Origin: Planctomycetia bacterium | GTDB lineage: Bacteria > Planctomycetota > Planctomycetia > Gemmatales > Gemmataceae | Reading direction: 5' to 3' | Assembly (NCBI GenBank): GCA_005772955.1 | Contig: SXID01000253.1 | Location: 1-50,023 of the forward strand | Length of the DNA: 50,023 bases | Shown here: in pieces, positions 1-50,023 of the stretch | How positions within the stretch are numbered: position 1 is the first letter of the stretch | How the letters are laid out: every line of letters starts with the position of its first letter | Translations under genes and position numbers: made by a program | Notes under the pieces: generated by a model | Database searches by the model: none | Told to the model about the DNA's origin: nothing | What the model saw: only the letters and a program-made list of their open reading frames with translations

Positions 1-990
1 AACCCGTCCCCGTTCACGTCGCCAACTGCCACGGAACTGGGATTGGTGCTGTAGTAGAAGTTCTGCTGCGTGGCGAAGGTGGGCGTGGTCTCGCCCGTCG
101 TGGTCGTGTTCAGCAGCACCGACACCGACACCTCCACCAAATCGAATTGCGCTAGGGCGAGGTCGAGCAACCCGTCCCCGTTCACGTCGCCTAACGCCAC
201 GGAAACGGGCATGTTGTCGACGTAGAAGTTCTGCTGCGTGGCGAAGGTGGGCGTGGTCTCGCCCGTCGTGGTCGTGTTCAGCAGCACCGACACCGTCTCC
301 GAATCGGAGTTCGCGGTGACGAGGTCGGGCAACCCGTCGCCGTTCACGTCGCCCAACGCCACGGAATAGATACTATTTGTGAGCCTGAAGCTCATGGTGC
401 CGAAGCCGACCACGCCGGACGTGGTCGTGTTCAGCAGCACCGAAACCCGGTAGTCACCATCGTGCGAGACGGCGAGGTCGAGAAGCCCATCCCCGTTCAC
501 GTCGCCCAACGCCACGGAAGTGGGATCGCTGAAGGTGTCGAATTCCTGCTGGGTGGCGAAGGTGGGCGTGGTCGCGCCCGTCGTGGTCGTGTTCAGCAGC
601 ACCGACACCGAGGCCGAATCGTAGTTCGCGGTGACGATGTCGAGCAACCCGTCCCCGTTCACGTCGCCTAACGCCACGGAACTGGGATAGTCGGCGGTGT
701 TGAAGTTCTGCTGCGTGGCGAAGGCGGGCGTGGTCGCGCCCGTCGTGGTCGTGTTCAGCAGCACCGACACCGTGTTCGAACCGGCGTTCGCAACGGCGAG
801 GTCGAGACGCCCGTCCCCGTTCACATCGCCAAACGCCACGGCAACGGGAGTGAGGCCGGCGGCGAAGCACCCAAGGGCCGCGAAGCTGGTCGCGCCCGTC
901 GTCGTCGTGTTCAGCAGCACCGTCACCGAGTCTACAGCGAAGTTCGCGACAGCGAGGTCGAGACGCCCGTCCCCGTTCACGTCGCCCCAC
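1..990 (-). repeat. Seven in-frame tandem DNA repeats of about 160 bp
   Basis: The core gttcacgtcgcc (one copy with gttcacatcgcc) starts at 12, 180, 342, 495, 657, 819 and 975, giving spacings of 168, 162, 153, 162, 162 and 156 bases. Each unit encodes one FG-GAP/VCBS blade of 51-56 residues. The units at 342-495 and 819-975 are the most diverged. Length changes are whole codons only. The array continues past the window start. Confidence 0.9.
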
Positions 991-1466
991 GCCACGGAAG
1001 AGGAACCGGAGCCGGTGGCGAAAGACGCTGGGGTGGCGAAGGGGGCCTGTTGCAGCGGGTTCGACAGGTTGACGCCAAACGTCCGATTCGATTGCACGGT
1101 CGTGTTGCCGATGATGGGCACGCGGATGACCGCGGTGGTCTCGTTGGCGGAGAACGTCATCGTCCCATCGGTCGCCTGGTAATCGACCCCCGCCACAGCA
1201 GTCCCATCCACCGTGCCGAAATCCACCTGGGTCGCCGATTCGAGGTCACCCGCGTCGCCCGCGCGGGTCACCACGAACATCATGAACGACGTCCCGCTGT
1301 TCCCTTCCGTGAATGGCACCGGGTCGGCAATCGACAGCGTCACCGTTGGGACCACGCGATCCTCCAGTGACTCCAACCCCAGCCTGGCCCGCGGACGCGT
1401 GCGTCCCGAAGCCGCCACTAGATCAATCGGCTTGCCGAACTTGGAACCCCGATGTGGTCTGCGCAT
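1..1466 (-). CDS. Calx-beta / FG-GAP (VCBS) repeat surface protein, 3' end outside window
   Basis: Partial gene: the frame is open from the ATG at 1466 to the window edge (at least 488 codons). The first ~28 residues are basic, followed by LGLESLEDRVVP at residues 29-40, resembling the LE-x-LEDR/LEPR N-terminal motif of large planctomycete exported proteins. A calx-beta domain follows at about residues 41-140 (TEGNSGTS, DGTAVAGVDY, GTMTF, final LSNP). After it come repeated units with the calcium-binding-type core GDVNGDG(L/R)xDL and the linker VSVLLNTTTTG...FATQQNF, typical of FG-GAP/VCBS beta-propeller blades. Spacings between the repeats are all multiples of three, which confirms this frame over the overlapping open frames. 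Likely role: secreted or cell-surface adhesion/structural protein. A possible promoter lies about 200 bases upstream. Family is certain; ligand is unknown. Confidence 0.88.
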   Translation of the reverse strand, partial: MRRPHRGSKFGKPIDLVAASGRTRPRARLGLESLEDRVVPTVTLSIADPVPFTEGNSGTSFMMFVVTRAGDAGDLESATQVDFGTVDGTAVAGVDYQATDGTMTFSANETTAVIRVPIIGNTTVQSNRTFGVNLSNPLQQAPFATPASFATGSGSSSVAWGDVNGDGRLDLAVANFAVDSVTVLLNTTTTGATSFAALGCFAAGLTPVAVAFGDVNGDGRLDLAVANAGSNTVSVLLNTTTTGATTPAFATQQNFNTADYPSSVALGDVNGDGLLDIVTANYDSASVSVLLNTTTTGATTPTFATQQEFDTFSDPTSVALGDVNGDGLLDLAVSHDGDYRVSVLLNTTTSGVVGFGTMSFRLTNSIYSVALGDVNGDGLPDLVTANSDSETVSVLLNTTTTGETTPTFATQQNFYVDNMPVSVALGDVNGDGLLDLALAQFDLVEVSVSVLLNTTTTGETTPTFATQQNFYYSTNPSSVAVGDVNGDG

Positions 1467-1934
1467 AGGAAAATCCGTGGCTGCGTCACCGGTCGTAAAA
1501 ACGAACCGGGGACTGCAATGAAGAGGGACTTGTAAAGTGGGGGTGTTGCAGTGGGGTGCAAATCAATTGTTAAGCCGTCTCGAGCGTCCAATGATGTGCA
1601 CCGACTTGTCCCCTCGGGTGAGTATGCAGAGGTGGTTCTGGACGAGACAAAACTCCAACTGCTAATATAAACATATCAGTTTGAGAACAAGAGTAAACCC
1701 GTAATTTGGCGGATCTGGTGACTTTGAGGCGATGGGCGCCGGATGGGCGCCGCGAAACCGGCCCAGTCGGGTCATGCGGTACCGTGGTGACGCCGCCGGA
1801 CCACACTGGACGCCCCGTCCATTTGCTCAATGAACGGGACACGATCAAGGAACTGCTCAGATCGCGACGATTCACGGCTCACAATTCCATTGTCGAGGAA
1901 CGGCTCGCAATGCCCTTGTCGAGGAGTTGAGATC
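1467..1934. other. Intergenic region between divergent genes
   Basis: 468 bases between the repeat protein (-) and the DUF1501 gene (+). It holds an AT-rich stretch at about 1655-1695 with an imperfect dyad (aactg ... cagtt), which contains the proposed minus-strand promoter. Frames open here (for example 1706-1930 +) show no recognisable protein and are not called. A ribosome-binding site, gaggag at 1921-1926, precedes the DUF1501 start. Confidence 0.5.
1662..1690 (-). promoter_or_regulatory. Possible sigma70-type promoter for the repeat surface protein
   Basis: Read on the minus strand: TTGTTC (1690-1685), 17-base spacer, TATTAG (1667-1662), in the only AT-rich patch of the gap. This would give a leader of roughly 190 bases. 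Match to consensus is modest. Confidence 0.3.
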
Positions 1935-3335
1935 ATGACGAAGACTCTGGTTGACCGGCGCCAGGTTTTGCGGGCCAGCGCGATCGGCGGCCTGGGCCTG
2001 GCCACCCCCGGTCTGGTCACGGCCCGGATGGATCCCAAACGCCCTCTGGGGAGCGGCGCGGCCGAGAAGTCGTGCATCTTGGTCTGGCTTTGCGGTGGGC
2101 CGAGCCACCTCGACACCTGGGATCTGAAGCCCGATGCGCCCGAGGGAATCCGCGGCCCGTACAAGCCCGCCGCTACCGCCGTCCCCGGTTTGCACCTCTC
2201 CGAGTTGCATACACGCATGGCCCCGCTGGCGAAGCACTTCGCCGTCATCCGGTCGATGAAGCACGTTGGCAACATCAGCAACCACTTCGACGCCATGCAC
2301 CACTGCCTGACCGGGCAGGCGGGCGCCCCGGACGACGCGCCTTACATCGGCTCCGTCTTGTCCCACGTCCGACCCAGCAAGCGGAACATCGCGAGCTACT
2401 TCTGGCTGATGAACCCCGGGCGGGCGAGCGTCTTCATCTCCGCGTTCATGGCGACCGGCGGATTCCTCGGTCTTCGGCATGCACCCATGTTCGTCGGGGA
2501 TCAGAACAACCATCCGGCGATGCCGAACTACCGCGGCGCAAACGACCTGTTCGCCCCGTCCGACTCCGCACGCATGGGGGACCGTCGGCAACTGCTCGCC
2601 GGGCTGGACGCGGCGAAGAGCGAAAGCAACCGTGTTCGACTCGAACAAGAGTGGCGCGAACTTCACCAACGTGCCTTCGATCTGGCCACCGGCCCCGGCG
2701 GGCGGCAGGTGTTCGAGTTGGACCGCGAACCTGTAAAGGTGCGCGACACGTACGGCCGGCACCCCCTCGGCCAGAATCTGCTCCTGGCCCGCCGACTTGT
2801 CGAGGCCGGCGCTGGCTGCGTCACGGTCAGCGGCTGGGTGGGGCCTTCACCCGATCGCGACGGCGGAGCCTCCGGCATTTCAAGTTGGGACATGCACGGC
2901 GGCCACATGGGCATGGGTAACGCCTTCGGTTCCGGATCCTATGGTATGAGCTGGTGTCTGCCACGACTCGACGAGGCGCTTGCCTCGCTGATCAGCGACC
3001 TGAACGACCGCGGCCTACTGGAACGTACTCTTGTGGTGGTGGTCGGGGAGTTCGGGCGGTCGCCAAAGATCCAGACACAGGGTCAGCCCGGACGGGTCCA
3101 CTGGCCTGATTGCTACTCGGCGATTCTAGCCGGTGGCGGTATTCGCGGCGGCGCGGTGTACGGCGCGTCTGACAAGATCGGGGCATACCCCAAAGACAAG
3201 CCGGTGCGCCCTCAGGATCTCGGCGCCACGATCTACCACGCGCTCGACGTGCCGCTTGACGCACGCCTGAGCAGGGACGGTGCCGTCCCACGGCCCATCA
3301 CCACCGGCGAGCCGATCAGGGAACTGTTCGGCTGA
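1935..3335 (+). CDS. DUF1501 domain-containing protein (sulfatase-like fold), Tat-exported
   Basis: 466 residues from the ATG at 1935, chosen over an in-frame ATG at 1830 because gaggag precedes it and because the protein then begins with a twin-arginine signal (DRRQVLRAS, residues 7-15, then a hydrophobic stretch to about 30). DUF1501 hallmarks: WLCGGPSHLDTWDLKP near the N-terminus, PYIGSVLSH, a central '[16 protein letters not shown]' segment, WDMHGGH, and the C-terminal GEFGRSPKIQ and LGATIYHALDVP blocks. Members resemble alkaline phosphatase/sulfatase folds and in planctomycetes usually sit beside a DUF1549/DUF1553 gene; here it stands alone. The reaction is not established for the family. 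Converges with the FAH-family gene at 3469. Confidence 0.9.
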   Translation: MTKTLVDRRQVLRASAIGGLGLATPGLVTARMDPKRPLGSGAAEKSCILVWLCGGPSHLDTWDLKPDAPEGIRGPYKPAATAVPGLHLSELHTRMAPLAKHFAVIRSMKHVGNISNHFDAMHHCLTGQAGAPDDAPYIGSVLSHVRPSKRNIASYFWLMNPGRASVFISAFMATGGFLGLRHAPMFVGDQNNHPAMPNYRGANDLFAPSDSARMGDRRQLLAGLDAAKSESNRVRLEQEWRELHQRAFDLATGPGGRQVFELDREPVKVRDTYGRHPLGQNLLLARRLVEAGAGCVTVSGWVGPSPDRDGGASGISSWDMHGGHMGMGNAFGSGSYGMSWCLPRLDEALASLISDLNDRGLLERTLVVVVGEFGRSPKIQTQGQPGRVHWPDCYSAILAGGGIRGGAVYGASDKIGAYPKDKPVRPQDLGATIYHALDVPLDARLSRDGAVPRPITTGEPIRELFG

Positions 3336-3468
3336 GTTCACTGACCGAGACCTCGGCCCCAAACAGAGACGGTAGCGCGCCTCATCCCGCCGGGTTCTCG
3401 GCGTGATCCGGGTCGATTCGCTCGGGCTGGTCTGCGCGAAGTCGGTGCCATTGGCTGCTGCGCGAGAC

Positions 3469-4338
3469 TCAACTCTCCGCGACGACCGGGTTCCGCAGCG
3501 TACCGATGCCCTCGATCTCCACCTCAGCCACATCCCCAGCCTTCAACAGAATCGGCGGCTTCCGTGCGATGCCAACACCCGGAGGCGTGCCCGTGAAGAT
3601 CAAGTCGCCAGGTTCCAGCGTGATGACCTGTGACAGGAACCACAGCAAGTGCGGCACACCGAAAATGAACTCTTTCGTGTTCGAGTTCTGCAACGTCGTG
3701 CCGTTCAGACGCAGTTGAATCTGGAGCTTGTGCGGGTCGGTCAGCTCGTCGGACGTCACCAACACCGGGCCGGTCGGCGCGAACGTGTCGAACGTCTTGC
3801 CGATGATCCATTGCTTTTCCTCGCCACGGAACTGCCAGTCGCGCGCCGACACGTCGTGACCCACCGTGTACCCGCCGACATAGTCGAACGCCGCCGGTGT
3901 GTTCGGGATGTGCTTCCCGCGCTTGCCGATGACGATCACCAACTCGGCTTCGTAATCGACCTTCTGGGCGACCTTCGGGAGAATGATCGGGTCGCCGTGC
4001 GCGATCAGCGTGTTCGGGAACTTGCCGAACACCACTGGTTCCAGCGGGATTGCCTTCCCGCCTTCAATGGCGTGGTCGCGGTAGTTCAGACCGATGCACA
4101 GAATCTTGCCCGGGTTCGGCACGGGCGAAAGTACCTTCACCGCGTTGGCCGCGTACTTCACCGCGTTCTTGCTCGACGCAACTTCGGCCGCAACCTTGCG
4201 GATCGCGGATGACGCGGCGAGCAGCGCTTTCATGCACGTCGGCAAGCCGGGGTCGGTCGCGTGCAAGTCGATGTAGCCGTCGGCAACGGCGAGCGCGGCC
4301 CGCGGGCCGTTGGGGGTCTGGATCGTGGCGAGTTTCAT
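3469..4338 (-). CDS. Fumarylacetoacetate hydrolase family protein
   Basis: 289 residues from the ATG at 4338 (MKLATIQTPNGPRAAL, a typical family start); the frame is open further upstream but that part covers a repeat element. The family hydrolyses C-C bonds of, or decarboxylates/isomerises, small beta-diketo acids using a divalent metal. Diagnostic segments: ILCIGLNYRDHAIEGG, PVVFGKFPNTLI, VDYEAELVIVIGKRG (metal-binding acidic residues), VGGYTVGHDVSARDWQ, GKTFDTFAPTGPVLV, and GDLIFTGTPPGVGIARKPP. This layout is that of the FAHD1/2-hydroxyhepta-2,4-diene-1,7-dioate isomerase branch rather than true fumarylacetoacetase. Likely cytoplasmic, in degradation of aromatic or other organic acids; exact substrate cannot be read from sequence. 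No pathway partners are adjacent. Confidence 0.9.
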   Translation of the reverse strand: MKLATIQTPNGPRAALAVADGYIDLHATDPGLPTCMKALLAASSAIRKVAAEVASSKNAVKYAANAVKVLSPVPNPGKILCIGLNYRDHAIEGGKAIPLEPVVFGKFPNTLIAHGDPIILPKVAQKVDYEAELVIVIGKRGKHIPNTPAAFDYVGGYTVGHDVSARDWQFRGEEKQWIIGKTFDTFAPTGPVLVTSDELTDPHKLQIQLRLNGTTLQNSNTKEFIFGVPHLLWFLSQVITLEPGDLIFTGTPPGVGIARKPPILLKAGDVAEVEIEGIGTLRNPVVAES

Positions 4339-4693
4339 GTCGGTGCTCTTGGTGAGGGATTGGAGTATTGAATGAAGCGGTACGCGAGATGACGAGTTGT
4401 GTTGGCGAACGCCGCGAAAAAGTTGCACAGAGTCGCACGATAAACGCAGAAGAAAGCCACGACCAGTGAGAACAAAAACTGCGTTAGAAGGTCGGCAATT
4501 GGTTGCTTTCAGCCCCGGAGGGGTGTGAGAGGTTAGCCCAGGGTGCAACGAGTCTTCGAGCAAACCCTGGGTGACCGAGAACGGAACACCCGCGGGCGGT
4601 GCGCTCGCCCAACGCGCCCATGGTTTGCGAGCTTCGTTCGCCGCACCCTGGGCTAACATTTACCGCCCTCTCCGAGAGCTAAATACGAGTCCG
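4339..4693. other. Intergenic region occupied mainly by a palindromic repeat
   Basis: 355 bases upstream of the FAH gene and upstream-distal to the S41-like gene end. 4511-4681 is the repeat described separately. 4339-4510 holds no gene I can support; it should contain the promoter of the FAH gene but no clear -35/-10 pair was found. Confidence 0.5.
4511..4681. repeat. Long imperfect palindromic element (REP/MITE-like)
   Basis: gttagcccagggtgc at 4532-4546 is perfectly inverted at 4643-4657. Outside, agccccggagggg (4511-4523) pairs imperfectly with the complement of ccctctccgagagct (4667-4681). Inside, cgagcaaaccctgggtg (4557-4573) pairs imperfectly with the complement of the segment around 4612-4633. 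The whole ~170 bases can fold as one long hairpin. It has no coding capacity that resembles a transposase, so it is either a non-autonomous mobile unit or a dispersed REP-type repeat. Confidence 0.65.
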
Positions 4694-6331
4694 CTACTTC
4701 TCCCCCTGAGGCTTGCCGATTTTCTTGCGCAGGTAGTCGAGCGCGTTCAGGCGGTATGGGTCGAGCGTCGGGTCATCGAAATCCAGCCCCTCGGTGCTGT
4801 CGTAGGGGCGCAGTGCGTGCAGGTCGGCCCAGCGTCGCAGTTCCATCGACTTGTCTTTCGTGACTGGCACTTCCAGGCCTTCGTCCGGCTTCAGTCCCCA
4901 TTCGTCGTTCGGCCCACTGTCGGGCTTCCGCTGACGCGACTTCCCGTTCGGGCGGAACGATTCGCCGACTGTCACCTTGAACTGCAACCCGCCGAACCCG
5001 GCGTCGATGATGTTCTGGATCGACGCGCGGCCCACCGTGCGCTGACCCATCAACACGCACCGCTCGTTGTCGCGCAGCGCCGCCGCGATCAGTTCGCCGC
5101 CACCGGTAGTTTCTTGGCCGACCAGCACCACCATCGGGTACGTGGTGTATCGCGTCAGGTTGGGAAAGGCGTTGCGGATCTCTGCCTGGCTCCCGGCCAA
5201 CTGCGGGTTGCGGTACTTCATCTGCGCGAGCATCACGTTTTCGCGGAGGAACATGCCGGCGATCCGCACGCCCGGATCGACGTACCCGCCGGGGCACCAT
5301 CGCAGATCCAGAACAAGCGCGCGGCATCCGCGCCGGTCCAGGTCCGCGAGCATTTCACCGACCTTCGTATCGAGTGCGGTTTCGACCGCGCCGAGCCTGA
5401 TGTAGCCGATCTTGTAGGTACGATCGAGCAGGCAGTCCCATTTGTCTTCGTTGGTCCGCGTTACGCCGAACGCGCTCGCGGGCGTGTACGGCCCGCCCTT
5501 GATCTTCACCGTGAACGTCTTCGTGCCGTCTCGCTTGAAACCAAGTGTGCGCTCCGGCACGATGGGCAACCCGGTCTGAGGGTCGAACATCGCCGGCGGG
5601 AACGCGAATTGCCCGAACAGTTTGTTCGCGTTCTCCCCCGTGATCTCGGTGCCGTTCAGGTGCGTGATGACGTCGTCGGGCTTGATCCCGGCTTTCTGTG
5701 CGTGACTCTCGGGAATGACACGCTTGATACGCCACAGCGACCCGGCCGGGGCGGGCACCGCCTCCGGGCGCGGGACCGGTTCGAGCCAACCGGACTGCGC
5801 GTAATGACCCAGTGCGGTCTTGTATTCCACCTGATAGATGATCCACGGGTTCCCGGTCACGCCCTCCAGTTCGATCCCGATGCCAAAGTCCATATCGATG
5901 GACGCGAACGTGTTCGCACGCGGACTCACCAGTTGGCACGCCGGCTCAGTCGCGTGCTTGTAACCGTTGACGGCGGCGAACAGCGCCCGCGGGCCGCGCA
6001 ACGCCGGTTGATCCGCCAACAGGAGACGCACGTCAATGAGCACGTTGAGGAGATCTTGCCCGCCGCCCGCAGTGCGGACCGCCTGCGTCACGCGGTCCGG
6101 CACCACCAACCCGCACTCGTCGTAAAGTCCCTTGATTGCCGCTTCGATCAGTTCCTTCATTTCAACGGGCTTCGTGTATCGCAGCGCGAGCTGGTCGCCG
6201 ACGTTGTAGACGATGCGCGCGAACTCCTGCGACTTGAAGCGGTCAGCCTTCGGTGCCGGAACCGGCGGCTGCGCGGGCACCGGCGCCGACGGCGCGAGCA
6301 ACACGAACCCCAGCGCGGCGCTTCCCAACAT
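4694..6331 (-). CDS. S41 (C-terminal processing protease)-like protein with PDZ domain, probably inactive
   Basis: 545 residues from the ATG at 6331, chosen because it gives a hydrophobic leader (LGSAALGFVLLAPSAPVPAQ) and ends the overlap with the divergent phosphatase gene. A PDZ domain lies at about 195-285 (RIKRVIPESHAQKAGIKPDDVITHLNG). The S41 core is at about 300-470 (IGYIRLGAVETALDTKV, ALVLDLRWCPGGYVDPGVRIAG, MVVLVGQETTGGGELIAAAL, GQRTVGRASIQ). In active family members the nucleophile lies in SASASE and the general base in TFGKG, 25 residues apart. Here these positions are G410 (TTGGGE) and R435 (TVGRA), while the conserved D421 is kept. Fold assignment is firm; loss of peptidase activity is inferred from this alignment. 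Exported, likely periplasmic binding or scaffold role. Confidence 0.85.
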   Translation of the reverse strand: MLGSAALGFVLLAPSAPVPAQPPVPAPKADRFKSQEFARIVYNVGDQLALRYTKPVEMKELIEAAIKGLYDECGLVVPDRVTQAVRTAGGGQDLLNVLIDVRLLLADQPALRGPRALFAAVNGYKHATEPACQLVSPRANTFASIDMDFGIGIELEGVTGNPWIIYQVEYKTALGHYAQSGWLEPVPRPEAVPAPAGSLWRIKRVIPESHAQKAGIKPDDVITHLNGTEITGENANKLFGQFAFPPAMFDPQTGLPIVPERTLGFKRDGTKTFTVKIKGGPYTPASAFGVTRTNEDKWDCLLDRTYKIGYIRLGAVETALDTKVGEMLADLDRRGCRALVLDLRWCPGGYVDPGVRIAGMFLRENVMLAQMKYRNPQLAGSQAEIRNAFPNLTRYTTYPMVVLVGQETTGGGELIAAALRDNERCVLMGQRTVGRASIQNIIDAGFGGLQFKVTVGESFRPNGKSRQRKPDSGPNDEWGLKPDEGLEVPVTKDKSMELRRWADLHALRPYDSTEGLDFDDPTLDPYRLNALDYLRKKIGKPQGEK

Positions 6332-6521
6332 GTCGGCGCTCCATTCGACAGACGAACCCTTCGGGTTCGTCGCTAAACATAGAACTCTGGTTGTTCGTCG
6401 CTCGGAACTCTGGCTTCTGTTCTCTGTCCTCGGCACACTGCTACTCGAGTTTCCCCTCTTTCCTACTCCACCACAAGGCGCCATTCGTAACAAGAGACGA
6501 CCCAACCTCGCAGGACGAACC

Positions 6522-7196
6522 ATGAACCCAGAACTCCCCGAAGCCGTTTGGCTCGTGCGGCATGCGGAGACGGCCGCGCCCACGATGTTCCACGGGGCGG
6601 AGTCCGACATCGAACTCGGCGTACACGGCCACCGGCAAGCGGTCGCTGCGGTCGAGTGGTTCGCCCCGTTCGCTCCAACGGTCGTCGTTTCGTCGGCCAT
6701 GCAGCGTGCCGCACAGACCGCGGCGCCAATCGCCGCGGCGCTCGGAGTGCCGCACCTGCTCGAACCGCAACTCCACGAGCGATTCGTCGGTCCGCTTACC
6801 CGCATGCCGCGAGAAGGCGCCGATCACATCTGGGAAGAAACGACGCGGCACTGGGTCGCGGGGAACACCGCGTATGCTTACCCCGGGATGGAATCGTTCG
6901 ACGAACTGCGCGACCGCACACTGCCGGCGTTCAACCGTGTAGTCGCGGCACACCCCAGCGGGCGCGTTGTGATTGTATGTCACGGGGTCGTATGCAAGGT
7001 ATTGCTGCTCTCGCTGCTCCGCGGCTACAGTTCGGCGAACTGGGCCACCATCGGCCGCGTCGTGAACCTCGCCGTCAGCGAACTCGTCCCCGATGGCGAA
7101 TTCTGGGCCGCGCGGCGACTGCTGATTGTCCCGCCACCGGTCGCCGCGATCAACGCGGTCTTCGAGGAACCGGGGGTGAAAAAGACGGAAGCGTAG
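6522..7196 (+). CDS. Histidine phosphatase family protein (phosphoglycerate mutase-like)
   Basis: 224 residues from the ATG at 6522. The catalytic phosphohistidine motif is LVRHAET (R13, H14); the second catalytic histidine is in VVIVCHGVVCK; VVVSSAMQRAAQTA is the conserved S-x-x-x-R-A-x-Q-T-A segment of the fold. The family transfers or hydrolyses phosphate on sugars, nucleotides or proteins through a covalent phosphohistidine. The sequence is of the small, probably phosphatase, type and gives no clue to substrate. No signal peptide, so cytoplasmic. The open frame extends back to 6213 but that part lies over the divergent S41-like gene and is not family-like. It is divergent from that gene with about 190 bases between starts. 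Confidence 0.85.
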   Translation: MNPELPEAVWLVRHAETAAPTMFHGAESDIELGVHGHRQAVAAVEWFAPFAPTVVVSSAMQRAAQTAAPIAAALGVPHLLEPQLHERFVGPLTRMPREGADHIWEETTRHWVAGNTAYAYPGMESFDELRDRTLPAFNRVVAAHPSGRVVIVCHGVVCKVLLLSLLRGYSSANWATIGRVVNLAVSELVPDGEFWAARRLLIVPPPVAAINAVFEEPGVKKTEA

Positions 7197-7362
7197 GTGG
7201 CGAGCGGCTGTCGGCTCTTCGCGTTCCGTTCTTCAACTTGGATATTTGGAACTTGGAACCTGGAACGCCCGAAGGGTGCAATTGTGCGGTTCGTATGAAG
7301 TGCCCTCCGCGGCGCGGCCGATACCTGTGTCGGGCGGGAGTTCGGCCGAGGGAGTTGAAGAG

Positions 7363-8124
7363 ATGACGACAGAAGACGTGCTGTCCCCGGTCAACGAGAC
7401 CGAAGCGCTACGGCAACAGTTACTCCAGGCCCAGCGGCTCACGAGCGTCGGCGAACTTGCGTCGAGCATCGCTCACGAGTTCAACAACATTCTCACCACA
7501 ATCCTCAACTCCGCGAAACTCGGTGGTCGCAACCAGGATCCCGCAGAGAAGCAACTCGCGTTCGAGCGCATCATGAAGGCCGGGCAACGGGCCGCCGCCA
7601 TCGCCAGCGGAATGCTTGGGTTCGCCCGCAAGAGCGCGACGCTCCGCCAGCACTGCGATATCGTACGGTTGGTTGAAGAGGTGCTGATTCTGACGGAGAA
7701 AGACTTGGCGAAGAACCGCGTTCATGTGGAGACAAAGTTCCACGCGCGCCCGGTCGCATGGGTGGTATCGGGACAGATCGAGCAGATTCTCGTGAACCTG
7801 GTTCTGAACGCGCGCCAGGCAATGCCCAACGGCGGTCGGTTGAAGATCGAGGTGCGCGACAACGTGGACACCGAGACAGCCGAGATCAAGGTATCCGACA
7901 CCGGTCTCGGGATCGCACCGGACCAGCTGCGTCAAATCTTCGAGCCGTTCTTCACCACGAAGAAGCCCGATGAGTACGGTCGCGGCGGAACAGGGTTGGG
8001 TTTGAGCGTGTGCCGCCAGATCATTGAACAGCACCACGGGCGCATTCGCGTCGAGAGCGTGGTCGGCAAGGGATCGACGTTCACCGTCAAGCTGCCGAAG
8101 CGGTTGACCGACGACCCGGCCTAA
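7363..8124 (+). CDS. Soluble sensor histidine kinase (HisKA/HATPase) lacking a sensor domain
   Basis: 253 residues from the ATG at 7363, preceded by gagggag; an upstream in-frame ATG at 7246 adds non-homologous residues. Residues 10-27 look like a short coiled coil (ETEALRQQLLQAQRL). The dimerisation/phosphoacceptor motif is SIAHEFNNILTT with H38. ATPase boxes: N box NLVLNARQAM (145-154), G1 SDTGLGIAP (178-186), F box FEPFFTTK (193-200), G2 GGTGLGLSVC (208-217). This is the NtrB/PAS-kinase-type output module, but no PAS, GAF or membrane domain and no response-regulator gene is nearby. It presumably works with proteins encoded elsewhere. Ends 74 bases before the opposing glycosyltransferase gene, with a hairpin between. 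Confidence 0.9.
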   Translation: MTTEDVLSPVNETEALRQQLLQAQRLTSVGELASSIAHEFNNILTTILNSAKLGGRNQDPAEKQLAFERIMKAGQRAAAIASGMLGFARKSATLRQHCDIVRLVEEVLILTEKDLAKNRVHVETKFHARPVAWVVSGQIEQILVNLVLNARQAMPNGGRLKIEVRDNVDTETAEIKVSDTGLGIAPDQLRQIFEPFFTTKKPDEYGRGGTGLGLSVCRQIIEQHHGRIRVESVVGKGSTFTVKLPKRLTDDPA

Positions 8125-8141
8125 GCCGAGTCAGGTGGTGC

Positions 8142-8170
8142 TGGTTTTAGCTCTCCGAGGGCTAAAACCA
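8142..8170. terminator. Hairpin between convergent genes
   Basis: tggttttagc (8142-8151) and gctaaaacca (8161-8170) form a perfect 10-bp stem around the loop tctccgagg. There is no U-tract after it on either strand, so it may terminate weakly or protect both 3' ends. The agctctccgag core resembles the outer arm of the 4511-4681 element. Confidence 0.5.
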
Positions 8171-8198
8171 ATACAGCCGCACTCCTCAACTCTGCCTG

Positions 8199-9842
8199 TT
8201 ACTCGCCGCCGACCTTCACGACGTGAACGAGAGCTTTCTCGGCGGGCACGTTCTCCGGCCAGTGGTAAACGACGCGAGCGCCCGGTTGCGTGGCCAGAGC
8301 CTTCGCCTCAGGGAGCACGGGCAAGCGCGAATGCGGGGTCGCGGACGTGTTCTCCAACACGATGTACGTCGCGCGCGAAACGCGCGGGTTGTAATCACTC
8401 GGCCGGTACAGTGTGCGTCCCGCGTACCACGCGGCCCAGCAGAACGGATCGACGATCGCCTCGTCGGATTTCATGTTGGTCGCGAGCCACTTCCCGGCGT
8501 GCTTGTGGCCCTCGCGGTTCGGGTGCATCGGCTTGAGGGCGAATGGCAGCGATGCGGCGACGAGCATTACAAGTAGGCTCGCAGCGGTGACGCGCACTCC
8601 AAGCCGCTCCACCCGCGGCAATATCTGCCCTATTGCAGCGGCGAGCAGCGGAAGCCCGGCTGCGGCGAACTGGCACGCGAGCAATGTGAGCAACAGCGTG
8701 TGCCGTTCGGACACATACCCGACACGAGCCGCGAGGTACAGCAATAGCGCGAGGTTGCACACCGCGACCGCCACCAGCACCCACAACCCAGTCTCGTTTC
8801 CGAACCGGCGGCGCAACGCCAGACTCGCGAACAGCGCCAGCGGCCACACGACGTAGTTCGCGCCCTTGCTCACCTCTTTCCCCACCGCCTTCACGCCCCA
8901 CACTGTTTGCGACTTACCCACGTCGCGGTCGTCGTTCCACCACGCCGCGAAGAGCGGTCCGGACGGGGCCGCGGCGATCGCCGTATTTCCGTCGTGGACG
9001 ATCGGGCGCGGCGGGGCGAACGGGTTCTGGAGTTCCTGCCCCGACGGCTTGTTCGTGAGCTTCCCAATCAGCGCCATATACGGCACCGCGATGAGGCCGA
9101 CGCCGACCAGGAGTGCCGCGCAGCGGCCCAACGCGAGGTCGCGCGGCCAGCGCCGGGTCAGGCCCATCCAGAGCGCTATCGCGCCCGGTCCGGCGGCGAT
9201 CACCAACCCTTCGGGGCGCACAAGGTATGCTCCACCGATTGCGAGACCGCAGAGCAGGAAACTACTGATGCGAGGAACCGTCACGGCCCGCACTGCCAGC
9301 GCGACCGCAACGGCCGATGCGAGCAAGTACACGCCTTCCGTGAGTCCGTCACTGGTGATCCGTGCGGGAACAGGTAACACTTGGAAGAGCAGGGCGGCGG
9401 CGAACCCGACGTTCTGGCTGAACAACATCCGTCCGATCAGGTAAGTTGGGATTACGAGCAGGATCGCGGCGAGGACGTTGGCAATCTGTGCCGCGAGCAA
9501 GGCGCGATCCGCGATCGGCGCATCCGACACGAGGCCCAACACCTTGTAAACCGCCCAGATGGCGAGTGGGTAGCCGGGCGGGTGTTCCGAGGCGCGGATG
9601 TGGTCGATGGTGTTTTTCGAGCGTCCGTCTTCGTTCGGCGGAGCGGCCGACGGCGTTTCGAAACACAGCGCCTGGCGCGCGAACCCGAGGCTGTCGCGGG
9701 CGGTCAGAGCGGTGTGCGAAACGAGCCAGCCATGGACCGCGACCGCGACGATGACCAGCGCGGCCAGGCGCAGATAGTCCGGGCCGAACAGCGACCGCTT
9801 CGGTTCGACTTCTTCGAGACGCCCGCCGACAGAGGCACTCAT
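8199..9842 (-). CDS. GT-C type membrane glycosyltransferase (GT39/PMT-like)
   Basis: 547 residues with about ten or more hydrophobic segments spread from residue 25 to 440 and a soluble C-terminal part. Family signals: first membrane segment LRLAALVIVAVAVHGWLV followed by an acidic loop (TARDSLGFARQAL), then RASEHPPGYPLAIWAVYKVLGL, the H-P-P-x-Y-P block of dolichyl-phosphate-mannose mannosyltransferase-like enzymes. These proteins sit in the inner membrane and transfer sugars from polyprenyl-phosphate donors to extracytoplasmic acceptors such as lipid A, glycans or proteins. The C-terminal segment (HAGKWLATNMKSDEAIVDPFCWAAWYAGR) is common in planctomycete members. Acceptor and donor cannot be inferred. 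Start at 9842 (MSASVGGRLEE) gives a cytoplasmic N-terminus; its start lies about 100 bases from the divergent arfB-like gene. Confidence 0.82.
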   Translation of the reverse strand: MSASVGGRLEEVEPKRSLFGPDYLRLAALVIVAVAVHGWLVSHTALTARDSLGFARQALCFETPSAAPPNEDGRSKNTIDHIRASEHPPGYPLAIWAVYKVLGLVSDAPIADRALLAAQIANVLAAILLVIPTYLIGRMLFSQNVGFAAALLFQVLPVPARITSDGLTEGVYLLASAVAVALAVRAVTVPRISSFLLCGLAIGGAYLVRPEGLVIAAGPGAIALWMGLTRRWPRDLALGRCAALLVGVGLIAVPYMALIGKLTNKPSGQELQNPFAPPRPIVHDGNTAIAAAPSGPLFAAWWNDDRDVGKSQTVWGVKAVGKEVSKGANYVVWPLALFASLALRRRFGNETGLWVLVAVAVCNLALLLYLAARVGYVSERHTLLLTLLACQFAAAGLPLLAAAIGQILPRVERLGVRVTAASLLVMLVAASLPFALKPMHPNREGHKHAGKWLATNMKSDEAIVDPFCWAAWYAGRTLYRPSDYNPRVSRATYIVLENTSATPHSRLPVLPEAKALATQPGARVVYHWPENVPAEKALVHVVKVGGE

Positions 9843-9944
9843 ACCGCTCCGCTCCGTGGTTAAGAGGGCGCGCCGCGCGCCGGCGGACGATAGGCGAACT
9901 GCGCCGGCCCGTCAAGCCGGAGCGTGACGACGAAGGGTCTCCCG

Positions 9945-10367
9945 ATGCTCCAGATCACCGATACCATCGCCATCGCCGACGAAGAGTTGGAGTGGAGTTT
10001 CGCTCGCTCCGGTGGTCCGGGCGGTCAGAACGTGAACAAGGTCGCGTCGAAAGCGGTGTTGCGGTGGACGGCCGCGACCACCGTCGCCGCGATTCCGATG
10101 ACCGCACGTGCGCGAATGCCGGTGTTGTTCCCGAGTCGGTTCACGACCGCGGGCGACGTGGTGATTTCATCCCAGAGATACCGCGACCAGGAGCGGAACA
10201 AGGAAGACTGTTTGGTGAAACTGGCAGATATGGTGCGCGCTTCGCTGATCGAACCCGTCGTGCGGAAGAAACCGAAGGTGTCGAAGGGCGCGAAGAAACG
10301 CCGCGTAGCCGACAAGCGCCGCAACTCGGACAAGAAGCAGTCTCGCCGCGTCGGCGGAGACGATTGA
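9945..10367 (+). CDS. arfB: ArfB-type (YaeJ) peptidyl-tRNA hydrolase, ribosome rescue
   Basis: 140 residues from the ATG at 9945, chosen over a GTG at 9924 because gaaggg lies 8 bases before it and homologues start this way. The peptidyl-transferase-reaching motif SGGPGGQNVNK is at residues 22-32, with the catalytic GGQ at 26-28. The C-terminal tail is strongly basic (KKPKVSKGAKKRRVADKRR...), as needed to enter the empty mRNA channel of stalled ribosomes. The length and lack of codon-recognition domains separate it from RF1/RF2. It hydrolyses peptidyl-tRNA on non-stop ribosomes. The stop codon sits inside the left arm of a 34-bp palindrome, an uncommon arrangement. Confidence 0.9.
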   Translation: MLQITDTIAIADEELEWSFARSGGPGGQNVNKVASKAVLRWTAATTVAAIPMTARARMPVLFPSRFTTAGDVVISSQRYRDQERNKEDCLVKLADMVRASLIEPVVRKKPKVSKGAKKRRVADKRRNSDKKQSRRVGGDD

Positions 10368-10440
10368 GGGCATAAGCCCCTGCTACTCCTCGACGTGAAC
10401 GGTAACGTCGAGGAGTAGCAGGGGCTTATGCCCTCAATTG
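10361..10440. repeat. 34-bp perfect palindrome between convergent genes (terminator/REP-like)
   Basis: 10363-10396 and 10405-10438 are exact reverse complements (34 bp), with an 8-base loop; one wobble and one further pair extend the stem to 36. The left arm includes the stop codon of arfB (10365-10367), and the right arm ends 13 bases before the end of the gene on the other strand. No U-tract follows. It could act as a bidirectional terminator or be a recently inserted palindromic repeat. Confidence 0.8.
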
Positions 10441-10450
10441 CCCTGACCTG

Positions 10451-12130
10451 TTACTGATCCTTGAGTTCCATGTCGAGTTGGCTAGCGATTCCACGGACAA
10501 TAGGTGCGCTCGGCTTACGCGGTTGTTGGTAGCCCCACATCGTCTGGAGCATCTCGAAACCCATCAGCGCACCAGCTAACACGAAGAGTAATGCCGGGGC
10601 CAGGAACAAGACGGGAACAATGCCCCACGGTTTGGTCGCTGCGAAGTCAGCGTCGTCCTCGTCTGAACGACTTCGCTTCGTGCCCTTCGCGCCCTTCAGC
10701 GCCTTCGACACCGACTCGTCGTCCTCCGCCGCTGAGTCGTCAGCCAGATCGACGTCTACATCGTCGTCTCCTGCCGGTGCTGCTTTCTTCTTGCCCTTGA
10801 GGTCCTTCGGTTTGGCCTTCGACTTTGCCGGTCCTTCCTCTTCGTCATCGAGCAGTACAACCTCGCTGCCAGATTCCTCGCTCGACACGTCACTGTCGTC
10901 CATCTGAAGTTCAAAGTCTTCATTCGATCCGTCTGTGTCCGATTCCAGCGCGACCGCCTCGGACGCGGACTCGTCCGGCATTGCTGGGATCTCGAAGTCG
11001 GTCTCGAAGATGTCGCCCTTGTCTTCCGAATCTTCCAGCACGTCCTGCTCGAGGGCGGCCTGTTCGAGCGAGCCGCCAGAGTCGTCGAGTGTCAACTCAA
11101 ACTCGCTGTCCGAGTCCGAATCGAGAACCTGTTTTCCAGACTTCGGTGCACCGAGGTTGGTACCCGACGCGACCGCGGACGAGTCGAGCGACAGCTCAAA
11201 GTCCACATCGGACGCAGTACTGTCGTTCTGTTCCTTCTGCGACTTGTCGTTGGCTTTTTTCTCTGTCTTGCCCTTTTCGAGCGAGATGCCGCTGTCGGCA
11301 GGTACGCTGAGGTTGATGCCACTGTTGCTGGCGCGTTTGGCGCTGCTGCCGGCCTTGTCTTTCGGGAGGCTGCCGAGAGCGACCTCGTCACTCTCAGGGT
11401 TCATCTGGAGGTCGAAGTCGTCGCTATCCGCATCGAGGCTCAGTTCAAACTCGCTGCTGCTGTCGATCAATTCCGGGTCCGTCGGCGTGTTTCCCTTGCC
11501 CGTGCCCTTCCCCGCGTCCAGTTTGCCGGACGAGCCGGAACTCTTGGGTGCCGACAACTTGGCCGAACTGCCGCCCTTGATGACCACGCTGCCGGGACCG
11601 CTGAAGTCCAGCGCGATCTCCTCGGTTAGAATCGCGGACTCGTCGTTTTCGCGGTTCTTCGCCGTTGCGTCATTGAGGCGCAGCACGTCACTATCAGAAC
11701 TGCCCGACATGCCCTTGTTTAGCGGCTTGATCTTCGCGGTCAGTTTGCCCGGTGTCTTCGGTGGTTGTGGTTGCGGCTTCGGCTCTTCGGCGAGCGAGAA
11801 CACGTCGTCATCAGTGCTGCCGAAGTCGATCGGTTCGTCCGCGGGTAGCGGTTCCTTGAGGGTGTCGTCGATGGTCTTCACTTTGAAGTCGTCGGAGTCG
11901 GGTGGTACGAGTTCGTCCCTCGGCACCCTCGGCTGCCCATCCTCGCTGGCTATGCCGAGTTCGCGCCCGAGTTCGTCGATGGCGGTGACCTTGAACCGGA
12001 TGGTGGCACCATCGCGGACCTGGCTGAGTATTCTGAATGCGGGGTCGGTCTTGAGCCGCTTCTTCATCTCCTCCGGGGAGATGCCGAGTCGTTGGGCGGC
12101 TTCCTCGAGCGTGATCAACTGCTGCGCCAT
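10451..12130 (-). CDS. Acidic, repeat-motif protein with N-terminal HTH and C-terminal membrane anchor
   Basis: 559 residues from the ATG at 12130. Residues 5-60 (ITLEEAAQRLGISPEEMKKRL, then RDGATIRF) look like a MerR/excisionase-type helix-turn-helix. Residues 75-500 are low-complexity, rich in D, E, S and K. Within this linker a short motif recurs: FELSLD (228), FDLQMN (239), FELSLD (311), FELTLD (344), FELQMD (406), plus SGINL (270) and SGISL (280). Residues 502-527 (GIVPVLFLAPALLFVLAGALMGFEML) form one membrane segment near the C-terminus, followed by about 30 residues. The likely topology is a cytoplasmic DNA- or partner-binding head on a long disordered tether. I do not know a function for this architecture; it appears planctomycete-typical. 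A plausible promoter lies about 70 bases upstream. Confidence 0.8.
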   Translation of the reverse strand: MAQQLITLEEAAQRLGISPEEMKKRLKTDPAFRILSQVRDGATIRFKVTAIDELGRELGIASEDGQPRVPRDELVPPDSDDFKVKTIDDTLKEPLPADEPIDFGSTDDDVFSLAEEPKPQPQPPKTPGKLTAKIKPLNKGMSGSSDSDVLRLNDATAKNRENDESAILTEEIALDFSGPGSVVIKGGSSAKLSAPKSSGSSGKLDAGKGTGKGNTPTDPELIDSSSEFELSLDADSDDFDLQMNPESDEVALGSLPKDKAGSSAKRASNSGINLSVPADSGISLEKGKTEKKANDKSQKEQNDSTASDVDFELSLDSSAVASGTNLGAPKSGKQVLDSDSDSEFELTLDDSGGSLEQAALEQDVLEDSEDKGDIFETDFEIPAMPDESASEAVALESDTDGSNEDFELQMDDSDVSSEESGSEVVLLDDEEEGPAKSKAKPKDLKGKKKAAPAGDDDVDVDLADDSAAEDDESVSKALKGAKGTKRSRSDEDDADFAATKPWGIVPVLFLAPALLFVLAGALMGFEMLQTMWGYQQPRKPSAPIVRGIASQLDMELKDQ

Positions 12131-12195
12131 GGGAAACCCGTCGCGGCATGAGGGGGTTCGGGGGCACCGACCAAAAGGGCGGTGCATTAGTAATG

Positions 12196-12223
12196 ATTGT
12201 AAACCGCGTGCCAACAGACACAA
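12196..12223 (-). promoter_or_regulatory. Possible promoter of the acidic HTH protein gene
   Basis: Minus strand: TTGTGT (12223-12218), 16-base spacer, TACAAT (12201-12196), about 65 bases before the start codon. The -10 matches consensus at five of six positions; the -35 is weak. The rest of the 276-base gap (12131-12406) shows no gene. Confidence 0.35.
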
Positions 12224-12406
12224 GTGCTGATCTTGGTTCGTGATGGCATCTCGCGCGGCGCCCGTTGTGCAGGCGGTACAATCGCGCTGCGCCAGACGGC
12301 ACACTCGCACCAGGCGGTGTCCTCAGGCGCGGGGTACCGGAGGTGCGGGAAACAATAAGCGAATGAGATTCCAGAACGGGCCACGTAGTCCGGCGCGAGA
12401 ATCGCG

Positions 12407-14257
12407 TTATTCGTTCGGGCCGAAGGTCGCGAGTTGATCCAGGTTGTCCCAGTCTGGGACGCGGATCGTTCCGAGCGGCTTGGTCGTATCGATCTTGTGA
12501 ACGACGTATCGACCGGAACGAAACACGACCGGCTGGTTCCACGGGAACTTCTGGCGCTCGTTCTCGGGTAGCCACACGGGGAGCGGGTCGCCATCGCGCC
12601 ACGAACGCGGTTGATACGGCGCAGTCCGGTCCCAATTGGTGCGGAGCAGGTCGCTGACCACGTATTTCTGCCGGCTCGTGCGAACCGCATCCGCGATTTG
12701 CTCGCGTTTCGATCTCTCACCTGGTGGAAGCGTTCCAGGCTCCTTGATGCCGAACACGGTGCCATAGTGCATGTACCGCGTGGCTGGGTCCACGTCGAGC
12801 ATCAAGTAAAGCGGGTGCGTGCTGTCGTGCCAGCAGTTGAGTTCGCCCGGTCCAATGCCCGGTTCGACCTTACGCAGGAAGTCCGCGACCGCGTTGAGTT
12901 CGCGCCACTGTGTGCCGCAATGGATGTCGGTATACTGGCCGAGTTTGTCGCGGAGTTCCGGCGAACCGCCTTCGCGCCACGCGCGCGGCCACAACTTCAC
13001 GATGTTCATGTCCGCGAGCGGGTGTTTCTCGAATTGCACGCGCGGGTTGGCCGGGTCGAGGTCGCGGATCGCGGGCGCGACCGCCGGGTAAGTCTCCGCT
13101 ACGTTCACCAGGACACCAACCACGACGAACCACGCGAGATACGCGAACCCGAAACACCACCGGTGCGTCGCGACAACCGCGAAACCGAGAAACAATAGCG
13201 GGACATGAACGTAGTCGAACGCCTTCTGAAGTAGGACCGCCTGCGCCAGCCACCCCAGATAGAGCGCGGCCAGCAGCGCACGTGTGGAGGCGACCCGTTC
13301 GCTGTCGGCAGGCAAATACCACCACTCCGGGCGGGGCACCTTCGCCGGGTCACCGGGTGTGCGCGACCACACGCGCGCTTCCCACAGCGCGAGAATCGCG
13401 AGCGGGATTGCGGCGTACTGGACGAGACCCCACGGGCGCTGGCACGTGAAGACAATCCCAAACCGGCCGCTGACCGAACCGGAGTCGGAGAGGTACGCGG
13501 GGTTCCAGTTGAGGAACACGTCGAGGAAGTGCGGCCACGCACCGCTCGCGACGAGCCACACAACACCCGACGCCCCTGCGATCAACCCACCGGTGACCAG
13601 CATCGCGAGGTCGCCCACGACTTTCCTTCGCGGTTCGCGGCGGCCGAGGAACACCGCCGACACCGCCCACACCGCGAACGCCGGGAAGATGACGTGCGGC
13701 TTCAGCCACACCGCGACGCCCCAGAGGAACCCTTCGAGGAGGGCGGGGGGGGTAGGTTGTTCCGACACCACACGCTTCAGGCGTAACCGGGCCGCAACCG
13801 CCGCGGGGAGCAGCATCCACGGGTCGCGCTGGATGTGGCTGAACTCGGACGTGAACGGGTAGAACAGCGAGACTGAGGCGACGAGCCACGCGACCGATTG
13901 CGCTGTGCCACCGCACCGCCGCACCCACCCACAGAGCACCGCGACCGATACGCCGATCACACACATATCGACGGCGCGGAGTGCCTCGTAGTTCCAGCCG
14001 AAGACCGCCTTGAACGCGGTCATCGCCCACACGAAACCGGGCAGGTTGGTATCGAAGATGTCGCGGTAGTGGACCCCTCCGTTGAGGACGTTGCGCGCCG
14101 CCATCTGATACAGCGTGACGTCGCACCACGGCGGCATCGCGAGGAACAGCGGCACGCCCGAGAGCAGCGCGGCACCGGCCACGACCCAGCCTGAGGTCGC
14201 CGATCGCCACAGCCGGAACCCGGTATTGCTTGCGAGGGTGTGCGGTGGTCCGTTCAC
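12407..14257 (-). CDS. Multi-pass membrane protein, probable GT-C glycosyltransferase
   Basis: About 616 residues if it begins at the GTG at 14257 (VNGPPHTLASNTGFRLW); an ATG at 14371 would add 38 residues without homology-like character, so the start is uncertain. Hydrophobic segments run from GWVVAGAALLSGVPLFLAM to about residue 410, and a soluble C-terminal domain of ~200 residues follows. The loop after the first membrane helix carries GGVHYRDIFDTNLPGFVWAM, the acidic/NLPG block seen in GT-C (PMT/ArnT-like) enzymes. It presumably moves sugars from lipid-phosphate donors in the inner membrane. The C-terminal domain (REQIADAVRTSRQKYVVSDLLRTNW) is not one I can name. No neighbouring envelope-sugar genes, so the product glycan is unknown. 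Confidence 0.7.
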   Translation of the reverse strand: MNGPPHTLASNTGFRLWRSATSGWVVAGAALLSGVPLFLAMPPWCDVTLYQMAARNVLNGGVHYRDIFDTNLPGFVWAMTAFKAVFGWNYEALRAVDMCVIGVSVAVLCGWVRRCGGTAQSVAWLVASVSLFYPFTSEFSHIQRDPWMLLPAAVAARLRLKRVVSEQPTPPALLEGFLWGVAVWLKPHVIFPAFAVWAVSAVFLGRREPRRKVVGDLAMLVTGGLIAGASGVVWLVASGAWPHFLDVFLNWNPAYLSDSGSVSGRFGIVFTCQRPWGLVQYAAIPLAILALWEARVWSRTPGDPAKVPRPEWWYLPADSERVASTRALLAALYLGWLAQAVLLQKAFDYVHVPLLFLGFAVVATHRWCFGFAYLAWFVVVGVLVNVAETYPAVAPAIRDLDPANPRVQFEKHPLADMNIVKLWPRAWREGGSPELRDKLGQYTDIHCGTQWRELNAVADFLRKVEPGIGPGELNCWHDSTHPLYLMLDVDPATRYMHYGTVFGIKEPGTLPPGERSKREQIADAVRTSRQKYVVSDLLRTNWDRTAPYQPRSWRDGDPLPVWLPENERQKFPWNQPVVFRSGRYVVHKIDTTKPLGTIRVPDWDNLDQLATFGPNE

Positions 14258-14550
14258 GTCGAATGATATACAGTGGAACGCTCGCCCCGGAAGACGTGAG
14301 CGGTTCGCGAGAGAGACTATTGCCGGAATTCCCACAAAGTCGTTGCAACCGATACAGGTGGCGTATAGCATTTGTTTTTGGGAAAGTAGTCCCGTATCGC
14401 CCGGTGCTCGGAAGGACGAGCCAACTCATCTCACCAACCACCGGCGTATCGTTCCACCAAACCCATTTTCCGCGATTCTCGATGCTTGCATGGTCGGGGG
14501 GGGCTCCAGTACGGAGACTCGGCTGAGACCATCCTCGAAGGAGCGACACG
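14258..14550. other. Intergenic region between divergent genes
   Basis: 293 bases between the membrane glycosyltransferase (-) and the BON protein (+). Contains the candidate promoter at 14343-14371 and the ribosome-binding site gaaggag at 14537-14543. No gene could be supported. Confidence 0.4.
14343..14371 (+). promoter_or_regulatory. Weak candidate promoter for the BON protein gene
   Basis: TTGCAA (14343-14348), 17-base spacer, TAGCAT (14366-14371); four of six matches in each box. Would give a leader of about 170 bases. Confidence 0.25.
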
Positions 14551-14778
14551 ATGAACACCAACCGAGTGTTGACGTCCGGATTGCTGGACGCGCTGACGAG
14601 TAGCCCGCTCGGCCAACTCCGCCTGCTGCGCGTGATCGAGAACGAAACCGAGGTGGTCATCATCGGCCTGGTGTCGAGCTACTATCTGAAGCAGATGGCG
14701 CAGGAAACCATCCGCAACGCGGTGGGTGAGCGGACGCTCGTGAATCAAGTCGAAGTCAGTGCAAGTGAAGAGGCCTGA
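14551..14778 (+). CDS. Small single-BON-domain protein
   Basis: 75 residues, start at an ATG with a good ribosome-binding site (gaaggag, 7 bases). Residues 26-70 have the BON pattern: a short strand (VIENETEVVIIGLVSS), an amphipathic helix (YYLKQMAQETIRNAVG) and a final strand (TLVNQVEVSA). BON domains bind phospholipid or other hydrophobic ligands and are usually duplicated in exported proteins such as OsmY; here there is one copy and no signal peptide, so it is cytoplasmic or needs another partner. Transcription is probably monocistronic: it starts in its own gap and ends at a strong terminator 22 bases after the stop codon. Confidence 0.75.
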   Translation: MNTNRVLTSGLLDALTSSPLGQLRLLRVIENETEVVIIGLVSSYYLKQMAQETIRNAVGERTLVNQVEVSASEEA

Positions 14779-14799
14779 AGCCGTACGTAGAGAACGCAT

Positions 14800-14847
14800 C
14801 GTGCCCGCGGCGCCCTTGTGGAGGGCGCCGCGGGCACGGTTGTTTTT
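14800..14847 (+). terminator. Strong Rho-independent terminator after the BON gene
   Basis: A perfect 16-bp GC-rich stem, cgtgcccgcggcgccc (14800-14815) with its complement at 14823-14838, has a 7-base loop and is followed by gttgttttt. This is the clearest intrinsic terminator of the window. Confidence 0.9.
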
Positions 14848-14891
14848 CGAGATTGAACGCCTTTGCTCGCCCACTCGAGAGACGAACCAAG

Positions 14892-17387
14892 TCAGTCCAC
14901 GTAGACGAACTCATTCGAGCATAGCAGCGCCTGGCAGAAGTCCGCGAACGCACGTGCCAGGGCCGGTTCGCCCTTGCCGTAGGTCTCAGCGTGTCGGCCA
15001 ACAAACGCTGCTGCCCGGTCCTTCTCCTGCACCGTCGGCTTGCGGCCGAATGTCGTGCGGTACGCGGCCTCGACAGCCGCGGGCAGTTCCACCGCTGCCG
15101 AGGGTCGCACCCGCTTCGCCAGCAGTTCAGCCTGTTTGCGCACGAACGGTGAGTTCATCAGCGCGAGTGCCTGTGTCGGCACGGTCGTGACCTGACGTTC
15201 GCCGATGCTCTGGATCGCTTCCGGGGAATCGAAGATTTGGAGGATCGGCACCGGCCGGCTTCGCTTCACGGTCAGGTACACGCTGCGCCGCGAACTTGCC
15301 TCGTCCAGTGTCCCCGCGCCGTACATTGTCGTGTCAAGTGCGCCACCGGCGGCAAGTAGGGAGTCCCGGACCGCCTCCGCTTCGATGCGCTGTGGCGGGC
15401 GGCGCCACCACAGTTTGTTGTCGGGGTCGGCCGCGCGGCTCGCGGGGATGTCATCGCCTGCCTGTTGGTACACCGCGCTTGTCATGATGAGCTTGTGAAT
15501 CGGCTTCAGGCGCCAGCCGCAGCGGATCAGTTCGCTCGCGAGGTAGTCGAGCAGCTCGGGGTGTGTTGGGCGGTCACCCTGTGCGCCGAAGTCGTTGGGG
15601 GTGGCGACGAGTCCGCGACCCATGTGGTGCTGCCAGAGGCGGTTCACGATCACGCGAGCGAGCAACCGGCCGGCACCCGAGTCGGCGTCGGTCATCCAGT
15701 TCGCCAGTGCGATGCGAGGCTCGACCGGGGTCTTCTTGTCCGCGAGGGGTCCGGCCCACCTTGCATCTTTTTCCGGGTTCGACATCAGCACCTTCATGAA
15801 CCCCGGTGCGGGTTTGCCGTTCTTGCGCGCGGTCTCACCGCGGACCAGGAAGAACACCTCCCCGCCCTGCTGCCCGGTTGCGAACACCGCTTCGAGTTTC
15901 GGCTTCGGCTCGGTCGCGCGGTGCGCCAGGATCGGCGCGTAAGTCTTTCGCGACTCCGGCTCCAGCCCGCGGGCCAGCTCAGCGAGTTCCGCACGGTTAA
16001 CGTCGGTGATCGCACTTTCGCTTTTCTCCAACAGCGCGGCCAGTTGCCGAGCCACGATCGTACGCGGGTCCGGGAAGACCCTTCGAGACACCACCGCTCG
16101 CTCGCCGTTCTCGGCCCACCACTCCGCGAACACCTTCGGGAATCGGTCGCGAACGAATGACTGCCACTCCGCGTCCAGCGCCGCCCGAATCACGTCCCAC
16201 TTGAGCTTTTGTTGCAGGTACATTTCGGGGTTCGCGTCGAGGTTCGCGGTCGTTGAACCGGTCGTCGCGAGAGTGGCGAGCAGCCGGTAATAGTCGTCCT
16301 GCGGGATCGGGTCGTATTTGTGATCGTGGCACCGCGCGCAGCCAACCGTCATGCCCAGGAACGCGGAGCCGGTGGTGGACAGCATGTCGTCGAGTTGGTC
16401 GTAGCGGATCGGCTCCAACGTCTTCGCGGTCGTCTGTCCGGGGTATGGACCGGCGACCAAAAACCCGGTCGCGGAGACAGCGTTGAAATCGCCCGGCAGG
16501 AACTTGTCGCCCGCCAACTGGAGCCGAACGAACTGGTCATACGGCATGTCGGAATTGAGAGCGCGAATGACGAAGTCGCGGTAATGATGCGCGCCCTTGC
16601 GATCGCCATCGAACTCGTACCCGCCGCTTTCCGCAAACCGCGCCACGTCGAGCCAGTGCCGCGCCCACCGTTCCCCGTACCGCTCGCTTGCCAGGAGTTT
16701 CTCAATCAGTTTCCCCCAGGCATCGGGCGAAGTGTCGTTGACGAAAGCGTCGATCTCAGCCGGTGTCGGTGGCAACCCTGTGAGGTCGAAGTAGGCGCGG
16801 CGGATCAGGCGCTCGCGGTCCGTGGACTTGTTCGGCTGAATCTTCTTCGCTTCGAGTTGGGCGAGGATGAACCGATCGACGTGGGTTCGCGCCCAACCAA
16901 CCGTTTTCACTTCGGGCGGTGTTCCCGCGGTTAGGAGTCGGAACGACCAGAAGTCCCGGCCGGCTTCGAGATCAATCGTACTTTTAGGACGGACCGCGGT
17001 GCCGGTGTCCTTCGGCATCGCGGCCCCCGACTGAACCCATTTCGTCAGGTCCGCGATGACGGTAGCGGGGAGTTTGCCCTTCGGCGGCATCTTCGGGTGC
17101 GCGTCGGTGTGCTGAACGGCCTTGATCAGCGGGCTGGCGTTCGGCTTTCCGGCGATCACGGCCGGACCGCCTTCGCCACCCTTGAGCAACCCGGCTGCCG
17201 TGTCCAACTGCAACCCGCCTTTCGCCTTCTTCTCGGCCACCGAGTGACAGGAGTAGCACTCCTTCACCAACACCGGGCGGACCTTCGTTTCAAAGAAGGC
17301 GATACCGGGGTCGTCGGCCGCACCCGCACGCGGAGCGAGCGCGAGCCACGCGAGTCCGGCGACAAGGGCGATCAAGTTTGGGCGCAT
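14892..17387 (-). CDS. PSCyt1 / DUF1549 / DUF1553 planctomycete cytochrome c-type protein
   Basis: 831 residues from the ATG at 17387, which opens a signal peptide (MRPNLIALVAGLAWLALAPRAGA); the frame is open upstream but without homology. Domains in order: planctomycete cytochrome c (PSCyt1) at about 28-115 with the haem motif CYSCH and the MPPKGKLP segment; DUF1549 at about 145-345 (LIRRAYFDLTGLPPTPAEI, YGERWARHWLDVARFAES, GCARCHDHKYDPIPQDDYY, a second CxxCH); DUF1553 at about 530-790 (RIALANWMTDADSGAG.., VNRLWQHHMGRGLV, HPELLDYLASEL). Exported, presumably periplasmic. These proteins usually pair with a DUF1501 gene and are associated with polysaccharide degradation; this one stands alone and divergent from 17584. 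Function is not established. Confidence 0.9.
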   Translation of the reverse strand: MRPNLIALVAGLAWLALAPRAGAADDPGIAFFETKVRPVLVKECYSCHSVAEKKAKGGLQLDTAAGLLKGGEGGPAVIAGKPNASPLIKAVQHTDAHPKMPPKGKLPATVIADLTKWVQSGAAMPKDTGTAVRPKSTIDLEAGRDFWSFRLLTAGTPPEVKTVGWARTHVDRFILAQLEAKKIQPNKSTDRERLIRRAYFDLTGLPPTPAEIDAFVNDTSPDAWGKLIEKLLASERYGERWARHWLDVARFAESGGYEFDGDRKGAHHYRDFVIRALNSDMPYDQFVRLQLAGDKFLPGDFNAVSATGFLVAGPYPGQTTAKTLEPIRYDQLDDMLSTTGSAFLGMTVGCARCHDHKYDPIPQDDYYRLLATLATTGSTTANLDANPEMYLQQKLKWDVIRAALDAEWQSFVRDRFPKVFAEWWAENGERAVVSRRVFPDPRTIVARQLAALLEKSESAITDVNRAELAELARGLEPESRKTYAPILAHRATEPKPKLEAVFATGQQGGEVFFLVRGETARKNGKPAPGFMKVLMSNPEKDARWAGPLADKKTPVEPRIALANWMTDADSGAGRLLARVIVNRLWQHHMGRGLVATPNDFGAQGDRPTHPELLDYLASELIRCGWRLKPIHKLIMTSAVYQQAGDDIPASRAADPDNKLWWRRPPQRIEAEAVRDSLLAAGGALDTTMYGAGTLDEASSRRSVYLTVKRSRPVPILQIFDSPEAIQSIGERQVTTVPTQALALMNSPFVRKQAELLAKRVRPSAAVELPAAVEAAYRTTFGRKPTVQEKDRAAAFVGRHAETYGKGEPALARAFADFCQALLCSNEFVYVD

Positions 17388-17583
17388 GAATTGGCACCTG
17401 GGGAACGAAAACGACATCGGAACGATGAGCGTAGCGGCGGGGCTGGCGCGGCGGGAATTCTCACCGTCCAGTCTAACCAGTTCGACGCGGGATGGAACCA
17501 TGACGAGTAACATTCCGGGTTCCAACTGGACGACGGCCGGTGACATCCTACGCTACTCGTTCCCCAGGAGATTCTTACGAACC

Positions 17584-18099
17584 ATGGCGAAGGCAAAGAC
17601 AAAGAAGAAGCCGGTGATCGACGAAGACGATTTCATACCGGTCGAACCCCTCCCCCCCGAACCCGTAACACCCACCCGCCGAACCGATACCGGTTTGGTG
17701 CTCGACATGGAGGGATACGGCAGCGAGGTGGCGAGCGCGCTGATCGTGAACGGGTTGCGGGCGTATCTGTCGGTGGTCAACAAGGGCGTGAACCTGGTTG
17801 CGACCAACCGCGCGCACACCGCATTTTCGCCGGTGAAGATTTCGGCGTGCGCCGCGGGCCTGGACATCAAGCGGGACGAGGCCAAGCCCCTGGTCGAGGC
17901 GCACGGGGTGCTGGCATTCTTGCTCGACGATGGGGAAGAGCAGACGAACTACTACCTGCCGGTCGCGGAGTATCTGGAGAAAGCCGAGGATCGGGGTGAA
18001 AGCGGACTGCGGTTGGACCTGGACACGCACGGAGAGTGGCTCGAGAAGTACGAGGGCCACGCGGGCATCCGCCGGGTGTTCGCACAACTGCTGAGTTGA
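17584..18099 (+). CDS. Hypothetical protein with basic/proline-rich N-terminus
   Basis: 171 residues from the ATG at 17584; aggag at 17568-17572 is 11 bases upstream, and the longer frame back to 17386 overlaps the divergent gene's leader. Residues 1-40 are charged and proline-rich (KAKTKKKP, EPLPPEPVTPTRR) and probably disordered. Residues 42-171 form a compact mixed domain: GLVLDMEGYGSEVASALIVNGLRAYLSVV, then HTAFSPVKISACAAG, EAHGVLAFLLDDGEEQTNYYLPVAEYLEK, and an acidic C-terminal part. No signal peptide or membrane segment. I do not recognise the family. It is divergent from the cytochrome-type gene and converges with the TolB/CehA gene at 18161. Confidence 0.7.
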   Translation: MAKAKTKKKPVIDEDDFIPVEPLPPEPVTPTRRTDTGLVLDMEGYGSEVASALIVNGLRAYLSVVNKGVNLVATNRAHTAFSPVKISACAAGLDIKRDEAKPLVEAHGVLAFLLDDGEEQTNYYLPVAEYLEKAEDRGESGLRLDLDTHGEWLEKYEGHAGIRRVFAQLLS

Positions 18100-18160
18100 G
18101 GGCAGCGTATTTCACTATCCTCACTCCGTCATGGAGAACCGCTCGCGCCCGCAGTCGGGG

Positions 18161-20614
18161 TTACCTCGCGCCCTGGATAATCTTCGCGTAGACCGTGCGG
18201 GCGGCTTCTATCTGCTCCTGGGCTTGTTCGCGGAGTTTCGCGTTCGGGAATCGGTTGCGCGTACGCAGCACCAACTCGAACTGGTCGATCCACTTCAGGA
18301 ACGCTCGCGCTTCGTCGGGCGAACGATGCACCACGCCGCCGGCTTCGATGTACACCGGGTTCGTGTGCGCGTTCTGCGCGGCGAGCGCAGTATCGGGCGT
18401 ACCGGGGCCGTCGGCACGGAAGCACAGCCATCCGCCACGCGCCAATGTGATTTCCTGATCGAGTGTCGCGCTCAACTTGTCTGCGGCGAGTGTCGCGGTC
18501 GCGATGACTGTTCCGTTGTGAACCAGCTCGGCTTTCGTGAGCGGGAACGGTGATCGGGCTGTCGCCTTCACGCGAACTTTCGGCTTCTCCCCTACTTTCA
18601 GCACCGCACCAGGGCCGCGGTCGTCCACCGTGAGTGCCAGCATCGGAGCGTTTGTCACGAACGACTTGCCCGCTTTCAGCCCGTCGATCCACTCCGAATA
18701 GTTCAACGGTCCGCCGGTGTGGACATAGACGCGATCACCGCCCGGCAGGTTGCTCCCGACGCGGTTGAGGAACACGTCCGTGCCTGCTGTCGCGGGGACG
18801 CGGAAGCCGCAGTTGAGGAGGCGATACCACACCGCGACCGAACCCGCCCAAGAGTTATTAATGTCGAGGGTGTCGATCTTGCCGAGCGCCACATCGATCG
18901 GGAGCGACTTCGCCGCGTAAGGCGTCTTTGACCAGTCTTCGCTTTGCGAGACGTGCGTGTAGTTCACCACGCCCTTTTGCCAGTGCGTGCGGTCCGCGAC
19001 GTCGCCGTTGGTCGGCGTGTCCCACGGGTTCGTCGTGTCCTTGAAGCCGGTGAACACCGGTTCGACGATCTGCTTCAAGTTCACGAGCGTCATGTGGCCC
19101 CAGATGGTGCTGCGAAACTCCTGATTCCAGTACAGGATGTTCTCGCTCGTCGAGAGTGGGTCCGGTCCGCCGCGGAAGAACGGCCGGTCGTACACCACGT
19201 CGGCGTCGGAGTTCGCGACCACGAAGTTGCAGACGTTCAGGTCTTCGCCCACGCACTGTTGGCGCATCGTTTCGGGTGTGTTGAACCATTGCCCGTAGCC
19301 GTAGTTCGCGTGGATGTGCAGTTCGCCGGAGTGCCAGCCGTCTTTCGCCATGTGAACCCACCGGGCCATCTCGATGGTGACCTCGCGAACCTGTCCGGCT
19401 TCGATCGTGATCTCGTGCGAAGCGACTTTGTACTCTGGGCCGCGAAAGCCTGCGAGCCTGTACGTGCCCGCTGGCAGCGTGAACTCGGTTGCCTTGTCGC
19501 AGTAGAAGTGCCCGCGACCGCGCAGCGTGCGGTGCAGTGCGCCCGGCGGTGCGTGAAAGCGGCCCTTGTCTTCTCGCAGTGAGAGTCGCGCGATGGTGGA
19601 TTTGCCGCTCGCGGTGTCGTTGATCCTCAACCGCAGCATGCCGGTTGCGCGGCGATAATCCATCTTGTCGAAGCGCATCGCGGACTCTTCGCCGCTCGTC
19701 ATCTCGCGGAGCATCAGCGAAGTCGCACCGGCGCGGTTGTCGGTGTAGATGAGCCACTTCCCATCGCGTGAAACCGTTGGGCGGTCTTCGTCCGCTTGCC
19801 CGGTGGTGAGCTTCACCATCCCGCGAAGCGGATCGCCGTTGAGCGGCACCTTCCACAGATCATCGTGAGCCTGTCCCAACTCCGCCGCGAGGACGATCGC
19901 GCGCCCGCCATCTGTGAAGCAGAGATCGTGAACGCGCCCTGCGAGCTTGCAGAGAGTCGTTGGTTGGTCCGTGCCGTCCGCGGCGCGTTTTATCAGGTCG
20001 GTGTGCGAGCCGTCGCTGCCGGATTGCTCGAGCTGTACGTCCGGCATTGCGGTGTGGACGACCCACTTCGCGTCTGGCGATAGCGCGTACCGAAACGTGT
20101 ACGAGACCGGCGGCAGCGGCATCACTGGAGTGAGTTCGCCGCTTGCGAGATCGAACCACGCGAGGCTGTTTGCCTTACCTTCGTCGCGGAACGCGCCAAG
20201 TATCTTCTTCCCGTCGGCGGAGAAGTCGAGTTTGTTCACCGCGTAGGTGCCCGCCGTCTGAATCGCCTTCGGCAGCGGAACGTCCTTCCCGGTGGGGAAG
20301 TCCACGATCTTCACAGTTGCGCCGCGCACGCAGGCGATGCGCTTGCCGTCGGGCGACCACGCGGGTTCGGTGTCGAAGCCTTCGCTTGCGGTGAGTAACG
20401 TCATTGTGCCGCCGGTGCGCGGTGCGGTCCAGATTTCGCCCTGGTACGAGAACGCGACCATGGCACCGTCCGGCGAGAGCCGTGGATGAATCGCACCGAG
20501 CGCCTTCGGCACCTTCACCGCGGGTAGTTCGGCCGGCTTCTCGGCGCGCGACCAGAACACAACACCGACGAGGATGGCGACCGTTCCGAGGACCGCGACC
20601 GCGCGCTTGTTCAT
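18161..20614 (-). CDS. Exported TolB-type beta-propeller fused to a CehA/McbA-type metallohydrolase domain
   Basis: 817 residues from the ATG at 20614, which gives an N-terminal anchor or signal (MNKRAVAVLGTVAILVGVVFW). Residues ~38-370 hold PD40/TolB propeller repeats (HPRLSPDGAMVAFSYQGEIW, EPAWSPDGKRIACV, DRPTVSRDGKWLIYT). Residues ~385-430 are a beta-rich linker (TYRLAGFRGPEYKVASHEITIE). From about 430 the CehA/McbA-like PHP-superfamily domain begins with a metal-binding HIH (H433, H435) in GELHIHANYGYG; later acidic/histidine segments include NSDADVVYD and ATAGTDVFLN. Founding members hydrolyse aryl carbamates and related esters, but this family is broad. A divergent nitrilase-family gene starts about 100 bases away, so the two may share promoter control and act on related C-N substrates (inference). 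Confidence 0.82.
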   Translation of the reverse strand: MNKRAVAVLGTVAILVGVVFWSRAEKPAELPAVKVPKALGAIHPRLSPDGAMVAFSYQGEIWTAPRTGGTMTLLTASEGFDTEPAWSPDGKRIACVRGATVKIVDFPTGKDVPLPKAIQTAGTYAVNKLDFSADGKKILGAFRDEGKANSLAWFDLASGELTPVMPLPPVSYTFRYALSPDAKWVVHTAMPDVQLEQSGSDGSHTDLIKRAADGTDQPTTLCKLAGRVHDLCFTDGGRAIVLAAELGQAHDDLWKVPLNGDPLRGMVKLTTGQADEDRPTVSRDGKWLIYTDNRAGATSLMLREMTSGEESAMRFDKMDYRRATGMLRLRINDTASGKSTIARLSLREDKGRFHAPPGALHRTLRGRGHFYCDKATEFTLPAGTYRLAGFRGPEYKVASHEITIEAGQVREVTIEMARWVHMAKDGWHSGELHIHANYGYGQWFNTPETMRQQCVGEDLNVCNFVVANSDADVVYDRPFFRGGPDPLSTSENILYWNQEFRSTIWGHMTLVNLKQIVEPVFTGFKDTTNPWDTPTNGDVADRTHWQKGVVNYTHVSQSEDWSKTPYAAKSLPIDVALGKIDTLDINNSWAGSVAVWYRLLNCGFRVPATAGTDVFLNRVGSNLPGGDRVYVHTGGPLNYSEWIDGLKAGKSFVTNAPMLALTVDDRGPGAVLKVGEKPKVRVKATARSPFPLTKAELVHNGTVIATATLAADKLSATLDQEITLARGGWLCFRADGPGTPDTALAAQNAHTNPVYIEAGGVVHRSPDEARAFLKWIDQFELVLRTRNRFPNAKLREQAQEQIEAARTVYAKIIQGAR

Positions 20615-20712
20615 GGTGAACCCTCCGGGAAGATAGTTGACCCGGGACTTGATGGGCCTGAGGATAACGCGCACCGGTTTCACCTTCAGTCGTATTCCAG
20701 AGGAATCCCACC

Positions 20713-21540
20713 ATGCGAATCGGGCACTGGCAGCTCGAATCGAAGACGGGCGAGTTCGACGCGAATCTCGCGAAGGTCGTGACCGGACTCGAACGCGCGG
20801 ATAAAGATCGCGTGGAGGTCGTTTGCTTTCCGGAGTGCTTCTTGACGGGCTACCCGGACAAGGAGGAACCGGCGCGGAAGAGTGCGTTCGCGGCTGATTC
20901 GCCACAGATGATGAAGTTGCTCGACAAGACCATGAAGTTCGAGGCGACGTACATCGTGGGCTTCAACGAGACGCGCGGCAAAGACCTCTACAACACCGCG
21001 GTCGTGGTGCAGAAGGGGCACATCCTTGGCTCGTACAGCAAGTGTTCCGCGTACATGTCGTTTCACAAGCAGGGTCGTGAGTTCCCGGTGTTCGAGCGCG
21101 GCGGCGTGAAGTTCGGCGTCATCATTTGCTCTGACGGCGGGTACATCGAGCCGACGCGCATCCTCGCACTTAAGGGCGCGCGGATCGTGTTCGCCCCGCA
21201 CTTCAACTACATCAGTGCGAAGGGCTTGATCGGCCACTTCCAGCACGTCCGCGCCGACCATATCGCGCGAGCCGTGGAGAACGATGTGTGGTTCGTTCGC
21301 GGGAACAACGTGGTGCTGGCCAAGGATTCGGGCCTGAGCTACGAGGGCGTCGGTTACGGCGACAGCTACATCATGGACCCGCAAGGCGAGATGCAGGTGC
21401 GCAGTCGGCGGATGCAGGAAGATTTCATCTTCGCAGACATCGACCCCGGCCAACCGAACAAGGCGTGGGGCGTCGGTCGCTCGCTGTGGAGTGCCCGCGA
21501 GTTTCAGACGCATTTGGCGGAAGCGATGAAGGGAAAGTAA
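20713..21540 (+). CDS. Carbon-nitrogen hydrolase (nitrilase superfamily)
   Basis: 275 residues from the ATG at 20713, preceded by agaggaa about 8 bases upstream. The catalytic triad of the superfamily is complete: E41 in VCFPECFLTGY, K110 in GSYSKCSAY, C139 in GVIICSDGGYIEPTR. Further family features are the LYNTAVVV strand and ARAVENDVWFVRGNNV. The enzyme hydrolyses non-peptide C-N bonds (amides, carbamoyl groups or nitriles) through a cysteine thioester; the sequence fits the amidase/carbamoylase branches, but the substrate is open. No signal peptide: cytoplasmic. Divergent from the TolB/CehA gene and convergent with the DUF1501 gene at 21593. Confidence 0.9.
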   Translation: MRIGHWQLESKTGEFDANLAKVVTGLERADKDRVEVVCFPECFLTGYPDKEEPARKSAFAADSPQMMKLLDKTMKFEATYIVGFNETRGKDLYNTAVVVQKGHILGSYSKCSAYMSFHKQGREFPVFERGGVKFGVIICSDGGYIEPTRILALKGARIVFAPHFNYISAKGLIGHFQHVRADHIARAVENDVWFVRGNNVVLAKDSGLSYEGVGYGDSYIMDPQGEMQVRSRRMQEDFIFADIDPGQPNKAWGVGRSLWSAREFQTHLAEAMKGK

Positions 21541-21546
21541 TTGACG

Positions 21547-21590
21547 CGCCGCTAGCGGCTTTGCTAGCGCTCACTAAGCCGCAAGCGGCG
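21547..21590. terminator. Hairpin between convergent genes
   Basis: cgccgctagcggct (21547-21560) pairs with agccgcaagcggcg (21577-21590), 14 bp with a single mismatch, around a 16-base loop. No U-tract. It fills nearly all of the 52-base gap between nitrilase and DUF1501 stop codons. Confidence 0.55.
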
Positions 21591-21592
21591 TA

Positions 21593-23014
21593 TCAGGAAA
21601 GCACACCCTTCACCACACTTCCGAAAACGTCGGTGAGCCGGAAGTGCCGGCCCTGGTACTTGTACGTCAACTTCTCGTGGCTAATGCCGAGGCAGTGCAA
21701 CAGGGTGGCGTTCAGATCGTGGACGCTCACGCCATCCTTCGCGACATTGTAACCGTAGTCGTCGGTCGCGCCGTAGGAAATGCCCGGCTTCACACCGCCG
21801 CCGGCCATCCACATCGTGAAGCAGCGCGGGTGGTGGTCGCGACCGTAGTTTTCCGCATTCAGTTTGCCCTGGCAATACACGGTGCGGCCGAACTCACCGC
21901 CCCAGACCACGAGTGTGTCCTTCAGCAGACCACGCGATTTCAAATCCGTGATGAGCGCCGCCGACGCGCGGTCCGTGTCGTCGCACTGCGCCTCGATCTG
22001 CTTGGGCAGGTTCACGTGCTGGTCCCACCCGCGGTGGTAGAGTTGCACGAACCTGACATCGCGTTCCACGAGGCGGCGCGCGAGCAGGCAGTTGGCCGCG
22101 AACGTGCCCGGCTTCTTCGCGTCCTCTCCATAGAGCTTGAAGGTCGATGCCGGTTCTTTCGAGAGGTCGGTGAGGTCTGGCACGCTCTTTTGCATCCTGA
22201 ACGCCATCTCGTATTGCGCGGTTCGCGTCGCGATTTCGGGGTCGCCGGTCGCGTCCTGTTTCATCTGGTTGAGCTTCGCCAGGTCGTCGAGGAGACCACG
22301 TCGGTCTTCGGCGCTGACGCCATCGGGGTTCGAGAGGAACAACACCGGGTCGCCTTGTGAGCGGAACTTGACGCCCTGGAACCGCGACGGCAGGAAGCCA
22401 CTTCCCCACAGCCGATCGTATAGCGGTTGGTCGGCGGGGTTGCCCGAGCCTTGTGAGATAAGCACTACGAACGCGGGCAAGTCTTTGTTTACGCTGCCGA
22501 GTCCGTAGCTCACCCATGAGCCGAAACTCGGCCGCCCCGCGAGCTGCGCTCCGGTCTGGCAAAACGTGATCGCGGGGTCGTGGTTGATCGCTTCCGTGTG
22601 CAGCGACTTGATGAAGCACAATTCGTCCGCGACGCTCGCCGTGTGCGGCAACAGATCGCTGAGCCACGCGCCGCTCTTGCCGTGCTGCCGGAATTTGTAC
22701 TTGCTCGGGGCGACCGGGAACGTGTCCTGGGTCGCGGTCATGCCGGTGAGCCGCTGACCATTGCGGATCGACTCGGGCAGGTTCTGTGCGAAGTGGTCCT
22801 TGAGCTTCGGCTTGTGGTCGAACAGGTCGAGATGCGACGGCCCGCCCGACTGGAAAAGGTAGATGATTCGCTTCGCCGTGGCGGTCGTCTTGAGCGCGGG
22901 TTCGTCGCCACTCGCATCTTCGCTGATGAGCGATGCGATCGCGGCGCCTCCAACGGCACCGGACAGGAAAGTGCGGCGTGTCTGAAGACGCAGGGCTTCA
23001 AGAGCAGGGTGCAT
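21593..23014 (-). CDS. DUF1501 domain-containing protein, Tat-exported
   Basis: 473 residues from the ATG at 23014 (gagg is 8 bases upstream). Tat-type signal [18 protein letters not shown] at 12-30. DUF1501 blocks: [111 protein letters not shown]. Sulfatase/alkaline-phosphatase-like fold; reaction unknown. Last gene of a four-gene minus-strand run, 63 bases after the LamG-containing cytochrome-type gene, with which it forms the usual planctomycete pair. Confidence 0.92.
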
Positions 23015-23077
23015 GGATCGCCTCAGATAGAGTTACCACTCACATCGTTCAGCGTTCGGCCCGAAGGGGCGACGCAG

Positions 23078-26000
23078 CTATTCCTTGGTCACCACCTCGT
23101 CGAGGTTCATGATGAGGCTGCACACACTCGCATATGCGGCGAGTTCGGCCGCATCGAGTTTCGCATCCGCCTTCGATGCGCCGACCTGAAGTAGCTTCGC
23201 CGCGCTCTGGGGGTTCTTCTTGTAAGTCGCCAACTGTCGCTCGAACGCCGCGCCGAGAACCTTCGCCTCCGCTTCCGTCGGCGCGCGAGCGGTGAGGTAT
23301 CGGAACACCTTCGCTAATCGTTTCTCTGGTCTGGCATCCTCCTTCATCACGCGTTGCGCGAGCATGCGAGCCGCCTCGACGAAAGTGACATCGTTCAGCA
23401 ATGTGAGGGCGTGGAGCGGGGTGTTCGTGCGAGTCTCGCGGACCGAGCACGTTTCGCGCATCGACGTGTCGAACACGCCGAGCGTTGGTGGCGGGACCGC
23501 ACGTTTCCAGTAGGTGTAGAGGCTACGTCGGTAGAGGCTCTCGCCGGTGTCCAACTTGTAGTCGCCCGCGCCGGAAAGTTCGCTCCACAGACCCGCCGGC
23601 TGGTACGGCTTCACGCTCGGTCCACCTTGCTTCTCGACGAGTAGACCCGACGTGAAGAGCGCTTGATCGCGAATCATCTCGGCGGAGAGGCGAAGACGCG
23701 GGCCGCGAGCGAGTAACCGGTTGTCGGGGTCGCGTTCGAGAAGCGGCTTCGTGACGCGTGATGATTGGCGGTACGTCGCGCTCGTCACGATCAGCTTGTG
23801 CATCCGCTTGGAATCCCAGTCGCGCGCGAACTCGGTGGCGAGCCAGTCGAGCAACTCCGGGTGCGACGGGAACTCGCCCTGTGTGCCGAAGTCTTCGACG
23901 GTGCGAACGAGGCCTGCCCCAAAGTGAAGTTGCCACATGCGGTTCACCGCGACGCGGGCCGTAAGCGGGTTCTCTCGGTTCACGAGCCACTTTGCGAACT
24001 CTAGTCGATTCCGGGGCGAACGGTGAGCGTTATCCCCTTGATGCATCAGCGCCACGGGTGCCGCGGGGAAAACCTTTTCGCCCTTCTTGTCGTACTCGCC
24101 GCGAAGGAGAACGAACGCGTCGCGCGGCTTCGGCATTTCTTCCATCACCATCACCGTCGGGACCGTTTCCCAGAGTTTCGCGCGATCGTTGCGGAGGCCG
24201 CGCGGGGCAAGGAACGCTTTGCTGATCTCCGGTGGCGCGGACGTTTCGAGGAAGGTCGTGCGGAGCTTGTCACGCTCGGCCGGCGTTCGCTTCTCCGGTG
24301 TCGTGCCGAGGATGGCGGCGACTGTGGCGGGCACGGCGAGGATCGCGACCTCCTGCGGTTCGATCGCGCGACCGTAGACACGAACGTCGTTCATTAGCCC
24401 GACGTACCTGTTTTCCTTACCGCCGCCCGCCCCGATGCGCAGCGGTTCCTTGTTCTGGAACGTCTGGTTCAGTTCGTCGAGCAACACGTTTGTCTTCTGC
24501 TCGGCGCCGTTGACATAAACTTTCACGCCTGCGGCGAGACGTGATCCGTCGTAAGTGACCGCGAGGTGCTGCGCGCGACCAGCGACTATCACCTTTCCGG
24601 TTTCCACGCGTAGCGCATCGTCCAGCCATCGCTTGGTGAGCGACACTCGCACCTTGCCGTCGATCAGTTCAACCGCGTAGCCATCCGCCTGGGCCTCGTC
24701 GGGCATCCGCGTAATGATCGCACCGGTCAGTTTGCGAGGCGACACCCACGCCGCGAGCGAGAACCGGTCGTCGTAGCCGAAGTCGCCTACGTTGCCGGCA
24801 TCCGTGAAACGCTCTCCGTCGAACGTGAGCGGCGCGTCGAATGTCCATCGCTTGAGCAACCCAAGATCGGGAACCCAGTCCTTCACTTCCGCGACCTTCA
24901 CCGCGCGCTCCCACTTCAGTTGAGCCATGAGGACCGCGTCGCGCATCTCGACCCAGACCCGGTCAGCGTCTTTCAGCTTTGCGTCGAGGTCCGCGACTTG
25001 TTTCTGTTGTTCGCGTGTGGGCGCCTTGAGGAGTGGTGGGGAGTTGCCGAACTTCACCGCGCGGCCCTTCTCCGGCACGTTGTTGAAGTACGAATAGAGC
25101 TGGTAGAACTCTTTCTGCGAAACCGGGTCGAACTTGTGATCGTGACATCGCGCGCAGCCGACCGTGAGGCCGAGCCACACGGTCGCGGTCGTGTCCACGC
25201 GATCGACGACGTACTCCACCGCGTACTCTTCTGGCACGATCCCGCCTTCGGAGTTGCCGCGGTGATTGCGGTTGAAGCCGGTCGCGATACGCTGTTCGAG
25301 CGTAGCGTTCGGGAGCATGTCACCCGCGAGTTGCTCGATTGTGAACTGATCGAACGGCAGGTTGCGGTTGTAGGCCTCGATGACCCAGTCGCGCCAGCGC
25401 CACATGTCGCGTTCGGCGTCGGTCTGGTAGCCGTTGGTGTCCGCGTATCGGGCCGCGTCGAGCCAGCGCCACGCCATGCGCTCGCCGTAGCGAGGGGACG
25501 CGAGCAACCGGTCAGCAAGTCGCGAAACCGCGAGCGACTCGGTGTCCTTCACGAAGGCATCGACCTCTGCCGGTGTGGGTGGAAGGCCCGTGAGGTCGAA
25601 CGTCATCCGCCGAATGAGCGTCACGCGGTCTGCCTCGGGCGATGGCGCGAGTCCTTCTTTCTCCAGTCGCGCGAAGACGAACGCGTCGATTGGGTTCGCG
25701 ATGGGGTGCTTCGGCTTCGGCGGTTCTGTGCGCGTTGGTGGGATCAGAGCCCAGTGCTTCTCCCACTTGCCGCCCTGAGCGACCCACGCGGTCAACGTCT
25801 CGATCTGTTTCGCGCTGAGCGGGCGTGCGAACTTCTCCGGCGGCATCCGGACGAATACCTCTTTGCCCGTGATGCGCTGGATCAGCTCGCTTTTCTCAGG
25901 CTTGCCCGGCACGATGATGATGGGCGCGCGGGGGTCAGTCACGGGATCGACATCGAGCCGGAGCCGCGCCTTCCGCTTGCCCGCGTCCGGGCCGTGACAC

Positions 26001-26113
26001 TGGAAACAGTGGTCCGAGAGGATCGGCCGTACATCGCGGTTGAAGTCCACCTTCGCCGGTGCTGGCGGCGCGGCCGGGCTGAGCAACAGCAACGCGGAGA
26101 GGAGCGGGTTCAT
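23078..26113 (-). CDS. PSCyt1 / DUF1549 / LamG / DUF1553 protein
   Basis: 1011 residues. Signal peptide MNPLLSALLLLSPAAPPAPA. PSCyt1 at about 22-110 (HCFQCHGPDAGKRKARLRLD, MPPEKF); DUF1549 at about 130-345 with LIRRMTFDLTGLPPTPAEV, YGERMAWRWLDAARYADTNG and GCARCHDHKFDPVSQ (second CxxCH); a LamG/concanavalin-like domain inserted at about 418-594 (FSLAAWVSPRKLTGAIITR, VNGAEQKTN, NDVRVYGRAI), expected to bind carbohydrate; DUF1553 at about 690-960 (RLEFAKWLVNRENPLTARV, HPELLDWLATEF). Its ATG is only 2 bases after the stop of the preceding DUF1501 gene, and aagggga lies inside that gene, so translation is probably coupled. The lectin-like insert supports a role in polysaccharide handling; enzymatic activity is unproven. 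Confidence 0.93.
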   Translation of the reverse strand: MNPLLSALLLLSPAAPPAPAKVDFNRDVRPILSDHCFQCHGPDAGKRKARLRLDVDPVTDPRAPIIIVPGKPEKSELIQRITGKEVFVRMPPEKFARPLSAKQIETLTAWVAQGGKWEKHWALIPPTRTEPPKPKHPIANPIDAFVFARLEKEGLAPSPEADRVTLIRRMTFDLTGLPPTPAEVDAFVKDTESLAVSRLADRLLASPRYGERMAWRWLDAARYADTNGYQTDAERDMWRWRDWVIEAYNRNLPFDQFTIEQLAGDMLPNATLEQRIATGFNRNHRGNSEGGIVPEEYAVEYVVDRVDTTATVWLGLTVGCARCHDHKFDPVSQKEFYQLYSYFNNVPEKGRAVKFGNSPPLLKAPTREQQKQVADLDAKLKDADRVWVEMRDAVLMAQLKWERAVKVAEVKDWVPDLGLLKRWTFDAPLTFDGERFTDAGNVGDFGYDDRFSLAAWVSPRKLTGAIITRMPDEAQADGYAVELIDGKVRVSLTKRWLDDALRVETGKVIVAGRAQHLAVTYDGSRLAAGVKVYVNGAEQKTNVLLDELNQTFQNKEPLRIGAGGGKENRYVGLMNDVRVYGRAIEPQEVAILAVPATVAAILGTTPEKRTPAERDKLRTTFLETSAPPEISKAFLAPRGLRNDRAKLWETVPTVMVMEEMPKPRDAFVLLRGEYDKKGEKVFPAAPVALMHQGDNAHRSPRNRLEFAKWLVNRENPLTARVAVNRMWQLHFGAGLVRTVEDFGTQGEFPSHPELLDWLATEFARDWDSKRMHKLIVTSATYRQSSRVTKPLLERDPDNRLLARGPRLRLSAEMIRDQALFTSGLLVEKQGGPSVKPYQPAGLWSELSGAGDYKLDTGESLYRRSLYTYWKRAVPPPTLGVFDTSMRETCSVRETRTNTPLHALTLLNDVTFVEAARMLAQRVMKEDARPEKRLAKVFRYLTARAPTEAEAKVLGAAFERQLATYKKNPQSAAKLLQVGASKADAKLDAAELAAYASVCSLIMNLDEVVTKE

Positions 26114-26115
26114 CG

Positions 26116-27552
26116 TTACTTCCCCTTCGCGAATAGGTCCAACACCGGAACACCCTTGCCGTCTTCGGTCGCGTAGAACGGGCGTTTCTCCACGTCGAAC
26201 GCGGTCTTGGGCGAAATGCCCACGGCATGGAAGATGGTGGCGTGCAAGTCGCGAATGCTGATCGGGTTCTTCGTTGTAACGAGCGGCCGCTCGGCCGCGG
26301 TTTCGCCGTAGAGATTGCCCTTCTTGATGCCGCCGCCGAACATCAATACCGAGCCGCTACCAGTGAAGTGCCGGTGCAGGCCGTAGTGCTTCAACTCGCC
26401 GAGCTTGTCCGTCTTCGCACGCGACTGGTCCTTCGCGGTGCTACCGGGGACGCCCTCGATCATCATGTCACGGCTGAACTCGCTCGCCAGCACGACCAGC
26501 GTGCGGTCGAGCATCCCGCGTTGCTCCAGATCGAGAATCAGTTGCGCGATGGGTCGGTCGATTTCTTTTTTCATGCGGGCGTAAGTGGTGTGGCCGTTCT
26601 CGTGCGTGTCCCAGTGCAGGAACGGCACGTACTCGGTGGTCACCTCGATGAACCGCGCACCCGATTCCGCGAGCCGGCGCGCGAGCAGGCAACCCAACCC
26701 GAACCGCCCGGTGTTGTACGCGTCGTAACTTTTCTTCTCTTCCTTCGTGATATCGAACGCATCGCGTTCCTTGCTCGTGAGCAACCGGTGCGCGTTCTCG
26801 ATCGACTTCAGCATCGACTCGTGGTGATGGTCAGATGCCATCTCACCGACGGGTGACGCCTTGAGCAGTTCCTTGAACTTCTCGTGCCGCGCTGCGAAGC
26901 GTTCCGGCGTCATGCCCTTCGGCGGTTTCACCGCGTTCACCGCGTCATCGGGGAAGGGCAGGTTGAACGGCCCGTACTCGGTGCCGAAGAATCCGCCCGT
27001 GGTGAACGCTTTCAGCTCTTCCGATTCGCCGTGTCCTTCGAGTTTCTGTCCGATGTTGATGAACGGCGGGATCGCGGCGTTTCGCGGTCCCAACACGCGA
27101 GCGATCCACGCGCCGATGTGCGGGCACGCGACCGTCTGCGGCGGAACGTACCCGGTGTGCCAGTGGTACTGGTGTCGCGAGTGAAGGATGTTGCCGAGGT
27201 CCGCGACGACGTGCGAACGAATCAGTGTGCCGCGGTCTATCACCTTCGCGACATTCTCAAGCCCCTCGGTGAGTTTGATGTTGTCCACGACGGTATCGAT
27301 GGCCGGGAACGTGGAGAGAATCTTGTCCACCGGCACGCCGACTTCGAACTTCGTGTACCGCTTTGGGTCGAAGGTGTCCGGCGCCCCCATTCCGCCGGCC
27401 ATCCAGAGCAGGATGACGGTATCTGCGGTCGCCTTCGGCTGCGCGCTCGGTTCCGCGGCACGAAGGCGCGGCGCACCGCCCGCGACAGTGGCGAGGCCGG
27501 CCGCGGTCATCGCGCGAAGGTATTCGCGTCGGGAGAGTTCGCGTGCGTGCAT
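26116..27552 (-). CDS. DUF1501 domain-containing protein, Tat-exported
   Basis: 478 residues from the ATG at 27552 (a GTG at 27573 is an alternative). Twin-arginine-type leader LSRREYLRAMTAAGLATVAGG at about 5-25. Compared with the other two DUF1501 proteins here, the first block is changed: VILLWMAGGMGAPDTFDPKR replaces the usual GGPSHLD. The later blocks are kept (HIGAWIARVLG, GCLLARRLAESGARFIEVTTEYVPFLHWDTHENGH, VVLASEFSRDMMIEG, SIRDLHATIFHAVGI). Sits between two cytochrome-type genes; the gap to the next gene is 2 bases and to the preceding one 90 bases, with a hairpin in that gap. Confidence 0.92.
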   Translation of the reverse strand: MHARELSRREYLRAMTAAGLATVAGGAPRLRAAEPSAQPKATADTVILLWMAGGMGAPDTFDPKRYTKFEVGVPVDKILSTFPAIDTVVDNIKLTEGLENVAKVIDRGTLIRSHVVADLGNILHSRHQYHWHTGYVPPQTVACPHIGAWIARVLGPRNAAIPPFINIGQKLEGHGESEELKAFTTGGFFGTEYGPFNLPFPDDAVNAVKPPKGMTPERFAARHEKFKELLKASPVGEMASDHHHESMLKSIENAHRLLTSKERDAFDITKEEKKSYDAYNTGRFGLGCLLARRLAESGARFIEVTTEYVPFLHWDTHENGHTTYARMKKEIDRPIAQLILDLEQRGMLDRTLVVLASEFSRDMMIEGVPGSTAKDQSRAKTDKLGELKHYGLHRHFTGSGSVLMFGGGIKKGNLYGETAAERPLVTTKNPISIRDLHATIFHAVGISPKTAFDVEKRPFYATEDGKGVPVLDLFAKGK

Positions 27553-27584
27553 TTGAAAACTCACTTTCCTCACTTACTTACCAG

Positions 27585-27632
27585 CCCGCAGCGCGAGCAA
27601 GGGCACAGCGAACCTCTTGCTTGCGCTGCGGG
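27585..27632 (-). terminator. Hairpin inside the DUF1501/PSCyt run
   Basis: cccgcagcgcgagcaag (27585-27601) pairs with cttgcttgcgctgcggg (27616-27632), 17 bp with one wobble, loop of 14. It lies between the stop of the 27643-29556 gene and the start of the 26116-27552 gene. It could reduce read-through, stabilise the upstream transcript 3' end, or be a REP-type repeat. Confidence 0.6.
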
Positions 27633-27642
27633 CGGGTGGATA

Positions 27643-29556
27643 TTACCTCACCAACTGGAACTCCGGCAGCATCACGACTGCCCACAGCAGATCGGCCACG
27701 TTCTCAGCGGTTGGCTTGCCACCAAGTAGCCGCTTCGCGGCGTCGCGTTCGCCCGCATTGGGTTTGCGCGACAGCGCCCGCACGAACACCCACTCTACCA
27801 GTTCCTCGGCTGTCGCCTTCGGGTTCGCCTTCAGGATGTTCGCGGCGCCGCGGTCGAGCGTCGTCGTGAGAGTCTGTCCGTTCGCCAGGTCGAGCGCCTG
27901 GAGCGTGGACAACTGCTCCGGCCGCGTCGTGACTACTTGTTCGCGGTTGGGCCGACCGAGAGATCGCATCAGCGCGTCGCAATCGACGAGCGTTGTGCGG
28001 ACGAACTGCCGTTCCTTCGGAACGCCCGCCGGGAACGGCGGGAGAGCGCCCTGGAACGCGGCCGACTGCTTTAGCGGCGCGGTGCCGGTGAGCATCCAAA
28101 TCGCGTCGGTGAACTGCTCGGCGGTCAGGCGCTTCAGTTCGGGACCGCGGAACACGTAGCCGTCACCGGCTATTTCCTTCGCGAGCGGCACCGCCTTCGA
28201 TTGGTACGCGTGCGACGTGGCGATGTGTTCGATCAGTTTCTTCAGGTCGTAGTTGTTCTCCGCGAAGTACACCGCGAGGTAATCGAGGAGGTCTTCGCTC
28301 CACGGCCTGTTGCCCATCACATCGACCGGGTGAACGATCCCGCGACCCATCAACCGGTGCCAGATGCGGTTGACCATTGTTCGCGTAAACCGGCCGTTGT
28401 CTGGATGAGTGACCAGCGCCGCGAGTTGTTCGAGGCGTTTCGCTTTCGGTGCGGTCGCGTCGATCGTGCCGAGTTCAGGGAACAGGAACTTCACGCTCGC
28501 GGTCTTGCCGGTCGGCTTGTCGCAGCGGTGAACCGCGAGCGGCTTGTCCGCGATTACCGCCGCCAGGCCGTAAGCGTCGTCGAGCTTCCACGAGTCGATG
28601 AAGCTGTCGTGACACGACGCACACTTGAGGTTCGCGCCGAAGAACACCTGCCCAATGTTCTGCGAGAACTGAAGCTCAACGATCTGGCTCGCGTTCACCT
28701 CGCCGCGCCACTTGATGCCCTTCGCGAAGCCTTCAGAGGCCGGTGTCGGCGCGATCAATTCGCGCGCGAACTTGTCATACGGCTTGTTCTCCAGCAGCGA
28801 CTGGTACAGCCACGCGGTAATCTGCTTGCGCCCGCCGTCGATGTAGCCGGTGCCCTTGTATTCGTTGCGGAGCGCGTCGTTCCAGAACGCGAGCCAGTGG
28901 TCCGTGTACGACCGGTTTTCAGCCAACACCCTCCGCACAAGGTCTGCGTTCTTGCTGTCGTTCTTGCTCGCGACGAACGCTTCCAGTTCCTCCGTGGTAG
29001 GCGGTAGCCCAAGCAAGTCGAGGTAGACACGCCGCGTAAACACCTCATCATCGAGTTTCGCCGGTGCGGTGACCTTGTTCGAAGTGTGGTAAGCATCAAT
29101 AATGCGGTCAATCGGGTGTTCGCGCCCAACGGTTTTCGCGGGCGGGACCGCCACCTTTCGCGGCTTCAGTGGAGCGAGGTAGGTCGCGGGCTTGAAACTG
29201 AATCCCGGTTCCCACGGTAAGCCGTCGTCGATCCATTTCGCCAACACCGCCACTTCCTTCGCGCTTAACGGCTCCGCCTTCGGCGGTGGCATCCTCGCCG
29301 CTTCTTCCTTGCTATTCACGCGCTTGTGAATTTCGCTCATTGCCGACTTGCCCGGCACCGCGGCCTTCGCCTTGAGCAGCTCTTCGCGAGTGTCGAACGA
29401 GATGCCGCCTTTGTAAGTGCCGTTCGTGTGGCACTTCGCGCACTTCGCTTTGAGGAGAGGGACCACGTCATGCGCGAAGTCCGTTTTCTTGTCCGGCTGC
29501 GCGACAACTGAGTTGGTGCAGATCGCGAGCATGGCGAGGCTGAACAGTAATCGCAT
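27643..29556 (-). CDS. PSCyt1 / DUF1549 / DUF1553 protein
   Basis: 637 residues from the ATG at 29556, giving the signal peptide MRLLFSLAMLAICTNSVVAQ; the frame runs to 29694 but without family character. PSCyt1 at about 22-120 (CAKCHTNGTYKGGISF, RMPPPKAEPLSAKEVAVLAKWIDDG); DUF1549 at about 150-350 (RRVYLDLLGLPPTTEELEAF, NLKCASCHDSFIDSW); DUF1553 at about 390-630 (RTMVNRIWHRLMGRGIV, LDYLAVYFAENNYDLKKLI). Shorter than its two relatives in the window because the region between DUF1549 and DUF1553 is reduced. First gene of the minus-strand run ending at 21593 and divergent from amn. Confidence 0.92.
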   Translation of the reverse strand: MRLLFSLAMLAICTNSVVAQPDKKTDFAHDVVPLLKAKCAKCHTNGTYKGGISFDTREELLKAKAAVPGKSAMSEIHKRVNSKEEAARMPPPKAEPLSAKEVAVLAKWIDDGLPWEPGFSFKPATYLAPLKPRKVAVPPAKTVGREHPIDRIIDAYHTSNKVTAPAKLDDEVFTRRVYLDLLGLPPTTEELEAFVASKNDSKNADLVRRVLAENRSYTDHWLAFWNDALRNEYKGTGYIDGGRKQITAWLYQSLLENKPYDKFARELIAPTPASEGFAKGIKWRGEVNASQIVELQFSQNIGQVFFGANLKCASCHDSFIDSWKLDDAYGLAAVIADKPLAVHRCDKPTGKTASVKFLFPELGTIDATAPKAKRLEQLAALVTHPDNGRFTRTMVNRIWHRLMGRGIVHPVDVMGNRPWSEDLLDYLAVYFAENNYDLKKLIEHIATSHAYQSKAVPLAKEIAGDGYVFRGPELKRLTAEQFTDAIWMLTGTAPLKQSAAFQGALPPFPAGVPKERQFVRTTLVDCDALMRSLGRPNREQVVTTRPEQLSTLQALDLANGQTLTTTLDRGAANILKANPKATAEELVEWVFVRALSRKPNAGERDAAKRLLGGKPTAENVADLLWAVVMLPEFQLVR

Positions 29557-29720
29557 GGCGGTAGGGAGGTTCGCGGTGTGGCGGCAGTGTTCTTCATAGT
29601 AGTGTTCAGTCGCGCGCGAAAGGGAAGCGGAAATCGCGAAAACGGACGCCGCACGGCCAACCACGGTTGTCACTTCCGCCCACTCACGCCACAATCACCG
29701 GACCACTTCGGAGTGCGTGC

Positions 29721-30503
29721 ATGAAGACCAAAGCCGAGATCGTTCTGGACTGGCTGCCGCGGTACACCGGGCGGCCCGTAGATCAGTTCGGGAAGTACAT
29801 ACTGCTCACCAACTTCGCGCACTACGTCGATCTGTTCGCGGATCGCTACGGCGTCGAGATCCTCGGCCGCGACCGGCCCATGACCTCTGCGACCGCCGAG
29901 AACATCACCATTCTGAACTTCGGCATGGGCAGCGCGATGGCCGCGACCGTGATGGACCTGCTCTCCGCGATCGAGCCGAAAGGCGTGCTGTTCCTCGGCA
30001 AGTGTGGCGGGCTGAAGAGCACCAAGGTGGGCGACTTCATCCTGCCGATCGCGGCGATTCGCGGAGAAGGGACGAGCCATGATTACCTCGCTCCCGAGGT
30101 GCCGGCGCTGCCGTCATTCCGGTTGCAAGCCGCCGTAGCGGCGGCGAGCAGCAAGCACGACATCGACTACTGGAGCGGCACGGTTTACACGACGAACCGC
30201 CGCGTGTGGGAACACGATGACCGGTTCAAGCAGTACCTGCGAGACATCCGCGCCATCGCGATCGACATGGAGACCGCGACGGTTTACGTGGTTGGATTCG
30301 TGAACCGGATACCCAAAGGCGCTCTCCTGTTGGTATCGGACAACCCGATGACGCCCGAAGGCGTGAAGACCTCAAAGAGCGATGCGGCCGTTACCGAACT
30401 GTACGTGCGCAAACACCTGGACTTGGGCATCACGGCGCTGATGGAACTGCGCGACTTCGGCACGTCCGTGCGACACCTGAGGTTTGAAGAGCGGCCGGGC
30501 TAA
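29721..30503 (+). CDS. amn: AMP nucleosidase
   Basis: 260 residues from the ATG at 29721 (MKTKAEIVLDWLPRYTGRPVDQFG, the conserved start of the short AMP nucleosidases). It hydrolyses AMP to adenine and ribose 5-phosphate. The nucleoside-phosphorylase-like core is clear: ITILNFGMGSAMAATVMDLL, FLGKCGGLKSTKVGDFILPIAAIRGEG, AIDMETATVYVVGFV (ribose-binding Met-Glu), LLVSDNPMTPEGVKT with the catalytic-type Asp. E. coli Amn has an additional N-terminal regulatory domain of ~170 residues; this protein lacks it, as in many Bacteroidetes and planctomycetes, so ATP/phosphate control is likely different. Followed 85 bases later by an MBL-fold gene on the same strand. Cytoplasmic. Confidence 0.88.
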   Translation: MKTKAEIVLDWLPRYTGRPVDQFGKYILLTNFAHYVDLFADRYGVEILGRDRPMTSATAENITILNFGMGSAMAATVMDLLSAIEPKGVLFLGKCGGLKSTKVGDFILPIAAIRGEGTSHDYLAPEVPALPSFRLQAAVAAASSKHDIDYWSGTVYTTNRRVWEHDDRFKQYLRDIRAIAIDMETATVYVVGFVNRIPKGALLLVSDNPMTPEGVKTSKSDAAVTELYVRKHLDLGITALMELRDFGTSVRHLRFEERPG

Positions 30504-30522
30504 ACAAAAGCCACGATCCTCA

Positions 30523-30545
30523 CCCGGCTGCGGTTCGCGGCCGGG
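30523..30545 (+). terminator. Hairpin between amn and the MBL-fold gene
   Basis: cccggctgcg (30523-30532) pairs with cgcggccggg (30536-30545) with one wobble and a 3-base loop. No U-tract; purine-rich sequence follows. Weak terminator or processing site. Confidence 0.35.
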
Positions 30546-30588
30546 GGAGGGGGAAAGTTGACTCATCGCCGAATCGCCAGGAGTTCCC

Positions 30589-31593
30589 ATGTCCCTCACA
30601 TTCCAGGTTCTCGGTCAGCCGGGGCGGGACAACGCGCTGTTCGTGAAGGTCGATACCGGGCAATCGCAGACGCGGTTCCTGTTCGACTGTGGTGACGGCT
30701 GTCCGCACCAGGTCGGCCCCACCGAGTTGTGCGAAGTCGAACACCTGTGCTTCTCGCACCTGCACATGGATCACGTGGCGGGCTTTGATCTCTTCTTCCG
30801 GCTGAACTTTGACCGCGTTGCGAAGGAAAACCGCATCTGGGTTCCCCATGGTAGCGGTGAGGTGATGCATCACCGACTTCGCGGGTTCATGTGGAACCTC
30901 GTAGACGAGAAGCAAGAGGGCGAGTGGCTCGTATCCGAGATCGCGCCGGACACGGTTCGCACAGCGCGGTTTCTCGCGAAGGAAGGCTTCCGCACGGCAC
31001 ACGCGGAACCGGAGCAGGAGCGAACCGACCGCACCATCATCGCGGGCGAAGGCTTCACGGTGGAGGCGATGTTGCTCGATCATGGCACGCCGTCGGTGGG
31101 CTATCTGGTGCGTGAGGCTAATCGCGTGAATGTTGACACCGCGAAACTCGGCGCGAAGGGCTTCAAACCCGGACCGTGGCTGAAGCGGCTTCGCGGGCCG
31201 GGCGCGGCCCCGGGCGAAACCGTTGAGATCGGCGGCGTCGCGCATTCGCTCGGCACGCTGCAAACGGAACTTCTCGTCACCACACTGGGCGATTCGATCG
31301 CGTACCTGACCGACTTCCGCCTGACGCCTGCGACCGCGGACGAACTCGTGCCGTCGCTCCGCGGAGTGACCACGGTCGTGTGCGAAAGTCAGTACCGTGC
31401 CGCGGACGCCGACCTCGCCAACAAGGTGATGCATTCGACCGCGGAAGAGGTCGCGTCGATGGCGGCACGCGCCGCAATTGGGCGCCTCGTTCTGTTCCAC
31501 TTCTCGGATCGTTACGACGCGGTGGCGCGACGCGAGATGCTGGACGACGCGCGGACGATCTTCGCGAACACGACTCTGCCCGATGGATGGTGA
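30589..31593 (+). CDS. MBL-fold metallohydrolase, RNase Z-like
   Basis: 334 residues from the ATG at 30589. The zinc motif HLHMDH at 57-62 follows LCFS, and FDCGDG precedes it, as in the ribonuclease Z/ElaC branch. Other ligands probably lie in LLDHGTPSVGYLV, LTDFRLTP and the C-terminal LVLFHFSDRY histidine. The insert between motifs (about 70-160) is larger than in canonical tRNase Z and the flexible arm is not obvious, so it may act on another phosphodiester or small molecule. Could be co-transcribed with amn (85-base gap). Family firm, substrate uncertain; no signal peptide. Confidence 0.82.
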   Translation: MSLTFQVLGQPGRDNALFVKVDTGQSQTRFLFDCGDGCPHQVGPTELCEVEHLCFSHLHMDHVAGFDLFFRLNFDRVAKENRIWVPHGSGEVMHHRLRGFMWNLVDEKQEGEWLVSEIAPDTVRTARFLAKEGFRTAHAEPEQERTDRTIIAGEGFTVEAMLLDHGTPSVGYLVREANRVNVDTAKLGAKGFKPGPWLKRLRGPGAAPGETVEIGGVAHSLGTLQTELLVTTLGDSIAYLTDFRLTPATADELVPSLRGVTTVVCESQYRAADADLANKVMHSTAEEVASMAARAAIGRLVLFHFSDRYDAVARREMLDDARTIFANTTLPDGW

Positions 31594-31620
31594 GCTGCCT
31601 CGCGAAGCCGCGACCGGCCG

Positions 31621-32061
31621 TTAGACGGTCGACCGGACGATCAGCAACGCGAGGAAGACGATCCACGTACACGCGAACAGGAACGGTACCGCCAGTGCCA
31701 GCGGCTTCGAGATGGCGAACCCGCTGTGCCCGCTCGGTCCGGCCCAGCCGTCGAGCGTCGCGCGGTATTCCGGCACCAGTGCGCGAATGCGTGCGTGGAC
31801 GTGTTCGCAGTACGCCCAATGTCGCGTCTGAATGGCGATCCACAGGAGCGTGAACAGTAGCCCCACCAGCATGATCGGCAGGAAGAACCCGATCGCGGGT
31901 TCCTTGTTGTACATGATTCCACAGATCGTCAGCAGCCCGGTTTCGAGGAACGAGAAGTAGTTGAGCCGGTCGTGGAAAAGACGTTCCTCGTGCATCCCGT
32001 GTTGCCACAGTCGATTGATTTCGTCCGCTGATGGCGGCTTCGGCGCGTCTTCCGTGCCCAT
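31621..32061 (-). CDS. Small membrane protein, three predicted helices
   Basis: 146 residues. N-terminal ~30 residues soluble (SADEINRLWQHGMHEERLFHDRLNYFSF), then hydrophobic stretches at about 42-52 (LLTICGIMY), 58-78 (GFFLPIMLVGLLFTLLWIAIQ) and 120-143 (PLALAVPFLFACTWIVFLALLIV). The pattern with the RLNYFSF leader before the first helix resembles small uncharacterised bacterial membrane proteins; I cannot name the family. Downstream member of three minus-strand genes (33245 to 31621), 21 bases after the DinB gene, so likely co-transcribed with it. Confidence 0.75.
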   Translation of the reverse strand: MGTEDAPKPPSADEINRLWQHGMHEERLFHDRLNYFSFLETGLLTICGIMYNKEPAIGFFLPIMLVGLLFTLLWIAIQTRHWAYCEHVHARIRALVPEYRATLDGWAGPSGHSGFAISKPLALAVPFLFACTWIVFLALLIVRSTV

Positions 32062-32082
32062 GATAAGTTGGTCCTTCCGTAG

Positions 32083-32571
32083 TCAGCGCGGTCCGGCGAA
32101 CCGGTAGCCGTCGCCGAGGATCGTCCGTGTCATGTGGATGATTTCTTGAGTGTGCCCGCGGAAGTGGCTAATGCTCCGCACCACGGCCTGGATGCCGGTC
32201 CAGTTGAAGTTGTTCACGACGCGATGTTCGGTCAGACGGTCGTCACGAGCGCCGAGGATGGCGTCGCGCGCCCGCTTTACGGTAACGATCAGTGCGCCGA
32301 GCAGTTCGTCCTTTGGGGCTACGTCGCGCGCCGCGAATTCCGCGGGTCGGTCGCGTGTGTCCGGCACGCTGGTGAGGTTGTTCACGATGAGTTGCTGCAC
32401 GTTCCCCGTGAGGTGCAGAATCAGGTTGCCGATCGCGTTTGTCCCCGCGGGCGGGCGCGACCACACCTGCGCGTCACTGAGTTGGTTCAAACAGTGGACG
32501 ATGCGCGAAAGCGCCGCATCGATCTCATCGCAGATCGCATGATTCAGTGCGGAACGGAGGTCTTCGGCCAT
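32083..32571 (-). CDS. DinB family protein (four-helix, metal-binding)
   Basis: 162 residues. Typical DinB/DUF1572 pattern: helix 1 with DEIDAALSRIVHCLNQL, VWSRPPAGTNAIGNLILHLTGN (H53 in helix 2), and the last helix SHFRGHTQEIIHMTRTILG with H136, H140 and H146. The three-histidine arrangement matches the metal site of the fold, found in thiol-dependent S-transferases and in proteins of unknown function. Cytoplasmic. Located between two membrane-protein genes on the same strand; the gap downstream is 21 bases and upstream 38 bases, consistent with an operon. No catalytic role can be assigned. Confidence 0.8.
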   Translation of the reverse strand: MAEDLRSALNHAICDEIDAALSRIVHCLNQLSDAQVWSRPPAGTNAIGNLILHLTGNVQQLIVNNLTSVPDTRDRPAEFAARDVAPKDELLGALIVTVKRARDAILGARDDRLTEHRVVNNFNWTGIQAVVRSISHFRGHTQEIIHMTRTILGDGYRFAGPR

Positions 32572-32609
32572 CGTGGTATCCTTACGGGTGACGGGCCACA
32601 GTTAGCCTA

Positions 32610-33245
32610 TCAGGAGTGGATCGCCCAGACCGTCCAGAGTGTGAGGCCGAATAGCAACCGCAACCCGATCTGCACCGACACCCACCACAGCGATGCGTTC
32701 AACGTGGAGCGGTAGTCTTGCAGACTCTTCTTCACCTCGTCGTCCACCATCTTCTGCGGGTTCACGATGCCGAGCGTGATCGCGCGCACGAGCGGGCCTT
32801 TCCAGCCGAGCCACGTTTCCGCCTGATCGAAGTACTTCACCGTCTCGTCGTGGTCGAACCGGCCCACGCGAACCACGAAGTAAATGTCCACCGCGAGCAT
32901 CGGTACGAGCGGCACGAGGATGACCGGCACCCACCACCACTCCTGACGCAGTTGCGGCCCTGTCAACTCCGCGAGCGGAAAGATGAGCCGCGACACGATG
33001 AGCTGAACAACCGTCAAGGCCAGCGCGAGGATCGCGGGACGGAAGAACGACCAGTTCAGGATGAGGCTGCGGTGCTCGCTGAGGCGCGTGATGAGCTTCG
33101 GCCAGCGCCCCCGGACCCGGATCAGGATGCGCACCGCAGCCAGATAGACATCCCAGCGGCGCACGAGACTGATGATGAACATCAGCGTCACGTAGAAGTC
33201 GAAGACGCGAATCAGGTTGATTGGCGGTTGCTGGTCGGGCGGCAT
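32610..33245 (-). CDS. Multi-pass membrane protein of unknown function
   Basis: 211 residues from the ATG at 33245 (MPPDQQPPINLIRVFDFY); an upstream ATG at 33293 overlaps the divergent lipoprotein promoter region and adds no family-like sequence. Hydrophobic segments at about 12-25, 66-90 (FFRPAILALALTVVQLIVSRLIFP), 101-124 (WWWVPVILVPLVPMLAVDIYFVV) and 185-207. A soluble stretch with acidic residues lies between the third and fourth (RFDHDETVKYFDQAETWLGW). I do not recognise it. Probable first gene of a three-gene minus-strand unit with the DinB protein. Confidence 0.75.
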   Translation of the reverse strand: MPPDQQPPINLIRVFDFYVTLMFIISLVRRWDVYLAAVRILIRVRGRWPKLITRLSEHRSLILNWSFFRPAILALALTVVQLIVSRLIFPLAELTGPQLRQEWWWVPVILVPLVPMLAVDIYFVVRVGRFDHDETVKYFDQAETWLGWKGPLVRAITLGIVNPQKMVDDEVKKSLQDYRSTLNASLWWVSVQIGLRLLFGLTLWTVWAIHS

Positions 33246-33358
33246 GAGTTTGCGCTCGCGAGAATCGCACAACAAGGTTGTATCGACTCGCACACGGTGA
33301 AAACTTGACCCGCGCCCGCGAACCGCGTACCCTCTGCGAACACTCTCCCAGGCGAACC

Positions 33359-34393
33359 ATGCCGCGACCGCTTATCTATCTGCTCGCCACCGCGCTCCCG
33401 TTCGTGTTCGGGTGCGGCGGTCCGAAGGAGCAGTTCACCGTCGTCGTGATCCCCAAAGGGCTGACGCACGAGCACTGGCAGTCGGTGCACCGCGGGGCCG
33501 AGCGTTGTGCCGCGGACCTCGAAGCCGAAGACGGCACCCGCGTGCGGATCATCTTCGACGGCCCGCTTCGTGAACGCGACGCGATGGAGCAAATCCGTAT
33601 CGTGGACCGGCGTGTCGCTACCGGTGCGAGCGGGATCGTACTCGCGCCGCAGCACAGCCGCACGATGACCGCGTGCGTGAAACGCTCCGCCGACGCCGGT
33701 GTGCCGGTGATCATCATCGACTCGGGTATCGACGACCCGGATCACTTCGTGAAGTACGTCGCCACCGACAACTACAACGGCGGTTGCCTCGCGGCGCGGC
33801 ACCTCCTGGGCGAACTGAAAAACAAGGACAATCCGAAGTTGATCCTGTTCCGCTATGCGGTCGGTTCTCAGGCAACGGAGGACCGCGAGAAGGGCTTTCT
33901 GGACACGGTGAAGCAGATGTGCCCGGGCGCGGTGTGGCTCTCAACGGACAAGTACGCTGGGGCGACTCGCGATTCCGCGATGCGCGAAGCCGGCCCGATG
34001 ATCCTCCAGTTCGGCAAAGAAGTCGACGGCATCTTCGCGCCCAACGAATCGTCGGCCTCTGGCACCGCCGATGTGCTGCGCTCGCAGGGCTTGAACAAGA
34101 AGGTGGTGCTGATGGGGTTCGACGCGAGCAAACCGCTCCTGCAATCGATTCAGGAAGGGGACATCGTCGGGAGTATCCTTCAAGACCCCTACCGCATGGG
34201 TTACCTGTCCACGTGGTACTGCGTGCAGCATCTCCGCGGGCGTGACGTGAACAAAGGGCGCACCGACATGAGTGAGAGCACGGGCGAGTACCTCGTCACG
34301 AACAAGAATCTCAGCGACGTGTCCACGCTGAGGTTGTACGACGAGGAAACGCAGAAACGCCGTACCACAGAAGAACTGCGGGGGAAGCGATGA
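33359..34393 (+). CDS. Sugar ABC transporter substrate-binding lipoprotein
   Basis: 344 residues from the ATG at 33359, giving a lipoprotein signal (PLIYLLATALPFVFGCGG, lipid-modified C19). Periplasmic-binding-protein fold of the ribose/galactose cluster: FTVVVIPKGLTHEHWQSVHRGAERCAADL, GIVLAPQHS, VPVIIIDSGIDD, YVATDNYNGGCLAARHLL, DGIFAPNESSASGTADVLR, VVLMGFDASKPLLQSIQEGDIVGSILQDPYRMGY. It captures a small molecule, probably a sugar, for the ATPase and permease encoded next. The ligand cannot be inferred. A 127-base gap containing a palindromic repeat separates it from the ATPase gene. Confidence 0.9.
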   Translation: MPRPLIYLLATALPFVFGCGGPKEQFTVVVIPKGLTHEHWQSVHRGAERCAADLEAEDGTRVRIIFDGPLRERDAMEQIRIVDRRVATGASGIVLAPQHSRTMTACVKRSADAGVPVIIIDSGIDDPDHFVKYVATDNYNGGCLAARHLLGELKNKDNPKLILFRYAVGSQATEDREKGFLDTVKQMCPGAVWLSTDKYAGATRDSAMREAGPMILQFGKEVDGIFAPNESSASGTADVLRSQGLNKKVVLMGFDASKPLLQSIQEGDIVGSILQDPYRMGYLSTWYCVQHLRGRDVNKGRTDMSESTGEYLVTNKNLSDVSTLRLYDEETQKRRTTEELRGKR

Positions 34394-34398
34394 AAGAA

Positions 34399-34512
34399 CC
34401 TCTCCCCCCAACCCACTCCCCTAAGAAGGGAGGGGGAGCAGAACCAGAGCCAGAGGACGCCGCGTCTCCTGCTGAAAGCCCCTCGCTTCTTAGGGTTGGG
34501 GTTGGGGAGGAG
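34399..34512. repeat. Imperfect palindromic repeat inside the ABC operon
   Basis: The arm at 34399-34428 (ending cccctaagaag) and the arm at 34486-34512 (cttcttagggttggggttgg...) are imperfect reverse complements; a local hairpin ctcccct/agggag nests in the left arm. The right arm runs into ggaggag, which is the ribosome-binding site of the ATPase gene, so folding could mask that site. Confidence 0.6.
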
Positions 34513-34520
34513 AACTCCAC

Positions 34521-36008
34521 ATGACCGCACGCCTTCGGATGACCGGTATTCGCAAGAGCTACGGCTCAACGGCCGCGCTACGCGGTGTCGATCTCGAACT
34601 GCAGTCGGGCGAAGTTCACGCGATTGTAGGCGAGAACGGCGCGGGTAAGTCCACGCTCATGAAGGTGCTTTCGGGCGCGGAACAACCCGATTCCGGCGCG
34701 ATCGAACTTGATGGCGCAGCGTACGACCCGACAGGGCCGCAAGCGGCACGCGAACGCGGCGTCGCGATGATTTACCAGGAACTCGCGATCTGTCCTGACC
34801 TCAGCGTTGAAGCGAACGTCACGCTTGGCCAGGAACGCAGCGGCTACGGGTTCCTCGCGGCGGATGCCAACCGCACGCGCGTTGTGGCCGCGCTCGCGCA
34901 ACTCGGTCACCCGGAGATCCAACCCGACGCGCCGGTCGCGTCGCTCTCCTCGGCCGGGCGCCAGGTGGTCGAGATCGCCCGCGCGCTGCTCTCCGACGTG
35001 AAGGTACTCGTTCTCGACGAACCGACCAGCGCCCTCACACAGGAGGACGCGAAGCGCCTCTTCGTGCTGGTGAAGTCGCTCAAGGGAAGAGGTGTGACGG
35101 TTGTTTACATCAGCCACTTTCTCGAAGAGATCGACGCCGTTGCAGACCGGTTCACGGTGCTTCGCGATGGCCTGGCGGTCGGCAGCGGGAAAGTGGGCGA
35201 AGTGACCCGCGAGCGGATCGTTGAGTTGATGGTCGGGCGCACGGTGAACGAGCAGTACCCGCGAACACCGCACGCGATCGGACCCCCGGTACTCGAGTTA
35301 CGCGACGTGTGCGGCGAGCAGTCACCGAACGGCGTGTCACTCTCGCTGCGTCGCGGTCAGATTTTGGGAATCGCGGGTATCGTCGGGTCAGGGCGCACGG
35401 AATTGCTTCGCGCGGTCTACGGTCTTGATCCGGTTCGCTCCGGTACGGTAAAGGTCGGCGTGTACACCAGCGATCGCGCCACCCCCGCAGACCGCATCGC
35501 GCAAGGCGTGGGGATGGTGAGCGAAGACCGCAAGTCGGAGGGCTTGGCGATCGAACTCCCCATCGCGGAGAACATCGCGCTCAGTCGACTCGACGAAGGC
35601 GCGACGTTCGGGTTTCTGTCGCGTTCGCGGTTGCGTTCGGCCGTGAGTGATGTCCTCACGCGATTCGGCGTGAAGTTCCGCGATGCGGACCAGGCAGTCG
35701 GCGAACTGAGCGGCGGGAACCAACAGAAGGTCGCGATCGCAAGGCTCTTCCATCAGCGCGCCGACGTTCTGCTCCTCGACGAACCGACAAAAGGGGTGGA
35801 CGTGGGCAGCAAGGCCGACATCTACCGGCAGATCGGTGGAGCTGCCGCGAGCGGTAAAGCGGTGCTGGTGGTGAGCAGTTACCTGCCAGAGTTGTTCGGC
35901 GTCTGTGACACGCTTGCGGTGATGTGTCGCGGGAAGCTCTCGGCAGTGCGGCCGGTGAGCGAATGGACCCCGGAACAGGTGATCGCGGTGGCGACCGGTA
36001 GCGCGTAA
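34521..36008 (+). CDS. Sugar ABC transporter ATP-binding protein (RbsA-type double ATPase)
   Basis: 495 residues, two fused ATPase domains. N-half: Walker A GENGAGKST (37-45), signature SSAGRQVVEIARAL, Walker B VLVLDEPTSAL, H-loop VVYISHF. C-half: degenerate Walker A GIVGSGRTELLRAVYG, segment EDRKSEGLAIELPIAENIALS typical of CUT2 importers, signature LSGGNQQKVAIARLF, Walker B VLLLDEPTKGVDVGSK. This duplicated arrangement defines ribose/xylose/galactose-type importers. Ribosome-binding site ggaggag precedes the ATG by 7 bases. Energises the permease at 36027; 18 bases separate the two genes. Confidence 0.95.
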   Translation: MTARLRMTGIRKSYGSTAALRGVDLELQSGEVHAIVGENGAGKSTLMKVLSGAEQPDSGAIELDGAAYDPTGPQAARERGVAMIYQELAICPDLSVEANVTLGQERSGYGFLAADANRTRVVAALAQLGHPEIQPDAPVASLSSAGRQVVEIARALLSDVKVLVLDEPTSALTQEDAKRLFVLVKSLKGRGVTVVYISHFLEEIDAVADRFTVLRDGLAVGSGKVGEVTRERIVELMVGRTVNEQYPRTPHAIGPPVLELRDVCGEQSPNGVSLSLRRGQILGIAGIVGSGRTELLRAVYGLDPVRSGTVKVGVYTSDRATPADRIAQGVGMVSEDRKSEGLAIELPIAENIALSRLDEGATFGFLSRSRLRSAVSDVLTRFGVKFRDADQAVGELSGGNQQKVAIARLFHQRADVLLLDEPTKGVDVGSKADIYRQIGGAAASGKAVLVVSSYLPELFGVCDTLAVMCRGKLSAVRPVSEWTPEQVIAVATGSA

Positions 36009-36026
36009 CACAACGATTGGTTCGCA

Positions 36027-37034
36027 ATGTCAACTTCTTCACCTGCTCCTGCTGCAAAGTCGTTCAGCCTCCCGGCCGGCCCGTGGGTCGGGTTCGTCGC
36101 GGTACTCGCGCTGTTCACGTCGCTCATCGCGATCAAAGGCGGTCTCGACACGTTCCTGAGCCTCGGCAACCTTCGCGTGCTGTTGCACGAAGGAACCGTG
36201 CCCGCGATCGTCGCGCTCGGGATGCTACTCGTCCTCATCAGCGGCGGCATTGACCTGTCGGTCGGTGCGACAGTCGCGTTGGTTTCGGTGGTGACGATGC
36301 GAGTCTACACCGCGATGTACACCGCGTCCGGGCCTTCCCCCGCGAACAGCCTTATCGCGGTCGCGGCTGGCGTGAGCATCGGCGGCGTGTGCGGCCTCCT
36401 GAACGGCTTGCTCGTTACGAAACTGCAACTCCCGCCGTTGGTCGCGACGCTCGGCATGTTCGGCGTCGCGCGAGGCGTTGCAACGTGGCTCGCGGGGCGA
36501 ACCGTGCTTCCGTTCCAGGAGGGCGGAACCCCGGAGTGGGTGAACACGGTCGCGTCTACCCAAACCGAGTTTACAAACCCCGGCCTGTGGTCGCTCGTGT
36601 TGCTCGCCGTACTGACGGCGGTGTTGCTGCGCCTGACGGTGTTCGGGCGGCATCTGTACGCGGTCGGGTCGAATGAGGCGACCGCGAGGCTCTGTGGCGT
36701 AAACGTGACGCGCACGAAGATGCTGGTCTACACGCTCGCGGGGCTGTTAACCGGTTGGGCAGGTGTGATCCTCTTCGCGCATAGCAACAGCGGCAACCCG
36801 ACGCTTGGCGAGCAACTGGAACTGGACGTGATTACCGCCGTGGTGATCGGCGGTGCGAGTCTGTCGGGCGGGAAGGGGACTGTCGTTGGCGCGATGCTCG
36901 GCGTGCTGATTCTGATCCTTATCAAGAACGGCGTGAGTCTCTTCAATGTCCCGGTCGAGATGCAGTACATCCTCATCGGCGCGCTGCTCATCGCGAACGT
37001 GAGCCTGAACCGCTGGCGACAGGGCAAGCGATAG
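36027..37034 (+). CDS. Sugar ABC transporter permease (RbsC-type)
   Basis: 335 residues with about nine to ten hydrophobic segments. Family hallmarks: LGMLLVLISGGIDLSVGATVALVSV near residue 75, the NGLLVTKLQLPPLVATLGMFGVARG stretch containing the ATPase-contacting loop, RHLYAVGSNEATARLCGVNVTRTKMLVYTLAGLL, and GASLSGGKGTVVGAMLGVLIL. Forms the inner-membrane channel of the importer with the ATPase at 34521 and the lipoprotein at 33359. Only 8 bases separate its stop from the stop of the opposing kinase gene, so there is no room for an ordinary terminator. Confidence 0.93.
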   Translation: MSTSSPAPAAKSFSLPAGPWVGFVAVLALFTSLIAIKGGLDTFLSLGNLRVLLHEGTVPAIVALGMLLVLISGGIDLSVGATVALVSVVTMRVYTAMYTASGPSPANSLIAVAAGVSIGGVCGLLNGLLVTKLQLPPLVATLGMFGVARGVATWLAGRTVLPFQEGGTPEWVNTVASTQTEFTNPGLWSLVLLAVLTAVLLRLTVFGRHLYAVGSNEATARLCGVNVTRTKMLVYTLAGLLTGWAGVILFAHSNSGNPTLGEQLELDVITAVVIGGASLSGGKGTVVGAMLGVLILILIKNGVSLFNVPVEMQYILIGALLIANVSLNRWRQGKR

Positions 37035-37042
37035 CGTGCGCA

Positions 37043-39433
37043 TTATGGCACCGGCAACACGACGCGGAACCCCGTGTACGGGCTAGCGACGTTCGCGAAC
37101 TGCGTCTGCGGTTGCGCCTTCCGTTCCACCTCGATCATCCTGTACGTCAACGGGCGGTCGAGGGTGTAGTTTCGGCCGCGCAGGATAACCTTGTCCTTTT
37201 CGGCGAGTGGATCCGTACCGAGGATCTTCTCTTCGCCCTTCTGAGTGAAGTTGCGCGTCCACTCGCGGCCGTTGCCGGCCATGTCGACCAACCCGAAGTA
37301 GTTCACATCGGCTTCGTTCGCGGCGCGTTTCACCGGTCCCGGTGCGTCCTTCTCGACCCACGCGCGACCCGGTGGCAGCGTTGGTCCCAGTCCTGCCTGA
37401 CCTTCCATGACGAAAAGCCCCGAGGCGATATCCCACTGGATTGTCGTCGGCAGGTCGCCACCGAATTCCTTGGCCGCGAACGTTCGCGCGTCGAGTGCGG
37501 TCACGCTCACTGCAGGGAGACCGTCGCGAACCTTGCCACCCGAATACACGTCGTTAGTCATCTTCGTTTCCGAGATGTAGTACGGGTCGCCGAGTTGGCC
37601 CGTTTGCCCGGCGATAAGCCGGAAGCGAACCGTCTCGCCGTGTCTCTTCACGAACACCCAGTCCGGCAACTTCTTGCCAATGAGTGACACAACCTTCGCG
37701 TTCTCGTCCGGCGTGGTGCCGGTGGGGAATACCCACTTAGGTTCGGGCTTCGCTGGAACCTCACGCGGGATGCCACCGACCACAGCGCTGGCGGAGGCGA
37801 GAATCATCTCGCTGGTCGCGGGGACCACTGGCCTCGGGGGGGGGATTGGGTCAGGTGGTGTGGTCTTCGGGTCAGTCGGTTTGGGGTCCACCTTCGCGAC
37901 GCTGCCGGGTTCGGTTGGCGTGGTTTTCGTTCCGCTGATTGCGAGGAGCCAGACGCCAAGAACGACGACCGCGGCCAGCGCGAGCGATCCGCCCGCGATC
38001 AGCGGCCACGCGCGATGCGTCCGCTCCGGGAGCGATTCCTCTTCCGCGGACGGCTCCTCTTCGAGGACCGGTTCCAGTTTCGGTTTCGATCGCAGCGAGT
38101 CGATGACGAGTGTTCCCCCGCTCTCGCCGGTGTCAACCACGCCGACGGAACCGAACACCGGGGTGGGGCGATCCGGGAGCCGCCGCCCGCCGCCCGCGAA
38201 CGGGAGCCTGAGCGCCTCGGCGAGATGCGCGGCGAAGTCGGTACAGGTTGCGTGGCGTTCGTGTGGCTTCGCGGCCAGCGCCTTGCGTAGCACCACTCGC
38301 TCGGCATCGGTTATCGTGTCGGCGAACTCGTAGCTCCCTTCCTGGTGGGCGATCATCAATTCGACTAGTGGGCGGGAGCTCAGTGGCGAACGACCTTGTC
38401 GCAGTTCGACGTAGGCGAACGCGAGGCTGTAGAGGTCGCTCGCCGCGCCGCCTTCGCCGCCCCAGATTTCCGGGGCCATGTAAGCCGGCGTCCCCGCGAG
38501 GCTCATCGACTCGACGATCTGCGTCTGAGCACGCGCCAGGCCGAAATCCGCGACCTTCGCGTGACCGTGCAGAATGAGGATGTTGTCCGGCTTCACGTCG
38601 CGGTGTGTGATCTTCTGTTCGTGGAGGAAGTCCAGCCCTTCTGCCGCTTCAGCGATGTACTGGAACAACTCGTCCGGTGGGACACCCGGTCGCCCCTGGG
38701 CGAGGCACTGCTTCAGTCGCCCGCGGAGAGTGCCCTCGGCCAGTTCCATCACGATGTGGAGCCGGTTATTCGTCACCCAGAAGTCTTCAGTCGCGAGTAG
38801 GTACGGGTGGCGCAGGTTCTTGATCAGTTCGAGGGACTTCAGTTCGCGCTGCCCGGCTTCGCGGTCGGCCGCTTGCAACAGAATCTTGATGGCCTTCTCG
38901 ATGCCGCTGGGCTGCTTGCGCGCGAGCCACACCTCGCCGTACATCCCGCGGCCAAGTTCGCGGACCAGTTCGTACTGCTGATCGACTGCGACCACGCTCT
39001 CGGCCATCGGTTCCCAGCGTGGACTACTGCTGGACGTGACGGTCTGCGACATACGGGCCGAGTTCAGGTCGGTCTGGATCGCGTCGAACTGCGACGGGAA
39101 CCGCTCGCGGTAGCTGGACACATCGACCATTTCGCTGGCACGAATCCGGCACTGGTGCTCTGCAAGAATGATCTCGGGCGGAACTTTGTCCGTCGGTCCG
39201 AGTTCTGGGTAGCGCGTGAGGTAGTCCTCGACCGTCGGCCTCTCGCCCTTGGCCCACCGGTGCTTCAAGTCGTGCGTGACGAGTTCCGTGAGTAGGAGCA
39301 GGCGTGCGTCGCCAACAAACCCCGTGAGGAACGGTTCCCAGTCGGTCACTGCGCCGCCGGAGAGCGCACGGTTGAACTGCTCGACGCGTATCGTGAGCAG
39401 GTTTCCCTCGTCGGTACCAAGCGTGTCGTCCAT
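37043..39433 (-). CDS. Membrane Ser/Thr protein kinase with extracytoplasmic FGE-sulfatase-like domain
   Basis: 796 residues. Residues 1-150 are a helical N-terminal region seen in planctomycete kinases (DYLTRYPELG, YRERFPSQFDAI). The kinase domain is at about 154-410: P-loop GRGMYGEVWLARK (161-), K183 in AIKIL, catalytic HRDVKPDN (D279), DFGLARA (D296), APE in YMAPEIWGG; all residues needed for activity are present. A single membrane helix lies at 476-500, then a proline/threonine-rich linker, then a C-terminal domain from about 600 (DPYYISETKMTNDVY, TALDARTFAAKEFG, NYFGLVDMAGNGREWTRNF, VILRGRNYT, TGFRVVLPVP) matching the formylglycine-generating-enzyme fold. No cysteine occurs in this domain, so it probably senses rather than catalyses. 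Divergent from the caspase gene. Confidence 0.92.
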   Translation of the reverse strand: MDDTLGTDEGNLLTIRVEQFNRALSGGAVTDWEPFLTGFVGDARLLLLTELVTHDLKHRWAKGERPTVEDYLTRYPELGPTDKVPPEIILAEHQCRIRASEMVDVSSYRERFPSQFDAIQTDLNSARMSQTVTSSSSPRWEPMAESVVAVDQQYELVRELGRGMYGEVWLARKQPSGIEKAIKILLQAADREAGQRELKSLELIKNLRHPYLLATEDFWVTNNRLHIVMELAEGTLRGRLKQCLAQGRPGVPPDELFQYIAEAAEGLDFLHEQKITHRDVKPDNILILHGHAKVADFGLARAQTQIVESMSLAGTPAYMAPEIWGGEGGAASDLYSLAFAYVELRQGRSPLSSRPLVELMIAHQEGSYEFADTITDAERVVLRKALAAKPHERHATCTDFAAHLAEALRLPFAGGGRRLPDRPTPVFGSVGVVDTGESGGTLVIDSLRSKPKLEPVLEEEPSAEEESLPERTHRAWPLIAGGSLALAAVVVLGVWLLAISGTKTTPTEPGSVAKVDPKPTDPKTTPPDPIPPPRPVVPATSEMILASASAVVGGIPREVPAKPEPKWVFPTGTTPDENAKVVSLIGKKLPDWVFVKRHGETVRFRLIAGQTGQLGDPYYISETKMTNDVYSGGKVRDGLPAVSVTALDARTFAAKEFGGDLPTTIQWDIASGLFVMEGQAGLGPTLPPGRAWVEKDAPGPVKRAANEADVNYFGLVDMAGNGREWTRNFTQKGEEKILGTDPLAEKDKVILRGRNYTLDRPLTYRMIEVERKAQPQTQFANVASPYTGFRVVLPVP

Positions 39434-39550
39434 CGGCCTCGTTCCGGGCGTCGTGAGGATAAGATAATTGTACTTGAAATCTGTGGCCTTCGCTCGCGTA
39501 TGCTATTTACATCGACCGCGTTTCGCCCAACAAACAACCGACGGCGATTT

Positions 39551-42500
39551 ATGAACGCGAACTCGCTGCTCCTGGCCCTCGCTGTACTCGCGAGTTTCGT
39601 GCCCTCTGTCGAGGCGCAACAACTCGACCGCCGTTCGCGCGATGAGCCGGAAATCGTCGTCGAAGCTGGCGGGCGGGTCGGGACGTGCGACGCGCTGTTG
39701 TTTACTCCCGACGGGAAGTACCTGCTCGCGGGCGGCGACGACAAAGTGGTTCGCGTTTGGGCGCACTCCGCGACCGGTCTCGAAACGGATCGCGCGAAAG
39801 TGCAAACGCTCCGGTGGCGCGCGTGGCGCGAACAACGAGGCGGGATCAAGGCCGTTGCCGTCACCGCGGACGGTTCGCGCGTCGCGGTCGGCGGCTACGG
39901 CATGAAGCCGAGTACGGTCGCGCTTCTCGACCGCGTGACCGGCGACACGATCGCGCTGACCTGGCCCGCCGTGCGCGAAGGCGATGCCACGTTCGGCACC
40001 GTGCGGGCGGTTGCGTTCCGGTCGGACGGCCATATCGGGTTCGGCACCGCCGACGGGAGCCTGTGGGTATGGGATCCGACCCCATTAAAAGCGCCTGATA
40101 AGGACGGACGCACCGCCGCGCCGCCGCGACGCGTCGGCAAGCACGACGTGCCGAAGCAGTCGGTCGGAGACGCCGGGTTCAACTTTCCGCGGCTCGTGTA
40201 CTTCCCCGATAAGAGCAAACTCGTTTCAGTCGCACAGAGCGGTCAGGTGTACGAGTGCGACCTCGCGAACACCATAGCCGACACCCCCAAGCAGGCGCCG
40301 CAGGGGAAGCCGTTGTTTGAAGCGGACCCGGACCAGCGGAACCACGCGCGTGTCTACCGGGCGGAACTCATCGACAACGGGAACTGGCTTCTGATCGCGT
40401 GCGCGGACAAGAAAGTACTGTTGCGCAGCGCGGACGGCGCGAAGACGATTCGTTTCGACCTCGATGACGACAACCAGTTCCCTCGAAGTGTCGCGTGGCA
40501 CCCAAAGACGCGACAACTCGCGGTCGGCGTCGGAACCGTCCTCAAGACCGGTGCGAAGCCGCGGTTCTATTCCGAGGGGAACGATCAAATCTGGCTCTAC
40601 GACGATCCCATCAAGAACCCGAAGCAGGAGCCGAAGCGGATTCCGCACACGGGTCCGGCGGAGGCGCTCGCGTTCCACCCCACCGAACCGCACCTCGCGA
40701 TAGCGGGCGGCGACGCCGACGAAGTGACGCTGATCAACCTCGCGAATCTTGAGAAGCCGTTGACGGTGGTTCGCGGGGCCGGGCGCCGCCCGTGGTCTGT
40801 GAACCTCTCGGCGAACGGCAAGATGGTTGGCGTGCAAACCGAACACGACGCGAAGTCCATCGACCCGAACGCGCGCGGTGCGGGCGCGTGGACTCGCTTC
40901 GATCTGTCTCGCCTCAAAGCGACACTCGACGAGGGCCAGGCCTGGGTGAACCCCGTTCCGGCGGCGGACGGGTGGACCATCGTGCCGGACGAGCAGAGCC
41001 AGTTCGTGTGGTACGCGGAGCGATTGCGCGACGGGAAGAGAGAGCAATATCAGCTCAAACTCGACCGCGTTCGCGACCAGGCGCCGACGTGTTACACCTT
41101 CCTCCCCGCCGCCGGCGCGGTCCCAACACGCGTTATCGTCGGCCACTACTACGGCTGCACGCTGTTTGAACTTGTGCCGGAACGTGCCACTAAGGACAAC
41201 ACGCTCGCGGGCACGAAGGTGTTCACCGGACACGCGGGAGAGGTCACGTCTGTCGTAGCGGCGAAGGATCAAACGTGGTTCGTCACCGGCGGTAAGGATC
41301 AGACCGTCGCGGCGTGGTCGCTGAAGGACTGGAAGAGCGAACCGGGCCTAGGTGCAAAGTTCATCGAGAAGGACGGCGCAAGTGTGGCCGCCGTTGATAC
41401 CGGTTCGCCGGGATGGGAAGCGGGGCTACGCGCCGGCGACGTTCTCGACCTGCTCGCGGTCGAGGGGAAACTCGTGTTCGATCGGCGCAAAGGCGCGTCG
41501 GTCGGAACGCTGGCGGACGCGCTCGGTGCGCTGAAGTCACCGCGCCCGGGCATTGAACTCTTCCTCGGGATCGCGGCCCGCGAGAAGGCTACACGGCGCG
41601 ACACACTCACCACAGTGCGCCAACGTCCGCTGTGGAAGTGGTTCCCCGCGTTCGACAACCAGAACCGCATGAACGACTGGGTCGTGTGGATGTGGCACGG
41701 TTCGTACTATCACACGAAGACCACAAACGGCGACCGGCTCGCTGGCTGGCACGTCAACAGCCCCGATCCCGGCGGGCGCCCGGAGTTCTACCAACTTCAG
41801 CAGTTCGAGAAGCAGTTCCACATGCCGGACGTTCTCGAAAAGATCACCGATACACGCGACGCGGGTGAGGCGCTCGTCGCGGCCCGTGGCGAGACACCGA
41901 CGCTTGTGCCGTTTACGAAGTACGAACCGGCCCCGGTCCGGGTCGCGTTGCAACAACTCAGCGTGCAGAAAGAGGGCCTCCCGCTCACCATCACGATGCG
42001 CGCACGCGGGACGAACCCTGACTTGCTTCCGGAACGCGTTGAACTGTGGGTGAACGATCACCTCGTGGAGTCGTGGCCGCCGACGGGGAAGACGCTTGAT
42101 TCGACGAAGCCATTCGACGTGCCGTACACGATCCCCGCGGACAAGTTTTGGGCGGGCGAGAACCAGATCGCGGTCCTCGCGTTCAACGCTGCCGGCGGTC
42201 GGGCGGAAGAGTTTCACCTCGTGAAGAACCCGCGTCAGCCCGGCGACGCGAACCTGCTTGCGGTGCTCACCGGCATTAACGACTACTCCGACACGCGGAA
42301 GAATCTGCTCGGCGCGCGGAAGTTCGGCGACCTCAAGAGCGCGCACAACGACGCGACCGCACTTGGGAAAGAACTCGGCAAGTATGCCGGACCGAGACTG
42401 CTGTTCAAGGACGCGAAGATCGACCTCCAACTCGACCCCGTCCGCACCAAACTCACCGACACCCTCGCGCTGCTCGCGACGCGCGCGAAACCGGACGACA

Positions 42501-43060
42501 CGCTACTCGTGTTCTTCGCCGGCCACGGCGACCTGCTCATGCCGAAGGACGGGCCGCTTCCGAACGAGGGCCGCAGTGTTCTCACGGACCAGGGCGTGTT
42601 CCTGTTTTGCTGCCCGGATTATTCCCCGCACAAGCCCGGTGCGACCGCGCTCTCCGCGGAGGAACTGTTCGCCGCACTCGCGAAGATCAACTGCCGCAAG
42701 GTGGTGTTGCTCGACGCATGCCATTCGGGGCGCGTCGCGACCCCGAATCTGCTCCGCCGGTGCGTGCCAAACGGTCGGGGGCCGCTCATCATCGCCGCCT
42801 GCGACCAAGGCGAACAGTCCTACGAACACCCGAAGTACGGCCATGGGGTGTTCACCTACGCGGTCCTCGACGCGCTGGACAAGGACAGGGGCTACCGGAA
42901 AGCGGACTACGACTCCGACGGCGCGCTGTCGCCAGAAGAGTTGTTCGATTACGTTGCGGAGAAGGTGCCGGGCCTGCTGAAGCGGGTCGGGCTGATGGAA
43001 CCGCAGACGCCGGTCAGCTACCCGCGTCAGTTGCCGAAGACCGCGTTCTTGAAGCGGTGA
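39551..43060 (+). CDS. Exported WD40-PDZ-caspase (peptidase C14) protein with EF-hand
   Basis: 1169 residues from the ATG at 39551, which opens a signal peptide (NSLLLALAVLASFVPSVEAQ). Residues ~40-600 carry WD40-type repeats (DALLFTPDGKYLLAGGDDKVVRVW, FTGHAGEVTSVVAAKDQTWFVTGGKDQTVAAW). A PDZ-like domain is at about 605-680 (VAAVDTGSPGWEAGLRAGDVLDLLA). The caspase domain is at about 898-1150 with the His-Cys dyad H992 (FFAGHGD) and C1057 (LDACHSG); both are intact. At 1119-1130 lies DYDSDGALSPEE, a perfect EF-hand loop, within the small-subunit side of the peptidase. Metacaspase-like enzymes cleave after basic residues, and some need calcium; here calcium control is inferred. Secretion to the periplasm is expected. 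Followed by a cytochrome c gene 8 bases downstream. Confidence 0.92.
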   Translation: MNANSLLLALAVLASFVPSVEAQQLDRRSRDEPEIVVEAGGRVGTCDALLFTPDGKYLLAGGDDKVVRVWAHSATGLETDRAKVQTLRWRAWREQRGGIKAVAVTADGSRVAVGGYGMKPSTVALLDRVTGDTIALTWPAVREGDATFGTVRAVAFRSDGHIGFGTADGSLWVWDPTPLKAPDKDGRTAAPPRRVGKHDVPKQSVGDAGFNFPRLVYFPDKSKLVSVAQSGQVYECDLANTIADTPKQAPQGKPLFEADPDQRNHARVYRAELIDNGNWLLIACADKKVLLRSADGAKTIRFDLDDDNQFPRSVAWHPKTRQLAVGVGTVLKTGAKPRFYSEGNDQIWLYDDPIKNPKQEPKRIPHTGPAEALAFHPTEPHLAIAGGDADEVTLINLANLEKPLTVVRGAGRRPWSVNLSANGKMVGVQTEHDAKSIDPNARGAGAWTRFDLSRLKATLDEGQAWVNPVPAADGWTIVPDEQSQFVWYAERLRDGKREQYQLKLDRVRDQAPTCYTFLPAAGAVPTRVIVGHYYGCTLFELVPERATKDNTLAGTKVFTGHAGEVTSVVAAKDQTWFVTGGKDQTVAAWSLKDWKSEPGLGAKFIEKDGASVAAVDTGSPGWEAGLRAGDVLDLLAVEGKLVFDRRKGASVGTLADALGALKSPRPGIELFLGIAAREKATRRDTLTTVRQRPLWKWFPAFDNQNRMNDWVVWMWHGSYYHTKTTNGDRLAGWHVNSPDPGGRPEFYQLQQFEKQFHMPDVLEKITDTRDAGEALVAARGETPTLVPFTKYEPAPVRVALQQLSVQKEGLPLTITMRARGTNPDLLPERVELWVNDHLVESWPPTGKTLDSTKPFDVPYTIPADKFWAGENQIAVLAFNAAGGRAEEFHLVKNPRQPGDANLLAVLTGINDYSDTRKNLLGARKFGDLKSAHNDATALGKELGKYAGPRLLFKDAKIDLQLDPVRTKLTDTLALLATRAKPDDTLLVFFAGHGDLLMPKDGPLPNEGRSVLTDQGVFLFCCPDYSPHKPGATALSAEELFAALAKINCRKVVLLDACHSGRVATPNLLRRCVPNGRGPLIIAACDQGEQSYEHPKYGHGVFTYAVLDALDKDRGYRKADYDSDGALSPEELFDYVAEKVPGLLKRVGLMEPQTPVSYPRQLPKTAFLKR

Positions 43061-43068
43061 GGGGCTTT

Positions 43069-44631
43069 ATGCGCACGAGAATCGGTCACATCCGCGCAAT
43101 CGCGGTGTTCACACTCCTGTTCACACCCGTGTTCGCGCGCAGTGCCGAGCCGCCCGAACACCGCGTCACCGGCGATCTCGCGATCCGCGCGCGCGCCATC
43201 ATCCAGAAGCATTGCTCCGCGTGCCACACCGGGAACCCCGAACCGGGCTTCAGCAAACTCAAGTTGATGGACCGCAAACAAGTGGTCGCGAGGAAGAAGC
43301 CGGTTCCGCTCGTCACCGCGAAAGGGCGGTCGCAACTCCTCGAACTCGTCAAAGACGGTTCGATGCCACCGGGGAATCGGCCCGGTCTGGACGCCGAAGA
43401 GATCGCGGTATTGGAGAAGTGGGTGAACGCGGAAGCACCCGCGTACCCGATCACGTTCGACGAGCGGACCACACTTTCGGATATCGCCGATGACTTCGAG
43501 CGAATCGTCGAGAAGACGAAGGTCGGTGACCCCGCGGAGTACATACGTTACGTCTCGTTCGCGCACCTGATCCGCGACGGTCAACCGATTCCCGACCTCG
43601 TCGCAGCGGAGAAAGCCCTCAACGATGCGCTTTCGGCAGCGGCTGAGCGGCCGTTCCACGCGGAGCCTGTCGATGTCGCCGCAACGCTTTTCCGCGTCGA
43701 AACGAGCCGACTGGGTTGGTTGACACGCGAACTCTTCAACAAGATGGAGGTGCGCGACAAGGACAAGGGCGGCAAACGGATCATCGGTGGCGCGTATCGC
43801 TTCCAACCGTTTGACTTGCTTCTGATGGAGTATCCCCATGCGCGGGTGCTCCCAGCTAACGACCCGGACGAACTGCGACTGGAAAAGTTGCTCGCGCGCG
43901 AGAACCAGTTCCGACCGGTGCCATTCGTTCGCGGGGACTGGCTCGCGGACGCACTCCTTGGCGATGGCTTTTTCTCTCGCCTGATGGGGAACAAGAAACT
44001 GACCCCGCTCGCGGAGGACATCAAGTCACTGGCCGCACTTGAGAAGGCGCTGGCACGCAAGGGAGAGGAACCCGATGGGCCGATCGCGAGTCCATTCGTG
44101 GGAGCCAAACCCGTGATCGTGCCCGCGCCGCTCGCGGGCCGAGCATCTATCCCGCCGCTCGCGGGGTGGTACACCGGCGATGTGACGCCCGAGAAAGCCC
44201 CGTTCACGCTCAAGGCCGAGTTGGTCGTTTCTGGAAAAGCAGTCACACAGGTGGTTGCCGACCAAGAGTTCCAGTTGCGTGTGGAATGCGATCGCACGGT
44301 GCAGTTCACGTTGCTGATGATCCTCTCGGACGGCGAAGTGCGGGTGCAACCGGTGCAGGGCGGCAGCGTACTCAAGGAGAGGACCGAGCGGTCACTGGCG
44401 CCGCTCGGGAAGACCAACTTCGTGATCGCGGGAATCGGAACCGGTGGCGACGTGGCGACAGAACACTTCGTCCTCCTCGCCTCCGAGACCGCGCTGCCGG
44501 AAATACTGATCGTGAGGAGCAAGCACCCCGACAAGTGGATCGAGCGGTTCCTGCCTGATCCGACCGCGAAAGGCTTCGACCCAAATACGGCGGTGCGGAA
44601 AGTCATCCCGATCAAGGTAACGAGGAAATGA
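43069..44631 (+). CDS. Exported cytochrome c-type protein with C-terminal DUF4384-like domain
   Basis: 520 residues from the ATG at 43069 (signal peptide IRAIAVFTLLFTPVFARSA); the frame is open to 42607 but that part is a shadow of the caspase gene. A cytochrome c motif lies at residues 49-53 (CSACH), and SMPPGNRPGLDAEEIAVLEKWV at about 105-125 supplies the distal methionine. Residues ~140-350 are helical and unassigned (EYIRYVSFAHLIRDG). Residues ~375-505 (WYTGDVTPEKAPFTLKAEL, DQEFQLRVECDRTVQFTLLMILSDGEVRVQPVQG) resemble DUF4384, a domain commonly attached to bacterial caspases. The 8-base gap to the caspase stop argues for one transcript and joint function. Confidence 0.8.
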   Translation: MRTRIGHIRAIAVFTLLFTPVFARSAEPPEHRVTGDLAIRARAIIQKHCSACHTGNPEPGFSKLKLMDRKQVVARKKPVPLVTAKGRSQLLELVKDGSMPPGNRPGLDAEEIAVLEKWVNAEAPAYPITFDERTTLSDIADDFERIVEKTKVGDPAEYIRYVSFAHLIRDGQPIPDLVAAEKALNDALSAAAERPFHAEPVDVAATLFRVETSRLGWLTRELFNKMEVRDKDKGGKRIIGGAYRFQPFDLLLMEYPHARVLPANDPDELRLEKLLARENQFRPVPFVRGDWLADALLGDGFFSRLMGNKKLTPLAEDIKSLAALEKALARKGEEPDGPIASPFVGAKPVIVPAPLAGRASIPPLAGWYTGDVTPEKAPFTLKAELVVSGKAVTQVVADQEFQLRVECDRTVQFTLLMILSDGEVRVQPVQGGSVLKERTERSLAPLGKTNFVIAGIGTGGDVATEHFVLLASETALPEILIVRSKHPDKWIERFLPDPTAKGFDPNTAVRKVIPIKVTRK

Positions 44632-44668
44632 GTAGGTCCGGGAAATCCGGCAACGTGTGGCGGAACGA

Positions 44669-44699
44669 TTGAACCGGGAAAGTGCGTTGTGCCGATAAT
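44669..44699 (+). promoter_or_regulatory. Candidate promoter for the outer-membrane protein gene
   Basis: TTGAAC (44669-44674), 19-base spacer, GATAAT (44694-44699), 47 bases before the ATG. The spacer is long but the -10 matches at five positions. If real, the barrel gene can be expressed without the caspase operon. Confidence 0.35.
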
Positions 44700-44746
44700 G
44701 TGAGCGCGTCGCCTACTCGGATCCCCTCGCGGACACGGAGCGTCCC

Positions 44747-46114
44747 ATGCGCCGGGTATTTGTCCCCGCACTCGTCGGTCTGTTGCTCGCGGGTAGCACC
44801 GCCCGCGCGCAGGAACGGTTAGTCCCCTCGCTCACGGGTCACTGGAACGGGTTTCGCTACTCACGCCCACTGCCCCCGCCTTGTCCACCTCCTGGGGTCG
44901 GCCCCTACGTGCCCGGCGTTCCGGGCATGCCGGGAACCATGCCGGTCGATCCGAATGTGCCGCGCATGAACCCGCCGATGCCGCCGCCCGGCGTGCCTTC
45001 AATCGATCCGCCTGTAGGGGTAGCACCGCCCCCGAACCCAGTCGAACGCCGGCTGACCGATCCGTACGCACAGGCGCGGGAAGCTGGTGGCGAACCCTCG
45101 CGCACGTTCAACGAGAACTTCGACGGTGACTTCGGAGGCAGTTTCTACAAACAGAGCCTCACCACGGGCTTCAAGGTGGTGCCGCGTGTGGTCGGTTCCA
45201 CGCCGCGAGTGATCGGCACTTCGCAGCGCGTTGTCGGGTTCACACCGGTCCAGCGACTGGACGTCAGCGGAGAACCGATCATCGTGAACGAACCGATCAT
45301 CGTGAACGACGTGGTGGCACAGAAGCGCCTCGCACGGATCACGCTCGCGTCCCGTTACAGCGGCGTGATGATCACCGACAACGACAGCCCGCGCCCGCAG
45401 GACCGCATCTATGGAGGCTACAACTTCTATGACGACATTGGCGGCTCGCTGAACCCCGGTTCCCCGCAGACCGACCTTCAGCGGCAGACAGTTGGCTTCG
45501 AGAAGACGTTCCTCGATGGCGATGCGTCGTTCGGGATGCGGATGCCGTTCGTACAGCAATACGGGGGCGGCGTTGCTGGGACGAATAACGTGGGCGACCT
45601 TTCGCTGCTCGGGAAGTATGCGTTCTACAACAACCGCGAGACTGGTGACCTGTTCACGGTCGGCTTCGTGCTAACCGTGCCGACCGGGGGTGGGGACGCG
45701 ATCCTCGGCGACGGTTCCAAAGCCCCGCACTCGCTCCTGTTCCAGCCGTGGGGCGGGTTCGTGAAGGTCATCGACCGCACGTTCATCCAGGGCATCACGA
45801 GCCTGATCGTCCCGACAGACGAACGTGACCCGACGTTGTTGAACAACAGCATCGGCGTCGGCTACTACGCGTACCGTGGCGGGGTGGGCAGCGTGTTGGC
45901 GAGTGTGGCGCCGGTCGTCGAGTTGCACATCCGGACACCGCTGACGAGCAGGCACCAGGATGGACTGGTGTACCTTCAGGACCAGGTTAACGTAACTAGC
46001 GGTGTCCGCTTCCGGTTCAACCGTGCGACGCTCAGCACCTCGGTATGTATCCCAGTTGTCGGGCCGCGTCCCTGGGCGGTCGAGGCGATGAGCTTCCTCA
46101 ACTTTAACTTCTGA
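44747..46114 (+). CDS. Putative outer-membrane beta-barrel protein with proline-rich N-terminus
   Basis: 455 residues. Signal peptide [21 protein letters not shown]. Residues ~40-110 are proline/glycine-rich ([39 protein letters not shown]). From about 195 alternating strands typical of barrels appear ([67 protein letters not shown]), and the chain ends in FLNFNF, with the terminal aromatic expected for outer-membrane assembly. Similar proteins are widespread and uncharacterised in planctomycetes; the fold resembles the MetA/phenol-pathway barrels. Lies 115 bases after the cytochrome c gene. Function unknown. Confidence 0.7.
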
Positions 46115-46127
46115 ACCACCAGTCTCA

Positions 46128-46156
46128 GAATGGCTCGCGGATGACGCGAGCCATTC
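46128..46156 (+). terminator. Hairpin after the outer-membrane protein gene
   Basis: gaatggctcgcg (46128-46139) and cgcgagccattc (46145-46156) form a perfect 12-bp stem with a 5-base loop, 13 bases after the stop codon. No U-tract, but the position and stability suggest a transcript end. Confidence 0.6.
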
Positions 46157-46259
46157 GATGAACACGCCAGAGCAAATCTCTCAGATTCGCCCCCTTCGGG
46201 AATCAGCACACGCTCCCAAAATAATTCCCACCGTATTTGGGACAGCACGTGAATTTCGG

Positions 46260-46287
46260 TTGACACACCCCATTAGTCGGGTACTCT
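46260..46287 (+). promoter_or_regulatory. Sigma70-type promoter upstream of the 46398 gene
   Basis: TTGACA (46260-46265, perfect -35), 16-base spacer, TACTCT (46282-46287). Predicted start near 46294, about 100 bases before the ATG at 46398. Confidence 0.5.
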
Positions 46288-46397
46288 TAGAAACACCCGT
46301 TCATCCCTCAGGACCGCGCATGAAGCGCGACCGGCCACGGTTGGCCGCGGATGCTTGGCTCCAGCCTTCCCCCCAACACGGCTGCGAGGCACCGCGA

Positions 46398-46835
46398 ATG
46401 TCGAACTTAACGAACGTCCCGCAACCCGCGGCGGCGCCTGACACTGCGCCTGACGCGGTACCCGATGCCAAACACGGCTCCGGCACCACAACTTTCCCGG
46501 CTGATCGACGGAAACGCAACATTCCCGTTGCGACGGATCGCCGACGCGCCGAGAATGCTGCTGCCAAGCGCAAGACCAGTGAGCGCCGGCGGCTCATCGA
46601 TCCAACCACCTGCGAACGCGACTACACCGACGACGAAACCGAGTTCATGAAGGCCATGGACCGGTATAAGCGCGAGAATCGGCGCCCGTTCCCGACGTGG
46701 AGCGAGGTGCTCGAAGTTCTCTATTCACTCGGCTACCGTCGCGTCGCTGAGACCACCGAGTTGCCGGGACGCGGTTCTGGCGTGGTCACAGCGCCTGCCG
46801 CGGAAACGGTTGCCCCATCGCCCGCCAAGGGATAG
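46398..46835 (+). CDS. Conserved planctomycete-type hypothetical protein
   Basis: 145 residues from the ATG at 46398; in-frame ATGs at 46320 and 46158 are alternatives, but the latter precedes the proposed promoter. The N-terminal ~60 residues are alanine/proline-rich and then basic ([29 protein letters not shown]). The recognisable part is ~75-115: [20 protein letters not shown] then [18 protein letters not shown]. This helical [32 protein letters not shown] segment recurs in my experience in small planctomycete proteins, but I know no function. No signal peptide or membrane helix; the basic stretch would fit nucleic-acid binding (guess). Followed by lpxB after 53 bases. Confidence 0.75.
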
Positions 46836-46888
46836 TCGCAACTGGTCACGGAGTGACCGGACCACACCACGATGGCAAGGATGCCGCG

Positions 46889-48034
46889 ATGAAGTTGTTC
46901 GTGAGCGCTGGGGAGCCGAGCGGTGACCTGCACGGCTCAAATCTCATCCGCTCGATTCTCAAAAAGCAACCGGAATCGCGCATCACCGCACTCGGTGGTG
47001 ACCGCATGCGCGCTGCCGGTGCGGACCTACTCTACCCACTCGCCGACCACGCGGTCGTGTTCTTCAAGAATGCGATCCGCGAACTGCCCCAGATCTTCAG
47101 CGTGGGCAATCTCGCGATCCGGCATATCCGCACGCAGAAGCCAGACGCGGTCGTGCTGATTGACTACCCCGGCTTCCACCTTGAACTCGCGAAGCGCATT
47201 CGCGACTTCGGCATCCCGACCTACTTCTTCGTGCCTCCGCAGATCTGGGCCTGGCGTCAGGGTCGCGTCCGCATTGTGCGCAAGTATTTCACAGGCGTCT
47301 TTACCGCGCTCCCGTTTGAGGAGGAATGGTATCGGGCACGCGGTGTCAAGACCCACTACATCGGGCACCCTTACTTCGACGAACTCGCGAGTCAGCAACT
47401 CGATCCTCAGTTCCTTGCGCAAGCGAGGGCAAAGCCCGGCACTCGGGTCGCGATCCTCCCTGGCTCGCGCAACAGCGAGGTCGCCGCGAATGCCCAGATG
47501 ATGCTCGCCGCCGCGCGAAAGGTCCACGCGGCGCGCCCCGACACGCGGTTCCTCGTCGCGGCCTTCAATGCGGCTCAAGCCGACGCGGTGCTTGCAATCC
47601 TGCCACCCGGCTTGCCGGTCGAGGTTCACGTCGGCCGCACGCCGGAGATCATCGAACTGGTCGAAGCGTGCATCGCAGTGTCCGGCTCCGTGAGCCTGGA
47701 GTTGATGTATCGGGCCAAGCCCACGGTCGTGGTCTACCGCGTGAACCCGCTCTCCGCGTGGGTGCTGTCGAAACTGCTCAAGGTGAAATACATCTCGTTG
47801 GTGAACCTTCTTCTCGATGACGAGGTGTTTCCCGAATTCCCGACCGTGCGAGACTGCTCCGACGAGGTCGCGGGTCACATCCTGGGATGGTTGAACGAAC
47901 CAGCCCGCCGCGCGGCGGTCGTCGATCGTCTTGTCGCGCTGCGGGGCCGCGCCGCTGTGCCCGGAGCGTGCGACCGGGCCGCCGCGTTCCTTCTCGGTGT
48001 GGCGGAACAATCTCGCGCCCGGCCCGCGGCCTGA
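46889..48034 (+). CDS. lpxB: Lipid-A-disaccharide synthase
   Basis: 381 residues from the ATG at 46889 (MKLFVSAGEPSGDLHGSNLI). LpxB condenses UDP-2,3-diacylglucosamine with lipid X to form the lipid A disaccharide at the inner-membrane face. GT19 features: GEPSGDLHG near the start, ALGGDRMRAAGADLLYPL, VLIDYPGFHLELAKRIRDFGIPTYFFVPPQIWAWRQGRVR, YIGHPYFDE, VAILPGSRNSEV, CIAVSGSVSLELMYRAKPTVVVYRVNPL, and YISLVNLLLDDEVFPEF. Length is as expected. The gene implies that this organism makes lipid A and therefore has a Gram-negative outer membrane. No other lpx gene is adjacent. An upstream in-frame GTG at 46853 adds only 12 residues. Confidence 0.93.
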   Translation: MKLFVSAGEPSGDLHGSNLIRSILKKQPESRITALGGDRMRAAGADLLYPLADHAVVFFKNAIRELPQIFSVGNLAIRHIRTQKPDAVVLIDYPGFHLELAKRIRDFGIPTYFFVPPQIWAWRQGRVRIVRKYFTGVFTALPFEEEWYRARGVKTHYIGHPYFDELASQQLDPQFLAQARAKPGTRVAILPGSRNSEVAANAQMMLAAARKVHAARPDTRFLVAAFNAAQADAVLAILPPGLPVEVHVGRTPEIIELVEACIAVSGSVSLELMYRAKPTVVVYRVNPLSAWVLSKLLKVKYISLVNLLLDDEVFPEFPTVRDCSDEVAGHILGWLNEPARRAAVVDRLVALRGRAAVPGACDRAAAFLLGVAEQSRARPAA

Positions 48035-48120
48035 TTCCGCACGTTCCACGAACTCCACCCGGGCTACAGGGTCCTGGTTTGTTAAGATGACACGAAGCGA
48101 ACCCCGCATGGAGTCTCGGC

Positions 48121-48801
48121 ATGGCCGACAAGCCGACGCCAGCCGTTCAGGACTACCTGAAAGCCATTCACCAACTGGGCGGTACTGACGAGGGCGTTGC
48201 GTCTGGGAAGATTGCGACCGCGCTTGGGGTCAAAGCGCCGTCTGTCACGGGCATGTTGAAGCGCCTTGCCGACGCTGGGTGGATCGAGTACACGTCGGGA
48301 ACGGGTGCGAAACTCTCTGCGGCTGGCCTCGTCGAAGCGCTGCGAGTGATACGCCGTCACCGGCTTGTCGAACTGTTCCTCACGCAAGTCCTCAAACTCG
48401 ACTGGAGTGAGGTGGACACAGAAGCGGAGGCGCTCGAACACGCCATCTCCCCACGTCTGGAACAGGCGATCTCCGATTATCTCGGCGAACCACACGAAGA
48501 CCCGCATGGCCACCCAATTCCGTCGCGCACCGGTGAGATGAAGTCGCGGAACCTGAAACGGCTCTCCGAATTCCGTGCGGGAGATACGGTTGTTGTGCGC
48601 GAAGCCCAAGATGACAACCCCGACCGTCTACGGCATTGGAGCGCACAGGGGTTGACCCCCGGCGCACGTGTTCGCGTCCTTTCGTACCAGGAACTGGACG
48701 ACCTGTTCGAGGTAGAAGTAGATGGTAAGTTGGTGCGACTCGGCAGCGAGGGCCTGAATGGGCTTCGCGGCGAACTCGTCACTTCATCCGGCATGAAATA
48801 A
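48121..48801 (+). CDS. DtxR/MntR family metal-dependent transcriptional regulator
   Basis: 226 residues from the ATG at 48121. Domains in order: winged helix at ~8-65 (YLKAIHQLGG, GKIATALGVKAPSVTGMLKRLADAGWIEY); metal-binding dimerisation domain ~70-140 with the family motif IRRHRLVELFLTQVLKLDW and EAEALEHAISPRLEQAI; FeoA/SH3-like C-terminal domain ~155-222 (QGLTPGARVRVLSYQ, LVRLGSEGLNGLRGELV). The three-domain length is that of DtxR/IdeR rather than the two-domain MntR. It senses Fe(II) or Mn(II) and represses uptake or storage genes. No metal-transport gene is in the window, so targets lie elsewhere. Starts 86 bases after lpxB. Confidence 0.9.
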   Translation: MADKPTPAVQDYLKAIHQLGGTDEGVASGKIATALGVKAPSVTGMLKRLADAGWIEYTSGTGAKLSAAGLVEALRVIRRHRLVELFLTQVLKLDWSEVDTEAEALEHAISPRLEQAISDYLGEPHEDPHGHPIPSRTGEMKSRNLKRLSEFRAGDTVVVREAQDDNPDRLRHWSAQGLTPGARVRVLSYQELDDLFEVEVDGKLVRLGSEGLNGLRGELVTSSGMK

Positions 48802-48909
48802 CTTCCCTGTCAAGTCGCCGGTGTCAGTTCGTCGTATTGAGTGGTCGTGCGACAGCGGCCGAAAAAGCCATCTCTGCAACCAACTCTCAACATTTTCCGC
48901 AGTCTGCGG

Positions 48910-48937
48910 TTGACCCGTTCGATCTGCGACCTACTGT
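48910..48937 (+). promoter_or_regulatory. Candidate promoter for the small membrane protein
   Basis: TTGACC (48910-48915), 16-base spacer, TACTGT (48932-48937). The predicted start near 48944 lies after the ATG at 48941, which supports the later GTG start at 49004. Confidence 0.4.
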
Positions 48938-49003
48938 TCGGTGCCCGCAGTAGTCTGCTGCGCACTTACAGCGACCGCCATGATGCTCAAGGGGAGTATA
49001 CCT

Positions 49004-49156
49004 GTGTTCGAACTGCTCGCGTGCAACGTCGCCTGCCTCGCCATCGCAGTTGTTTATTACGCCTGGAGCGATGTGTACGTCCAGAGCCGTCGCCGCGAAA
49101 AGCTCAACGACCGAGTCGCGTACATGTTGTGGGTTGCGGCCAACCGCACCTCATGA
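49004..49156 (+). CDS. Very small single-helix membrane protein
   Basis: 50 residues from a GTG at 49004. The start is chosen because aaggggag at 48989-48996 is 7 bases upstream of it and because the proposed promoter begins transcription near 48944; ATGs at 48941, 48980 and 48983 are in the same frame. Residues 2-20 form one hydrophobic segment (FELLACNVACLAIAVVYYAW), followed by a charged C-terminal tail (SDVYVQSRRREKLNDRVAYMLW). The positive charges after the helix place the tail in the cytoplasm. No known family; roles of such proteins include binding larger membrane complexes, but nothing here says which. Confidence 0.55.
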   Translation: MFELLACNVACLAIAVVYYAWSDVYVQSRRREKLNDRVAYMLWVAANRTS

Positions 49157-49173
49157 ACTGTGGAAGAATCCGA

Positions 49174-49203
49174 CAGGTAGGGAGGCATGAGCCTCCCTGC
49201 CTG
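49174..49203 (+). terminator. Hairpin after the small membrane protein gene
   Basis: caggtagggaggc (49174-49186) and gcctccctgcctg (49191-49203) pair over 13 bp with one wobble and an atga loop, 17 bases after the stop codon. No U-tract. The core ggcatgagcc resembles the arms of the 10361-10440 palindrome. Confidence 0.5.
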
Positions 49204-49229
49204 CGTTTCACCTGCCTTGGGTGCGCCGA

Positions 49230-49258
49230 TTGACCACATCCGCCGCGCCCGGTACGAT
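49230..49258 (+). promoter_or_regulatory. Sigma70-type promoter of hisF
   Basis: TTGACC (49230-49235), 17-base spacer, TACGAT (49253-49258); five and four matches to consensus. The predicted start near 49265 gives a leader of about 40 bases before the hisF ATG. Confidence 0.5.
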
Positions 49259-49304
49259 CACTTCTGGAATCGCGCCTCGCATTATTGACATCACAACGGA
49301 CCCG

Positions 49305-50023
49305 ATGTTCACAAAGCGGATCATTCCGTGTCTTGACGTGGACCGTGGACGCGTCGTTAAGGGCACGAATTTCGTGGACCTGCGCGACGCCGGCGACCCG
49401 GTCGCTGTCGCGCGGAAGTACGATGAACAAGGCGCCGACGAGTTGGTCTTCCTCGATATCTCCGCGAGCCACGAGGGGCGCGCGATCATGTTGGAGATGG
49501 TGCGTCGCGTCGCGGAAGAAATCTTCATGCCGTTTACCGTCGGCGGTGGGATTCGCACCCTCGCAGACGCGACACAACTCATTCAGGCTGGGGCGGAGAA
49601 GGTGAGTCTGAACTCCGCTGCGGTCAAGACGCCCGAACTGATCGCGGAGGTGAGCCGCAAGTTCGGGAACTGCGCGACCGTGGTGAACATCGACCCCCGC
49701 CGCGTCCAGCGCGACGGCAAGGAGTTTTGGGAAGTTCACGTGAACGGCGGTCGCGTGCCAACGGGCCTGGAAGCGGTTGCGTGGGCACGCCGCGTCGTGG
49801 AGCTTGGTGCGGGCGAAATTGTCCTCACCTCGATGGACGCGGACGGCACGAAGAACGGGTACGATATCCCCATGCTTGAAGCGGTGAGCCGCGCGGTGAA
49901 CGTGCCGGTCGTCGCGAGTGGCGGGGCCGGGAACCCGGAACACCTACGCCTCGCGTTCGAGGCCGGTGCCGATGCCGCGCTCGCCGCCAGTATCTTCCAC
50001 TACAACGAATATTCGATCCCCGA
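49305..50023 (+). CDS. hisF: Imidazole glycerol phosphate synthase subunit HisF, 3' end outside window
   Basis: First 239 codons of an expected ~255. HisF is the cyclase half of IGP synthase: with ammonia from HisH it turns PRFAR into imidazole glycerol phosphate and AICAR (histidine and purine pathways). (beta/alpha)8 barrel with catalytic D11 in [15 protein letters not shown] and the second catalytic Asp in [14 protein letters not shown]; phosphate-binding loops [10 protein letters not shown] and [13 protein letters not shown]. It appears to have its own promoter, and neither hisH nor hisA lies immediately upstream, so histidine genes are dispersed or continue beyond the window. Start at the ATG at 49305 matches the family. 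Confidence 0.95.

Follow-up and report, generated by a model that had tools for sequence, protein, structure and literature searches.

Orthocaspases are C14 peptidases without a p10 domain (PMC6426788), and their described calcium independence has been attributed in a review to the missing p10 calcium site (PMC5756287). WD40-caspases and caspases with N-terminal signal or transmembrane (TM) segments have already been described (PMC3501461), and EF-hand motifs have been noted in seven archaeal orthocaspases (PMC6426788). Among the papers listed by searches of open-licence PMC, the latter was the only one on prokaryotic caspases in which the term EF-hand occurred; a term search of PMC8195603 and PMC8283722 gave no occurrence of 'EF-hand'. 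Type I metacaspases (CgMCA-I, 7QP1; TbMCA-Ib) combine the caspase fold and dyad with calcium, the CgMCA-I calcium site using Asp198, Asp214 and Asp245 plus D215 (PMC9622860).

The gene described here lies in a 50,023-nucleotide stretch of DNA (the window), and its host is a Gemmata-related bacterium. Its product shares the p20 fold, the His-Cys dyad and the C14 profile match with orthocaspases such as MaOC1 of Microcystis and the WD40-caspases, as well as the WD40 fusion and the frequent N-terminal signal or TM segment (PMC3501461, PMC5756287). Unlike the described orthocaspases, it carries an EF-hand-like loop between helices alpha4 and alpha5 and a PDZ-like domain. As in the seven archaeal orthocaspases, an EF-hand motif occurs in a prokaryotic caspase homologue; however, the passage on the archaeal proteins (PMC6426788) counts the motif with domains appended at the N- or C-terminus and states no position, whereas here it is found within a bacterial caspase fold. 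The initial annotation had presented the combination as an undescribed system, a claim of novelty that is overstated in view of the WD40- and exported caspases (PMC3501461) and the archaeal EF-hand orthocaspases (PMC6426788) already in print.

Domain architecture of the caspase homologue

The open reading frame at 39551-43060 translates into 1169 residues plus a stop; a start at the alternative in-frame ATG at 39500 would lengthen the protein by 17 residues. The features of the protein are as follows.

39551..43060, + strand: gene for the propeller-PDZ-Ig-caspase protein, 1169 aa (translation, Pfam, model)
39551..39616, + strand: signal-peptide-like N-terminus, residues 1-22, ...VEA|QQ (read from sequence)
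39653..41335, + strand: WD40 beta-propeller region, residues 35-595 (Pfam WD40, strands, Foldseek)
41348..41611, + strand: PDZ-like domain, residues 600-687 (PDZ_6 below cut-off; strand/helix order)
41936..42229, + strand: putative Ig-like beta domain, residues 796-893, directly N-terminal of the caspase (seven strands in the model)
42254..43057, + strand: caspase (Peptidase C14) domain, residues 902-1169 (Pfam, AF2, fold match)
42524..42526, + strand: catalytic His992 (67/67 aligned rows)
42719..42721, + strand: catalytic Cys1057, in DACHSG (67/67 aligned rows, a count biased by the search pattern)
42905..42940, + strand: EF-hand-like loop DYDSDGALSPEE, residues 1119-1130, alpha4-alpha5 linker (sequence, model, conservation)

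A signal-peptide-like start, a WD40 region and a PDZ-like domain, as proposed in the initial annotation, are supported by sequence, Pfam and model. Residues 3-15 were modelled as a helix with low pLDDT, and the N-terminus was hydrophobic in the orthologues with an untruncated start. The WD40 profile scored 76.3 bits (cut-off 27), residues 35-590 were modelled as strands, and the best Foldseek matches of the propeller region were tandem-propeller proteins. PDZ_6 at 612-642 scored slightly below its cut-off (26.1 versus 27 bits) and exceeded it in two of five scanned orthologues (L041, 29.1 bits; L043, 30.0 bits), the other three giving 26.3, 14 and 19.4 bits. Residues 602-687 follow the order beta-alpha-beta-beta-alpha-beta in the model. 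For residues 796-893 we infer an Ig-like fold.

Peptidase_C14 (PF00656) matched residues 903-1140 with 43.1 bits against a cut-off of 21.4, placing the domain in C14. Its AF2 model (pLDDT 91.3, pTM 0.90) aligned over 197-226 residues with caspases, metacaspases, MALT1 and legumain at Z 20-22 among the 50 matches listed, and phmmer of the domain against the PDB gave weak matches to metacaspases. The best Foldseek match was the bacterial caspase-like protein GSU0716 of Geobacter sulfurreducens (3bij), for which the profile match stops short of the loop region. The MALT1 paracaspase was also a near fold match (Z about 22, and by Foldseek). In MALT1, too, an Ig-like domain adjoins the caspase; here it is N-terminal of the caspase. 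To our knowledge, MALT1 has no WD40 or PDZ domain and no EF-like loop; its death domain had no counterpart among the Pfam matches listed for the protein. Membership of NCBIfam caspase_w_EACC1 was rejected (68.6 bits, cut-off 140), as was assignment to a PADLOC defence-system caspase, where the single match (PDLC02987, 39.4 bits) covers the caspase part only.

We aligned the window protein with 66 of the 71 pattern-fetched loci, dropping L086, L094, L102, L103 and L104 as partial. H992, G993, D1055 and C1057 were invariant in all 67 rows, although the count for D1055 and C1057 is biased because one of the two fetching patterns includes both residues; the complete H992/C1057 dyad noted earlier was thus present throughout. 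D934 was kept in 66 of the 67 rows. Together, D1055 and D934 presumably represent the acidic residues that line the S1 pocket in the Arg-specific MALT1 and metacaspases, and the C-terminal caspase is predicted probably to cleave after Arg or Lys.

The CgMCA-I calcium positions 214, 215 and 245 fell on A1036, E1037 and T1064 in an alignment with 7qp0 that uses sequence only and leaves D198 unmapped. No Asp occurred at these three positions in this alignment or in that with Yca1, which takes another register near a gap. The loop was ruled out as the metacaspase calcium site, since these residues are not kept and the loop lies elsewhere in the sequence.

The EF-hand-like loop and its distribution

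The EF-hand consensus is a 12-residue loop with ligands at positions 1, 3, 5, 9 and 12, Gly at 6 and a hydrophobic residue at 8, and DYDSDGALSPEE satisfies every one of these positions. In the model, the loop sits in the linker joining the last two caspase helices, and two separate AF2 runs predicted helices at 1100-1109, 1115-1118 and 1128-1145 with a two-residue strand (1125-1126) inside the loop, a predicted helix-loop-helix of the kind looked for in the initial annotation, though with a short entering helix. Over the loop, block pLDDT reached 96-98 when the domain was modelled alone and 83-84 for the full-length protein. The leaving helix (1128-1145) is long and, as alpha5, runs to the last strand of the caspase domain. 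The earlier description as a 'perfect EF-hand' holds for the loop consensus but is overstated for the unit as a whole: the entering helix (1115-1118) has four residues only, EF-hand_5 at 1116-1131 scored 13 bits (Pfam cut-off 25.9), and a pattern search of all 1169 residues returned 1119-1130 as the sole EF-hand-type match, with no second EF-hand for pairing, which rules out a canonical EF-hand pair within the protein. In the phmmer search of the PDB with the domain, the loop region matched a calcyphosin-like EF-hand protein at borderline significance (E 0.12).

Shuffling the protein produced an EF-hand match anywhere in 61/5000 cases with a PROSITE-like pattern and in 20/5000 with a stricter one, and the improbability of the motif taken alone is therefore modest. 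What indicates that the loop is real is its conservation in relatives, and a chance origin was ruled out on this ground. Asp/Glu conservation in close relatives, implied by the original proposal, was borne out: the loop was intact in 18 of 22 distinct orthologues and broken or missing in L018, L020, L049 and L050. This count leaves aside the truncated L015, L021 and L044 (the L021 gene is present as L050), together with weaker full-length second copies in genomes G035, G004 and G008 (31-38% identity). Amongst the 22, position 1119 was D in 21, 1121 was D/N/S in 19, 1123 was D/N in 21 and 1130 was E in all. Mean entropy was 0.94 bits at the ligand, Gly and hydrophobic positions versus 2.30 bits at the other five, a difference as large being obtained in 4/792 choices of five positions. 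Loop positions 2, 4 and 7 drift, whereas 1119, 1121 and 1123 stay oxygen-bearing.

The initial annotation had treated the loop as part of one architecture. This does not hold: of 55 caspases at greater distance, 9, from five other phyla, have the strict motif at the identical site, and it was absent from the remainder of their open frames; a loop peculiar to the propeller-PDZ-caspase architecture was thereby ruled out. One distant loop-bearing caspase (L087) has by eye no evident signal peptide, and the loop is therefore not strictly tied to export. Relatives that lack the loop include Zavarzinella L046 and Pan216 L075. An evenly drawn Planctomycetota sample contained the strict loop in 2/29 caspases and a loose form in 5/29. 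Across 70 pattern-fetched loci (L104 excluded) the loop occurred in at least 22, a lower bound because the loop region is missing or unreached in L044, L086, L094, L102 and L103. A sample of six genomes gave the loop in 8 of 30 PF00656 loci, a figure biased upward, as the genomes were picked for holding pattern-fetched loci, four of these with a full or near loop, and one that recounts some genes (L136 = L087, L150 = L093; PF00656 loci n = 60, L108 without a match to the caspase profile). Given 9/55 distant caspases versus 2/29 in the even Planctomycetota sample, the loop, judged from these sequences, belongs to a minority of caspases and was gained or lost several times.

Parts of the motif were also shared by the 42 rows without a full loop (D1119 in 23, D1123 in 17, G1124 in 21, V/I/L at 1126 in 36 and E1130 in 24), and part of the loop conservation may for this reason be a property of the caspase fold.

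Proposed function and alternative explanations

We put at roughly even chances the reading that the protein is an exported, orthocaspase-type C14 protease with partner-binding propellers and PDZ-like domain and a calcium-clamped alpha4-alpha5 unit. Once exported, the protein would hold a partner or substrate by its tandem WD40 propellers and its PDZ-like domain, and the C-terminal caspase would cleave, probably after Arg or Lys. The EF-hand-like loop at 1119-1130 likely binds calcium, and one ion there would clamp helix alpha4 to alpha5 and stabilise the latter half of the caspase domain. Since free calcium is abundant outside the cytoplasm, the ion would be taken up mostly once the protein has left the cell interior, and its part would be that of a cofactor in folding or stability and not that of a second-messenger switch. 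By caspase topology, we take the alpha4-alpha5 linker to lie at the sheet end away from the active site, which makes gating no likelier than a structural role, and we favour the structural clamp over a calcium gate.

Such a gate, in which calcium binding by the loop would turn the protease on, directly or through ordering of alpha5 and the following loop, is in our judgement a tentative possibility. In the model alpha5 leads into the last strand, in caspases the loop between these two elements shapes the substrate pocket, and the scatter of the EF-hand-like loop over separate branches would suit a regulatory add-on; yet the linker would lie, by caspase topology, at the sheet end away from the active site, and an exported protein would meet steadily high calcium. 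That metacaspases are activated by calcium, through another site (PMC9622860), also speaks for a gate. Against it, the aspartates mapped from that site are absent here, a review describes orthocaspases as independent of calcium (PMC5756287), and MaOC1 is reported to have been shown to undergo autocatalysis without calcium (PMC8283722).

It is unlikely that the segment is a metal-free turn, a helix cap or linker that resembles an EF-hand and holds no calcium under natural conditions. The short entering helix and the missing partner EF-hand would suit a turn of this kind, rows that lack the complete motif still commonly share most of its positions, and a very weak alignment (-0.5 bits) puts DGEIS..E of Arabidopsis metacaspase 4 at this place. 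However, a mere turn would need none of the oxygen-bearing residues kept at 1119, 1121 and 1123 while positions 2, 4 and 7 drift, and the two-residue strand modelled at loop positions 7-8 resembles that of an EF-hand. A pseudo-protease or scaffold, with the caspase domain as a binding module and function through the propellers and PDZ-like domain, appears very improbable: dyad loss is common in Planctomycetes caspases, where conservation is given as 64% (PMC3501461), but H992 and C1057 were present in 67/67 rows, the Cys count being biased by the search pattern.

With the clamp as the preferred reading, we propose more speculatively that a minority of bacterial caspases, in several phyla, may have an EF-hand-type calcium site between alpha4 and alpha5, gained or lost several times and unrelated to the metacaspase site, through which their activity or stability would depend on calcium. 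If so, this would be a second kind of calcium site in the caspase fold, some bacterial caspases would need or respond to calcium, and the view of orthocaspases as calcium-independent would rest on members without the loop. The calcium need of loop-bearing members of this 'calcium-independent' group is a testable question.

Neighbouring genes

Two genes flank the caspase gene.

37043..39433, - strand: divergent neighbour, Ser/Thr kinase with a C-terminal FGE-sulfatase domain (Pfam)
43069..44631, + strand: CxxCH cytochrome-like protein with a signal-peptide-like start, 520 aa (weak Pfam match below cut-off)

Comparison of loci led us to reject the neighbourhood as an explanation of function. The kinase/FGE-sulfatase gene also adjoins the caspase in L034, L035, L037 and L039, and the cytochrome-like gene, which begins 8 bp downstream of the caspase stop, follows the caspase in L034, L035, L036 and L038.

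Architecture of the caspase protein

The gene and the regions of its product, in residue numbers, are as follows:
39551-43060, plus strand: caspase-protein gene, an ORF of 1169 residues
N-terminus: signal-peptide-like segment read off the sequence, ending VEA before QQ
Strands from residue 35 to 590 in the model: WD40 propellers (Pfam WD40, 76.3 bits)
Residues ~695-790: mixed stretch
Residues 796-893: Ig-like beta domain
From residue 902: caspase domain (Pfam Peptidase_C14, 43.1 bits)
Residues 1119-1130: EF-hand-like loop, DYDSDGALSPEE

Tandem-propeller proteins were the top Foldseek matches of the full-length model. A PDZ-like domain matched PDZ_6 at 26.1 bits, slightly below the cut-off, which was exceeded in two of five orthologues scanned. 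A 2012 survey gives WD40 as the commonest extra Pfam domain of bacterial caspases and also describes N-terminal signal or TM segments (PMC3501461). The AF2 model of the caspase domain, built from the caspase alignment (pLDDT 91.3, pTM 0.90), matched metacaspases, MALT1 and caspases with Z scores of 20-22. H992, G993, D1055 and C1057 were invariant in all 67 aligned caspase domains (66 loci plus the window protein), a count that includes loci fetched with two search patterns, one of which already contained D1055 and C1057.

Structure, conservation and candidate role of the loop

No other EF-hand-type match occurred in the protein; by chance, a match arose in 61 of 5000 shuffles, using a PROSITE-like pattern. 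In both the domain and full-length models, the loop is preceded by helices 1100-1109 and 1115-1118, contains a two-residue strand at 1125-1126 and leads into helix 1128-1145, with pLDDT values of 96-98 and 83-84, respectively. From caspase topology, we take this site to be the alpha4-alpha5 turn, which lies at the sheet end remote from the active site. In the models the helix leading into the loop is short, no partner EF-hand was found within the protein and Pfam EF-hand_5 scored 13 bits, below its cut-off of 25.9.

Among 59 genomes of relatives searched, near full-length matches occurred in 11/18 of the same genus and 6/18 others of the family (one split in two pieces), and in 0/22 outside the family, where matches were partial or absent. 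Among named records from genome contigs, Gemmata sp. IIL30 was nearest (72% identity across the protein). Merging identical genes reduced 32 orthologous proteins to 22, of which 18 retained the intact loop (exceptions: L018, L020, L049 and L050). D stood at position 1 in 21/22, D, N or S at position 3 in 19/22, D or N at position 5 in 21/22 and E at position 12 in 22/22. Mean entropy was 0.94 bits at the ligand, glycine and hydrophobic positions versus 2.30 at the other five, a gap reached by 4 of 792 choices of five loop positions. This conservation alongside drift is the pattern expected of a metal site. In L046 (Zavarzinella formosa, the same gene as L018) and L049, insertions of at least two residues inside the loop disrupt EF spacing and E1130 is retained; these natural loss variants could serve as controls.

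Most likely, the protein is a predicted exported Arg/Lys protease in which one calcium ion, bound at a putative site between alpha4 and alpha5, would hold the caspase domain together. That calcium instead gates the protease, as the initial annotation had raised, is possible and less likely, because the position of the loop counts against a gate and calcium is steady outside the cytoplasm. The loop could also be a metal-free turn, which is possible, and part of its conservation may reflect a general helix start of the caspase fold.

The candidate site is distinct from the type I metacaspase calcium site. The ligands reported for CgMCA-I, which include D198, D214 and D245 (PMC9622860), sit in a different region of the chain, and alignment places A1036, E1037 and T1064 at the equivalents of D214, D215 and D245. 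Orthocaspases are held to be calcium-independent (PMC5756287), and calcium-independent autocatalysis is reported for MaOC1 (PMC8283722). PMC6426788 mentions, in a single sentence, an EF-hand motif in seven archaeal orthocaspases; in open-licence PMC papers we found no description of an EF-hand-like loop within a bacterial caspase fold.

Distribution across the wider caspase family

The query for the wider family stopped short of the loop, which also lies outside both search patterns; the loop therefore did not bias this search. The strict loop occurred in at least 22/70 loci, a lower bound since the region was cut off or not reached in L044, L086, L094, L102 and L103. It was present in 13 of the 15 loci nearest to the window protein (the exceptions are L044, which is truncated, and L046, whose loop is broken) and in 9/55 of the remainder. 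When caspases were picked by Pfam family, 2/29 from an evenly drawn Planctomycetota sample carried it, as did 8/30 from six chosen genomes, a sample biased upwards by that choice. Elsewhere in the open frames the strict motif was absent (67,763 residues), as it was from the other 27,330 residues of the Pfam-family samples, indicating a fixed site and a minority trait. Among the rows of the tree described next, bearers beyond Planctomycetota belonged to Pseudomonadota (Variovorax), Bacteroidota, Cyanobacteriota (Dendronalium), Armatimonadota and Hydrogenedentota.

On a 66-row caspase tree inferred without the loop columns, 24 rows carried the loop as scored by the PROSITE-like pattern. This distribution needed 11 changes, and well-supported branches forced 6 of these; shuffled labels needed a mean of 19.7, and 0/500 shuffles as few as 11. 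The tree does not separate gains from losses, and parts of it are unsure owing to several long branches. Partial loops were common in the 42 other rows: 23 had D at position 1, 17 had D at position 5, 21 had G at position 6, 36 had V, I or L at position 8 and 24 had E at position 12. Position 3 was the clearest separator, being D, N or S in 24/24 loop rows and D or N in 10/42 of the others. Five Flavobacteriaceae caspases (L063, L074, L080, L083 and L084) share YDTW.G at the loop site, followed by an IS.LK.Y helix start, with no EF-like loop; the alpha4-alpha5 linker thus has several family-specific forms.

Genomic neighbourhood

The neighbourhood says little about caspase function. The flanking genes are:
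37043-39433, minus strand: Ser/Thr kinase with a C-terminal FGE-sulfatase-like domain, upstream of and divergent from the caspase gene
43069-44631, plus strand: cytochrome-like protein of 520 aa with a signal-peptide-like start, beginning 8 bp past the caspase stop
44747-46114, plus strand: 455-aa protein whose N-terminal part is Pro-rich and opens with a signal-peptide-like segment

The kinase-FGE protein and the caspase may form a functional pair, given that FGE domains are reported fused to prokaryotic caspases (PMC6426788) and that the kinase-FGE gene precedes the caspase in four near relatives (L034, L035, L037 and L039). The cytochrome-like product has a CSACH motif with a weak Pfam match and no NCBIfam match. 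Farther loci gave at most weak or displaced neighbour matches (L043, L046 and L048) or none within the available sequence, some of it short. The 455-aa product matched neither Pfam nor NCBIfam; its gene is a conserved neighbour in L034 and L035, and the cytochrome-like gene immediately follows the caspase in L034, L035, L036 and L038.
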